The translations under genes were made by a program, and so were the position numbers. From Marasmius tenuissimus (taxonomy: Eukaryota; Basidiomycota; Agaricomycetes; Agaricales; Marasmiaceae), in NCBI GenBank assembly GCA_029532415.1, contig JAQOTA010000050.1:6634001-6698000 (forward strand): DNA of 64,000 bases, given 5' to 3'. The notes under the pieces are model-generated. The model was given only the letters and a program-made list of their open reading frames with translations, ran no database searches and had not been told where the DNA came from. This document shows, in pieces, positions 1 to 64,000 of the stretch (its first letter is position 1; each line of letters opens with the position of its first letter).

Positions 1-804
1 GAGAGTGCAACAACATCCGAGTGCCTTCCTCCCCTGAAATTTCGTCTTGATCAACGTGTTGGGGAGTTTCTCGTCCATGTTACCTGCCCCAACAAACTCC
101 CGAGAATATACAACAGTTACTCAACGTATGGACTACAGCTACGTGATTAATATCGTGTGGTGGCGTTGGTGGTGCTGAGATGCGCCTCAGCGATGCCACG
201 CAACACCGATCATACCAGCTGTTGTTTGTCTCTCGGAGCGAGGGAACATACAGCTACATCCGAGCGCCTTCCTTTCCCAAAATTCCGTCTTGATGACCGT
301 GTTGGCAAATTTCTCGTCCGTTTTACCCAAACAAACTCCCGAGCAAGTACAACGGTTACTCAACGTACGAACTCTGGCCACATGTGGTAGTGTTGGTGGT
401 GCTGATGGCGGCGACACACTTCGCTTGAGGTTACCCGAGGTTGATCTTCCGTAGTATTGCTGTTATTTTGCTGTTATTTTTGGCATACTCATGATATAGG
501 CTTTGACCTTCATTATTGTTCGACGTTGTAGATTTGACAGAGCGGGGATTAACTTACGGTTTGACAACAGCACCTCAATTAGACCTTAACCACACATTGT
601 GATTACTTCTTTGCCTTTGATTGAAGGATCGAATGTTAGTTAGAACTTCTTCAATACAGAAACGACAGAAACGTGCTTAATCAAACATACGATCCGACCC
701 CGTACGCCCCTCCAAACCCCTCCACAGTCCCCTTTCTGTCCCTCACCATCTCGAAATAATAACGAAACTGTCGGAAGTGGGGTTTGGGCGTAGCCATGGG
801 TGCG
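1..804. other. Intergenic: upstream block of first array gene
   Basis: No gene recognised. It contains two partial copies of the upstream array block (the GGCGGCGACACAC landmark near 400) and the promoter-proximal region of the first secreted-protein gene, with GACCCCGTACGCCCC near 695 and a pyrimidine-rich TTTCTGTCCC near 740. Short open frames here overlap the repeat on both strands and look non-coding. Confidence 0.6.
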
Positions 805-811
805 TATAAAG
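805..811 (+). promoter_or_regulatory. TATA box of the gene at 881
   Basis: TATAAAG lies about 75 bp before the ATG. It follows the family promoter motif GTGGGGTTTGGGCGTAGCC, which is shared with paralogues. Confidence 0.65.
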
Positions 812-880
812 AGGGTGTCGACCACACCCTCTGTCTCCCATCATCCTTACTCACCGATACTTTCTTTTCGTGGACTCACA

Positions 881-2311
881 ATGCAACTCAAGCAATTCGC
901 TCTTTTCACAACCGTACTTCCGGCCGTTTTGGCTGGAGTTATACCTCGCGAGATGTATGTCCTCACTTTCCCCACTCTCAACTACGCTATCCCTGACATG
1001 TCGCTACTTCGTAGTTCTAGCACAGATGGTACATACTTCCAATCTTTTCGGACGTAGAAACTAATCGTGGTTTCCTCTCGTAGATGTGGTTGCTAGGCAA
1101 CTTGGCGGCGGACTCGGCGACGTGACCGGCGTGGTTGGCACCGTGACTGGTGTACTTGGCGGGGTCACTGGCGGGGCTGGCGGGCTTCCCGTGTAAGTTG
1201 TTTCATTTTCTCAGTTCCAGCTGCACTCACGCCGACTCTGGTACGTTGATCTTTATAGACGACGCAACAATGAAGGTATATACTTCCAATCTTTTCGGAC
1301 GTAAACACTGACCGTAGTTTCCTCTCGTAGACGTGGCTGCCAGGCAACTCGGTGGCGCACTCGGCGGCGTGACCGGCGTGGTTGGCACTGTGACTGGTGT
1401 ACTTGGCGGGGTCACTGGCGGGGCTGGTGGGCTTGGTGGGGCGGTTGGTGGGGTTGGTGGGCTGCCTGGCCCGCTTGGTGGGGGGACCGGCGGCCTGACG
1501 AGGTAAGTCGTTTCATTTTCCCAGTTTCAGCTAAATTCAAACCGACTCTGATATGTTAATCTTCATAGACGAAGCAACAACGAAGGTATAGACTTCCAGC
1601 CTTTCCTGACATTGACACTGACCGTGGTTTCCTCTCGTAGACGTGGCTGCTAGGCAGCTCGGCGGCGGACTCGGCGGGGTGACCGGCGTGATTGGCACTG
1701 TGACTGGTGTACTTGGCGGGGTCACTGGCGGTGGTGGACTTGGTGGAGCGGTTGGTGGGGCTGGTGGGGTCACTGGCCCGCTTGGTGGGCTAACTGGCGG
1801 GGCTGGCGGGCTTCCCGTGTAAGTTGTTTCATTTTCTCAGTTCCAGCTACACTCACACCGACTCTGGTACGTTGATCTATATAGACGACGCAACAATGAA
1901 GGTATATACTTCCAATCTTTCCGGACGTAAACACTGACCGTAGTTTCCTCTCGTAGACGTGGCTGCTAGGCAGCTCGGCGGCGGACTCGGCGGGGTGACC
2001 GGCGTGATTGGCACCGTGACTGGTGCGGTTGGCGGGGTCACTGGCGGGGCTGGTGGGCTTGGTGGGGCCACTGGCGGGCTTGGTGGGGTTACTGGTGTGC
2101 TTGGCGGGGTCACTGGGTAAGTCCTCTTATTTCCTAGCTTCAACTAAGTTGATACTCAATACATCCTTCTAACTTTTAGCGGGAACAAACGTGGTATACA
2201 CTGACAATCTCTATATTCTCTCACACACACTGACTATGGTTCCCACTTGAAGGTGTTACTGCTAGGCAAGACAATGAAGAAGAGGATGAGAACGAGGAGG
2301 AGGAGGATTAG
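881..2311 (+). CDS. Modular Gly-rich small secreted protein (array gene 1)
   Basis: Model: join(881..954, 1021..1028, 1084..1192, 1259..1275, 1331..1502, 1569..1585, 1641..1818, 1885..1901, 1957..2116, 2180..2193, 2253..2311), 274 aa, all introns GT-AG and all phases consistent. The N-terminus (MQLKQFALFTTVLPAVLAG) is a signal peptide. Four glycine-rich exons follow, each starting (D)VxARQL and built of GG-V-T-G repeats, separated by 17-nt micro-exons encoding RR(N/S)NNE. The protein ends in an acidic tail after a last ARQDNEEE motif. Every cassette enters and leaves in the same phase, so modules can be gained or lost without frameshift. The RR and KR pairs could be Kex2 sites (inference). 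Function unknown; likely a cell-wall or extracellular peptide precursor. This is the most complete member of the array. Confidence 0.8.
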
Positions 2312-4900
2312 GAGGTGACGTCAAAATCATTGTTGGCTTCGTGGGTGTTGATCAAAGTTCTCTAACGGATCACTAAAACACGTTTGAGTGGGGGATGTAT
2401 CAACACCCTCGACCAGAGGGCGACCGGTAGCGAGTCTGTATATTGTATACCACTTTGCCATAACACAGTCACTCTTTTGTTCTTGTTCAGACACTGTCCA
2501 AGCCTCTCGAAAATAGTAAGATGAAATATACCCCAAACCTCGATATAGGGATTGTAAGACCATGGGTATACAATTGCCCGAGTAACGAGAACACTCTGAG
2601 GTATTGTTATCCGCCCCTCGCGAAGATTTTCTTGCTCCAATGGTCTATTCGTCGTGGTGAATCGCTAAGCAGATATCACGATTGTTTATTCTCCTCACGT
2701 GTATTCATAAGCCTACAAGCTCCTGCGGGCATGGATACATTCAATACGGCGGTCACGTTGACGAGGTACTTTGACTTGTTTACTTTCGATCTCTGGAACT
2801 GTGACTGATGAACCGTCAATACTCACCATTACGGTGGTTTTTTTTGGTTATCGGGGAAAGCTTAACAGCCCCCTCCGTGTCTCTGCAAAGCTCGACCTCA
2901 GTCAACACAATGGTGAGATCTGTTTGGCGCACAGTTCCTGAACTAACAAATTCCTGTTCGAGTAAGCTAGGTAGTTGTCATTATATCGTTCTTTTTCTCG
3001 ATCATGCAGTGGTAAGTCAGGGAAGAGACAAATCACTACGCCGATGCCTATTATTCATGAATATTTCAGACATTAGTTGCTCGAGATTACCCGATAATCA
3101 CCCTGTGCGTGATCCTTCTTCGCTTACATTGAGGCTGAGTGTACCCTCAGAGGCAACCTTGCATTATCAGGTAATTCTCCGATGAAATTCATCTCTCTGG
3201 GCGCCATCAACGATAGGGGGAGGAAAGTTTTCAAGTTTCCAACGAAGATTAATCAAGTCAGTCGAACCTATCGATACAACGACGAAAACTTGTAGAAATT
3301 ATCGGTGGTGGAAGCAGGAAAAGACATAGGGCGAAGAACGAACACAACCTCAGTTGACAAACTGGGAGCTCACAAGTGAAGAGGAACGCAAACGAGCGAG
3401 TAAACAAAGACGTGCTTTCCGTTTGTAATCTAGATCGTACTCCCAGATTTGGCCAACTCTTCTTTAATGCCAACTCTCGCAACCTCCTTCCTACTAGTCG
3501 GATCTATTACCGAATAGACGCTAGAAATTCGGAGCAGTTCTCCCCCAGGTGAGTTTCAGGGGGATTCGAGGAATGTAGTGATGACGAGAAAACCTCGTTC
3601 TGGAGCTTGTATCCGTAAACGATTTCACAGTGCTGGATGGGTAAGGCCGGGTAGACGGGGGTATTTCCGAAGGCCGTCATTATCACAATGATGGCAACGG
3701 GATCACAGACGATGTAGCTGCCGCAGAGGAGCAATGGGTGACAGAGAACGGAATCGAAACGTACGAGCTTGCTCACAGAACAAATTGTCGAGGATGTGGA
3801 CAATAGCCAAGAGAGAAGATGCACCTGCGCCAACCACATTACCATCGGCGCTTCGGATCCGAAATATGCAAAGCACCCGACGACGCCCAAAACAGGAACC
3901 CTCCTCTTGTTTCCATGACAAACCGACTGGCTCCGCTTGCGCAGCAGACGGCCCGCCAACTCTTGCTGTGAGTTTGATTACTTTCACTAGCTGCCTTGTC
4001 TACGTTTTGGTGTATAACTTCCTTCAGGCCGATATCACCGGCGGCCGAACCCAAACGGTTAGTCGGTATCCGAGGTTGGCAGTGGGTAAGGGTTTAACAT
4101 GCTCTGACCACAAAATCCATCTTCTCCTCGGTCCGGGTCATGAGTTGCGCCGTTCTGGAGATACATGTACCTAACTTATATCGATCCCTTTTTCAGAATT
4201 GACACTGAAGGGCTTTTTAGTATCTCTCGTTTCAGCAGCGGTTGTTTGTCAACAGAAATGTCAATATGGGAGCTGAGAGTAGGTAGCATGAATGAGATAG
4301 CTGGACGAATATCCCGTAACCTTAAAGATGGACATCTGAATTCGTTCTTGCGCGAGTCTTTCTCATCAGCTGTGTGGCTGCCGTTCTTGTTCTATAATGC
4401 TCGTCAGGACTCGAAATCGGACTCGTTGGCGTGAACGGACGGCGTAATCCTTTGGCGGTTCTCATTACACAGCCGCTGACGTCGAAGGACGAAAGGTCGG
4501 CGGTTCTGCTTCTGCTTCAGACGTATCGAGGAGAATGATGACGTATCCTCTCCGGGGGTAAGGTTTCTTGAACCTAGCCAGCAACGGCACCGCTTTGAAG
4601 GAAAACCTTCGTGTCTACAGCGCGTTTCACAGTCTTCTCTTCACCAGTAAAGCTAATTGCATAATCCCATCCAGTGAATACGCCATCAAACGTCAAGCTT
4701 CAAGGACAAGTCGACAGATTCACAGTTTGGTTCATCTTGTTTTGGTCTTCGTGGCAGTTGAATCTGAAGCCCATTCAGAATTCCGTCTAAAGATCAGTGT
4801 CACTTTTGGGTCCGCCGAAGAGCTCAACTGAAGCAAACTAATCCACTGGAAGATTCGGGGACCATTCATTCTTTGACACCTGCGGTTAATATACCCTTCT
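2312..4900. repeat. 3' flank and intergenic blocks of array unit 1
   Basis: Non-coding as far as I can see. 2312-3180 is the conserved 3' flank also found after 7727, 10395, 21444, 33424 and 39770. 3500-3990 is the block with TCGGATCCGAAAT and the CCCCAGGTGAGTTTC splice-like site. 4000-4430 is the block also seen near 11880-12240. Open frames of up to 150 aa exist on both strands, but their frames are not kept in the paralogous blocks. Confidence 0.6.
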
Positions 4901-5040
4901 CACTGGGTGCAAAACAACATAATACGTGTCACTTTATTCAAACTTTATGTTGGAATTATCTCAGATTTTGCGTTTTTTAGAATAAATTCAACATAAAGTT
5001 TGCACAAAACTACGCGTATCATATTATCTTGCACCCAGTG
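4901..5040. mobile_element. 140 bp foldback MITE
   Basis: Terminal inverted repeats CACTGGGTGCAA.../...TTGCACCCAGTG bound a near-palindromic 140 bp segment whose inner part also pairs (CAAACTTTATGTTG with CAACATAAAGTTTG). The flanks show a possible 3 bp duplication TCT. The CACTG start and 3 bp TSD would suit a CACTA-type non-autonomous element, but no transposase is present, so the superfamily is uncertain. Confidence 0.7.
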
Positions 5041-5591
5041 TCTAAAACCTGCAACCCCTTCCATTTTTTCTCAATGATCGTTGAATGTCGGCCGTACATG
5101 AGACATCAAAGGCCAGCTGGGCTTACACCTAGCATATCTGGATGTCCGAGTTCTTTCCTTGCTTGATAATACTTACTCTGGGATGTTTACCGATCTGGGT
5201 GACGCTAGAATCGAGACTCGGTTGAGGCTTGCTTGGTCGAGGGTCGATGTGCTTCTCGTCAAACGTGGTATTGTCTTTCCTTCATTCAACATAATATTGA
5301 TGAACTGAGATGCACCCAGCGATGCGATACATTCCGATCATATTGAACATTGAACATCTCTTCGGCAGCGGTGGAAAGTGGAACAATATTGTCCGAAAAT
5401 CTATCTTGATCATCACGTTGGCGAAACCCTCGTCCATTCTACCTGCCGACACAAACTCTTGAGAGGATACATGTGGCGTGTTCTCAACTTGGGGACTACG
5501 GCTAAGAAGCCTCACGACTCGCGATGTATTCCATATACTAGCGTGGTGGTGTTGGCGTTAGTGGCGGCGACATACTTCGCTTGAGGTATTG
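5041..5591. repeat. Intergenic array block upstream of the 5600 MITE
   Basis: No gene. Copy of the unit's upstream block ending in GGCGGCGACATACTTCGCTT near 5560-5583, as found before other array promoters. Confidence 0.55.
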
Positions 5592-5599
5592 CTGTCACT

Positions 5600-6054
5600 A
5601 GGATCCCTGAAAGCCCACCGGGGGGAGGTTCGGCGAGTCGAACAAATTTTTCGGAAAAATCGCAAACTCTTGTTCGGAAGTCGGACAAAAATGTCGACCT
5701 GGCCACCCAAGGCCAGACGCAGTGTCGGACAAATTGCGCTGTACTGGGTTACAAAATTTCTGAGGAATACCTGTACTACGTCGGTTGGTAAAGTGGTGAT
5801 GAAGCCTGAAGAAGGTGCAAGGTATGTTTTTCTGGCCCTCGTGTCATGGGGTCAAACGTCCGTGGTGACGGTGCGCTAGAGTGATTCAAAACAGGACTGA
5901 GGGTCGTGGCGCGCCGCAGGCGGAGAAAAAATGGAAACTGGGCGGCGGAGGCCGTTTGGAAGTCGGACAAAATGGTCCCAAACTGGCACCTAGAAAGTCG
6001 GACAAATATGGCTGTCCGGGCGAGCGGCCCTCTGGGGGGGCTTTCAGGGGCCCT
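5600..6054. mobile_element. 455 bp MITE with 8 bp TSD
   Basis: Flanked by CTGTCACT at 5592-5599 and 6055-6062. Termini are inverted: AGGATCCCTGAAAGCCC on the left and AGGGCCCCTGAAAGCCC read inwards from the right. The empty site can be read by joining the flanks, giving TTGCTGTCACTTTTCTGG, which matches paralogous blocks near 460 and 9440. At least four internal copies of GTCGGACAAA lie in it. The 8 bp TSD points to a hAT-type non-autonomous element (inference). The open frames inside show no recognisable domain. Confidence 0.8.
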
Positions 6055-6062
6055 CTGTCACT

Positions 6063-6359
6063 TTTCTGGTACCTTTGGCATACTGCTTTAACCTTCATTG
6101 TCCTTTGTTGTTGTTCGGATTAGAGTTGACAGACCGGGGATCAACTTTTGGTTCCTTGCTTTTGAATGATAGATTGAATGCTGATTAGGATGCTTCCAAC
6201 CACATAAAGCACACAAACATACCTAATGGACATTACTGACAGTCGATCTTGCTCCGTACGCCCTTACAAGTTCCTTCACAGTCTCCTTTCGTTCAGTCAC
6301 CATTCCGAGTTTGTCACCGAAAGTGTCGGAGGTGGGGTTTGGGCGTAGCCGTAGACACG
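6063..6359. repeat. Promoter-distal block of array gene 2
   Basis: Continuation of the upstream block interrupted by the MITE, with the GATC(C/T)...CCGTACGCCC landmark at about 6250. No coding sequence seen. Confidence 0.55.
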
Positions 6360-6367
6360 TATAAAAG
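6360..6367 (+). promoter_or_regulatory. TATA box of the gene at 6434
   Basis: TATAAAAG lies about 70 bp upstream of the ATG, after GTGGGGTTTGGGCGTAGCC at about 6336-6354. Confidence 0.7.
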
Positions 6368-6433
6368 GTTGTCGACCACACCCCCTGTCTCTCAACATTG
6401 TCGCTCACAGATACTTTGTTTTCGTGATTTGCA

Positions 6434-7726
6434 ATGCAACTCAAGCAATTTGCTCTTTTCACCTCCGTACTTCCGGCCGCTTTGGCTGGAGTTATACCCC
6501 ACGAGATGTATGTCTTTCCATTCCTCACCACCAAATAAGCTGTGACTAACATCTCGATGTTTCGTATTCCTAGCACAAATGGTACACATCTATAATCTCT
6601 AAATCCTGGGGCAGCTGGTGACCACAACTCCGATCTCAGGTTTGACCACCAGGCAATTGCCCGTGGGCGAATCGACTGGCACGGTTGGCGGGCTGACTGG
6701 TGGCCTGGCGGGGTATGTTGGTCAACTTCTCCAGTTTTAGCTACGCTGACTCTGACTCTGATACGATTATCAAGCAACGAAGAAGGTATATATGTGTTCA
6801 ATCTCTTCTGTTGCAAGAACTGATTGTGGTTCCCTCTTGCAGGCGGCAGCCTACTCGGCGGTGGCGGCCTACTCGGTGGTCTACTCGGCGGTGGCGGCGG
6901 TGGCGGCCTACTTGGTGGCCTACTCGGCGGCGGCGGGGGGGTTGGGTTATTGGGGTAGCACAGGCCGCAAGGCTGAATTTAACGAGTGTAAAAGTAATCT
7001 GGGAAATTCCGTGTGAATTCAGTACATTTACGGCCTCTAAAAAAGAGCTGCTTTACGCCGGGGAATTTCCTCGTTAAGTACATACTTTCCCAAATGGGAA
7101 ACTGAAGATTTCCCGTCCGAAAAAGTGGCTGGGAACTTCCCACATTCACGGAGGGAAACCTACTACCTTTACGCAAAAAAAAACTCATTACCCGAAGAAC
7201 GTGCGATGAGAGGGCAGAGCTCATAATTGAGCTTGAAGTGTGTTCTGGCCTCTTATATGGGCTACTATGAGCTCTCCCCTCTCATCGCCCGTTCTTCGGG
7301 TAATGAGTTTTTTTTGCGTAAAGGTAGTAGGTTTCCCTCCGTGAATGTGGGAAGTTCCCAGCCACTTTTTCGGACGGGAAATCTTCAGTTTCCCATTTGG
7401 GAAAGTATGTACTTAACGAGGAAATTCCCCGGCGTAAAGCAGCTCTTTTTTAGAGGCCATAAATGTACTGACTCGGAATTCACACGGAATTTCCCAGATT
7501 ACTTTTATGCTTGTGAAATTCAGCCTTGCGGCCTGTGTAGGTCATTTCATTCCCCAGCTTTGACTAAGCTGATAATAATATGTTTGTTGATTATAGACAA
7601 GAAGTTGAACATTGTATACATTGCGAGTTTCTATCCCCTCACACATGCTGACCACGGTTCCCACATGAAGGTGTCGGTGCTAGGCAAGACAGTAAGAACA
7701 AGAACAAGAACGCGGAAAATGATTAG
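6434..7726 (+). CDS. Small secreted Gly/Leu-rich protein (array gene 2), hairpin element in intron
   Basis: Model: join(6434..6507, 6574..6581, 6640..6712, 6775..6785, 6843..6954, 7597..7613, 7671..7726), 116 aa. The signal peptide is MQLKQFALFTSVLPAALAG. A TTRQL exon follows, then a GG-L-L repeat exon, and finally an ARQDSKNKNK tail related to the acidic tail of array gene 1. A 579 bp hairpin element lies just inside the fifth intron. Its TAG duplication restores a GTAG donor, so splicing across it may still work. If it fails, the frame stops at 6956-6958 and the ARQ tail is lost. Function unknown. Confidence 0.7.
6959..7537. mobile_element. 579 bp long-palindrome (foldback) element
   Basis: Left arm 6959-7223 and right arm 7268-7537 are near-perfect reverse complements around a 44 bp loop. 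Ends are CACAGGCCGCAAGGC / GCCTTGCGGCCTGTG. The flanking TAG at 6956-6958 and 7538-7540 is a probable 3 bp TSD. The open frames on both strands are mirror images of each other and should not be read as genes. A transcript would form a very long hairpin, a possible small-RNA precursor (inference). Confidence 0.85.
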
Positions 7727-9803
7727 GAGGCTGACATCGAAATTGCCGATGGTAAAAATCCTCAGCCTCGTAGGTGTTGACCAAAGTTCTCTAATGGATC
7801 GCTGAAACATGTTTGTATGGGAGTTTATCACTAACCTCGGCTGGAGGAAGACCGGTAGCAAATCTGTATATTGTAACCCCTTGGACATAACACAGTCACT
7901 CTTTTATTCTTGTTCAGATACTCAATCCCGAGCCTCTCAAATATAGTAAGATAAATATTCCCCGAATCTCGATCTAGGGATTGTGAGATCATGGCTATAC
8001 TTTTTTTGTACTTATTATCGCGCTGGTGCCGGAGGATTGCCCGGGTAACGAGCTGAAATCGCTGTGAAGGTACTGTTGTCCGCCCTTCGGTAAGGTTTCT
8101 TTGCTCTAATGGTCGTATTTGTCGGGGTGAACTGGGTAGATATCATGATTTTTTACTCTCATCACGTGTATTCGTAGGGCCTACAAGTTCTCGAGAGCAT
8201 GAATACATCGATCTGGGCACATGTCGACAAATATACGCTGTCTGACTGACATAACGGTGATTCGTACTTATCTCTGACACTGAGATTCATAAGCCGTATA
8301 GTCTTTTGATAGCGGAGAGAGCCCAACAGCCCCGACTTTCTTATCTAAAGATCGACCTCAATCAACACGAATTTTCTTTGGCGTGCAGTACGTATCCCAA
8401 CGAATTCTTGTTCAAATCAGTTACGTAGTCGTTACTGGGTTTTGCTCGTTCAAACAGTGGTATAGGACGGAAGTGGAACGAAATCAATGCGCTGATGCCC
8501 ACTTCTTATGATGTACTCTAGATAGTGGTCGCTTGAAGTTAGTCGATATACTGCATGGTTCCTCAGTGTTTATGAGGGAGACTAATCGTATCCTCGAATT
8601 GGAGCGCCAGTAGAGTGTCCGGAGTTTCAAGGAAAACCAAACAAGTCAAATTCGTCAACCTGACCACGAGAATTTGGGGAAGTTGTGGGTGGAGGCGATA
8701 GTAAGAGACACGGCGATAGCCGAGCAAACACAACCTTTACTTGACACTTTCAGCGCCCGTAAGTGAAGCGCAACACAAACATATGAACGCACGGAGACTT
8801 ACCCTCAATCTACGATTCCAAATCCCACTTCCAGACTCGGCCAACTCTTCTTCCACGCCAAAACACCTACCACTTCCTATCTTCCCCTTCGCCCACGGTA
8901 CTCTTCCCAGCTGGTAAGCTCCCAGCCTCCTTCTCACTAGTCGAATCTATCAACGGCAAGATGTCAGAAATTTGGAACACCCACGCTCCCCAGGTGAGTT
9001 TCGATAGATTTCACAAATGGAGTGGTGACAATGAACCTCGTTTGGACTGAGTCGTGTCCCTGAATAATGTCGGTCGTACGTGCGACAACAAAGGCCAGCG
9101 AGGTTTATACCTCGTATATCTGAATTTCCGAGTCTTTGTTTCTGTTTGATAATACTCTGTGATAATGCACGATCTAGGCGATACTAGAATTGAGACTCGA
9201 AACTATATGACCTTGAGGCTTTCTTGGTCAAGGCTGCTCATCAAATGTGATACTGTCTTGGTTCATTCAACAATGTATTGATGAGCTGAGATACATCTCA
9301 GTGATGAGGCCCTAGGGCCTACACCGATCATACTATTGAACATTGGCCATCTCTTGGGCAGCGGGGGAAGCGTGGTGGCGTTGGCGTTGGTGGCGGCGAC
9401 ATACTTCGCTTAAGGTTACCTGAGGATCATCTTCCGCGGTATTGCTGTGTTTCTGCTGGTACCTTTTGAATGCTCATGACATAGGCTTTGACCTTGATCG
9501 TCCCTTGATGTTGCTCCGATTAGAGTTGACAGAGCGGGGATCAACTTGCTGTTCATAATAGTACCTCAATTATACCTTAACCACCCACTGTAATCACTTC
9601 TTAGCTTCTGAATGATAGACTAAATGCTGATTAGAATGCTTCCAACCACAGAGAGCACACAAATGTACCTAGTGCATATTACCTACAGTCGATCTGACCC
9701 CGTACGCCTTTCCAGGTTCCTTAACAGTCCCCTTTCTGTCCCCCACCATTCCGAAACGTCACAAAGGTGTCAGAGGTGGGGTTTGGGTTTAGACCTCAGG
9801 GAG
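7727..9803. repeat. 3' flank and intergenic blocks of array unit 2
   Basis: Contains the 3' flank block (7730-8560), a block with TTTGGAACACCCACGCTCC at 8970-8988, and the next upstream block (GGCGGCGACATACTTCGCTT near 9400). The only exon-like piece is at 8961-8993, listed separately. No other gene recognised. Confidence 0.55.
8961..8993 (+). other. Conserved exon-like ORF MSEIWNTHAPQ
   Basis: ATG followed by 11 codons runs straight into a consensus GTGAGT donor. An identically encoded 11-aa piece occurs at 11454-11486, and degraded versions near 3520, 24450 and 40385. It may be the first exon of a second gene once carried by each array unit. I could not find a convincing next exon, so it may be a relic. 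Confidence 0.3.
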
Positions 9804-9811
9804 TATAAAAG
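9804..9811 (+). promoter_or_regulatory. TATA box of the gene at 9868
   Basis: TATAAAAG lies about 57 bp before the ATG and follows a GTGGGGTTTGGG motif. Confidence 0.65.
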
Positions 9812-9867
9812 GATGTTAACCACAAACGCTGCCTCTCATCATCGTCGCTCACCGACCGTGACATACA

Positions 9868-10394
9868 ATGCAATTCAAGCAACTCGCTCTTCTCACCTCC
9901 GTTCTTCCTGCCGTTCTGGCTAGTGTCATACCCCTCGACGTAACCAAGCCAATGTAAATATTCACATTCTACACCTTCAATTACGCTTACACTGACATGT
10001 TAATGCTTTGGATTTTTAGCACAGAAGGTATATATTTACATATGATTCCTGCATGCTGGGACAGGCACTGACCATGGCACCAACCTCAGCTTTAGCCGCT
10101 AGGCAGTTTGATCCTGCTTTGCCTGGGATCGTAAATACTTTGCCCCTGATCGGGCCCGGTTTGCCCAATTTGCCCGGTGCGCCCGTGGTCATTGGGCTCA
10201 TTGATACGCTGGCCAACCATCCCGTGTAAGTCGTTTCATTTCCCCAGTTCTAGCTACGTTGACGCCGACTCCGATACGTGTATCATTCCTAGACGAAGCA
10301 ATGATGAAGGTAGATACTTTTAATCTCTTTCTATTGTAAGTACTGACCATGGTGCTCTCTCGTAGGCGTGGCTGCTAAGGTGTCTTTGCTCTAA
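9868..10394 (+). CDS. Small secreted protein (array gene 3), 3'-truncated
   Basis: Model: join(9868..9953, 10020..10027, 10090..10225, 10293..10309, 10366..10394), 91 aa. The signal peptide MQFKQLALLTSVLPAVLAS is followed by a LAARQF exon rich in Pro, Gly and Leu. The 17-nt micro-exon encodes RRSNDE. The last repeat exon starts GVAA, but after GCTGCTA it joins sequence that in other units lies in the 3' flank (near 8090) and stops after a few codons. It therefore looks like a fusion by internal deletion that removed the remaining modules and the acidic tail. It is possibly still expressed. Confidence 0.65.
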
Positions 10395-13300
10395 TGGTCG
10401 TATTTGTTGGGTGAACTTGGCAGATATCATGATTGTTGATCTTCACTACGTGTATTCATAGGCCTAAGATCCTTGCGAGCATGGTTAAATTGAATCCGAG
10501 GCACAGGTCGACAATATACATGTTTAACTCCCATAGTGCTAATTCGTGCTTCTTTCTCTAAAAGCGAGTTTATAAAGCGTCAATACCTGCCATTGCTGAT
10601 ATATTGGTTTCTTGGTATCGGGGAGAGCCCAGCAGCCCCGACTTCTTATCTAAAGATCGACCCCGATTAACACGCTGGCAAAAATCTCTTTGGCGTACAG
10701 TGCCTATCTCAACGAATTCCTGTTCAAATAAGCTATGTAGTCGTTACTGGCTTTTGCTGTTTAAACAGTGGTATAGGAAGGAAGTGGAACGAAAACGATA
10801 CGTTGACGCCCACTTCTCGCAATGTATTCTAGACATTGGTCTATTTAGGTTACTCGATATAATGTACGGTTCCTCAGCGCTCATAGGGGAGGCTAAGCGT
10901 ACCCTTAAATCCGAACGCCAGCGACGATAGGACGCGAAGAGTGTCCGGTGTTATTGCCGGTTGCTTCGGCACGTAGCACGCCGGGCCGCCCAGCCACGCT
11001 TTTAATTATTTCCGTTGACTCAGACGTAGTATTTGTTATTCATACATTTATATACGGCGTAGCTAGTATTTCCAATTGATTCTTTCCTGCTTTCCCCCCC
11101 ATCGAATCCCCTCGATAGTGAGGTTCTCAACGCCCGATTCCCTCTATTCTCAACATCCGGAGTTTCAAGGAAAGCTAAACAAGCCAAATTCGCCAATCTG
11201 GCAATGAGGATTTGGGGAAGCTGTCGGTGGAGGCGATAGTAAGAGACACGGCGATGGCCGAGCAAACACAACCTCACTTTACATTTTGAGGGCCTGGGAG
11301 TGAGGAGAAACACGAGCGGACGGATGAACTTCAACTCCAAACCCAAATCGTACCCTTAGACTCGGCTGACTCTTGTTCAACGCCAAAACACCTACCACTT
11401 CCTACTCTTCCCGACTACACTCGCAACCTCCTTCTCACTAGTCGAACGCAAAGATGTCAGAAATTTGGAACACTCACGCTCCCCAGGTGAGTTTCAATGG
11501 ATCCAACAAACGTAGTGGTGACGATAAACTTCCTTTCGGAGTCGTGCCCCCGAATAATCCCACAGTATTTCGCTGGGAGATGAGGTAGGTTACGAGGATA
11601 CGTCCGATGGCCGTCGTCATAATGACGTTGACCGCAGGAAACAATGTGACATAAAGAAGGAATGGAAACGTATGTACGAGCTTCCTGATCCAGCCGATTG
11701 TGAAATGCACCTACGCCAACACATAACCATCGGCGTTTCGGATCCGAAATTTGCACGCCCAACGATCCAGGCTCCGTTTGTCCGCGAATCTGCCTAAGAG
11801 AGCTCCCTAACTCGTGCTGTACGATTGCTAGTCTAATGAATTTCACTGACTGCCTTGTCTACGCTTTGATGTCAGCTTCAGGCCGACATCACCGGTGATG
11901 CGCCAACCAAAATGGTCTCGGTAGTCGGTACCCGAGCTTGGCAGTCTTAAAGCTCAACATCCAGTCCCAGTCATAGCTTCTGCGTTCTAAAAATACTTGG
12001 ACCTAAGGTGATATCTCGGTTCCTTGGTTCAAAATCGACACTCAAGGGATTTTCTCTCTTTTTTTCAGCAGCGCTTATTCGTCAATAGATTTAGAAATAT
12101 GGTAACTGGGAGTGCGTAACATCAATGAGTTAGAGAATAGCTGCATATCCTGCAACCTTAGAGATGGACCCATTCATTTCTCATCGGTCGCCCTTTTTCC
12201 GACGCGTCTTCAGTTCTTGTTCTATCATGCCCGTCAGAATTCGGACTCGTTGGGGGATGCGAACGGACGGCCTAAGTTTCTGTTGTTTCTCGTTCTACAA
12301 CCAATGCCATTGAAGTATGGAAATCACCGGTTCCGCTTCTGATGTATGGAGGAGAATGACGAACCATACTTCGAGAAGGAAAACCTTCGTGTCTACGGCA
12401 AACGTCATGGCTACTCTAATTCTTCCCGTCCCTTGACAAAGCCAATAAGTGTTACACCAATGGTCACAATCTCTGGCGCCGTCAGCTGTCAAGGTCAAAT
12501 GGGGAACGGAGCGCTGAGCGGCTGGACTTTTCAGTGGATGTGTTGGGTGTGTAGATCGGTTCATCTTGAATCTGAAGCATCTAAAGACAATTGTCTATTT
12601 TGCTTCCGCCGAGGAAGTCGACCAAGCCAGACTGATTCACTGCAAGATTTGTGCTTGACATCTACAATACATATGCCCTTCGAACCTCGCAATCCCTCCC
12701 ATTCTTCCCCTACGAGCATTGGATGTCAGCCGCAGGGCAGCGACGCTACACCTTTTATCGGTATGTCCGAGATCTTCCCTTGCTCGAAAATACTCATCCG
12801 GGATAGTGCCCGATCTAGGTGATGCTAGACTCGACTCGAGTTGATGTAACCTTGAGGCTTGGTTAGATAATGGTCAACGCGCTGTTCGTCGGACGTGGGA
12901 GACCTTGGAATTGTCTTCGATTCATCCAACAGTATATTCATGAACTAAGATACGCTTCAGCGATTCGATGGACTCCGATCTTATTGGATGCTGTTTATCT
13001 CTTGCGAGGTGGGGAAAAGTGCGACAAACCCGAGCGTCTTCCGGCTTCGGAATTCTAACTCGATTAATACTCGTCCATATTACCTGCCCAAACAACCTCC
13101 CGAACGAATGCATGTGCCCACTCAACATGAAGAGGACGGCTCTATACATTGTGCCCCACGACTCGCGGTGTAGTCCAGATACTAGCGTGGTAGTGTTAGT
13201 ATTGGTGGCGGCGACCGACTTCGCTTCAAGCTACCGGGAATTCATCCTCCATGGTATTCCCGTCATTTTCGGCATGCGCAAGCCATAAGTCTTGATCACT

Positions 13301-13585
13301 CTGTTCGGACTAGAATCAATGATGCAGGTAAAGACGTGTGGAGCATTGACAGCTCACTTATACCTCGACCACCCATCGTGATCGCTTGTCTTCTTTCGAG
13401 ACCGAAAGGTTGAATGCTGATTTGACCTTGCTCAATACATCTAGCGACAAAAAGAAATACCGACTGTCGATCCGACCCCGTCCATCTGTCGGAGCTCTTT
13501 CGCACTTCCTGTTTTGTCTCCCACCATCATTCCGAGGTGTCACCGAAAGTGTCGGAAGTGAGGTTTGGGCGGAGCCGTAGGCGCG
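10395..13585. repeat. 3' flank and intergenic blocks of array unit 3
   Basis: 10395-10930 is the 3' flank block, 11450-11880 the block with TCGGATCCGAAATTTGC, 11880-12430 the later block, and 12950-13550 the upstream and promoter blocks. A GC-rich patch GCACGTAGCACGCCGGGCCG near 10970 is unique to this unit. The exon-like MSEIWNTHAPQ copy is at 11454-11486. The 158-aa frame at 12346-12822 shows no domain I recognise and lies in repeated sequence. Confidence 0.5.
11454..11486 (+). other. Second copy of exon-like ORF MSEIWNTHAPQ
   Basis: Encodes the same 11 residues as 8961-8993 and is followed by the same GTGAGT donor. The sequence at 11531-11578 could read as a following exon (GVVPPNNPTVFRWEM before GTAGGT), but no acceptor fits it well. 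Confidence 0.3.
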
Positions 13586-13593
13586 TATAAAAG
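13586..13593 (+). promoter_or_regulatory. TATA box of the gene at 13660
   Basis: TATAAAAG lies about 67 bp upstream of the ATG and follows GTGAGGTTTGGGCGGAGCC. Confidence 0.7.
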
Positions 13594-13659
13594 GTTGTCG
13601 ACCACACCCTCTGTCTCTCATCATCGTCACACACCGATCTTCTTTTTTCGTGAATCATA

Positions 13660-14899
13660 ATGCAACTCAAGCGACTCGCTTTTTTCACCTCCGTTCTCCC
13701 CGCTGTTTTGGCTGGTATTATACCCCTCGATTTGACCAAGCTAAAGTAAATATTCACATTCTACACTCTGAGCTACGCTAACACTGACATGTTAATGTTT
13801 CTAATTCTTAGTACAGAAGGTATATATATGTACGATCTCTACATCCTGAGACAGACACTGACCATGGCCCCAACCTCAGGCTTAGCCGTTGGACAACCTA
13901 ATCGTTTGCCTCTCGTGGGCGGTGTGCCTGGTGGCAGAGGTCTGATTGATTTGCCAATAAATGTGCTGGGATCGTAAGTCGCTCCATCTTTTTAGTTTCA
14001 GTGACGCTGGCACTGACACCGGTACGTTAATCCTATAGGCAAGACAACGCGGGAGGTATTATAGATCCCCAGTCCCTGTCGATCAAAAATCTTGAACATG
14101 ATTTTCTTATGTAGGAGTTGGTGGTGTGATTGGTCTGCCGATCAATGTGCTGGGAATGTAGGTCGCTGCATCTTTCTACTTCCAGTTACGCTGGCACTGA
14201 CACCGGTACGTTAATCCTATAGGCAAGACAACACAGGAGGTATTATACATCCTCCATCTCCGTCTATCAAAAATCCTGAACATGGTTTTCTTATGTAGGC
14301 GGCCTGGATGCTTTGATTAATGCGCCAATCAATGTGCTGGGAGAGTAGGTCGCTCTATCTTTCTAGTTCCAGTTACGCTGACACTGACACTGGCACGTCA
14401 ATCCGTATAGACAAGACAATGGACGAGGTATTATGTACCGTTGGCCTCTGTCTATGAGAGATCCTGAACATGGTTTTCTCATGCAGGCGGCATCCGCGGG
14501 GGAGTTGGTAGTTTGATTAGTGCGCCGATTAATGCACTGGGACTGTACGTCGCTCCATCTTTCTAGTTCCAGCTACGCTGGCACTGACACTGGCACATCA
14601 ATCCATTTAGACAAGACAACGGAGGAGGTATTGTATACCATTGACTTCTGTCTATGAAAAATTCTGAACATAGTATTCTGCGTAGCCATACTCTAAGGTA
14701 GCCCCTTGAATGGCTTGCTGGGTGACGGGGCTGGCGGGTTGACTGGCGGAGAGTCGGGGTAAGGCGTCTCATTCCTCAGCTTCGGCTGAGTTGATACTAG
14801 TACATTTTCTTATTGTAGCAGAAACAGCAGACCCAGTATACACTGACAGCCTTTATATCCTCTCGTACACATTGATCATGGTCTCCACTTTAAGGTTAG
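13660..14899 (+). CDS. Modular secreted protein (array gene 4), 3' end cut by transposon
   Basis: Model: join(13660..13745, 13812..13819, 13880..13973, 14039..14055, 14115..14157, 14223..14239, 14299..14344, 14411..14427, 14487..14544, 14611..14627, 14698..14758, 14819..14835, 14895..14899), 161 aa. The signal peptide is MQLKRLAFFTSVLPAVLAG. Modules are pairs of a 17-nt micro-exon (QDN(A/T/G)G type) and a 43-61 nt exon with LI-x-x-PIN(V/A)LG, unlike the GGVTG modules of array gene 1 but with the same splice phases. The usual RQ of exon 3 is degraded to GQ. A 6.47 kb transposon entered right at the last acceptor, so the final exon now reads GT-TAG. The lost tail survives beyond the element at 21379-21443. 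Confidence 0.7.
14888..14896. repeat. 9 bp target-site duplication, left copy
   Basis: CTTTAAGGT here and at 21370-21378 flanks the 14897-21369 transposon. Joining the flanks restores the splice acceptor and tail exon of the paralogous gene. Confidence 0.85.
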
Positions 14900-14958
14900 A
14901 CTCGAGCCAGGTCGCCCCGTCAGAGTTTTGAAGACAGTCGTTCAAAAGCTGCTGCGTG

Positions 14959-15028
14959 GCGACTGGTACGGAATACCGGCCCTTTGGCGGGGTCGAAGTT
15001 AAGTCAGGTGATTGTTTGACTTGTCCTC
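14959..15028. repeat. Left subterminal inverted repeat, 70 bp
   Basis: Pairs with 21243-21312 (67 of 70 positions match). It contains GGAATACCGGCCCTTTGGCG. It starts 62 bp inside the left end and 57 bp inside the right end, a likely transposase-binding site. Confidence 0.8.
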
Positions 15029-15209
15029 TTTCCTTCGTCTCGAAACATATGTTCTGGTTTCAAACTCGTCCGATTAACTTGTAAACTATGTCAAACGAGT
15101 CTAATAGAAGTCAGGATCAACGAGTTATGTTTTTTTTTGCGAAATGCTACGGAATGATCGAGATATCGGTAGGTCTTTCCGGGTTAGGGGCTCTTGTTCC
15201 TTTACCTCC

Positions 15210-18200
15210 ATGCCGCCCGCACCTCGCAAACGACGACACTCAGATGCAGATTATCAAGCTTCTAGCTCGGTCAGAAGAAGTGTCGGGGCTTCTAAGCGCA
15301 GAAAGACAAAACCAGCCACTCCCGAGCCTGAACCAGAGCCTTCAGTGGCAGCCGACTCCCCGCCTGTGACACCACAGCACTACGACGACCCCGTCCCAGA
15401 CCTCGACATGGAAATGCCTACCAGTAGTGCTCCAGGATCACCAACATTCGAAAATGATCAAGTCCTCCCGGAGGACCCAGTTCTTCCTCTGTTTCCTTCT
15501 CCCGAGATACCTTCAACTCCCCAACGCAACCGCGTACTAACAGTACCAGAGTCAGGGCGCTCTATCCTCGAAGGAACTCCAAGCCCTGTGACAGCGAGGG
15601 CCGGTCGCCCCCGGCGTGTTCGAAGACCGCATCGGAACCCACTGGGAAGCATAGATATGTCCGAGCCAGGCCCGCGACATTTTCTAACCCCGGAGCAATT
15701 GGCAAAGGCACAGGAGGAGTCTGCGCAGATGAATAGGGAGCTGGAGGCACAACTCGCAAGCCGACAAAAGGCAGAGAAGGCTCAAGATATATGGAGAAAA
15801 ATAGACAGGCCGGAGGATGAAGGTGGATTTGGGTTCACGAGTCTGAACGAGTTTTTCGAGGGTGTGTTTGGGACTGGTGCCAATACCCAGAACAAGATCA
15901 ATGTTACACGGTATCTGCGAGATCACGGCGATACACTTGCCACCATGATGTTCAAGCGCTCACCTGTGGCCTTTGAGAAATTTCTTACTGGAGATCTGAT
16001 GCAGGACGAGCTACAGAAGGAAGGGGAGGCTATCCAAAGCCTCTTTTCCCGCAGAAAGGGGTCTTCTATTCACTCTGTCCTCGACGACTTTGATATGGAT
16101 TCCCTCGAGTCAAAATTGAAGGAGGCTGCACCGAATTTATGGTCTATTCTGCTGTCAGTTGGTAGTGTGGAGGATGAGAAGGGGTCTACATCTCAGGCTC
16201 GACGCAGCAAGGAAATTGTGAGTGGGACACCACTTCAAATGGAAGCTTTAGCTTGATTTCTTAACCCTCAAGGTCTTTGTCTGCATTTGCGCCATGCTGT
16301 CGGTCATCCGATCACAGAAGGCTAATAACTTTCAAGTTGTCATCGGACTCTTTCTCCTTGGGTCTGGAGCGACGAAACGAGAGATAGATGTCCTCGCGCA
16401 TGCTGGCATCTCTTGTTCGTACACCACAGTGATGGACCACATTCGGGCTCTCTCCGCGGAGAACCTCAAAATTGTACAAGAAATCATCCGAGTCGTGATG
16501 TATTTCTTAGTGTGGGACAACGTGAACTTCGCATTCCGTGTGGAGTCTCAACGTTTCGACTCCAAGGACCACTTTGACAGTGGTACGACAGCCTCTCTAA
16601 TTGCCACCTGGGACCCCTACACCAAGCAAACAGCCACCCACGGTGCTTTACCCCTGTCTATGAAGCCCAAACGGGAGGCCTCCAATGAAATCATTCAGGA
16701 CCATAGCCCTCTTCTCGTCCCATCCCTCAACGACCTGGTAACACTCGAGAAATGTTCGTTGTGGCAGCTCAAACAGATTGCACTTCAGCACAAACCAGAA
16801 CTCGCACACCTCAAAGCAAATTTTCCCACGTCTCCCCCTGTCGAAACAGAACAGATAGAGGTTCATCAGACCCAGCATTACCCACTTCCCGCGATGCACG
16901 AGGATGAGTCAACAATCGATGGGACGTTGAAGGTTATTGAAACCCTATTGGAAAAGCTAGGAGTCACTGAGGACGACTTGAAAAAGCACGGGCTCATCTT
17001 TGCCGATGGTGACCTCCTAACGGGTTCGTTGACGAATACGGTAATGTTATTGCTTCTATGAGCAAACCGTACAGACCCTAATCCAGATTCTCCAAGGGCG
17101 AGTCTGCACGCAGGAATTCCAAGGAACTTTCCTCAGGGTTGTTCGTCCTAATACGACGGTTCGGGCTGTTTCATTGCAAGATGGCGGGAGGACGTCTCGT
17201 AATCAACGAGCATTGGGGAAAACCTAACTCGCCCTGGTCTGGTTCCCTTTGGTGGGAAAACAACACTCTCTTGAAGCGGAAGAGTGTTTCCGCTGGGTGG
17301 CAATCAAAGAAGGCAGCACCATGGAAACAGACACATGAACTCATACAGATCTCCCTTGCCGCTCACATCCTCGACGGCTTCCGGATTCACTGCAACAACT
17401 CTGACTTCAATGCGTGGTGCAAAACTGCAACTCTGGAGGATTTTGACACAACTGCCGAGCAGGTTTATTCCAATCTATTCACAAGCCACGCTTATGCCAC
17501 ACAGCAGGAGAAGCCTCAGATTGATATTGTTCTCTCCAATACCATCCTTTACAACCGCGATGCGCTATTCTACTGGCTATTCGTGACATCCATCAAGGCC
17601 GGAAATATTGGTCGAGTCATCCTGGTCCTGCGCATCTGGATGATTATGATGCGCACACCAAAGACGATGCCACGTTACGCCGATGCCATATTTGAAACCC
17701 TCGGTCGTATCCAGCAGTTCCCTGAGAAATTACAGTCAGCCACCTTTCGAGTCTCCTGAATTGATGAGCCAGCACTGACCCCTATCGACAGGAAGTTTTT
17801 CCTCCATAATTGGCTCGTGAACCTGACTGGTCGTCCAAACGCTTTCAAAGAGAACGACCTGTTACAGGAGCATCAAAACCGGTGGCTGAAAGTGAGTGTG
17901 ATACCTTTCACCTTGAAATCTGAGATCTAATAGTGAGCTGGTAGTCGGTTTATGCAGCAAAAGGGCCGAACCGAAGCTGGGAGTGGCTCTCTATGATTTC
18001 ATTGTGCATCTATACACTGAGGCAAGCTTTGCTCTCGGTAGCCAAGATGTTCAACATTCCAGGTTACGGGAGCAAGCACACAGTCCCTGACATGTCAAAT
18101 GAAGTGCAGAGAATAGCGGACGCCCTCAAGGAAGAGACAATTCAGGAGTATGTACCTGAACGTCCCGCTAATGGATTTGTCAAGCCCGTCAGAGACCTAC

Positions 18201-18457
18201 TGCAAGAGGGCATGAAATACGGGGAGAGACGTACCGCGTTTGCAAAGTATCGAGATGACAGTGGCATTCCCATGAACATGGGGGATCAAGGAGACCCTGT
18301 TGTAGAGGCAGCGAGCATATTGGACGAGGGCGAAGATGACGGTGAAGAATATGAGCCCTCACTCGAAGATCTGGAGATGGATGATGAGGAACCATATGGT
18401 ATTCAAAACATCTTGTTGAGTGCCGCCATGTCAATGGTACCCGATAGTCTAAACTAG
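15210..18457 (+). CDS. DUF6589-family protein, candidate transposase
   Basis: Model: join(15210..16217, 16273..17040, 17097..17734, 17792..17891, 17945..18457), 1008 aa, four introns of 53-57 bp with consistent phases. Residues 1-180 are low-complexity and basic (MPPAPRKRRHSD start), likely nuclear. Residues about 337-850 match the DUF6589 pattern as I know it: YTTVMDHI, VWDNVNFAF (Asp 418), IFADGDLLTG (Asp 581 and Asp 583), GLFHCKMAGG (about 616), HNWLVNLTGRPNAFKE, LLQEHQNRWLK and SWEWLSMI. The spaced acidic residues suggest an RNase H-like DDE/DDD core, which is not proven. The C-terminus is acidic. The ATG at 15210 is preferred over 15144 because the sequence between is poor. It shares the transposon with a convergent helicase gene and is probably the enzyme that acts on the inverted ends. 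Confidence 0.8.
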
Positions 18458-21050
18458 AATACATTCAGTTCAAATACATCATCGTCCTGCTCGCTGTTGT
18501 CGTCGAGTTGTATACCATGGCGCCCCGTGCTCTCCTCGACTTGCTGGTTGAAAATTCCCTCGAGGAAATCAGCACGTTGTACAATTTCAGAACCTTCTTC
18601 ATTATACCGCCGACAGTTGTTGAAGAGTCGTCGCCACGCTGCTATAAATTCATTGAGGCTGGCAAAGCCTTTCGACGGTGAAGTATCGCGCATCATGGTA
18701 CGTATATTCGACATTGAGATTGGTTCTTCGATGAGTTCATAGTAGTCCGGGTAATCCTATTACTCAGTGAGACAACTCAAAGGCTAGAGTTCAAAAACAC
18801 CACACTCACAATTCGCCGAGGCTTCCTCATGAATGGCTCACAGATCTTTTGTTGTTCAACCCGGCGGCTCTCTCCTCTCCCCTTTGTAACTGACTGACCA
18901 CTCTCTGGCGTATAGACAGCATCCCAGCATTCCTCAAATACCCTCATCAGAGTCTCGCGTGCCAACTTCCGTGTTCTTGCAGCCATCTGTTCCAGATTCC
19001 GTGCCCTCTCAGCCTCTTCTTGAGCTAACTGCCGAGCGTCTGGAAAACGCCGCACTTGTGCGGCAATGACACCCACAACCTCTTCACCGAAGCGAGCAAC
19101 ACCCAACGCCCACGGGAAGAGATAACGGAAAACATCAGCTGAGGATGCAGATTGGGGATGTGCTGACAGCTTCTCGATGAGGTCGTCAGACATCAGGTAG
19201 CTAGGGAGAATTGTTTTCTGGCCACTGAAGTACTTCTTGATGGCCCCGGACCGCCACTCCCGCAATGCTGTCCGGACTGCCTCCTGAAGCTCGTCTGAGG
19301 GCTTTCCATGTCGACCAAGGCGTGTCGGATAAGGATAATTAATCTTGATAGTTGGGACCGGAAACTTGGATGGTTCACAGTTATCACAGCACCGAACACC
19401 GCGGGGGGAAGTGAAGGGAGTCGGTACTGTGGATATGAAAGCATGAGTCAGGAATGTAAACGGGAACGGAAGGCTTACACTTATTCTCATTCCCAAAATA
19501 GTCGTTCCAAGGACCTCGGCGGCAACGTGAAGTGGCGAGAAACATGGCGAGAAACTTTCGATCCCGGGCTTCGGTATCAGACTTGGGTGTTCGCTTTTTT
19601 CCTCGTCGTGATGTGGCTGCTGCCGTCGATACTTGAGTCTCAGCGTCATCAAGGGGATCCTCAACATCAATGGCAGCAATCCTGTCAATCTGTGATAACT
19701 CATTAGAGTCCCCGTGATCATCTACACCAGTACCACGGTCTCCCTCCTCATCCTCGGCGCTACCTGAACCTTCCTCATCATCAACCTCAACGAGGAACTT
19801 GGTGTAGGCAGCCTTTGTCACAAAGACAATGGCCTCACCAATATCGCAAGGGTCCCGAACACAACGTCCAATCTTCTGGACAAGCGATGAGAACGTGAGA
19901 GGGGCATGCCATAGAATGACCCGCTTGATTCCCCGAAAGTCCATTCCCTGCAGTAGAGGTTAGATTCTTGTATCGATGAAATCCCCGTCAAGTAATCACA
20001 TACCATTCCCAATGCGTCTGTAGCGGGAACACCACGAATTTGGCCATCGCGCAGACCGCGTTGAATCGCGAGCTTTCGGGCCTCGTCAATGTGGCGATGG
20101 TAAAACTCAAATGAGGTTGCCGGTAGGTGTTGTGGCCGATGTTTTCGTAGGAAGTCTTGAATTTGCTCCGCTTCCGAACGACTGTTAACATATATTAGAG
20201 TTTGCGGGAAGTCTTCTGAATCCTCAGTCGAGAAGAGGGAAAGAAGGTCGGCATATGTGTCTTGAGGCTGTTGCATGATCCTGACTGAAATCGCGACATT
20301 ATGCTTCGCATTTGACACGGCAACATGCGGGCAGTCGGCTGGTAGCTGTAGTTTCTGTCGAATATCGGAGAGAATATCTGGCGGAAGAGTGGCTGAAGCA
20401 ACGAGTACAGGGACATTGTCTGGAAGTCGTGCCAACAGTTGTGAAAGGGCACCGTATTCCGGTCGGAAATCCCCACCCCATTCGCTAATACAGTGTGCCT
20501 CGTCGATGACAACGCCTATACAGTTCTTCACGAACACTTTATTCTGCAAGACCTTGGCGTGGAATGAGGTGGAAACTGCCTTCTCGGGGGATACAAATAC
20601 GACTCGATACTTGATGACATCTCGGCCGTCCGTTTTCTGGGTAAGAGATGGTCAGTAAACAGAAAACAAAGAGCCAAACAAACTGACCTCGAAGATATTC
20701 CCTTCATTTTCACCCTCCGAGTTCAACGCAATAGCCGGTATGCCCCTATCATTGAGGTCCTTCACTTGTGAATTCATCAGTGCATTGAGCGGGCTGACAA
20801 CGACCATAACCTTCGAGTTCTGCAACAAGTCAAGTCCTGGTGTCCAATAGTAGAACAATGGGTACCAGAAAGCCATGGTCTTCCCTCCGCCAGTGGGTAC
20901 ATCATAGATGACACTTTTACCCCGCATCATGTACTGTCCTGCTCGTTCTTGGTGATCTCTGAGTGACGAGATGCCAAAAACACGACACAAACTAGTCCTG
21001 GCTTGTTCAAGCTGCGATTCTGAGAGATTTTCAGGCCAATTGGGAGGCAT
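18454..21050 (-). CDS. RecQ-type DNA helicase with C-terminal bromodomain
   Basis: Model: complement(join(18454..18756, 18810..19426, 19479..19947, 20004..20636, 20688..21050)), 794 aa, introns 51-56 bp, phases consistent. RecQ motifs: motif 0 FGISSLRDHQ (25-34), Walker A TGGGKT (53-58), DEAHCISEWGGDFRPEY (166-182), SATLPPDI (202-209), and motif VI IGRCVRD (358-364). A RecQ zinc-type region has RCRRGPWNDYFGN (473-485) and CCDNC (501-505). After a coiled, basic stretch (about 610-670) comes EPFMRKPRRIDYPDYYELI (685-703) with the acetyl-lysine-binding asparagine in RRYNEEGSE (Asn 746), the hallmark of a bromodomain. Expected role: ATP-driven 3'-5' unwinding during transposition, tethered to acetylated histones (inference). 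The fusion is unusual; both halves join in phase across a 53 bp intron. Confidence 0.85.
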
Positions 21051-21242
21051 AGTGACCGACGGTGGAGGGGGCTCGGATGTGATCGAGGCGGAAACATTTC
21101 CTTGCTAGAGGTCGAACGGGAGCAAATTTTGGAAAACGGTAATAAACTCGTGTATTGGGAGGCAAAGGTGAACATTTCTAGTTATAAAGCGAGGTGATAC
21201 GTCGAGTTTGAAACCAAGGCTGTCGAGGTAGTCGTGGTTCTG

Positions 21243-21312
21243 GAGGATAAGTCAAACAATCACCTGACTTAACTCCGACCCCGCCAAAGGGCCGGTATTC
21301 CGTTCCAGTCGC
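21243..21312. repeat. Right subterminal inverted repeat, 70 bp
   Basis: Reverse complement of 14959-15028 with three substitutions. Confidence 0.8.
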
Positions 21313-21369
21313 TGCGCCGGTGAAGGGGTAGGGGCCCCACACCGTGTGTTGCTGCTGGGTTCGAGTCTA

Positions 21370-21443
21370 CTTTAAGGTGTGGCTACCAGGCAAGACAATG
21401 AGAAGGAGATGAGAACAAGGATGCGGAAGAGGGGAAAGCTTAG
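21370..21443 (+). pseudogene. Severed last exon of the array gene 4 secreted protein
   Basis: Starts with the right TSD copy CTTTAAGGT and continues as the TRQDNEKE tail exon known from array gene 1. A one-base loss soon after shifts the frame. Restoring it would give an acidic tail ending at TAG 21441-21443, so the piece has decayed since it was cut off from its gene. Confidence 0.65.
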
Positions 21444-22134
21444 GAGGCTGACATTGAAATCGCTGACGGCAAAATTGTCAGCCTCGCGGGTGCTGATCGA
21501 AGTCCTCCAATAAATCACTCAAACAGGTTTGAGTGAGGTTGTATCGCCAACCTCGACCAGAAGACAACCGGTTGCGAGTCTGTGCATTGTAAGCCACATT
21601 GACATAGTGTAGTCACTACTTTGCTTTGGTCCAGATACTAAGTCCCGAGGCTCTCAAAGGTAGTGACAAAATGTTCCTCAAACTTCTCTAGAAATTGTAG
21701 GATCATGGCTGTAAATTTGCGTACTTGTAATCGCGCCTGTGCTGGGGACTGGCCGAGTAACGGGCTGAGATTGTTCTGAAGATATTCTTGTCCGCCCTTG
21801 ACCAAAGCTTCCTTGCTTCGATGATTGTATTTGTTGTGGTAAACCACTGCGCAGATATCACAATTGTTGGTTTTCACCACGTGTATTCATTGACCTGTAA
21901 GTTCCCGCAAGCATGGATATGTTGAATTTGAGGTGTATCTCGACACCGCCCGTCGTCTTACTACTGTAGTGATGATTCATGAACTGTTAATTCTCACCAT
22001 TATATTGGCTTCATGGAATCGGGGAGAGCTCAACGGCCCCGACTCCTTATCTTCACAAAGATTGTCCTAGTAATTACCCTAACGGATTCGTGATCAAGCA
22101 TTAAGCTACCAAGGTAGGCAGTAGTTGCTTTACC
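21444..22134. repeat. 3' flank block of array unit 4
   Basis: Homologous to 2312-3100 and 7727-8500. No gene seen; open frames are not conserved between copies. Confidence 0.55.
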
Positions 22135-22143
22135 TGATTATAT

Positions 22144-24093
22144 CAGAAAATTCAGGACTTGAATTGGTATGGTTCACGTCTGAGACGTACCATTGATGGT
22201 GTTGTTACAAACATTTCTATACACTACAGCTTCTAGAACATAGCTACACGGTGTCTGTATGTAGTGTTCCAATATATAAGACTGTTCCACCCCGTTCCAA
22301 CTTCCAACGACAAGTCATCTGACCCACCATTCCAATTGCCACTTTAACCCAATCCGTTCCAACGCTTTGTCATTCCAATCTGTTCCAATGAAGCCTGTGT
22401 TTCAACATGTACCAACACCCTTTAAATCCGGCTCGTACCAATGTCTCCTCAGCCCAACACGTTCCAACAACCCGCATGTTCCAATGTCCCTAGGCTTCGC
22501 CGGTATCGCTGTTCGACTCATTCACCTATTGCAACGGCGATCTGACACACTATGGTGTGCCACCCGTTCTACATACCACTATTGGGATCCCTGCTCACAC
22601 TAACAATCAGCTCGGTTCTACTCGTTGACCAGAAACACCAGCTCACCATTGGTTGTCCACTCTCATGCTAACACCCTCAGCAAAAGAACAGTACCGAGCG
22701 CCACCTTTGGCCACCTCGATCTCGCCTTTGGTTACCTCATGCTGACCACATACTTGACCTTGGGGAAGAACAAGGGAAGAAAGTAAGTGAACGGGGATCG
22801 TAAATTGGTGGAACCACCTCGATGGTGGTGGTTGTTGGTCAAGAGATGTGCAGGGCGTGTGGCATGGCACCCACTCATTGAGTCAGATTAGTCGGGACAA
22901 CAACAACAGCATGACATAATCTATCTCAATATAGAAACAATGGCAGATTGTCCATACTACACTTGGTCCTCCTCGTCATCTGGCTTCTCGAACATGCGAA
23001 GTATCTCCGTTACCATCTTTTCCAACTCCTCCACATCCTCTTCGCGCTGCAGATCCCAGGAAATATCCACATTTGGCCGTCTCACGTGAATTTTTTAGGG
23101 GGAAATCCGTCACAAATCCCCTTCATATTTTACGTTATTGCGCCAGCCAGCCCCTTTGTCTCGCTGCTTTTGGCCAGCCTCGAGTTAGGAGCCACGGGCC
23201 CAGGTGCGTCGCTGTAGGGTCATGTGAGGTGGGGAGGGCTGTGGCATCTATGACTCTAAGAGTGTGGCATGTCACAGGCTCTTCCTCTCACCATCACCAT
23301 CACCACCACCACCACCACCTGGCACCACCACCTCACACTGGCTTTTTGAGCCCCATTGAGGTTAGGTCTTTGCTTGTACGTGCTCAAAAACGTAGGCATC
23401 TCTAACTAAAACCCTTGACAGCCACAAAGCGCAAGTCCGGGAACCGCCTTTACTCATTGGCGCCAAAACCACTACTTACTCCCGACGCAAACACTCTTTT
23501 ATCAATACAGTTCATACTACAAGTCAAAAGGGGTGTGACGAATTGATAGTCGACTGATTTGGGTGGTGTCGCAAGATGTCTCTGACTTTGACATGATTGG
23601 TCGGCGGACTGGGCATGGACGAGGCGGGTGGCAGTCTTTACGTTGGAACAACATTATTCGAGTGTGCTGGATCTTGGTATGTATTCAGTCAAGGTAGAGT
23701 TGGAACGGCTTCGCAGACATTGCGCTGGAGTGACGATGGCCGTCCGAGTTGGGTGTTGGAACGGCTCTTCATTGCGTCAGGTTGGATCACGGGGTCGATT
23801 AAATCCGTTGGAACGGTCGGAGTAGGACCTCTGTTGGAACCCGTACGCCATTGGATCACAATCATCACATAAAGATGCTGTTGATACGTGTTGAATCGGC
23901 GGAGCGATGGCACACCTTGAATTGACGGAACGTTGGAACATGCTCGATTGACGCCGGCATTGGAACACTAGATACACCCACCATTGTACCTATTAGATAG
24001 CCTTTAGAAATATTTTTACCAACGCCATTGGAGCTCCAGTTCCAATGGTACGTCTCAGACGTTGAGGCGTTCCAATTCAAGTCCTGAAATGTT
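22144..24093. mobile_element. 1.95 kb non-autonomous element with GTTCCAAC repeats
   Basis: Flanked by 9 bp TGATTATAT at 22135-22143 and 24094-24102. The terminal repeats are inverted and share TTCAGGACTTGAATTGG and CGTCTGAGACGTACCATTG. Near both ends are many copies of GTTCCAA(C/T) in opposite orientation, the kind of subterminal array transposases bind. No protein domain is recognisable inside. A CAC/CAT microsatellite lies at about 23289-23325. The TSD length fits Mutator-like elements (inference). Confidence 0.75.
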
Positions 24094-24102
24094 TGATTAT
24101 AT

Positions 24103-26244
24103 ATGATAAGAGTGGGACAAGTCGGTACGTCGATGCCCATTGCTCGCGGTACATTTCGGATTCTAGTCACTTGAGCATGCCCGACACTCACCCTGTGCGT
24201 GACTCTTCTGTGCTTACCACCGAGACTGAGGGATTCCTGAAGACAAACGTGTGAGATTGGATGGTTCTGCTTCAACTCTTCGATTGAACGATGACGAGGA
24301 CTCATCAATGGTCCAAATTGAAAAGACACACGGCGATAACTTGAACTCGCAAGCGACGAGAAATCCGAACAACACGGACGTACCTTCCAGCTTTCGTCAA
24401 CAGCCTCCTACTCACTATGTGGTCGCATCCATTAGCAGATAAAAGTCCGACACTCGCAAGGTTCACGCTCTCCGGGTGGGTTTTAAGGAATAAGGATTGG
24501 AATGGTGACTATCAATCTCGTTTTAGAGTTTGTGCCCCCGAACGAATCTCAATATTTCAATAAAACAAAGCAGGGTAGATGACCGTCGGATGCCGTTGGT
24601 CACAAGACTTTGGGTATGAGTAAAGAGTATGAGTAGAAAGTGGAGAGAAAGGATAGAATATACGCACATGCTGGTTTTGAACGCTGGTTTGCCCCCAAGG
24701 CCATTCAAATATCGAGGTGAGATGGTTGAGGGGGAAGAATCTTCTCCGTTTCACTGGACGGGCAATACATATACGGAAAGTAGTTCGGGATTGGTAAAAC
24801 TCTGACTTCGGACTTACATAGTAACTCGGACTTAACAAGTCGACTCCCGAAGACCGTCAAGCCGACATCGATACTTATCACCCAAACCCGAAATTGTCTT
24901 GGCACCTGAGATTTGCTTGAACTGGGTTAGGGTTTGACACGCTCTGACCACAACCTCCGTGATCCCTTCAGCTCTTCGGATATTCAGGCTAGATTTCGAA
25001 GATCTGAAGATACTTGTTTTCAAGGTGATACCTCGAGGCTCGACTCCTTGGCTCAAACGGGTTTCTTTTCCCCCTCCCAGCAACGTTTTTTTCGTTGTTG
25101 AAAGACTCAGACATGAATACGGGAATGCGGGTTGGGCGATATCCACGAATTAGTGAACAGCTGAAGAATACCTAAGGATTAGACGTGGTCATTCCGGGCA
25201 CAATGACTATCTCAAGCGAGTTTGTGAGCGATGGCTTCTCACTTACTGTACCTAACCCATTTGGTTCCAAGCCATCAGACTCGGACTCGTTTCAACTTTG
25301 ATGTGAATAAACGGGACTTCGTTCTTGTTCCACGACTTCTGGCGTTGATAGAAAGAAGACCAGATCCCAAAACCCTTCCCAGCTAGCATCAAATGTCGAC
25401 TGTACAAACACCGTCCAAGTGGTTCGAAGCCTACACCTAGTCTATCTAATTAACCGAGTTCTCTTCTTGCTTGATGATCCTCATTCTGCGATAGTTAGAC
25501 TCAAGACGATTCAACCTTGTGGCTTGGTTGGACAATGGTCAATGCGCTGTTCGTCGGACCTGGAAATCCTCGGTATCGTATTCGCTTCATCCACAATATA
25601 TTTCTGAACTAAGGTCATCCCAGTGATGCGACCGTTCATCTCTTGATACTGAGAAAACGTGCAACATATCCGAGCTTCTGCTCGCCCCAAGATGTCATGT
25701 TAGCGAAAACCCCGTCCGTGCAACCTGCCTACATAAACTCCCAAATGAAAAAAAGTGATGCGTACTCCACTTGGGGACTACAGCTATATGTATTAGGCTC
25801 CACGACTCGCGATGTATCCCAAATATAAGCATGGTGTGGGTGCTGGTGGCGGCGGCTACTTCGCTTGAGGTTACCCGGAATTCGTCGTGTTTGATATTTC
25901 CGTCATTTTTAGCAGGCTCAGGCTAGAAGTTGTGGCCTTCTTCGTCTTTTATTCTTGACGCTGTTTGGACGAGGATTGACGGTTCGACGAACACCCGACA
26001 ATCATTATCAGCAGCCTCACTATACCTGAGCTACCCAATTGTGACTACTTCTTTGACCTTGATTGAAAGCTTGAACGCTGGTTTGAGCTCGTAATACCTC
26101 TAGCGATGGAAAAGCCATGAATTTACCGACTTTCAGTCTGACACTGTACACTTTCAAATCGCTCCACAGTCCCTTTTTTGTCCCTAACCGTTCCAAAATG
26201 TCGCCGAGCATGCCGAAAGTGGGGTTTTGGTGTAGCCGAGACAG
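24103..26244. repeat. Intergenic blocks of array unit 4
   Basis: Holds the distal part of the 3' flank (24103-24240), a degraded GTCCGACACTCGC...GGTGGG splice-like block near 24450, and the upstream block with GGCGGCTACTTCGCTTGAGG at about 25850. No convincing exon found. Confidence 0.5.
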
Positions 26245-26252
26245 TATAAAAG
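26245..26252 (+). promoter_or_regulatory. TATA box of the gene at 26318
   Basis: TATAAAAG lies about 66 bp before the ATG and follows GTGGGGTTTTGGTGTAGCC. Confidence 0.7.
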
Positions 26253-26317
26253 GTTGTCGGCCTCACCTCCCTCTCCCATCATCATCACTCACCAATACTT
26301 TCTTTTCGTGAATCACC

Positions 26318-27154
26318 ATGCAAATCAAACAACTCGCTCTTTTTACCTCTGTACTCCCCGCTGTTCTGGCTGGCGTTATACCCCTCAAGGCTACCCATAC
26401 CCCCTCAATGTAAGTCTTCCTACTTTGTACCCTCAACTACGCTGACAATGACATGAACACTTCGCAGTCCGAGTGCAGAAGGTACAATCATGCTAGCAAG
26501 ATCGGTATCCTGTCAAAGAAATTAACCAGAGTTCCGCCCTCTCGTAGATTTGGTAACAAGACAGCTCAACGATGCGACTGGCGCTCTGGACAAGGTGACC
26601 AGCGCAGCGAGCCCGGCGACTGGTGCTCTGGGCGGACTACCTGGCGGGCTGAATGGGTAAGTCGTTTCATTTCCCCAGTCTCAGCCACACTGAGACCAAC
26701 CCGACATGTTTATCCATTGTAGACGAAGCAACAAAGGTATATATTTCCAATTTCTTTCCGTCATAAGCGTCAACCATGGTTCCCTTTCTTAGATCGTAGG
26801 CCGATCAACGCAGCTGAAATTCCTGTCACGGACAACTCAAATGATGGTATATAATATCAATTTCTTTTTGTTGTAACCGCTGATTGTGCTTCCCTGTCTT
26901 AGAACTGGCTGCTAGGAACCTCGACAATGTGAGTGGCCTAACTAGCGGTCTGCCTGCCTTGGGCACCGTTGGAGGCGACTTGCCTGGCGAGTAGGTGGTT
27001 CCATTCTGCAGCTTTGTCTAAAATGACACTGACACATTTATTTATGGTGGCAGTAACAAAGGAGGTAAACCATAACAACTTTGACATCCTGTTACACACA
27101 TTCTGACCATCATTTTCTCTGGTAGGCGCCCTCACTGATGGCCTTCCGTTATGA
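26318..27154 (+). CDS. Small secreted protein (array gene 5)
   Basis: Model: join(26318..26409, 26468..26481, 26548..26656, 26723..26736, 26793..26846, 26903..26990, 27054..27064, 27126..27154), 136 aa with consistent phases. The signal peptide is MQIKQLALFTSVLPAVLAG. The micro-exon ends PSAE, then DLVTRQL opens an Ala/Gly-rich exon. A GRSNKDRR junction could be a processing site. A later exon opens ELAARN, a variant of the family's AARQ. The acidic tail of array gene 1 is absent; the protein ends TDGLPL. Function unknown. Confidence 0.7.
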
Positions 27155-29350
27155 AAGTTTATTATGACTTTGCTAGTGGATTGCTCGAAGCCTGCTTGTG
27201 TGCAGATCCATCGTCGCCAATCTCGACTTGTGAATAATACGTAGCTCTGTAAATCATACAATCTTTCAACGTAGGTAGCATTTCGCAAGACGCAATTATT
27301 GCATTCCTCGAGACCACCGCTACTTGAATGAAGAAGCCCAGGAGCAAGGATATGTTGGAGCTCAAAGTTCAAGCTCGATCCAGTTACGGTTGTACTCAGA
27401 ATTCTCCCGCGACTGTGTCCGACGCCACTTAAGTTGACACTCTCACAGGTTGTCGTAGCCACGCGTTTGGGGAGAAGACCATGAGAGAGATATGTAGATG
27501 GTAAAAATCCGCACAGCAGAAAACATAGAGAGAAGATGGAAACATACGTATTGTTGATGGCACAACGGATATCGATTATCCATGCGAATTGGTCGACGGG
27601 TGGTTGTTAACGGTTAAGAAAGAAAATGCACCCACGGCGACGTAGCGTGTTGAATGTCGGCATTTCGAGTCCGAAATTAGGAACGCCCACAGCCCAACGA
27701 CGCCGGGCACAGAAACCCCCTTTTCTATATCTAAAGGGCAACAATCGGCATAGCAGTGAACAAAGGAAGAAATAGCACACACGCCAAGTTAGTACCAGTA
27801 CCAGCTTTGACCAAATAATAAGTAGTGCAGCTCTGTAAATTGTACAGTAAGTCAGTAACATTTCGCGGAAATAAGTTGTTCCATTTCTCGAGTTAAACGG
27901 CGGTATCTGAACCGAAATTCCAGCTCAAAAGCCAGAAATAAGCCAGAAATAGGTAACGTTCCTAAGTCTCTCCCAACACAAACATGGGTAACCTATTCAT
28001 CTTTGGGCATTTCAACCTGGATCTTGGGTTCCGACGAATTAGGGGCCAATGAGCCTACAAGCTCGGCACCAAGTAAGGAAATGACCAGATATTTGTACAC
28101 CGAGTTAGACTATTGATAATTCGATCTCTCGGTCATGCTTGGCATCTCCTGAAAGTGTCTTCAACGGCACTCGAGTCAAGTTCCCCAAATCTCTCAAAAC
28201 CCCAGGGTTTGAGGGAGAGTTATCGGGCAATGTCTCGTCATTGAATTTGTCAACATGAAGACAAGAGTGGGAATTTACCGAGGGTATCATCACTTGAATT
28301 CAAAACCGGAGAGCAGGAAGCTCGTGGTCTCGCCTCAAATGTACAACAAGATCGATCATTAACAAACGAAAAACAACGAAAGCACGAGTAAACTTGCCAC
28401 CCTTGGCAATGATACAAATCTTCCTGCGAGCAAAACAGTCGAGTTGTCTTCCTGACTTGACTAACGCCTGTGTGTTTGGAGGGTAATATTTGAGCTCCCT
28501 ACCCGAAGCAAAGCAAGTGTTAACGCTCCACACATACACGCCTAACGCATAGACATTAATCTCAAGGAACCGCACAAACTACCATTCAAGAGATCACAAA
28601 CAAGAGACGAAATGAACTCACGGTCTCACCACCACAATAGACCCCCCAACCGACTGCTCTGCCAGTCCATCGTTCGCACCAAGCATGGCCGGCTGAGCAG
28701 CCCCTTGTCCATGATTGACGCTTTTCCGATCTCAGCCATAGACATGGGATGTCTCTAAACGTTGTTAGCGTCGCCGGAATGGGAAGAAGTGAAGAGGGAA
28801 TTGGATGGAACGGGATGTCATGAGGGGTGAGGCGTACCTGAGTGGCTCATCAAAGTTGCAGTCGATGTGGAGTATAAAATGGTGTCGATTTATGAGCGTG
28901 AATGGTTCTTGGTACCTCGATGGAATAAGGTAGAGTATACAGGGTACTCCCGGGGGCCAAAGACTGTAGTTGAGATTACGCCGTTGTCGGCAGAACCATA
29001 AAAAAAGTGTCCGGAGGGTATTTGTGAGCATAACAAAAACCAGAAATAAAAGATGAAAACGCGCCTATGCCCAATCATCGGAGTCCGGACCCATATAAAC
29101 TATTCATGCGAATCCCTTTGAGGTGGTGGTTAACAGTCGAGAAAGACGACACGTAAACACAGCGTGTTTGTTTACTGTCGGCATCTCGGATCCGAATGCC
29201 GAGAGTCAGAAGGTAACCAGTGACGCCGAATCCAGCATCCTCATTTTTTCTCGCTTCCATCACCACTCGACTGCCTCCGCGTGTCCATGAATCTAGCCCA
29301 GGGGGCCAATGATTTTATGGTCTACATTGGGTTCGTCGGTCTGATTTCGT
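27155..29350. repeat. Intergenic, two partial array units
   Basis: Contains copies of the TCGGATCCGAAAT block (27650-27720 and 29160-29240) and two related segments at 27160-27460 and 27800-27900. Some minus-strand stretches look coding-like in short pieces (about 27990-28300 and 28300-28600), but I could not join them into a gene or match them to a family. Confidence 0.4.
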
Positions 29351-29358
29351 TCGCCAGC

Positions 29359-31189
29359 CAAGGGGGCACACGGGATTGAATCCCTGACCGGGGGGTAGGA
29401 GGGAGAGGGGTCTGCCGGAGGCCATGAAAAAATTTTTGGAACCACCTACATTGAAGATGTTCGTGGCCTCAAGAAGACTCTGGCATACATTTTTTCAATG
29501 CAAAATCCTTGTCAAAGGTCATTAATGGTGTAAAGTGTGCTTTCTGGTAAATGTTTTGGTTATCTATCTGCAATTATTGAACAGCAGCAGTAGACACGTG
29601 AAGGTGCAGACATGTATGGATTTATTACCAGAGACATCAAAGCTGATTAAAACATCCCATTAACAAGAGGTGTGTGTAGAAAACACGCTAGAAATAGCAG
29701 AATTCAACCAGTGGTTGAAGTCAACTCTCGCTTAAGTCCCCGACTCTCTTGAGAGGAGGGCTTTGTCGTCGCCCGATCATTGTATCACGTGAGAGCAGTC
29801 ACATGAATACGAAGCACGTGCCTATCGGGCAACTTATTTCGTGAATCGTGATTCGTCGCTCAGGGGGAAAATTCCCTCCTTTCCTCTTGAGAACACCGCC
29901 ATTCAAAGCCTGGATCCCGACAACTGGTAGATCTCCAGCAAGCGCACGCTCTCCTACGTGGAATCTCAATGGACCGCTCTCAGGAGTTCAACCTATCCTG
30001 TTTCCTTGCAATGAAGTTTTCTGCTGCAGAATCCCACAATCTCGCGAGAACCTTTTTCAGAGTGTTTGGTCGCTGCTTCACGAGTATGTATTCTCGGTCA
30101 ATCACAATCCAGGTTCTCTTTGAATGTTTCAAGCAGCTCATGAATTCTCTGAAGATCTTCTACTATACAAAAGACGACAGACTACAGTTTGTCCCTCGAG
30201 ACAACTCTGTAATCTGAACACTGTTCGCCCCCGGGCGCTGCGAGGAGCCGGCCTGTCAAGGCCGGGCAACGAGCGGCGCTCTTCTGTCGATCTCTCGCAA
30301 TGCTCATCTGCTAATGTTTTCCCTAAATTGTGCGTCTGCACGCCGATCCACTGCTATGACAGACATAGAACTCACCCAAACGGTTCTTTTCATACAGCAT
30401 GAATCAGTTCAATCCAAATCATAAATGATATCCACGGAAGTAAGTCCGCAAACAGGGCCAGTAAAATTAGTTCGCGGGTTTCTGTCCAATTTTTGAGTTC
30501 TTGGGTATCTTCTAATCGCACTTTAGCTGTATGATCGAATCGATAAGGTACCATACCGTTGGGGAGCTGCTCTCGCTTGCTTTACAAAGGTCTTCGGGCT
30601 AAGCCTCAAGGCAAAGCAACTGTGGTCAGTTTCCGTCCAACTCATACCTCTGATGATTTCATTGTTGCCTTCAAGTTGATGATAGCTGCGGCTCAGTACT
30701 CAATCTTGATTTGCACTCCTAATATACCCGGCGTGATTTACAAAAGCATAGGCAGTTTTAGGGCTGTCCCGGCTCTGCTAGTCGAGAAACGGGTAGCTGG
30801 TGCGCTGATCAATGTTTGGCCAGCGCCCTCAGAGTCTTTTGAACCAAATGGTGACTGTGTCTCTCTACAGAGTGGCACGTCTGTGTCCACTGTTACTGGA
30901 TAAATCCCTTGTCAGTTTCCAGGAAGTTATATTTTGAGTTATTTATCTTCTACCTGGAATGCATGAACAAATCCCTAGTCTACTTAGTACTGTCTCAAAG
31001 TAGAGAGTCGGGGATTGGCGCGCTCGTGTGCCCCTAAGGATTGATTTACTCAGGTGTGAGAAAAGAGTCACGTGGAACCACCATATATGGTGCGTGTGAA
31101 ACTTACGTAGGGGAGGGAGGGTCTCTCTGGGCGGTGGCTCGGAAAAAATCGACCCTAGGTCTTTTTTTTTTCAAGGGCGTGCCCCCTTG
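29359..31189. mobile_element. 1.83 kb hAT-like non-autonomous element
   Basis: Ends are CAAGGGGGCAC on the left and GTGCCCCCTTG on the right, flanked by an 8 bp duplication TCGCCAGC (29351-29358 and 31190-31197). Both features are typical of hAT elements. The interior has no transposase motif I can see; the longest frame (30559-30903, +) is unrecognised. A second inverted pair, TCCCCGACTCTC near 29736 and GAGAGTCGGGGA near 31013, suggests an older or nested structure. Confidence 0.7.
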
Positions 31190-31197
31190 TCGCCAGC

Positions 31198-32508
31198 CGC
31201 CTTGTTGACTCTTTGATCCAAACCTCTGTTGAGCTCCGAATGTTCAGGATATTGGTGGAACAATTCTTATGAAAGGCATTACATTACTCACGTCTGAATA
31301 GTTAATCCCGATGTGGGCACTGTGCGTCCAATGCGCACTTGTATTCGAGGAGGCCTTAGGATATAAGTTTGAATTGATTCTCTTTGACGGCATTCAGACT
31401 GGACAAGGATTAGACTATGGAAATTACCCACTCGACACGCTCCGGATGATAGATTGAATGCTGATTTTTACTCGTTTCAGTCCGCCATTGGAAGAGAACT
31501 TGACTTTGCTCAGTGGACCCTTCGATTCGGCCTCCGTATACCCGGACAGCTGAGATCTTTGTCTGGAAGTTGGGAGTTGGCTTTTGACGCGGTAATGTTC
31601 ACATATCAAAAGTATAATAGCACCATCGACCGCTTTCAATGTCCGAAGCTGAGACACCTTCGCTGATAACGATACAAGGAGAAGTTGAGAGGTTGTGGTC
31701 GACGGTCAAGGAAGAAAACATGCCCACACCAACACAGCGTGTTTGTTAAACGTCGGTATTCCGGATCCGAAATTCGGAGAACAGCGCACAACGACGCCGG
31801 TACAACAACTCTCTTATCCTCGTGCCTCCATGGCCACCTGACTGGCGCCGTTCGTCCACGAGTCTACCTGAAAGAGCCCTTGACCGTATGTTCTGTAATC
31901 AGTCGGTGCGTTGTGCTAATCTAATTGCTATCGCAAGCTGCCTTGTCCATGCTTGGGGCCACCACAGCTCGTCAAGCTCCAAACTTTCGGGAAACTGGGG
32001 AAGAATCACAGAATTTATCCGAGATAAGGCCTCTGGACGCTCGAACAATTCCCCGAGCGAGTAAAGCGGGTGGCTTTTATTACAGACTTCCTTATTTTAG
32101 CTAGTGATACACTTTGAGCCTCACTAGTGCTACTTACGATGTACTTTTCTCAAATACCCGCGTGGTAGCGACACACTTCGCTTAAGGCTACCCACGTTCC
32201 ATTCTCCGCGATATTTTCGTTGGTTTGGCATCCTCGGGTGATGGGCTTTGGGTATCCTCCTTTGACGTTTTTCGGACTGGAATCAACGAAGCGGAGACTA
32301 AATTACAGTTCATTGACCATCAAAAATGTAGATTTTGAATTCAGCGACAGAGAAAATGTGACTATACTTACTTGCTAACACTCACCGACTGTCGATCCAG
32401 CGCCGTACATTTTTGAAGTTGCTCCACAATCCCCTTTTCGTACCCCCCACCATTCCAAAATGTTACCAAAAATGTCGGAATTGGAGTCTTGGTGTAGCCA
32501 TGGGCATG
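31198..32508. repeat. Intergenic blocks of array unit 5
   Basis: Includes the TCCGGATCCGAAATTCGG block at about 31758 and the upstream block at 32160-32200. No gene recognised. Confidence 0.5.
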
Positions 32509-32516
32509 TATAAAAG
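32509..32516 (+). promoter_or_regulatory. TATA box of the gene at 32578
   Basis: TATAAAAG lies about 62 bp before the ATG and follows a diverged family motif (GTCTTGGTGTAGCC). Confidence 0.65.
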
Positions 32517-32577
32517 ACCAACGACTGCACCCTCCATCTTTCGTTATCATTCGCTGATAGACTTCTTGTGAACCGCG

Positions 32578-33423
32578 ATGCAAATCAAGCAACTAGCGCT
32601 TATCGCATCCGTTCTTCCCGCCGTCATGGCCGGCGTTATTCCCCCAATGTAGGTCTTCCCATTCCCCCTTCTCAAATACGTTGGTACTGACCCGTTGTTC
32701 TAGCACAAGGAGAGAAGGTGCACAGTACCAATCTCCAACCTGGCTCAGACACTGACCTCTCGTAGACCTGGCAATTAGACAATTCAACTTGGCCGAGCTG
32801 ATTGACAAGCTCGGGAACCAAGGGAGGAATGCACTCAATGGATTATTGGGCGGGTAAGTAGTTACATTTCTCTATTTCGACTACACTGATACTGAAGCTG
32901 ACTCGTTCATTCTTTGTAGAGGAAACGGACAAAATGGTAAACACCTCTAATCTCTATCTATCGCAAACACTAACCATGATTCCCTCTATCAGGCGCCGGG
33001 CTGGGAGCAAACCTCCAACTGGGTGCATCGCTCGGCGGTCAGTCGGGAGGGAGTGGAGGGCTGAATAGCGGGTTTGGAGTTTCGCTTGGAGGGTAAGTTG
33101 TTTCCCCCCTCTGGTCGCGTTGAGACTCATGAATTATGTTTGTAACTAAAGTATATACTACCAATTGCTTGCTGTCTTGAATAATAATCATCGTTCCCTC
33201 TTATAGGCAACGGGCAGGGAGCCGGACAGGGAGGCGGGGGCCTAGGGTTGAGGTAAGTCGTCCCATTTTCCCGCTTTGACTACGATGACACTCACATCCG
33301 ATCCTTGCTAGTTTGGGTTTCTAGACAAGGTATGATTTTCCAGTCGCTTTCTATCTCAAACACTTATTATCATGGGACCTCTCATGGGACCATCCACCAG
33401 GCAGAACGGTATGCTACAGTTAG
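32578..33423 (+). CDS. Small secreted Gly-rich protein (array gene 6)
   Basis: Confident exons: 32578..32648, 32704..32717, 32766..32853, 32920..32936, 32993..33092. The signal peptide is MQIKQLALIASVLPAVMAG, followed by ITRREDLAIRQFNLAELI and a Gly/Ser-rich exon. The next micro-exon lost its acceptor: TTTGTAAC stands where paralogues have a TAG. Further exons 33207..33252, 33325..33329 and 33401..33423 are therefore uncertain. Skipping the lost micro-exon shifts frame and would extend the protein to a stop at 33546. The Gly exon is almost identical to that at 46079-46178, so the two genes share a recent common copy. Function unknown. Confidence 0.6.
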
Positions 33424-35863
33424 ATGAAATGATGATTTGCTCAGTGGTCTTGCTGTCAAAGACTTCCTTGGAAAGGCTTGATGGATGTGTGAATATGCTT
33501 GAGGGTAAAGTTTGTGTCCCAAACCTTGGTTGCTTGTATATTGTATAACTCTTTGATATGAAATTGTTATTCTTTTGTTTTGTGCCCGGGTACCGAATCT
33601 TGACGCCCGCACAAATAGTGAATAACCGATCTTTGAATCTTGATTTGGCATCTGTCAAATTATGGTTATATAATTTCAAAATTTTAGTGTGTCTAACGCA
33701 CACTTGTGGCCCGTGGGTCAGAAGCTCCAGCTAGCTTGGTTTATAATGGACTTACAAGGATGGGCACATTGAATCCGGAGTTCATCTCGATAAAATACAT
33801 TGGCAAAGCTCCGTAGTTAAGCCTTGTGTTTTGATATCTCAAACTGAGGTTATGCATGGTTTACATTAGTTCTTGGTACCAGAAAGGTCCAACAGCCCTC
33901 AATACGCTGGCCACGATCTCCTTCACTGCTGCCAGGTGATGATGGATCCTGGTTTGGAGTGTGTGCCCTTGGATGGCTTGTTAGTACCTTGACTCAGATG
34001 GGATAAGGTGGGGTAGACAAGAGTACTTTCAAAATTTGGAATTGTGACCCCATTGGCCACAGGTTCATGAATGACGTACCTAAGTAAAATAAGGATGAGA
34101 GATCTGGAATGGAGAAATTTAACATGAACCCACACCAGCCCAATGTGTTCCATTGGCATCTCGGATCCAAATGCCTAGAGTCAGAAGGCGAATAACAACG
34201 CCGAGTATGAGAGCCCTCTTTGCTTCCTGCTTCCATTACCGGATTCCTCAGTTTTGACTACATCAACACCAACACGTTCTTCTATTGTACTTACGGCAGC
34301 GACGGAGGTATACACTCAAAGTTTCCCATGGTGACCATAGTCTCAAGCCCTACACTGATGGTTTAGTTGCATCACTAAAAGGGCTCGGAGAGGTAGATCA
34401 TTCCTGAGTTGACATCATTCAGACTGGATGGTGAAATGGTTGGTATATCAAGGACTATGTCATGCTATAGCTGCCCACTCACCTTGCCTTTATGCCCCTG
34501 ACAGACCGAAATGCTGATTTTGACACATTATGGATCATAATGAAGTGGAATTTGCTCAGCCAACTGTTCAATTCAACCTCTGTACACCCAGTGCCTAATA
34601 GTGCTTTTCTTGGCTCGTACTATTATGTCCTAACGTCGGGGTGGAATCTATTTGCTAATAATATATGTTAATCCAAGTTATCAATCTAGCAGTGAGCCTA
34701 CTTGCGAGCCTCCTTTCTGGTCATCCCGCAGCTACGCACGCCGTTAAAATCAGATTCTTGAATTCTCACCTGGTCATCATTGGCCATGGATATTGGCTTC
34801 TGATGCTGAGAAGCGTCCAACAACTTCTAGTTTCTTATACTCTGAACAATAGACTTCAGGCAGAACATTGGCGAAGATCTTGTTGACACTATAAATCACT
34901 GAAATTGATACAATCAATGAAGTCGAGTAGATGAACTTCAACCAACTTGTTGATCTCACTGATTCTACCTCAAGGCTTCCCGAACTAATAATTCACAATG
35001 AGGAAGGTGATTTGAACGGTTTAGGCATCAGCAAGACGTAGCTTTTCCCGGTGACCGTTCTCAACTTTTTTTTGGCACTTGAGCCAGTCGCAGGCTCACC
35101 GGACAGGAAATTTGGCTCCATGCAAGCTTCCAGCATCCCACCTTGCGCGAGATTAGTATCTCAAGACCTCCGGGGAATTAGTCTACTCTTGATAAAGAAG
35201 TGGATACAGAAGATCTCTGCCTGAAAACCACTCACTTATATCAGAAATTCAGCCGACGGGATTTTTTGACCCAACCGTTTGGGGCCCCCGATCAGCCCCC
35301 ACTGGTTAAAAACGGTTGTGAATGGTTATTTTGCCTGTTGACAATTAGTAGCTCAGTCTACAGTTGTAAGGGGTCAGCAGTTACTTCTCTTGGTATGTTA
35401 TTACACTAACATGGTGGCAGTATTGATGGCGGTATTGATGGCGGCGGCGGCGTACCTCGCTAGAGGTCTCACAACGCTCAGTACCATACTATCATAATCC
35501 CGTGTTTTCTGCATTCTGAAGTTCAGTGTGGGCTTTGACATTGCTCAGACACACGGGAGTTAGATTGACTGTCGGTCATCCAAGAACCTAGTTTTTGTTG
35601 TCACTAGATGTGTTGAAAGAGCTCATGTCAGTATTCCATCTATCACGCAAATGGGCAGAAGTGATCCGTAGGGACAGGTGAGGCATGTATCAGGAACTCA
35701 AAATGATGGCCGATCTGTCGTGCTCCTTTCAAGCCATTCTATAGTTGCCCTTTTCACATCCCACTAATACAATACAGATTACTGAGATGTGGGGTAGCAT
35801 ACCTTTAAAATGCAGGTGTGTATAGAAGTCATCAACCACAACCGCCAAACTTTCATCATCACA

Positions 35864-35911
35864 ATGTATCTCAAGCGCTTCGCTCTTTCAACGTTCGGCT
35901 TGATAAGATAA
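35864..35911 (+). pseudogene. Relic first exon of the array family
   Basis: ATGTATCTCAAGCGCTTCGC matches the family start, but the frame becomes MYLKRFALSTFGLIR then stop. The signal-peptide core VLPAVLAG and all later exons are missing. An upstream promoter-like region without a clear TATA box is still present. Confidence 0.6.
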
Positions 35912-35992
35912 TTTGTGTAGCCCAAATCCACTTCCGACATTTACGGTAACATTTCGGAATGGTGGGGGGCAGAACAAATTTCCCAGTGCTTT

Positions 35993-36012
35993 GGGGGGGG
36001 GGGGGGGGGGGG
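35993..36012. repeat. Homopolymer run of 20 G
   Basis: Mononucleotide tract, prone to slippage and sequencing error. A comparable run of 16 C lies at 42202-42217. Confidence 0.9.
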
Positions 36013-36599
36013 AGGTAAACCTAGCTAGCAACGGTACCGCTTCAAAGGAAAGCCTTCGTGCCTGTGTCGCTTTTGGGTCCGCTGAAGAGCGAAAATCTCG
36101 TTTATGATACCTGCCCAAACAAACACTGGAACGGATACAACATGTCGTGCATACTCCACTTGGGGACTACAGCTATTTGCATTGCACCTCACATCTTACG
36201 ATGTATTGAAAATACTGACGGGGTGGTATTGGTGTTGGTGGCGACGACACACCTGTTGATACTAGTGGAATTGATTCTCCATAATATTCCTATCATTTTT
36301 GGCATGCTTAGGCTATTTGCTTTGGCCCTCATCGTGATTTGACGCACTAGAATCGACGGCGTGGGAAAAAACTCGCTGATCATTAGCACCAGTGACTGCC
36401 CATTCTCATGGCATCTTTTTGATTGAAACCTTGACCACATCCGGCGACACAAATAACATCCACATGCGTAAAACTTCCCGACTGTCGATCTGACCCCATA
36501 CACACGTCTAAGTGTCCCAAAGTCCCGTTCTGTCCGTCCACCACCCCGAAATGTCAAGAGAACTTTCGGAAGTGGAGTTTGGGCGTAGCTATGGGTGCG

Positions 36600-36605
36600 T
36601 ATAAG
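36600..36605 (+). promoter_or_regulatory. TATA-like box of the gene at 36667
   Basis: TATAAG lies about 60 bp before the ATG and follows GTGGAGTTTGGGCGTAGC. Confidence 0.5.
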
Positions 36606-36666
36606 ATGTGTCGAACGCGCTCTCTATCTCTCATCGCTCGCCGATACTTTCTTTTGGCAAACTAGA

Positions 36667-37147
36667 ATGCAAATCAAGCAATTCACTCTTGCCATCTCGG
36701 TACTACCTGCTGTCTTGGCTGGCGTTATGTAAGTCCTCCTACTGCCCACCCTCAGCTACGCTGACACTGACTTGTTGAACCATAGTCTACGCAAAGAAGG
36801 TGTATATGTATTCCCAATCTCCGTCTTATGGCACGGACTGACCCTGGCTCCGATTCTTTGCAGACCTGTCCACTAGGCAACTCAAAGTAGAGGACGTGCT
36901 GAAAAACGCCGTTGACGGAATAACTGGGAACCCACTTGTAGTGCCCGTGACCGGCATTCTTCCCTCCCTTGGCGACTTGTAAGTTGTCTGGCAGGTAGGT
37001 TGTTTTGCTCCATAGTTTTGACCACACTGGAACTAACATGTTTGCTCATTGTGGCAGCAACAAAGAAGGCATATAATGTCAATCTCAATATTCTATCACA
37101 GCTTGTGTGTAGGGAGTCCTACCACCACCTGCCTCCACAATGAGTAA
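36667..37147 (+). CDS. Small secreted protein (array gene 7)
   Basis: Model: join(36667..36728, 36786..36799, 36864..36978, 37058..37068, 37113..37147), 78 aa. The signal peptide is MQIKQFTLAISVLPAVLAG; the conserved junction reads LRKEDLSTRQL and leads into a hydrophobic exon (LVVPVTGILPSLGD). The donor after the fourth exon is GC rather than GT (GCATAT where paralogues have GTATAT), so the last exon is less certain. Gly repeats are absent in this copy. Function unknown. Confidence 0.6.
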
Positions 37148-38610
37148 TACATAGTTTTGTAAATCACACAATTGTCCGAAGTAGGTAATGTTTTGCAAAA
37201 CACAGTTGTCCCATTTGTTCAATTCTACCGCTACTCGAACACAAAAGCCCAGGAACAAAGATGTCTTTGAGCTTTTGTCTAATACTATGATCTTGACCCG
37301 GTCACGGTTGTAGTACTTACGTATGGTGTGTGCGACATCGGATCCACAGAAATCTCCACGGTCGGTGCCTGAGAAGTAGCCATTGGGCAACGTATCATAT
37401 AAAATAGTCGCCGAGATCTCTATCAAATCGATACCGACCCCTGGTTTTCAGGAACTATTCCGGTTTACGGGATGAATGTCAAAGGAGAACAAAAGTAAAT
37501 CGAAATGAGGATGAAGAGTCACCATGGGACTATCAACTCACTTCAGATTCAGAATTCACTAGACTACCACCATTTCGAACGAGATCAAAAAACAAAATGA
37601 CGCAATTTTGACACACAGAGTTCAGTAACCTACGAAACTTGGCCTGAGGTGCGAGACAAATTACTGTACTTTTCTTTCGCAACCTCCTTCTCAGTCGCAT
37701 CAGTCACGAACAGCCGACAAATCACCCAATTGGGGACTTTCACCTGCAACTATTCTTCGTATGGTTCATGAAACGGAGTAGGATAGGCGGGCATATAGCT
37801 GTGGATAAGGGAGGAAGCTCGGAGGTCGTGGTGAGTGGTCAAGAAATAAAACACACCCAGACCAACTCAACGTGTTTGTTTACCATCGGCATTACAGATC
37901 CGAAATTCGGAGAGCGCCCAAGGACGCCCAGCGCAGGAACCCTCTTATCTTCTTCTTGCCTCCTTGATCACTCGACTGGGCCCGCTCGTACACGAGTCTA
38001 CCCAGAGAGCCCCTGACATATGGGGTGTCTTCGGTGAGTAAATTGTGCTGGTCTAATTGCTTTCGTTATTTGCCTTGTCTACGCCTCGAGTTCGAAACCT
38101 TGGGGAATAGGGGAAGTATAACGGAGTTTGTCCGAGATGAGGCTTTTAGGCACCCGAACAAATCCCCGAGCAATTAAAGCGGGCAATTATTACTACAGAC
38201 CTACTATTATAGCTATCTATACGCATTGAGCCTCGCTAGTGGCACTGCTCACAATGTACTGATTTGAAAGACTTGCGTGGTAGACAATTAGTGGAGGTGA
38301 TGGCGGCGGTGGCGATGACACATCTAGCTTGAGGCTACCTACGTTTCATTCCCTGCAAAATGGATCCCGTGTGTTCCTGTGACGTTTTTTGGACCGGAAT
38401 CAACTGACCCCTGAGACTCATTAGCAGTCCATTTGCCATCGAGAATGTAGGTTCACGCTAGATCAATACATTAAGCAACAGAAGAAATATCATCACACTT
38501 GCTAAAATTCACTGACCATCGATCCAGCGCCGTACATTCTTTCGAGCTGCTCCAAATTACCGACGCCCTCCATCTCTCGTAGTACAACGAGAGATCCCTC
38601 GTAAGCCACC
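37148..38610. repeat. Intergenic blocks of array unit 7
   Basis: Includes a segment related to 27160-27460, the CAGATCCGAAATTCGGAGAG block at 37887-37906 and the upstream block at 38275-38340. No gene recognised. Confidence 0.5.
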
Positions 38611-38681
38611 ATGCAAATTGAGCAACTGGCCCTTATCACATCCGTTCTTCCCGCCGTCTTGGCCGGCGCGATGCCACAGAT
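38611..38681 (+). pseudogene. Orphan first exon of the array family
   Basis: An intact 71 nt first exon (MQIEQLALITSVLPAVLAGA) ends in a GTAGGT donor. None of the later micro-exons or RQ exons follow before the next unit begins, and the TATA region upstream has been deleted. It is a truncated copy, probably without product. Confidence 0.65.
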
Positions 38682-39084
38682 GTAGGTCTTCTCATTCCCC
38701 TTCTGATTGCTCAAGTGAATGATTACAAGTGGTTTTGACTCAATCTGAGTATTATATCTGCATGCGACTCGCGATGATCGCGTGGTAAAAGTTAGAGAAG
38801 GTGATCGTCGCATTGTGGAGGCGCAACGCACTCATTAGAGACTACCTAGATTCATTCTCCATCGTGTTCCTGGTGTTTTAGCAATCGACCCTCGTGTTCC
38901 TTCAATATCGCTTGGAACAGAGTTGACAGCTCGGATCGCTTCTGCCACCGACAGGTCTTGTGAATTCACCAACTGTCGATCCGATCCCACACACCTCTCC
39001 AACGGTTCCCTTCCTGCCTTCTCCACCATTCTGGATTGTGACCGTGAATGTCGGAGGTCATGTGTCGATGTGGCCAAAGGTACG

Positions 39085-39092
39085 TATAAAAG
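39085..39092 (+). promoter_or_regulatory. TATA box of the gene at 39169
   Basis: TATAAAAG lies about 77 bp before the ATG. Confidence 0.65.
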
Positions 39093-39168
39093 CGTCGGCC
39101 ACCCCTTCCATCTCTCTAATCATCCTCGTTATTACCCACTGACTAGCACTGAGCCCTTGTAAACCACA

Positions 39169-39647
39169 ATGCAAATCAAGCTAATCGCCCTTGTAACATC
39201 TGTTTTTCCCGCCGTCCTAGCTGGAGTTATACCTGGGATGTAAGTCTTCCCATTCCCCAACCCAAAATACGCCGGTATTGATCTGTTGCTTCTTCATAGC
39301 ATGAGGAGAGAAGGTGTACTCCACTCATCTCCAACCTCGCATAGACACTGATTATGGTCCCGATCTCTCATAGACCTGGCAATTAGGCAACTCGGTTTTG
39401 AAGGTGATATTGGCTCTGTAGTCATCCCGGTAGCCACATTTGACGTGTCATTATTGGGGTGAGTCGTTTCATTTCCCCAGTTCTAGCTAAGTTGATACCA
39501 ACACCGACATGATGACCTTTTGTAGACGAGGCACCGAAGGAGGTATATTCGTCCAACCTCTTGCAGTTGTAAACATTGACCATGATTTCTCCTGCAGACG
39601 TGGCTTCTAGCCAACTCGAAACTGCTTACGATGGCACTCACATTTGA
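39169..39647 (+). CDS. Small secreted protein (array gene 8)
   Basis: Model: join(39169..39239, 39300..39313, 39374..39458, 39526..39542, 39598..39647), 78 aa, phases consistent. The signal peptide is MQIKLIALVTSVFPAVLAG, then MRREDLAIRQLGF. The last exon (DVASSQLETAY) has run into what is intron sequence in array gene 6 (ACGATGGCACTCACATTTGA), so the repeat region was shortened by an internal deletion. Fragments of later exons persist at about 39664-39760 (ACAAG micro-exon and TRQ). Function unknown. Confidence 0.65.
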
Positions 39648-41791
39648 TCCTTTCTAGTTTGGGCTTTTAGACAAGGTATGATTTTCCAGTCGCTTTCTGT
39701 CGTGAATACTAATCATGGGGCCTCTCGTAGGCCTGTACACTAGGCAGAAGGGGAAACAATGGTCTGCTCGGTTGCTTCGGTCTCGACAACGTTCTTTGAG
39801 CCTTAATTGATCTGTGAAATATGCTTGAGGGTGAAGTCTTATGTCACAAACCTTAACCAGAAGATAGGAAGCTTGTATATTGTATAACTCTTTGATATAA
39901 GATTGTGATTCTTTTGTTTCCTGCCCAGATACCGAATCCCAATCCTTACACAGATAATCCTTGAATCTGGATTTGGCGCCTGTCAAATCATGGTTGTATA
40001 CTTTCGTGCGTTTAGTGTGTCTAACGCACGCTTGTGGGCCAGCTCCGTCGGTCAGCTTGGCCTATAATAGGCTTATAGGGAGCATAGACACGTCAAATCC
40101 GGAGTTTGTTCTCGACAGTATATGGTGTCGAACTTCCGTAGTGATGTCTTGGGTTTCAATATTCTGTACTGAGGTCATGCATCATTTGCATTAGCTCTTG
40201 GTACCGGAAAGGTACAACAGCCCCAAATCCTTGCCCTTATGAGGAGGAGCCTTGATCGACGCGCTGGCGACGATCTACTTCACGCACCGTACCTGACCTG
40301 AGAAATCACTAATTAAGTACGCTAAGTACTCGTGATTTAAGCTGGGATTTACTCGCAACTTCTTTCCCCTCAGTCACGTCAAATGGCCAAAATTTGGAAC
40401 AGTCACGCTCACTGAGTTTGTCTCAACAGATTCAAGGGATGGAGCGGTGACAATGGATCCGGTTTAGCGTCTGGACCCTCCGACGGCTCGTCGTTACCTC
40501 GACTCGGATGGGGTAAACAGTGGTATTCCGAGAATTCGTAAATCGTGACCTCATTGGCCACAGGCTTATGAGCGATGTATGTGAGTGGAATAACGGTGAG
40601 TGGTATTCAATAGGGAGGAAGGACAAAATTCAACTTGGACCCACGCCAGCATAACGTGTTCATCGGGCTTTCGGATCCGAATGCCGAGAGTCAGAAATTC
40701 AACAACGACGCTGAGTACGAGAGCCCTCTTTTCTTCTTGCTTTCATTACCATTCAACGAGGTCCGTTCTATTAGACGCACCCACCCGTGAAAGCCACCAT
40801 GGATCATCGATATCGACGAGGCGTTGTAACTATCAGGCCTTCCGAAGAACAAGATGTTTTTATCTTCCCCTCCGCATACATTATAGTTTGAACGCACCGA
40901 GCTGCAATTCGACGAGGCGAACTTCTGGCATCCCGACAGCATTCAAACTCATTGTGATCCTGAACCTTTTTACCTTGATCAACATGATGGCAAAAATCTC
41001 GCCCATGCTACCTGCCCACACAACCTTCAGAATAGGTTACAAAATATAGCCCCGTATGTTGAGCCATGTGACTCACGTTGTGTTCTAGATTTGTACTGGT
41101 GTGGTGGCGGAAGATTTTCGCTTCAGTATACTCAATAGACACTCTACATGATATTCTGCGGTTTTGGCATCTTTGGGTTAGGTTAAAGTTCTGCTCTAAA
41201 GACGCTTGTACTACCGCCGACGGAACCGACTCCATTGATCGGAGAACATTTGAATACTGACTTGAACTCATCTAGCCACGGAGAGCTTGAACGTACCCAA
41301 TATCACTTACCGACTGTTGATCCAACCCCTGTATCAGAATGTGGTTGATGGTCAAGAGGCGTGTTTGCGATCGGCATTTTGGATCCGAGACTCGGTAAGC
41401 GCCCGATGGCGCCGTGTTCACTTTCCACTCCAACATCGACTGTCGATCCGACGCCGTATGCCCTTTCAAGTCGCTCTATGCTTCCTTTTCCTCAAACCCA
41501 CCTTGACCTCTCCCGGAGAGTGTCCGAAACATCTATTTGTCTATATATCGACAGCTCGCGGGGTGTGCCATCCATTTCCCAAAGGGCTGTATGTAAGCGG
41601 ACTATAACCGACGGTTCGGGACAAAACCCGCGGATCCCCAAAAGCAGCTCACCGTGAGTACCTACTTGATTGTGATCGTTTCTTTGCCTCTGATTGAGCG
41701 CTTGGATGCTGATCCGGACTTGTTTAATACATCCAGCGACAGAAGATCATGAACTGACTGACTTTAAATCCGACACGTACACGCTTGTAAG

Positions 41792-41942
41792 TTTGCTGCT
41801 AGGCAAACCCCTGTGACTGGCGTACTTACCAGTCTGGTCGGGGGTGGTTTGCTCACTGAGGGACGGCTTTATTCGCGGGCAGATACTTTCGTTCTACGAC
41901 ACTGAGACGTTTATTCAATGGTGGTATGTAGCAACAAAGGAG
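41792..41942 (+). pseudogene. Orphan RQ exon and micro-exon of the array family
   Basis: Reads AARQTPVTGVL...GGGLLTEG in one open frame, as in internal exons of array gene 1, followed by an 11-nt micro-exon CAACAAAGGAG at 41932-41942. No signal-peptide exon precedes it. The upstream junction fuses it directly to promoter-distal sequence (ACACGTACACGCTTGTAAG), consistent with a deletion between units. Confidence 0.6.
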
Positions 41943-42463
41943 GTACATAACGAAGACTTCGATATCCTATCGCACATACTCTAACCACGGTTCCCTCTCG
42001 TATGTATCTTTAACAGACTTGCGTTTCCGTTATGAGAGTTTTTTTTAGTTCGCTGGTGGATCCCTCGATGGAATAGATAGGGTACATGAGGTAGACAGGG
42101 GTACTTCCGAAGACCATCATATGCTATTGTCCACAGGTACATAGATTTGATGTACCTGAATAGTCTAACGGAAAGTAGAGAGAAAGGATAAATCCTGCTT
42201 GCCCCCCCCCCCCCCCTAACCACTCAACTGTCCCATATCTAGTATAGCTAGCAGTGTGCGCCAAACCTCACTACGACTGCTCGCGAAGTACTCAACTCAA
42301 ATATTTGCGTGGTGGGCGCAAGTGGCAGAAATGGAAATTTTTGGTCCGACGCGGATAGACTATCGGAAAAATTAATTGACTTCAGATCTGAGTGAATTCA
42401 ATACCTACAGCGACACGCTCCATTTCTCAATGCCACTCACTAAAGTCTTCTTTGTGACCCGCA

Positions 42464-42493
42464 ATGCAAATAGTCTACGTTGTCATTTGCCAG
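42464..42493 (+). pseudogene. Relic start of an array-family gene
   Basis: ATGCAAAT and the 5' leader match the family start, but the sequence leaves the family after three codons (MQI). Only a stub remains. Confidence 0.45.
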
Positions 42494-43052
42494 AACATCC
42501 GAGTCCCTCTTTTTTTTGAAACTCAACTCCAGTGATACGCTCCCGAATGTTCCATTGATACAACCTCAAGTTACTTGCCCCTAAAAAGTACAATGTAGGA
42601 GATGACTAGGACGGTTGAGGAAAGTCGTGCGGGCAGTCGTCCCACGTTATGATAGGTGGTAGCGACAGTGGCGGCGACACACCTCGCTAGAGGCTACATA
42701 ACCCTTGGGCACCACCTAAGTTCCTTGTCTCAACACTCTCCGGTTAGAAGCTTTGACGTTGTTCGGATACATGGGGGATGAACCGACGTCGGCTGCATAA
42801 GAGTCCAGTTCTCGTGTCACTAGATCCGTTGAGAAATCCAAACGGGCATTACTATCATGCAAAGGGGGAGAAGCGATCCGAATAGACAGCTGAGGCGTGC
42901 ATCGGAGCCTTGGAATGCTACCAATCCGCCATGATCAATCCATAGCTACCCTTTCATTGTGAGGGGTCGGTTACAGGCCTACCTTTCAACAATATACTAT
43001 CCCCATACAATGTAACATGTGGGTAGGATGGCGTGCCGTAGACGTAGATGCG

Positions 43053-43060
43053 TATAAAAG
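43053..43060 (+). promoter_or_regulatory. TATA box of the gene at 43096
   Basis: TATAAAAG lies about 43 bp before the ATG. Confidence 0.6.
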
Positions 43061-43095
43061 CTGTCAACCACAACCTTCGATATTTCACCATCACA

Positions 43096-43578
43096 ATGCA
43101 CCTCAAGCACTTTGCTCTTTTGACATCCATCCTTCCCGTCGTTTTGGCTGGTGTTATACCCCGCAGTAACTTGAATCCCAGCGGCCACGATACTACTGAG
43201 ATGATGTGAGTCTTCCTATTCCCTACTCTCAACTATCCTCATGCTGATGTGTTGATGCCTCATAGTCCAAGAAAAGAAGGTATATACTTGTAGTCTCTCC
43301 TGTTGTTAATACTGACCATGGTTCCCTCTCGTAGACGTGGCCTCGAGGCAAGTCGGTGTGGAGGGCAATGTCGCAGGCAGTGTCGCAGCCAATGCCGGGC
43401 TAGACATGGCCAATGCCGCAGCCGGTGCCGGGCTAGACATGGCTGGGGGAGCGGCCGGAGGGGCACTAAATTTGGCCGGGAATATTTTTGGGTAAGTGGG
43501 CGCATTCCCCCACTTTGACTACGTTGATACTGACCTCTTTGTCCCTTGACCCGGCTTAGAGGCCTCGGTCTTTTTTAG
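43096..43578 (+). CDS. Small secreted Ala/Gly-rich protein (array gene 9)
   Basis: Model: join(43096..43205, 43266..43279, 43335..43491, 43560..43578), 99 aa. The signal peptide is MHLKHFALLTSILPVVLAG, then IPRKEDVASRQVGVEGN. The main exon carries an internal near-duplicate of ANAGLDMANAA and AGAGLDMAGGA, so repeats also grow inside an exon, not only by exon duplication. The last 19-nt exon (GLGLF, stop) is short and less certain. Function unknown. Confidence 0.65.
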
Positions 43579-45812
43579 TTTGCTAATGGATCCCCGAAAG
43601 TGGAGTATATATCATAAACCCTGACTGAAGGATGATCAATAAGCGGGTCTATATATTGTAGACTTGTGAATCTTTTACATGTAAGACATCATTCACGAAA
43701 GTAAGACAGATGGTCTCCAAATCTCAATCTAGAGACTATAAGGTCACTGCCGTGTGCTTATCGGGCCTATTATACTTGCGCTTAGGGTAACATCTCGGCT
43801 CCTTTGCTCGAAACTGAAGGGCTTTATGTTTCTCTTTTCAGCACTATTTATTTATCATTGGAGGACATGAATACGGGAGTTAGTTGGGTAAAATCTACGG
43901 GTTGGAGAACAGCTTAAGGGACGATGTAATCTTCCTGGAGACAATGACTCTCTTGGGTTGGTTTCTTCAGTTTTTGCTCGCTGTGCCTGCCATTCTTGTT
44001 TCACGCGATCAGAATTGGACGCGGTTCACACGGACGGGATTTGTCGGTTCGACTAACCTTGCTACTCCTTATTTTTTTGGCGAATCAGGGATCATATAAA
44101 GTCTCTTCAAAGCGAACGGTCGAATCGCTTTCCTGGGTTTAGAGGGTCGCCTTAGAATTCTCAATTCCCTACCCGAGGTGAAGCAAGTGTCAGCGCCGTA
44201 CCTACACTCAACTACTTGAAATTGACACCATGAAGCCACAAAGAGTAGCACTTGATAGGTCACAGAGAAGAGACTCCTGGTTTTTCTTTTAACAAACCCA
44301 ACAGCAGCCTGTATTGTCGACACGTTCCTGACTTTGACGCTATTCTGTCTGAATAAACGAACAGTTAGTATATCAAGTATCGGACTATGTTTCAATCCCA
44401 CACTTGGCTCGCTTCTGTGAGTGAGTCTGGATGATTGATTGTTTGCTGAGTTTAGTTCAGTCGAAGCGACCATTAGGGGAGAGAACTTGACTTTGCTCAG
44501 TCAACCGCTCAATTTGACCTCCATATAGCTCCACAGCTGGCCTCGCTTCGTCCTCTACCTACCAATGAAAACACACCTACGCCAACACAGTGTGTTTGTT
44601 TACCATCGGCATTTCGGATCTAAAATCCGGAGAGCGCCCAATGACGCCTCGTACAGGAACCCTGCGATCTTCTGTTTTGCATGGTCACTCGACTGACTCC
44701 GCTTGTCCACGATTCTACCCCAGAGAGACCCTCACCCTATGCTGTGTATTCGGTGGGTCAATTGTACTAGTCTAATGACTCTCGCCAGCTGCATTTTCTA
44801 CGCTTCGAGATCGCTACAGTTTGGTTGAGCTCCAAACGTTGGGAAAATTGGGGAAGAATAAAGGAGTTTATCCGAAATTAGGCTTTTTGGGCGCTCGAAC
44901 GAATCTCCGAGAGAGTAAAGGGGGTAGCTTTTTACTACCTACTTATTATAGCTAGCTTCAGGCGTTAGCCTCGCCATTACTGTTCACGATGTATTTATCT
45001 CATATACGCGTGTGGTGAACATTAGTGAGGGTGGTGGCGGCGACACACGTCGTTTGAGGCTCCGTCGTTCCATTCCATGCAATATTTCAGTTGGCTTGTC
45101 ATGCTTAGGTGATGAGATCTACATCATCTTTTGACATTTTTCGGACTACTTGGAATCAATTAAGCTGAGACTGATTCACAGTGGCCTTACTCATCCACGA
45201 CTCTCTCCCAGAGGAGAACAAAATAAACTTATGCTGGGCGTCAGGAAATGGTGGAAAAAGAACAGAGTGCGAGGTAAGGACTTTGGACACCCGAACAACT
45301 TCCGGAACGAGTAAAACATGTGATTGCCTTTATATCTACTTGTCATAGCTAGCCATACGAGGTTCACTACTTGCGATATATCTGTAGTTTGAACACTCGC
45401 GTGGTGGTGGCGGCGCCGACACATTTCGCTTAAGGTTGCCTACATTCCATTCCCCGCAATATTGTTGCTGGTTTGAATCCTCAGGTGATGGTTTTGTATC
45501 ATCATTTGACATTTTGTTGGAATGGAATTAGCAGAACTGAGACTAGTTCACAGTTTGTTGAAAGTTGGCCAGCAATTCGGGTGGATTCCCTTCTAATGCT
45601 TCTGAATGAAAGATCGAATGTAGATTCGGACTTGTTCAATACAGAGCGAATATGTGCGCGCTTGCTAGAATTAACCGCTCGTCGATCCAACGCCGTACAT
45701 TCTTCCGAGCTGCTTCACGATCTCCTTTCTGCTTCCCCTTTCCACCATTCCGAATGTTGCCATAAAGTGTTCCATTACTGAAAGTGGGGCTAAAGTGTGT
45801 GCCATTGGTGCA
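43579..45812. repeat. 3' flank and intergenic blocks of array unit 9
   Basis: A shortened 3' flank (43590-43760), the TCGGATCTAAAATCCGG block at 44620 and two upstream blocks (45010-45060 and 45390-45436). A 134-aa minus frame at 44069-44473 resembles a minus frame at 28300-28575 (shared CF(T/A)SGREL), but both lie in duplicated sequence and no gene model works. Confidence 0.5.
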
Positions 45813-45820
45813 TGTAAAAG
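45813..45820 (+). promoter_or_regulatory. Degenerate TATA box of the gene at 45870
   Basis: TGTAAAAG occupies the TATA position about 57 bp before the ATG; the consensus TATAAAAG has been lost. Confidence 0.4.
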
Positions 45821-45869
45821 ACTGCCTACCACACATCATCATCCTCCCTTACCTTCCTTGTGAGCTGCA

Positions 45870-46483
45870 ATGCAGATCAAGCAACTGGCCATTATTGCAT
45901 CCGTTCTTCCCGCCGTCTTGGCCAGTGTTATTCCCCGGGTGTAGGTCTTCCGATTCCCTGTCTTGACTACGCTGATACCGACACTGATTTGTCCATCCTT
46001 TGTAGAGGAAACGGTCAAAATGGTACACACCTCCAATCTCTATCTGTCATAAACACTAACCATGCTTCCCTATGTCAGGCGCCGGCCTGGGAGCAAACCT
46101 CCAACCGGGCGCATCGCTCGGCGGTCAGTCGGGAGGGAGTGGAGGGCTGAATAGCGGGTTTGGAGTTTCGCTTGGAGGGTAAGTTGTTTGCCTGCTCTGA
46201 CCACATTGAGACTTATGAATCATGTTTGTAACCAAAGTATATATTACCAATTGCTTGCTGTCTTAACCAATAATCATGGTACCCTCTTATAGGCAACGGG
46301 CAGGAAGATGGACAGGGAGGCGGCGATTTTGGGGTGAGGTAAGTCGTCCCATTTGTTCGCTTCGACTACGATGGCACTCACATCTGATCCCTCGAAGTTT
46401 CGATTTCTAGACAAGGTATAACTTCCCAGTCGCTTTCTGTCGCAAATACTTATCATCACGGGCCTCTCATAGGTCCGTTCTAG
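45870..46483 (+). CDS. Small secreted Gly-rich protein (array gene 10)
   Basis: Confident exons: 45870..45940, 46006..46022, 46079..46178; probable further exons 46293..46338, 46411..46415 and 46473..46483. The signal peptide is MQIKQLAIIASVLPAVLAS. The first exon is spliced straight to a GNGQN micro-exon: the RRED and RQ exons present in array gene 6 are missing, so recombination in intron 1 removed them. The Gly/Ser exon is nearly identical to array gene 6 (32993-33092), and both copies lack the same micro-exon acceptor (TTTGTAAC). The reading after 46178 is ambiguous. Function unknown. Confidence 0.5.
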
Positions 46484-48571
46484 GCCCAACGATATTGGAC
46501 ATACCGCAACCCAGCGCTGTGCCTTCGTCCCGAGCGTCCACCAGTCGCCACGTACAATGGCTTTTAGCTCTCGGGAAAGTCCAACACCCGCGAGTTACTG
46601 GTGCCTGCAAACCCTGTTTTTTCTTTACCTTCGGCATTTCGGCCGCAAAGGCCGAAAACCCAACGACCCTGGTAACCTGCTTCCATGTCGTTTCGGTAAC
46701 TGGATGTCTGGCACACTCGATTACCCCCGCTCGTCTTGATATCGGCATAGTCAACTCTTCAGACTCGGTGCTTTTGCTAGCTGCCCTTTCGCGCTTCTAT
46801 TCACAGTTTCATCAAGCTCCACTCGGACAGTAAGTGGACGACTCGGGACGAGATTTGTGCGAGGTGGGGCTGTTGTACTATCTCTGGTCGAACAAATTTT
46901 TTTTTTGCTGATTTTGCTGATTCTTGTTCCACTAACGGAGGGTTCTCAACAAATACTGTTGGTTGTCAATGTGCGATTGATGGAGGAGCGCTAATGTTAG
47001 CACTGGGAGAATCTCGTCTGCTGACAGTAATTGCTCTCAACTGTCGGGTGCGACGGTTTTGGAGATTAGCCGACGGTGACTGACACTCTCGTTCCGCTCC
47101 TCCTGTTCACGGGAAGGCCGCCTCCAGCTGTTCGGTCACTTCAAGCGTCCAAGTTGTTAATTCTCAATCATACAACGTCAGTCAATGATATGGATGGGTT
47201 ATAACTGGCGTTACCAGACTTGAATCATGATTGGTCTCTGCTTTGGCCCTCCGAGAGCCAGTCATCTGTTCTCTGTTGTTCTCTCACTATCTCCTGTCTC
47301 GCTCGATGAACAACAAATTCAATCGAAAGACAAAGCCCCTGGCTCCATAATCAGCACAATTCTTTCTTTAAGAAGACTTCCCGTCTTTCTCACATCTTCT
47401 CTCACTAACATTACAATATTGAATGGAGCTCGTACGACTACCTTGTTGGCAGTAGTATTCCTAGCGCGTTTACCTTTTCCCGGGGTATTGAGGCTTTGAA
47501 CCGGCAATTTACAATTTGCTCTCTCGGGGGATCGAAAAAAACCTCACGAAGACGTTGGACTGCACTGATCCTCACCCTCGCGAGGAACCCAGCATCAATA
47601 ATACTCCATTTGCCCGCAGTGGCTTATGGTTCATTAGACATGCAACCCGGTCTCAAAGTGCGAATAGAGCAAAAGAAATGGCATGATTTCCCTTCCGGGG
47701 AGCCATTCGGTCGCCACATAGAAACTCTATCGGTGGAACCTACAAAACTCAATCCGCACCTTCAATTCCAGCTCATGCCAGAGTAGAATATACTTCTATT
47801 GCGTCGCGCAGGAGTGTAGAACGTTCAAGTCCGCAGTATAAATGGTGTCTCAGCTATCCATCCGGGATCTACATCGCCCAACGGTGGACCGTGGTATGGG
47901 CCGGTTTGGAAAAGGTTCATACACCAACGCTCACTACTGGCGATGTATATCAGGTTCTGGCTTGGTAGTGGTAGCAGCACCGACACGTCTCTTGAGGGCA
48001 AGCAATAGGTGTGCTCTTGGCATCCTCGGGTTTTGGGGCGCTTACTGAGACGCAGTTTGACCCGGAAAACCTCCGGCATTCCGACAGCATTTGAGTTCAT
48101 TGCGTTTCCGAAGCCCTTTGATCGACACGATGGCGAGATCTCGCCCATGCTACCTGCCCAAACAACCCTCAGTCTAACTGATGATAGCGACGTATTTCAA
48201 GCCATGTCTTGAATCCAGATATACACTGATGTGGTGGCGGAAGCGGATCACTTCAGTCTACCCGACAGACACCCTCGTTGATATTTTGGAATATGGAGGG
48301 CGCAGATCGCGAGTCTGACGGCAGCATCGATGGTGTGAAAGTGATGGCACACCCGACTCATGGTTCAGCGAAAGTTCAACGGCAATGTGTAGCCTCCACC
48401 CATCTTACCTTATCCTGATAGGAGTCTCCCTCTATACTCTATTTCCCCGTCGTAGTCGTGGTCGGTGGCAACCTTCGAGAAACAGTGCAGGATTCTGGCT
48501 GTCAATATCCCAAGCGAACAGAAATTGACCGCGAACATCACAAGGTGAGTCACCAACACTCACGAAGTGTG
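46484..48571. other. Intergenic, partly unique sequence
   Basis: 46620-46860 is a diverged array block. 46860-47820 does not match other units and may be an inserted segment, but I could not define ends or a TSD. 47830-48300 returns to array blocks (GCTCACTACTGGCGATGTAT at 47929-47948). The open frames here show no domain I recognise. Confidence 0.4.
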
Positions 48572-48579
48572 CATAAAAA
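48572..48579 (+). promoter_or_regulatory. TATA-like box of the gene at 48648
   Basis: CATAAAAA lies about 70 bp before the ATG, the same spacing as in the array family. Confidence 0.35.
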
Positions 48580-48647
48580 CCACGCGTTAATTTTTCCCAA
48601 TTTCCTATCCCAGTACTTCTCGCAACCACAACCATCCCTCGGAAAGC

Positions 48648-49211
48648 ATGCGAGCTACATTCCTCACCATCCTTACCGTCGTCCTTCCGACTGTCATGGC
48701 CATTGCTGTGCCCATAAATCGTGGTACCGGCGACAATGACGATGTCTTGAGGTACGTAAGTTGCTGCGAGTCATATTCCAATCCCAAGTGACAGTGGACA
48801 CCCTCATTCAGGTCTATTCAAGGAGGTCAGTATCGTGCATTTAGCAGTCGCTGGGCTTCTTGGTATCAGGAACCTAACCTATTCCCACCAACAATTAGAT
48901 CACACCGACCCAGTTGAGAGCTCCGTCAAATACGTGACCGCGAGGCAGCTCAATATCCTTAACGGTGCGGTGGGAGGAATTTTGGACGGGGGAAAAGCTG
49001 GTCAGAGTGAGGATGCTGGGCTTACTGTGCCAAACTCTAACGTCAACGGAGGTGTGCTTCCCATACAATTACCTGTCGGGGGGCAGTTAGCGGGGAGTGG
49101 AAGCGGCCGAAACGGTATGCACTAATCTTGTTCTGTCGTAAATGCTGACCATGGTTCCCTCTCTCAGGTGGCCTGTTGACAGCGTTGGGTGGTGGCGGAC
49201 TGGTTGGCTAG
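48648..49211 (+). CDS. Divergent small secreted protein (array gene 11)
   Basis: Model: join(48648..48751, 48812..48825, 48899..49114, 49168..49211), 125 aa. The signal peptide is MRATFLTILTVVLPTVMA. Exon layout and splice phases match the array family (14-nt micro-exon; next exon with YVTARQLNIL), and the last exon GGLLTALGGGGLVG resembles array gene 2. The start differs from the MQ(L/I)KQ consensus, so this is the most diverged member. The main exon is Gly/Asn-rich. Function unknown. Confidence 0.65.
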
Positions 49212-50701
49212 CTGATAGATACTGACAGCTTTCGCGGTTTCTCAGCTTGAGAATCTTTGTTTAGTGTACAAACGGAATCCAGCTCGATCCAGTGCCCTTT
49301 CCGCTTTTAAAGCTCGAAGATGGCGCCTCGACATGATAGCCGACGACAATTGTATTGACCTTGAGTGACATGTTGGTCGCACACTAAACAGGAATTTCGA
49401 ACGCGGAAAATAAATTCCTAAGTTTAGCATTGTGCCAGCCGTACTATTTTGGATAGATTAGAATACCGGTTTGGACTTTTTTGATACATCTAACAGAAGA
49501 CTTGAACGTGGTTAGCGGTCAAGAGAGAGCAGATGCATGTTTATTCACCATCGGCATTTTGAATTCGAGACTAATAAAGCGCCCAATGACGCCAAGTGTA
49601 CGTATGCTATATTTGGTGCGTCAACTCTGCCAGTATGGTTGCTTTCGCTATCCACAGATTTGGTGCGCTCCGAACGTTTGGGTAATTAGTAGAAGAACGG
49701 AGCTTGTGGAGGTGAGTTTTCAGCACCCGAACCGATTCCTGAGCAAGTATGTCAGACAGATAGTCTCGAGTCTTGACTTATTATAGCTGCATTCGTGAAA
49801 CCTCGCAGCCAGTGACGGCTCCACATATCCGCATTTTTGGCACCTTCGGACTCTAGATTATTACTCACATAGATCTTTGATGTTGCTCGGACTAAAACCA
49901 ACCGACCGGGGTCTACCTGCTGTCCATAACAAGCAGCTTCAACCATTGCTTTTTTGCGATTGATATCGGTGTGAAGTCGTTTTGCAATGGATTCAGCAAT
50001 AGAGAGTGATCATACTTATCAAGATACATCGACTGTCGATCCAACGCCACATTCCCTTATAAGGTGCTCCACACTTTCCTTCCTATCCCCCCACCATTCC
50101 GAGATGTTACCGAAAGTGGCTGAGGTGGTACGGCAAATGGCCTTGATCCCTGATTTGACTGGTTTATATCGATAGATCTCTTACTAGTAGACGAATTAAC
50201 ACAGAGGGTATCCACCGAAAATCCGGGGTCGGATCGGCTGTCGGTGAGTTTGATAAAACATTAAGAACGTTCATGCTCTTTTTTGTCCTTGGATGTATTG
50301 AGCAGGTTTGAACGTAAATTAACTGATGTTCTTTGGGTGGACCGTAAACTAGCCCCAGCTATGTCAATCCTAGTCCGAAAGACGTCAAGCGACGATACAA
50401 AAGCCATCACATGAGCATGCCAAACCAACCGGAATATCGCGGGGAATGGAATGTGAGTTGCCTCAAGCGAAGTGTGTCGCCGCCGCCACCACCACTTAGT
50501 TTCTCTGACACTTCTTCTGCTCTTTGCAGATGGATCGAATGGTGATGGGTGTCTGCGACAGAGAACTTGACTTTTTCGGCGGACTATCGATTCCACTTCC
50601 ATACTCCCATCAGCCTTCATCCAACCTTTACACTCCCTTTACGCCTGCCTTTCCCATGCGGCCTTTAAATTACCATGTCCCTGACTTTTTAGTGAATAAC
50701 A
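49212..50701. repeat. Intergenic blocks, one inverted
   Basis: A TTTTGAATTCGAGAC variant of the common block lies at about 49555, and a promoter-type block at 50035-50130. At 50463-50493 the upstream landmark occurs in reverse complement (GCGAAGTGTGTCGCCGCCGC), the only inverted copy I noticed. No gene recognised. Confidence 0.45.
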
Positions 50702-50900
50702 ATGCACCTCAAGTCCCTCGCCCTCAACATCGGTTCTTTCCGCCGTCATGGCTGGTGTCATTCTGCCAGTGGAGTGCAGAACCCTCAAAAGCGACATTAG
50801 GGACTTCGATCTGCCCAGGTACGTCGTTTCATTCCCCAATACTAACGACATTTACCCTGATGTCTTTAAACTTCACAAATGAAGCGACATAGAAGGCCAC
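50702..50900 (+). pseudogene. Frameshifted array-family gene relic
   Basis: The start ATGCACCTCAAGTCCCTCGC is intact, but a small indel shifts the frame so that the core V-L-S-A-V-M-A-G-V-I is read only in another frame. A donor GTACGT near 50819 and a decayed micro-exon (AAATGAAGCGACATAGAAG at about 50877) follow. Later exons are not identifiable. Confidence 0.6.
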
Positions 50901-51324
50901 TTCCAGCTCCTTCTATTCGGTCTTGTATTCAGTCACACGCTGACCATGATTTCTCTTGCACTTACTTGGGCTTGGTCAGTGGGCCAGAGAGTGGGGGTGC
51001 CGGTAAGGGGTTACCAATCGACGAGGAGGTCGTCGTCGAGCTCATGGAGACGAAAATGAAGGCACGGTCACTACCATAGACCTCTCGGGCAATGTCAGCA
51101 CGAACAACAGCAGCTCTGATAAACCCTCGATCGTTATTGTTGTGGACAATCCAGAGAACTCCGATAACTGAAACGTATTCGATCGAGGGACCCACCAGCA
51201 CAACCTCAGGGCTTTCTAGTAGCTTGCTAACGCGATAACTCGAATTATTTGCGATTTTGAGGTTTTAGAAGGATCCACATATCGTATGATCATGTTAGCA
51301 GGCGGTTTACCCGTTGTTTGCATC
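50901..51324. other. Intergenic
   Basis: No gene recognised. A Ser/Asn-rich open stretch near 51090-51170 could be an unplaced exon of the relic upstream. Confidence 0.4.
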
Positions 51325-51329
51325 TACTA

Positions 51330-51710
51330 CTGACCTATTTTATTCAATTCGTATGGGGTTTTCCGTGTGACGAAAAATTTCGCCGGTGTAAATTCGTATG
51401 GTGGGCAAGTGACCGGTGACAAAAATGAAGATTCGTATGGAACTTTCAGGCCGCCGGCCCCTAGGAGAGGACAAGTGAGGAGGACGACGACGGGTGTGGC
51501 TGCCGCAAGCAGAAATCTGCGAAAAACACCTAATTTGGGCCAAAAAATCCTGGAAAAGGTAAATTTCTCGCCTTTTTTGAGCTTCTCCGAAATTTGTCAC
51601 ATACCGGGACAATTCGTATGACCCCCCTGTGACCGGGTGACCATACGAAAAATTTTCGTATGTCCAGGGGCCTGTGACGTGTGATATACGAATTGAATGA
51701 AATAGGTCAG
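51330..51710. mobile_element. 381 bp MITE
   Basis: Inverted ends CTGACCTATTT(T/C)ATTC and their complement, 25 bp in all with one mismatch. The flanks repeat TACTA (51325-51329 and 51711-51715), although TA alone would also fit. Internal CGTATG motifs occur repeatedly. No coding potential seen. Confidence 0.75.
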
Positions 51711-51715
51711 TACTA

Positions 51716-52377
51716 CTGAACCTATGTTATTCATATGAATCATGACAACGTTGTAGAGGTGGCTAACCTCCTCAGAGCAATGCTAGCAAGCCAGCTGTGA
51801 TGTGATTGAGCAGAACTAAGCTACGAAACGCGGAACTAGCTACGACACCGTCACGTGACTTTATCCAGGGTAGGCCCTTGACTGGAACCCCCTACTACAA
51901 TTCACCCTCTGGATGGGTTTCTGAAGTGGTAAAGATCAACAGAAGAGATGCACCGCAAGCATATGATAACACAGCGTGTTTGTTGCCCATTGCCATTTTG
52001 GATCCAAATGCCGAGAGTGGCGACGTGGGAGAATGCTCTTTTCTTGCTCCCATGTCCACTCGCCGACTCGTCATTTACGAGTTCACCCTGTCCTTTTCCA
52101 ATCACGCTCCTGCGCACCGTTAGCACGACTCGTTTGGTTTCAGTTTCAGTCCGTATAGATACTTTGGAAACACGCGTCGGAAGGCTTATCTTTTTAAATC
52201 CGCACCGCTGATTATCTTCACCGCTTGGAAGTGTCTCATGCTCAGAACCCCGAGTTTTGGGTGCATACCTTTGTTTGACTACTGAATCATTGAGTTCAAA
52301 GTGCCAGGGAGCACCACTAGCATTATATAGTACATTCAATCCCCGCTTCTTCAGTGACCTTATTTCTATCAGGCTGC
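51716..52377. repeat. Last array-type block and 3' flank of the gene at 52378
   Basis: ACACAGCGTGTTTGTTGCCC near 51970 is the final copy of the common block. 52220-52377 is similar to 63490-63650, so the 3' flank was duplicated with the cysteine-rich gene. Confidence 0.55.
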
Positions 52378-52726
52378 TCAGCCGATACAGGTCAACTTGC
52401 CGCCCTGGTCGACACATGCTACAATTGGGCTCATTCGTTAGCACTATCGCTCACTTGAAAGATTGCTAAGGAGGTACTTACTTCCAGAGATAACCTGTGA
52501 GCTTTCGGAGGGACCTGCATAGTATTTGCAGCTGCTTCCGGCGTGATGATCGCTGTTGTTGGGTGGTCCACAGGCGGATACTAATTCGAAGGTGAGATCC
52601 ACTCCGTAGAGCATGGGCATGAATGGTTCTCTTACCTGGGTCGGTAGCGATTTGGGCTGCTCCCAAAGCTTGCCCGGCGAAGAAAAAAGCAATGGCAGAG
52701 ATGATTGTAGTGGTGCGGAAAAACAT
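52378..52726 (-). CDS. Small secreted four-cysteine protein, copy 1
   Basis: Model: complement(join(52378..52418, 52482..52580, 52636..52726)), 76 aa. The signal peptide is MFFRTTTIISAIAFFFAGQA. The mature part begins near ATDPVSACGPPNN, with four cysteines in SACGP, SSCKYYAG, GTCVDQ and LTCIG. Exon sizes 91/99/41 nt are identical in all three copies in the window. It is likely an extracellular disulphide-bonded peptide, one candidate role among many for fungal secreted proteins. I do not recognise the family. It is intact and has a TATA box at 52778-52785. Confidence 0.8.
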
Positions 52727-52777
52727 TGTAATCGTTGAGTGATGGCTTCTGGCTTCTTCGAGCTCAAGTGGGGGGTT

Positions 52778-52785
52778 CTTTTATA
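52778..52785 (-). promoter_or_regulatory. TATA box of the gene at 52726
   Basis: TATAAAAG on the minus strand, about 52 bp before the ATG. Confidence 0.7.
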
Positions 52786-54131
52786 CCTTCTTCCCATTTC
52801 CTGACGTTCAATTGTAAAGGCCTATGTGTCAGTTCGAGCGACCTGGCCCGCACGTTTCAATGAAATGAGTCAAACACGTCGGGAATCCACTCCAATCATT
52901 TGATTTCAGCCGACTCCAAATTAGACATTGATAGCCCGATTCGTATACGCCAGTGGTTGGTGTAAATCCATTGACATCATCCAACAGAACGTGTTCAGAT
53001 TGATTTCCGGTACACAAACAGCTTGGAAGCGAGCCACTTCAGCTCATAAACATTCTGTCTGGAGCGAGGTGAGATCGTGCACTGAGGTGAGGCCTCGCTT
53101 TTATGTTATCTCATCGTGCATCTAGTTTCTATAGCACATAAATCGCGAGAGAGTTGGAGCCACTGGAAACCTCCGTACCATCAACACAGTCCCGAAACAT
53201 GACTGACGTCCGGTAAATTTACCAATCCTGAGACAGTACGCGGGTGACTTTTTGTGCTCAACCTTGTTGTGAATCATGAAACCGAGCGCAAACTGAACGA
53301 ACATACGAGGTCCTTAAACTGAAGAAAGTCGCCTACATCCGGACATATATAACCGAAGGCGATGCTGGCTTTGTCGGCCTCCTCGGGGAATATTCAGCAC
53401 ATCCCGAACCTGGAGCTGGAGAATATCTTGATATGGGGGACTTGGTCATGCATCGCATATACGGGTCATTGGGTTGAAGAGGGGTTCATCGAGCGAGCAG
53501 AGACCGTTGAGTGCATTGTATATCACGGGAATCGGCTAAAGCAAGATCAGGTTTCAGGTCAAACCCCCGCCCTACGAATTCACGAAACAAATTGAGTCGG
53601 CAATGATCATACAACCGTTGGAGCTCGTGATGAATACATTGAAGAGCGGGAGAGTAGGGACGCGGGCGTTGCTCTGTTGATGGCGGGATTTGACTAGGGA
53701 GCCCCTGCCACGGTAGTGCCACTTCGGGAGATTGGCGCTCAGTAATGGCCACCGAACGCGATTACGAGTTTTGGATCAGTCGTGTTGAGCTACGGGTCAC
53801 AGTCGCTCAGACACAAGATTTGGGGTGGGCTGGGTTCTAGATACAGATCCAAAAATCAATGACCTCCCACCGTGAAGAGTTACTAATGTTTATTCTCTTG
53901 TTTGAAGATACTGGGGTGGGAAATTGATTCAATAAAATCCCAACCTCGCCACATCAAGCCACGTTTGGAAGACTTGCCGTAGAGAGTCTCGGAATTTCGA
54001 TTGAGAGCCATGTCCAAGCGGTGTTCCACGGATCCTTCAAAGGATGAAAACAAAGTATGCTTGCGTAAGTCAATGGTAAATTTTTGTTTGCCCACTCGAG
54101 ATGGTATTTGGAGTAACACGAACAGACAGTC
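52786..54131. other. Intergenic
   Basis: No gene model. At 53320-53480 the plus strand reads an open, protein-like stretch (YIRTYITEGDAGFVGLLG) that soon hits stops. It could be a gene fragment of unknown origin. Confidence 0.4.
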
Positions 54132-54140
54132 GTTGAATCA
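54132..54140. repeat. 9 bp target-site duplication, left copy
   Basis: GTTGAATCA here and at 62020-62028 flanks the 54141-62019 transposon. Confidence 0.85.
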
Positions 54141-54154
54141 GGGCCTATCTAAAT

Positions 54155-54252
54155 TCACGTTCACGTACATTTCACGGTACGCGAGGCACGTGAATCAGTA
54201 CGTGAATGTACGTGAATGTACGTGAATGTAGCATTTTGATACGCGAGGTATG
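54155..54252. repeat. Left outer TACGTGA repeat cluster
   Basis: Several copies of (G)TACGTGAATG and variants in both orientations just inside the left end. A likely binding-site array for the element's transposase. Confidence 0.75.
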
Positions 54253-54894
54253 TGAATTGATGGATAGGCATAGCCACAGTCTCTCGACTCCCATCGCCTT
54301 GGCTGAAGAGATCAGAAAGAGGTCGGTACATGATATTTCTCGCAAAAGTAGAAGTAGCAACTAAGCAGATATAATGTCCTTTGAGCCTGTGGCAAGGTGA
54401 CATACACCACATTTCCCATCCGACATCGAAGGTCGAGAGCTGCCTTATCGCACTGCACAGTTGATATACAGATATTTGACCAGTCTTCAGAACTTAAACC
54501 AGCGACTAGCCTGACTCGCGGTACCTGAGTACAGGCTTGAACTTCACCCAAAAGCACTCAAAACCTTATTATGAGTAACCACAGTTAAGAGAGTTGGTTG
54601 AGACGTCCAACAATGTTCTCTCCTCGGTGTCCGAGGTATTTTCCCACAGTTTTTACCTCCACCAAACACCTCCTCCAGGCAGGATCATCCAAATGTAAGA
54701 TAAGCTGAGGTTAAATCAAGTCTCTTGGGGCGTTATCTATCGTGCTCACTCTCAACCGCGAGCTCACTTCCTCTAAGGGAAAGAACTGTGAATGGGAGTC
54801 AGCTGTCAATCCTATGAAGCTACACAAGGCATAATCCGTCGGTTAGGAATGTGTATGCCATAGCAAAATGGCTTACGCTACTCTGTAGTCAGGT
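54253..54894. other. Non-coding interior of the 7.9 kb transposon, left side
   Basis: No confirmed gene. A minus-strand open frame of 81 codons (54312-54557) contains a protein-like stretch but matches nothing I know. It may be captured host sequence. Confidence 0.35.
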
Positions 54895-55075
54895 TTTAAC
54901 ACGTACGTGAGTGACCATGAGTGAACGTGAACGTACGTGAGGTACGTGAATTTGAACGTGAATGTACGTGAGGCACGTGAATATGAACGTGAGGTACGTG
55001 AATCTGAACGCGAGGTACGTGAATTTGGACGCAACTGTACGCGACTGTACGTGAATGGTACGTGACTTCTAATAC
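54895..55075. repeat. Left inner TACGTGA repeat cluster
   Basis: About ten imperfect copies of GAACGTGAGGTACGTGAAT-type sequence lie next to the 3' end of the transposon gene. Confidence 0.75.
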
Positions 55076-55267
55076 ACTAGTACAGTGAAGTTAAATGAAG
55101 TTAGGAGGCAGAGACTCTAACTAACTACTGGAAAAGCCTACGAACAAACTCAGTTCTTATGAATGGGCCTGGGCACTGGACGTGGGCGAGTGCGCTGTTG
55201 TGGTCGATTACTATTCCCTGGGTTGACTACGTCTTGCTCGTTCTGCTTCCATGTTTGGGTATAAGGA

Positions 55268-58200
55268 TCAATTTTGTATCTCTCCCCAACCTAAACCATT
55301 GTGAGAAGAAAATGCTCTGGCAATACTGATGAGACCTACATCGTCATTCTCCCATACATGATAAACTCTGCCTTGGCTATCGGGAAAGTGGACATATGGA
55401 TCCCAATTATCTTGATGAATTCCAACATCAAGTCCCCACTGTTGTTGTCCAGGTTGTCCGATGTTGAGGTCCGGATGAAACATTGCATCCTCGAGGAGTG
55501 AAAGTGCCTGCCGATCCACATCTTCAATACTTGGTTGAGGTCTTCCATCTTGTGTAAGTCCGGTATATCTATCAAGACGCTCCCAGGCTTTCGCGTGAAT
55601 AAACTTCTGCTTTTTGTTGCCCGTTTTTGGACAACCCTTGAGGGCTGCAAACTCGCTGAAATCCCTGTGTGCTATCAGTCGCATCAGGGCTTCCTGAAGC
55701 CCACCGTCTGTAACCCATGTAAAGTCCTTCCGATCCTTTAGCCCTGGTATGACGTTGTACATCCAGTTCTTGACCTGCGACCGTGTAGAGTGAGGTAGTC
55801 CACCGGTCAAGGGCACGATCCGAACGTTCTTCTCCTTTTGGTACTGTAAGCTGGGAAAATCGGCGTTGTTGCACGATTTGGGCGTGAAAATGAGCCTTTT
55901 CAAGGCCTCAATATGGGGCTCCAGAGCCCGATGAATCTCGGTTGTGTACTTCTGCGACGTCACGGGTGTCTCTCCCTCCTCTATCTCGTTCTCGTCAGAT
56001 ATGACTTCACGGGAAGTTTTGAAGCGCCCGAGCTATCAAGGGATATGTGTAAGTCATCTGGGGGGCACCCGTTGTCAATCATTTTACTTACTCGGATACT
56101 TCTCCTTCCAACTGTGTTGTTCAAGAGTGCGTCTGATATTGTTTGAATATGAGCATCTTTATATTCACCTGGTTCGTGAACCGTCCCAGGTGCGGGAATG
56201 TTCCCTCGCCAGAATCTCACAAGCCAGTAGACGTTGGAGATGCGCTCGATCAGCCTAGCCGGGTAATGGAAGCGACCGTCATGAACAAGGACCATCATCC
56301 CGCGTCTGTAAATCCTATTCAGGTTTCAGAATGATGAGTGTGGCAAAGAGACGCACTGAAGGCGACTCTTGACGTCTTTTACCAGTTGAACATCCCCGCT
56401 TTCAATGAATTCCCTCCTATAGCAATCCCGTGTGTAAGTTAAGGTGCCTCAAGGTTACGAAAACTTACCATCTGGCAAGAAACGGCTGCTTCCATTTATT
56501 TCCCCAGAATCCAGGTAGCTCTCCCCTACACATATGGCAGTAGAAAGGGTCTGAAATTGCTGATTCCCCTCCCAATTGACACGCAACGTGATGCCATGTC
56601 TGGCAGCCAAGTCCTTCACATTGAATGATTTTTTGTTTGATGGACTGTCGGTCGCCATCTTGGGTCTCTCCACACCGGCATTGAAACGGGACCGAGGATT
56701 CACGAGATGAAGATGATGGGGGCTTGTCCATGGAGATGAGTGAGGTGGCGTCATCCACGGACAAGTCGGCTTCAGTTGGTTCCCCGTGGATTGGAGGAAG
56801 ACTTTCTGTTGGTTTCGAAGGATTTGGGGTCGAATTCAGTAAGGTAGAATCTGATATATGAGTTCGTATCAGGAATTATATTCAATAGGAACTCACCGCC
56901 ATCTTTATTGCTCTGGGGAGCCTCATACTCCCGCTTTCGATGATTTGAATATCCTCTCGCCAATTTCTGATCAGAGCCCAGCCAAAATTGTTTGTCCAAC
57001 GGAACCTCGGAGTACCCATCCTTTGTGAATCTTGGACTTGTCTTGCGGGCTTCTTCAGGCGAGGATCCAAGATCAAGACCGATATGATTTCTGAGGGCTG
57101 CCGTCTGTCGTTCCCAAACCCATTCTTGTGCATGACTGCCCCCCTGAAGGACATAGAACACTGCTGATGTATGATAGTCTTCAGGTAGCCTTTCAGCTAC
57201 TGTTCCTCCCAATAGTGCTTTCAGCCCTCCCTTTTCCCGAATACTGAACCCTCCGTTCTTCATTCCATCGTATGTGAACACTGCTTTCTGGCGAGTCGGA
57301 GTGCTAGTGACCACTGAGAACCGACCAATATAGTGAGATCCATTGTGAAACGTCCGTGCAACAAGCTCGTAAACAACTCCAGCATTCTTTGCTGCCGTAT
57401 TTGCACCATACGGATAAACGAGATGTGGAAAGTTCCACTTGCCAAATTCGTAGTTCGCTGATGATGTTTCATTTGTATCCACTCGTACGAGCAGAATCTG
57501 AGGGAGCGAAACAATGGGCTCGAAGGACATAGCATCTCCGTCTTTTCCAGTGCACAGGACATTGCCTTCAACTGACCGCCAGCACGCTGCAGGTGTCCCA
57601 ATTCCACCAACTTCCATTCGGCCACTAATATACCGTTGAAAGTCGCCTCTATAGCGCTGGTAATCACGAACATAGAGGTTGGGCACAGGGTAGTCTCGGG
57701 CGACTGGGTCAATATAATAATGACCCCAAGGCCTGGCATGACGGTCTTCGGGAGTAGGATCTCCCCGTGAGCAAAAACGATAACGGAGAATCCAGATGCA
57801 GAAGTGATGCTGCAAAGCAATTTGGGCGGGAGAGGGTGGCTGGTCAGAAATGGAATGGGGAATGTAACCCAGGGCGGCAGCAAGCCACCCCACATCGTTG
57901 TCGTCTTTGTCCAAATCCTGGTATGTGGTCCATCGGGAAGGTGATCCGTTGTGCTCGATAACCAAGTATCTTCGGAGCTCCTGCTTGCTAGAGGCCAACT
58001 CAAGGGCCATTGTGTCGTTGTCAGCGCCACTGAGGAGTTTCATTTTCTGAATGTTGAGGGTACGAATGATATTGGTGAGCCCGAGGTCTGAGCCTCCCTC
58101 CGCAGCAATTATTTCATCCACAGCATCCGGACAGCGCATGACAGTCCAGAAGAAGTTCTCGAGGGGAGTATCGAGCCAGCACGACTGCTTTCCCCAACGG

Positions 58201-61200
58201 TACCCAATGAGCCGGTCAAGACCTGAAGCCACAAAGAACCGAATCAGGCCATTTGGCAGGCGCTCGGTATTGTAGTTTCCCAGAGAGCTACGACCAACAT
58301 GAGGTTGGACAACGGTAGTAGAACGGGGAGGGATATTGTGTCCAATTACGTCATCAAAAGTGACTTTCTTTGGCGATGACCTCCCATCTTTTCCCGATGA
58401 TTGGTGACCAGAACGGAGGTGATTAACAAGGGGTGATTTAAGGGGGCGTATGGGTGAAGCCACGAGGTTTGCTGCACGAGTGCGTTTGCCATTGAATTTG
58501 GGGGTGGAGAAAGCCCCTGAACGGCGCCTGACGGCTACCTTGATTGGGGAGCTTTGAAGCATAGCAAGAGGCTAGAAGAAAAAGTATTTGATTAGAGAAA
58601 TGAATCAGGACTGTAGATGCTTACAGTGTCACTATCAGATGACGATTCCAGTGGATTTACAACAGGACTTGGCTGTTCCTTAGTATACTTGCGCTTTTTT
58701 ACGCCCTGATATGTGTTTTACATGCTGTGAGCGACAGAAAAAGAGAATGCAGAGATCCATACCTCGGAAGCGGTACTTTCTTTAGTATCCTTTGATAATC
58801 CTTTTCGCTTTTGGCCTGAGTGACTGAGTAACGCACGGATTGTATCCGGCGGACGCGAATCGGATCGAGGGAGTCGCCGACGCTTTTCCTGTTCTTCGAT
58901 GGCAGCTTTTGTACGACTCTTCTTGGTCTGGCCATATTTCTCTTGCATCTCCTGGCGTCGTTCCAAGTCTGTTTTTCCTTCCCCCAGCGCTCCAACTGCA
59001 GAAAGATAGAGATCGGTGTGAGTGGGTATTGAAGCCTTCATGAAGAAATGAGATACTGACCAGACTCTAGCATCCATAGACGTTCAAATTCCTTCGATAT
59101 TAGGAGAAGTTTCTCCAAGCCATTGAGCAGCTCGTGGTCTTTTCCATGTTTTGTGTACATGGCAGCGTGTGCGGCTTCCTGGGCATTCGTGGAGTTTGGA
59201 ACCACAGAGCGGATATCACCATCGGGGACAACAAGCATATTAACACGATTTGGGCGCTCCCACCACTCGATCCAGGGTTTTGATCTCGGAAAGCTGTCTT
59301 TGATTGCCTTTGTCACAGAGAGGAAACCTTCCGGGGTCGTTTGCTTCAGGAGCTGATGAGTTAAGCGTTGAAACTCATCCTGGCGATCCTCAATGACTTC
59401 ACTACGAGTGTTACGGTCAACAGCGAGGAATTTCTTGACCCGGGTGACAGCACTCCGAAAGTGCTGATGACATCCACGGGGAATCTTCTTATACGCCTCC
59501 TCGAGTTCTTCCCTGGTGCGAGTATTGTCGGGGTCTTCGAGCCAAAACCGTATAAACGCCTGTTTCTTCCCATTTTGCTCTGCTTGACTGAAGTCCATTA
59601 CCTATTCATGCAAGGTTAGAACGAATGAAGGGTAAGTAACAAGGTAACACTTACACCAACAAGGTCCATATCTGTAACAGTCTCTCCCCTGCTACGTTTG
59701 ACTGTTCGCAGGGATCGAAACACGGCTAGGAAGTGATACTCATAATATCGTTCGGACTCCCCATTTGCATATGAATAGACTCCAGGAACCCAAGCTGAGA
59801 GAGTGGTGGAAAAGATCGATGTAGTGATTAAGCATGATTCCCGGGAAGCAAAGAACTTCTGGGCTGCATCGGAAATGAGTCCATTGAATCCGTCGTTGTT
59901 ACAGGAAGCTCGAGCGAGTTGATCTGCCATAAACGGTGTCTGAACGGAGATTACCACAACCCCATCGTTGTCCTCGAACAATGAGTTCGAGATAACGACA
60001 TTGGGATGCTCACGGATGAATTGGGTGCATCGAGTAATGAAAGCGTCACCGGAAGGCGGTTTAGTCGGACGAATCTTGTCGATCTCGTAGCGTGCAGCCT
60101 TCGAATTACCGAGCCGATCACTGATATCCAGAGAGGACTCGCCGGAAACGGTTTGACCTGCCCGAAGCGCCGCAGGAGGTGCACCAGGATTGGCGGTGAC
60201 TAGATTCTGAAGTCGGTGGCTCTGTTTTTGGGATAGATGAAGTGTACGGGGAATTCGCTCATGGTCATGAGGCTCGCCGTTACAATACCAAACTCCACCT
60301 GCATATTTGATGACCGTGGCTTTGTTGGAACAGGAGACGTGAGCAAGTTTGAACTGCTTTTCGGGATCGGTAGGTTGGCTACACTTGCATAAAGTGCCAA
60401 CCTGTCGTGCGATCCGAGCATCACTTGATTGAGCTCGAACCATTCGTGCACATTCAGAGTTACCGCACTCCAAGAACCCCAAGCAGTGCCGAATAATGCG
60501 ATATCCACCATCTATGGTCTCCGAGAGCATTCCAGCGGCAAGGCTAGTGTGCCTTGCCGTATCTGTTCGTGTGGACCAGTCAACTTTGAAGCTGTCGAGC
60601 TGTTTAGCTACATCCCAGGACACATGGGCATGATAGTGGCCTTGGGGTGATTTGTCCCATTCGTTGATCAGGTCCTCAGTTCTGACGAGCCTAGCTGGTC
60701 CAAGACTGCACCAATAATGGTTATCAGTGATACTGCTATCGATATCGCTGAAAATATCAGGCTTGTGGGTGTCGCCGTGGGTCTTGGTTTCCGAAGTAGC
60801 GGCCGCGACTGTCTCTTTAATCTGAGATGAAACAGGGAGATCCGATGGGGTAGACTCGGGGTGAGAGGATTCAACAGCTGAGGAGAACTGAGCCATCTGT
60901 GAGGTGGTGGGATGTAGAGCGATAGAACCATGGGAGTTATTCGGTACGGAGTCATATCCACGGGTGGGTGGCATATAGCCAAAATGCGATGCACACACGG
61001 GACAGTGAAAGCACGGTGCGAGGGTGCTCTGTTGATGAGGATTCCCACCTGGATGACTAAGTCCCGAGTCTGGGTTAAATTGTACACATCAGCACAGAAA
61101 TACTGCAACCTTGATCACACGTACTAGGCAGAATAGAACTCTGTTCAAGCATAGGATCACGCTCTCGGGAGGGTGAACGACGCCGCAGTCGTTTTTTGAT

Positions 61201-61493
61201 ATGACCGACTACTCATTAATCAGCGTTGAATGAGTGGGGAAAATAATAGCTGACTCACTAATAGAGGAAGTCGATTTACGACTCGAAATCGACTCCGCTC
61301 GAGCCGCCGGAATGTTGATTTTTGCTGCAACTACAGGCTTTCCTGATGATCGCAAAGGACCAGATGGTTTCTCTGACTCGTTGGCATCGCCACCCGAGCT
61401 GAATAGCGAGCTGAATGCTCGCTTCTATTGAATGTTTGAGTCAGTTGAAGCTTTCGATTAGGATGAAGCTCTACTCACAAGCCTGTTAAACAT
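55268..61493 (-). CDS. MULE-type transposase fused to USP-like protease, PHD finger and Tudor-like domain
   Basis: Model: complement(join(55268..56032, 56092..56314, 56357..56416, 56469..56850, 56897..58571, 58625..58705, 58763..58995, 59061..59601, 59655..61069, 61125..61208, 61259..61424, 61479..61493)), 1879 aa, all phases consistent. Zinc region 280-365 has CGNSEC, LCKC, HVSC and PHDHE, as in WRKY/GCM1 domains. Transposase core: LISDAAQKFF (Asp 489), AWVPGVYSY, VMDFSQAE (Asp 563) and CHQHF (604-608). USP-like domain: KQSCWLDTPLE (Cys 976), GSHYIGRF (His 1258) and TYDG (Asp 1280). PHD finger at 1461-1511 with C4-H-C3 ligands. GRFHYPARLI near 1562 resembles a Tudor/BAH segment. The C-terminal 255 aa are unassigned. 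It is likely a nuclear transposase that reads histone marks and trims ubiquitin-like modifiers (inference). It could instead be two adjacent genes split near 58600. Confidence 0.75.
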
Positions 61494-61884
61494 GATGGGG
61501 CGCAAGAAAGATTGGCAATCACAACAATGGCTACTGCCAATCTGCTCGCGGAAAATTTCAAATCGATTCGGGACCTAGAGTCGCAATTGATGTGGTGCCT
61601 TGCATCCTCACCCCATCGGGCGTACTTGTTACTCAGTCTCAAAGTAGCTTCGAGCACCCAGCAGATGGTTTTCAGTGAACTACCCTAGCTCTACCGGTCA
61701 GAATAACAATGAAACATCGTCTATAATTGAACTTTAGGTTGGGACAACACATGGTGATATCTCCGAACGGGTGATGGATTTGATCGCAGGTAGACAATGA
61801 GCTCGCTTCATGTTGATTGTGTTTATCGGAGTCAAGACAGTCTGAAAAGCTAACAAAGGGTTTATCGAGGTGGTATAACAATAA
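61494..61884. other. 5' region of the MULE-like transposon gene
   Basis: Upstream of the predicted ATG at 61493 on the minus strand. No clear TATA box and no further exon recognised; presumably promoter and 5' leader. Confidence 0.4.
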
Positions 61885-62010
61885 TAAAAGGTACTTGAAT
61901 AGTACGTGACTGAACGTGAGTGGTACGTGACTGTACGTGAATTTGTACGCGGCTGTACGTGACGGTACGTGAGCTGTACGTGACTGTACGTGACACTGTA
62001 CGTGAATTTA
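61885..62010. repeat. Right TACGTGA repeat cluster
   Basis: More than ten copies of TACGTGA-type units (TGTACGTGACTGTACGTGA) next to the right terminus, mirroring the left clusters. Confidence 0.8.
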
Positions 62011-62028
62011 GCATGCCCCGTTGAATCA

Positions 62029-62318
62029 GAGTACATGAGTATGCCAATTGAACTCTCTTGGCTCCATGGGCTCCATCCAGGACTGTGCTTTTAACTTCAG
62101 GGTATGAATGGCTATAGAATACGTCTATGTTTAGCTCGATAATTGACGAGAAGATAAAGAAAGGGTACTTCTGTCATCCCGTCGCATCAAGAAGTTTGCA
62201 AAACACGGCTATACTACTGCTCCGTGCATCCGCAGACAATTTGGAGCCGAGTGGGGCGTTTTCCGATCTACTGTCCCTACCCTCTAAGCAAAAAAATTTA
62301 GAGAGGCCTCACAAACGG
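62029..62318. other. Intergenic, 5' flank of the gene at 62404
   Basis: No gene recognised; short open frames only. Confidence 0.4.
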
Positions 62319-62325
62319 TATAAAA
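62319..62325 (+). promoter_or_regulatory. TATA box of the gene at 62404
   Basis: TATAAAA lies about 85 bp before the ATG. Confidence 0.65.
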
Positions 62326-62403
62326 CCTTTCCAAAGTGATGTCAAAACCCCAGTATCCGAACCAAACCCACTGCTAAAGTCACAACTACTCTGAACACAC
62401 ACA

Positions 62404-62744
62404 ATGTTTTTTAGAACTACAGCCATCGTTTCTGCCGTCGCCGTCCTCTTCGCCGGTCAGGCTATGGGCGCTGCTTTGATCGCCACCGACCCAGGTACGG
62501 ATTCACTCTGACCTCGAAGAGTATCCTACTGACCTCTCGAACGATTAGTCTCTGCTTGTGGCCCACCTAACAACAGCGATCACCACGCTGGAAGTAGCTG
62601 CAAGTACTACGCTGGTCCCTCGGACTCTTCCCAAGTCATCTCTGGCAGTAAGCTTTAGAGCTTGGTGTTGATTGAACAAAGACTGACTTCCGACATTTTT
62701 TAGCATGTGTCGACCAGGGTGGCAAGTTGACCTGCGTCGGTTGA
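62404..62744 (+). CDS. Small secreted four-cysteine protein, copy 2
   Basis: Model: join(62404..62494, 62549..62647, 62704..62744), 76 aa. The signal peptide is MFFRTTAIVSAVAVLFAGQA. Beyond it the protein is almost identical to the copy at 52378-52726 (SACGPPNNSDHHAGSS, SSQVISGT, LTCVG), while the signal peptides differ more, suggesting constraint on the mature peptide. Four cysteines allow two disulphides. The orientation is opposite to the other copies. Secreted; function unknown. Confidence 0.85.
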
Positions 62745-63650
62745 ACAAACTACCTCAGCTGGGGGGCAGAGGAAATGAAAGAAGTTGATCTCAATATCGC
62801 TACCACACAATATCGCTACCACTTCGATCCTATAATCTTGATTTAACTATTTGAACGGAGCTTCATTCAATACAAACCCGCTAGGATGTTTAATTGAGAT
62901 TTGAATGAAGCTCAGATGACCTCATTTCCCTGACAGTGCATCTAGCTAGTCGTCTGAAGCCATGGATGTTACTACATCCGGCGCTCCCAACCGAATTACT
63001 ACATAATGAAGCCAGATTGTTATAAATGCATCGTTATGCTCGCTCGGTCGACGAAGCGTTGAAGGTGTGGAGAGAACGATGTCTGAGCTAGGCAACTCAA
63101 AACTGAAGTTGTGGTGCTGTCCGAAGGCGTAGTTTCGGACATTCAACTGGCCTTCCCACTGGCAACTTCGACCGGAACTCAGAAGAAGGTAGTCTATGAA
63201 TCATATCTGGCCGGGGTCGTATTGACACCGACCTCAACTCGGGAATAATCGACAGTAACAAAAGAACGAAATTTGCGTGAGGTGAGGCTTGCGAGCGCTC
63301 GAACAAACTCCCTAGCGAGCCTTAGAAACCAAATCCTACTGATGTGCATTCCTTGACTTGACGTTTTTTTAAGCCCTATCACGCGTCTGTGCAGCGTTCA
63401 AACTGTTACCGCCGGTTAGCCTCTGAAGGGTACGTGTAGGAAGAAGCCTTATTGTTCGGATATTCATCGATGTGTCCATACCCCATCTTGTCCCTCGGAA
63501 GTGTCTCATGTTCCGAATCTCAAGTGTCAGGTGCGAACTTTTCGGCTACTACATGATTGATTTTCAACATGCCAACGAGCACCATTGTCTCTATAAGTAT
63601 ATTACATTCAATCTGCGCTTCAGCAATGGATTTATTCAGGCCGGGAATGC
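62745..63650. other. Intergenic
   Basis: No gene. 63490-63650 is the duplicated 3' flank also seen at 52220-52377 (GGAAGTGTCTCATG and ACATTCAATC are shared). Confidence 0.45.
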
Positions 63651-63971
63651 TCAGCCGACACAAGTCAACTTGCCACCCTGGTCGACGCAGGCTTAAGAAG
63701 AAGTATTCGTTACCAGTGATTCATTTGAGGATTGCTGAGGAGTGACTTACTGCCAGAAACAACCTGTGAGCTATCGGAGGGCCCTGCATAGTATTTGCAG
63801 CTACTCCCGGCGTGGTGGTCGCTGTTGTTGGGTGGTCCACAGGCGGAGACTAAATTTGAACGTGATTTTTTCGGCGCTGAAAGTGCTCATGAATGATTCT
63901 TCTTACCTGGGTCGGTAGCGATTTGAACTGCTCCTAAAGCCTGCCCAGGAAATAGTGGCCCGGAAAAACAT
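63651..63971 (-). pseudogene. Small secreted four-cysteine protein, copy 3, frameshifted
   Basis: Exons by homology: 63907..63971, 63751..63849 and 63651..63691 on the minus strand. The second and third exons keep their lengths (99 and 41 nt), splice sites and all four cysteines. The first exon is 65 nt instead of 91: a 26 bp loss removes the signal-peptide core and shifts the frame, so the ATG at 63971 does not read into the mature peptide. It is probably a recent pseudogene unless another start is used. Confidence 0.75.
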
Positions 63972-64000
63972 TGTCATCGTTGAGTGGTTGGGTTCTGTGG

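What the first reader, a model, noticed from the sequence alone, without database searches (positions are those of the whole stretch)
14897..21369. Two-gene DNA transposon: DUF6589 protein plus RecQ helicase
Seen: inverted ends TAGACTCGA/TCGAGTCTA, a 70 bp subterminal repeat with 3 mismatches, a 9 bp TSD CTTTAAGGT, and an empty site reconstructed from a paralogous exon. Inside are only a DUF6589 gene and a convergent RecQ gene. This shows DUF6589 acting inside a defined mobile element and suggests it is the transposase of a superfamily I do not recognise as described. The helicase partner recalls replicative or peel-and-paste mechanisms (inference).
Basis: partly seen in the sequence, partly recalled or inferred. 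Interest (0 to 1): 0.92.

Follow-up and report, generated by a model that had tools for sequence, protein, structure and literature searches.

The report
Fungal helicase-carrying DNA transposon (AcademH-type)
This is a real jumping gene of a mushroom with a cut-and-insert enzyme and a DNA-unwinding enzyme, most likely a member of a rare family named in 2020 (AcademH); it suggests what a widespread protein family of unknown function does.

Summary
Window 14897-21369 is a complete 6,473-bp DNA transposon: 12-bp inverted ends, a 70-bp subterminal inverted repeat, a perfect 9-bp target duplication and an empty site in two neighbouring paralogues. The genome holds a second, interrupted copy and a MITE family; 15 of 31 tested copies have 9/9 duplications. 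A divergent second family has the same terminal motif, 9-bp duplications and gene pair. 29 of 43 DUF6589 loci have a RecQ match within 8 kb, all on the other strand. Predicted structures of two distant DUF6589 lineages match DDE transposases, with a conserved D-D-E triad, so DUF6589 is very probably the transposase. But a superfamily with helicase and 9/10-bp duplications, found in fungi, is in print: AcademH (Kojima 2020; not held, seen through citing papers). I file it there at about 0.85; homology to a reference Academ transposase could not be tested. New to me are the DUF6589 assignment, the RecQ-bromodomain fusion, the MITE link and the two gene layouts.

The parts
14888..14896 (.). left target-site duplication CTTTAAGGT
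   Evidence: sequence; 9/9 identical to the right copy
14897..14908 (+). left terminal inverted repeat TAGACTCGAGCC
14897..14956 (+). left end (about 60 bp) shared by the MITEs
14959..15028 (+). left copy of the 70-bp subterminal inverted repeat
15210..18457 (+). DUF6589 gene, the probable transposase; exons 15210-16217, 16273-17040, 17097-17734, 17792-17891, 17945-18457; 1008 aa; proposed triad D418, D583, E831
   Evidence: exon limits inferred from frame and splice sites
18454..21050 (-). RecQ helicase-bromodomain gene; exons 21050-20688, 20636-20004, 19947-19479, 19426-18810, 18756-18454; 794 aa; its stop overlaps the DUF6589 stop
   Evidence: exon limits inferred
18571..18857 (-). bromodomain (aa 679-756), across the last intron 18757-18809
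   Evidence: coordinates worked out from the exons
21243..21312 (-). right copy of the 70-bp subterminal inverted repeat
21311..21369 (+). right end (59 bp) shared by the MITEs
21358..21369 (+). right terminal inverted repeat GGTTCGAGTCTA
21370..21378 (.). right target-site duplication CTTTAAGGT
2102..2462 (+). paralogue showing the empty site (73% to the joined flanks)
7547..7889 (+). second paralogue showing the empty site (71%)

Best explanation
It is a complete DNA transposon, most likely of the AcademH lineage of the Academ superfamily, in a Marasmius genome. Shown from sequence: ends, 9-bp duplication, empty site, further copies, MITEs, two unbroken (inferred) coding sequences. Strongly inferred: DUF6589 is an RNase-H-fold DDE transposase that binds the roughly 60-bp ends, cuts, and joins the element to both strands of a target with a 9-bp stagger; short MITEs that keep only those ends are moved in trans. 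Inferred, weaker: the RecQ helicase, made from the other strand, works with the transposase, by unwinding ends or the gapped joint or by clearing the donor break; its bromodomain would hold it on acetylated chromatin. Cut-and-paste (about 0.65) is favoured over copying only because the nearest folds (Hermes, P element, Transib, RAG) cut and paste; nothing here tests it.
Confidence: 0.85

Rival explanations
1. A superfamily of its own, not Academ: DUF6589 elements merely resemble AcademH in having a RecQ helicase and 9-bp TSDs.
For: DUF6589 has no function name in Pfam and no held paper contains the word. No Academ transposase could be aligned.
Against: Helicase type, TSD length and host range agree with the printed AcademH description; in Marasmius oreades, of the same genus, putative non-autonomous Academ elements were noted and autonomous ones searched for (PMC8290104, passages).
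Confidence: 0.1
2. A MULE (MuDR): a superfamily that, from memory, makes TSDs of about 9 bp, here with a captured helicase.
Against: Pfam finds DUF6589 and no MULE domain in three proteins; the best fold matches are Hermes and P element.
Confidence: 0.03
3. The helicase is only cargo, a captured host RecQ gene, and takes no part in transposition.
For: MITEs without any gene have moved, though they could use proteins in trans; 14 of 43 DUF6589 loci show no RecQ match nearby.
Against: The pair recurs in diverged families, the 29 pairs are all on opposite strands, and helicase motifs are kept.
Confidence: 0.1
4. The subterminal inverted repeats are a shared promoter for the two genes rather than a site for the transposition proteins.
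For: In the window family the repeats lie upstream of both genes, whose ATGs are 313 and 319 bp from the ends; the MITEs lack them.
Against: Family 2, whose genes point away from each other in the middle, also has a subterminal inverted repeat, 39 bp, unrelated in sequence, about 94-132 bp from each end.
Confidence: 0.4

Closest known systems
AcademH, a lineage of the Academ superfamily (Kojima 2020, Mob DNA 11:15; known here only through citing papers)
   Same: helicase gene in a DDD/E-transposase element; 9 (or 10) bp TSD; Basidiomycota; low copy number reported
   Different: bromodomain on the helicase, MITE family and two gene layouts are not mentioned in the passages I saw; terminal motif and transposase could not be compared
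AcademX
   Same: same superfamily as AcademH
   Different: printed as carrying a nuclease and making 3 or 4 bp TSDs; here no XPG_I match lies within 8 kb of any of 43 DUF6589 loci
KolobokH (fungi)
   Same: transposase plus RecQ helicase in fungi (PMC9587614, passage)
   Different: Kolobok makes TTAA 4-bp TSDs; here 9 bp, no fixed sequence
hAT (Hermes) and P element
   Same: [quoted passage not shown] best structural matches
   Different: 8-bp TSDs (recalled); no Pfam match to them
MuDR/MULE
   Same: TSD length (recalled)
   Different: no MULE Pfam domain found

Membership tests
AcademH (Academ superfamily) | helicase (RecQ) encoded in the element | tested here: met
   printed feature:
AcademH (Academ superfamily) | 9 or 10 bp target-site duplication | tested here: met
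   printed feature:
AcademH (Academ superfamily) | DDD/E transposase | tested here: met
   predicted fold and triad, no biochemistry; Academ listed as DDD/E:
AcademH (Academ superfamily) | transposase homologous to reference Academ transposases | not testable with these tools
   no reference sequence held; founding paper not held
AcademH (Academ superfamily) | terminal sequence motif of the lineage | not testable with these tools
   printed motif not seen; here TAGACTCG and TAGGCTCG in two families
AcademH (Academ superfamily) | no XPG nuclease (the mark of AcademX; the name XPG is recalled) | tested here: met
   no XPG domain in either protein; 0 of 43 DUF6589 loci have XPG_I within 8 kb
KolobokH | TTAA 4-bp TSD | tested here: not met
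   9-bp TSDs of varied sequence
hAT | 8-bp TSD (recalled) | tested here: not met
   9-bp TSDs
P element | 8-bp TSD (recalled) | tested here: not met
   9-bp TSDs
MuDR/MULE | MULE transposase domain (PF10551, label seen) | tested here: inconclusive
   not among Pfam matches; absence of a profile match does not exclude it
DDE transposases with RNase-H fold | fold match, with D-D-E at the expected elements of the fold | tested here: met
   D175 in strand 170-181, D340 just after strand 335-339, E588 in helix 583-604 of P0001; fold matches; superposition of the triad itself not done

The most novel reading that the evidence does not exclude
A lineage of transposons of Agaricomycetes has fused a bromodomain with an intact acetyl-lysine-binding Asn to its RecQ helicase, so that the helicase reads chromatin acetylation, to guide insertion or to act at the right time and place. 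It would be an unreported chromatin-reading part on the helper helicase of a DNA transposon.
Probability: 0.4. Interest if true: 0.75.

Novelty: new variant of a known kind. Interest (0 to 1): 0.55.

Why it matters
DUF6589 stands in Pfam as a family of unknown function, and all 240 proteins listed carry it; the named ones, from many mushroom species, are mostly called hypothetical protein or DUF6589 domain-containing protein. The evidence here assigns it as a DDE transposase and gives complete elements, ends, target duplications and MITE substrates, so that the reaction and the part of the helicase become testable. The Pfam model starts after the first catalytic Asp (matched stretch 241-640 of P0001, Asp at 175), which may be why it was not recognised. 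A RecQ helicase joined to a bromodomain inside a transposon raises the question of whether the element chooses chromatin.

Tried and rejected
KolobokH, hAT and P were set aside on TSD length, MULE on lack of its domain. The comparison with viral structures had no match at E 0.001 or below. NCBIfam gave no family for P0001 or P0241. Literature, all in one held library: no paper contains DUF6589; PF20231 found one unrelated optics paper; two searches that combine RecQ, bromodomain and transposon words gave lists of 4 and 3 papers, none with a title on such a fusion; I did not read them for it except passages of PMC9587614, PMC3627910 and PMC10799480. The founding AcademH paper and two others that I asked for are not held, so I do not claim that the fusion is unpublished. 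A search for XPG beside DUF6589 found none. The last protein search was meant to reach animal or nuclease-bearing relatives; the named proteins among the 120 listed are fungal, the rest are unnamed. The C19 233-bp copy looked like a MITE nested in a MITE, but the inner piece has no TSD. The first TSD table misplaced the right end of L055 and was redone.

Limits. Counts in the genome are lower bounds by the tool's own words. The contig pairing rests on equal contig length plus species name; for its control I dropped 5 of the 30 rows P0211-P0240 (P0234, P0236, P0238-P0240: bacterial-looking or unnamed). One search showed 5 MITE-like places that I had not fetched, one of them spanning the MITE; they are not in the 31 rows. 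The alignments behind the triad used 54 of 120 and 48 of 120 listed proteins. Most DUF6589 loci were not fetched at length, so their ends are unknown. The host name is inferred: P0241, listed as Marasmius tenuissimus, is 99% identical to a frame of L076 and lies on a contig of 6,882,755 bases, the length of C7.

Full report
What is there. Window 14897-21369 is bounded by CTTTAAGGT on both sides (14888-14896, 21370-21378) and has inverted ends of 12 bp with one mismatch. A 70-bp inverted repeat with 3 mismatches lies about 60 to 130 bp inside each end; its score (113 bits) is far above the best of 60 random pairs of window pieces (19.3 bits).

Genes. The + strand gene is modelled with five exons (introns 53-57 bp) and 1,008 aa; its only Pfam match is DUF6589 (E 2.7e-108). 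The - strand gene is modelled with five exons (introns 51-56 bp) and 794 aa: DEAD, Helicase_C and, at the end, a bromodomain (E 5.8e-14). Among PDB sequences the helicase part matches 1oyw (E. coli RecQ, recalled), Bloom and Werner helicases, and the end matches bromodomains of polybromo, BRD4 and GCN5. The two stops overlap at 18454-18457.

Copies. The genome (71 Mb, 70 contigs) holds a second copy at C6:230958-239025, 8,068 bp, with both ends, its own perfect 9-bp TSD and two inserts of 511 and 1,141 bp, besides deletions of 3, 5 and 49 bp relative to the window. 43 of 44 single-base differences between the two are transitions (from; indels and one two-base change left out). A 113-bp MITE that matches the left 60 and right 59 bp, overlapping by 6, gave 41 matches, 29 of which run from query position 8 or less to 111 or more (my count). 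Of 31 rows tested (30 MITE rows at 29 places, two of them the same insertion in duplicated DNA, and the C6 copy), 15 have 9/9 TSDs at the given ends; when each end may shift by one, 22 have at least 8/9 and 24 at least 7/9; none of 775 controls with the same freedom reaches 8/9. The window copy (9/9) is not in the 31. The 20 sites compared show no fixed target sequence, with G at position 1 in 11 of 20.

A second family. Two copies of 7,035 bp (99.4% alike) at C11 and C30 begin TAGACTCG and end CGAGCCTA, and have TSDs TCTCGCCAG and CCTCAATCA. They code for DUF6589 and RecQ, 27 to 53% identical to the window by exon where matched (DUF6589 and helicase domains), the genes pointing away from each other. 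Seven of their helicase-strand reading frames were scanned and show no bromodomain; not every frame was scanned. A shortened copy on C20 has both ends but no matching TSD, and the copy L075 has the left end but not the expected right end. Family 2 has its own 39-bp subterminal inverted repeat (58 bits), unrelated in sequence to that of the window family. Elsewhere the motif search was poorer: one end at L040, none in the stretches fetched around L042 and L076.

The gene pair is general. DUF6589 matches (98) fall into 43 loci; RecQ-like matches of two searches fall into 40. 29 of 43 DUF6589 loci have RecQ within 8 kb, and all 29 pairs are on opposite strands (21 convergent, 8 divergent). No XPG_I match (15 loci) lies within 8 kb of a DUF6589 locus. 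From 40 loci in 71 Mb I would expect about 0.4 such pairs by chance (my estimate; clustering of mobile DNA ignored). Misses: 14 DUF6589 loci without RecQ, 11 RecQ loci without DUF6589. Outside this genome, 42 of 90 element-like helicases (P0121-P0210) share contig length and species with one of 120 listed DUF6589 proteins; of the 42 helicases that lie on contigs up to 200 kb, 16 do. One shared contig is 4,460 bp long, which leaves room for little else. Of 25 other RecQ proteins, 1 does.

The helicase. Of 90 element-like helicases, 46 carry a precomputed bromodomain (my count); of the 30 rows after them none does. In the alignment of the 90, the acetyl-lysine-binding Asn (role recalled) is Asn in 45 of 45 rows that have a residue there; the other 45 are gapped. 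A related locus on C30 (L040) also has a bromodomain (E 1.3e-9).

How it most likely works. Shown: ends, TSD, copies, MITEs, open genes. Inferred with good support: the DUF6589 protein recognises the outer 60 bp, since MITEs keep little more than these, and joins the ends to target DNA with a 9-bp stagger. Inferred with weak support: the helicase assists at the ends or in the filling and repair of the joints, and the bromodomain ties it to acetylated chromatin. Whether the element is cut out or copied is not tested; the related folds argue mildly for cutting. The subterminal repeats may be a shared promoter in the window family or a binding site; family 2, whose genes point outward from the middle, has them too, which speaks against a mere promoter.

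What is known. Passages of held papers say: RecQ helicase in Academ (PMC3627910); AcademH makes 9 or 10 bp TSDs and AcademX 3 or 4, with helicase and nuclease respectively (PMC10045372); AcademH is found as a low-copy element in Basidiomycota, Ascomycota and Mucoromycota (PMC10799480); putative non-autonomous Academ elements were noted, and autonomous ones searched for, in Marasmius oreades (PMC8290104; the outcome of that search is not in the passages I saw). The founding paper is not held, so I could compare neither ends nor transposase. I therefore file the element as AcademH at about 0.85, on helicase, TSD and host, and keep a separate superfamily at about 0.1.

Verdict. The finding is real and well made; its main claim of an undescribed superfamily is probably wrong. 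Worth keeping are the assignment of DUF6589 as transposase, the RecQ-bromodomain fusion, the MITE substrates and the observation that the two genes lie on opposite strands wherever both were found.

Noticed in passing
G000:C7:6698776-6704882 (begins at window coordinate 64776, just beyond the right end): Another RecQ and DUF6589 pair, convergent, lies just outside the window.
   Followed up: no
L039 (C6 copy), 511-bp and 1,141-bp inserts: Two later insertions interrupt the second copy; a relative of the first lies on C30 (L073 9259-9713, 80%).
   Followed up: no
window 14897-21369 versus the C6 copy: 43 of 44 single-base differences are transitions, as cytosine deamination or a RIP-like process would give.
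   Followed up: partly
L047 (C19:1050382-1050614): A 233-bp composite of MITE pieces in opposite orientation has an outer 9/9 TSD but none around the inner piece.
   Followed up: partly
window 1155-2116, 13939-14632, 14312-14679: Imperfect tandem arrays with units of about 316, 184 and 200 bp; the element lies about 220 bp from the last, and the first overlaps the paralogue that shows the empty site.
   Followed up: no
window 54903-55065 and 61891-62007: Two arrays of a GTACGTGAAT-like 10/21-bp unit, about 7 kb apart.
   Followed up: no
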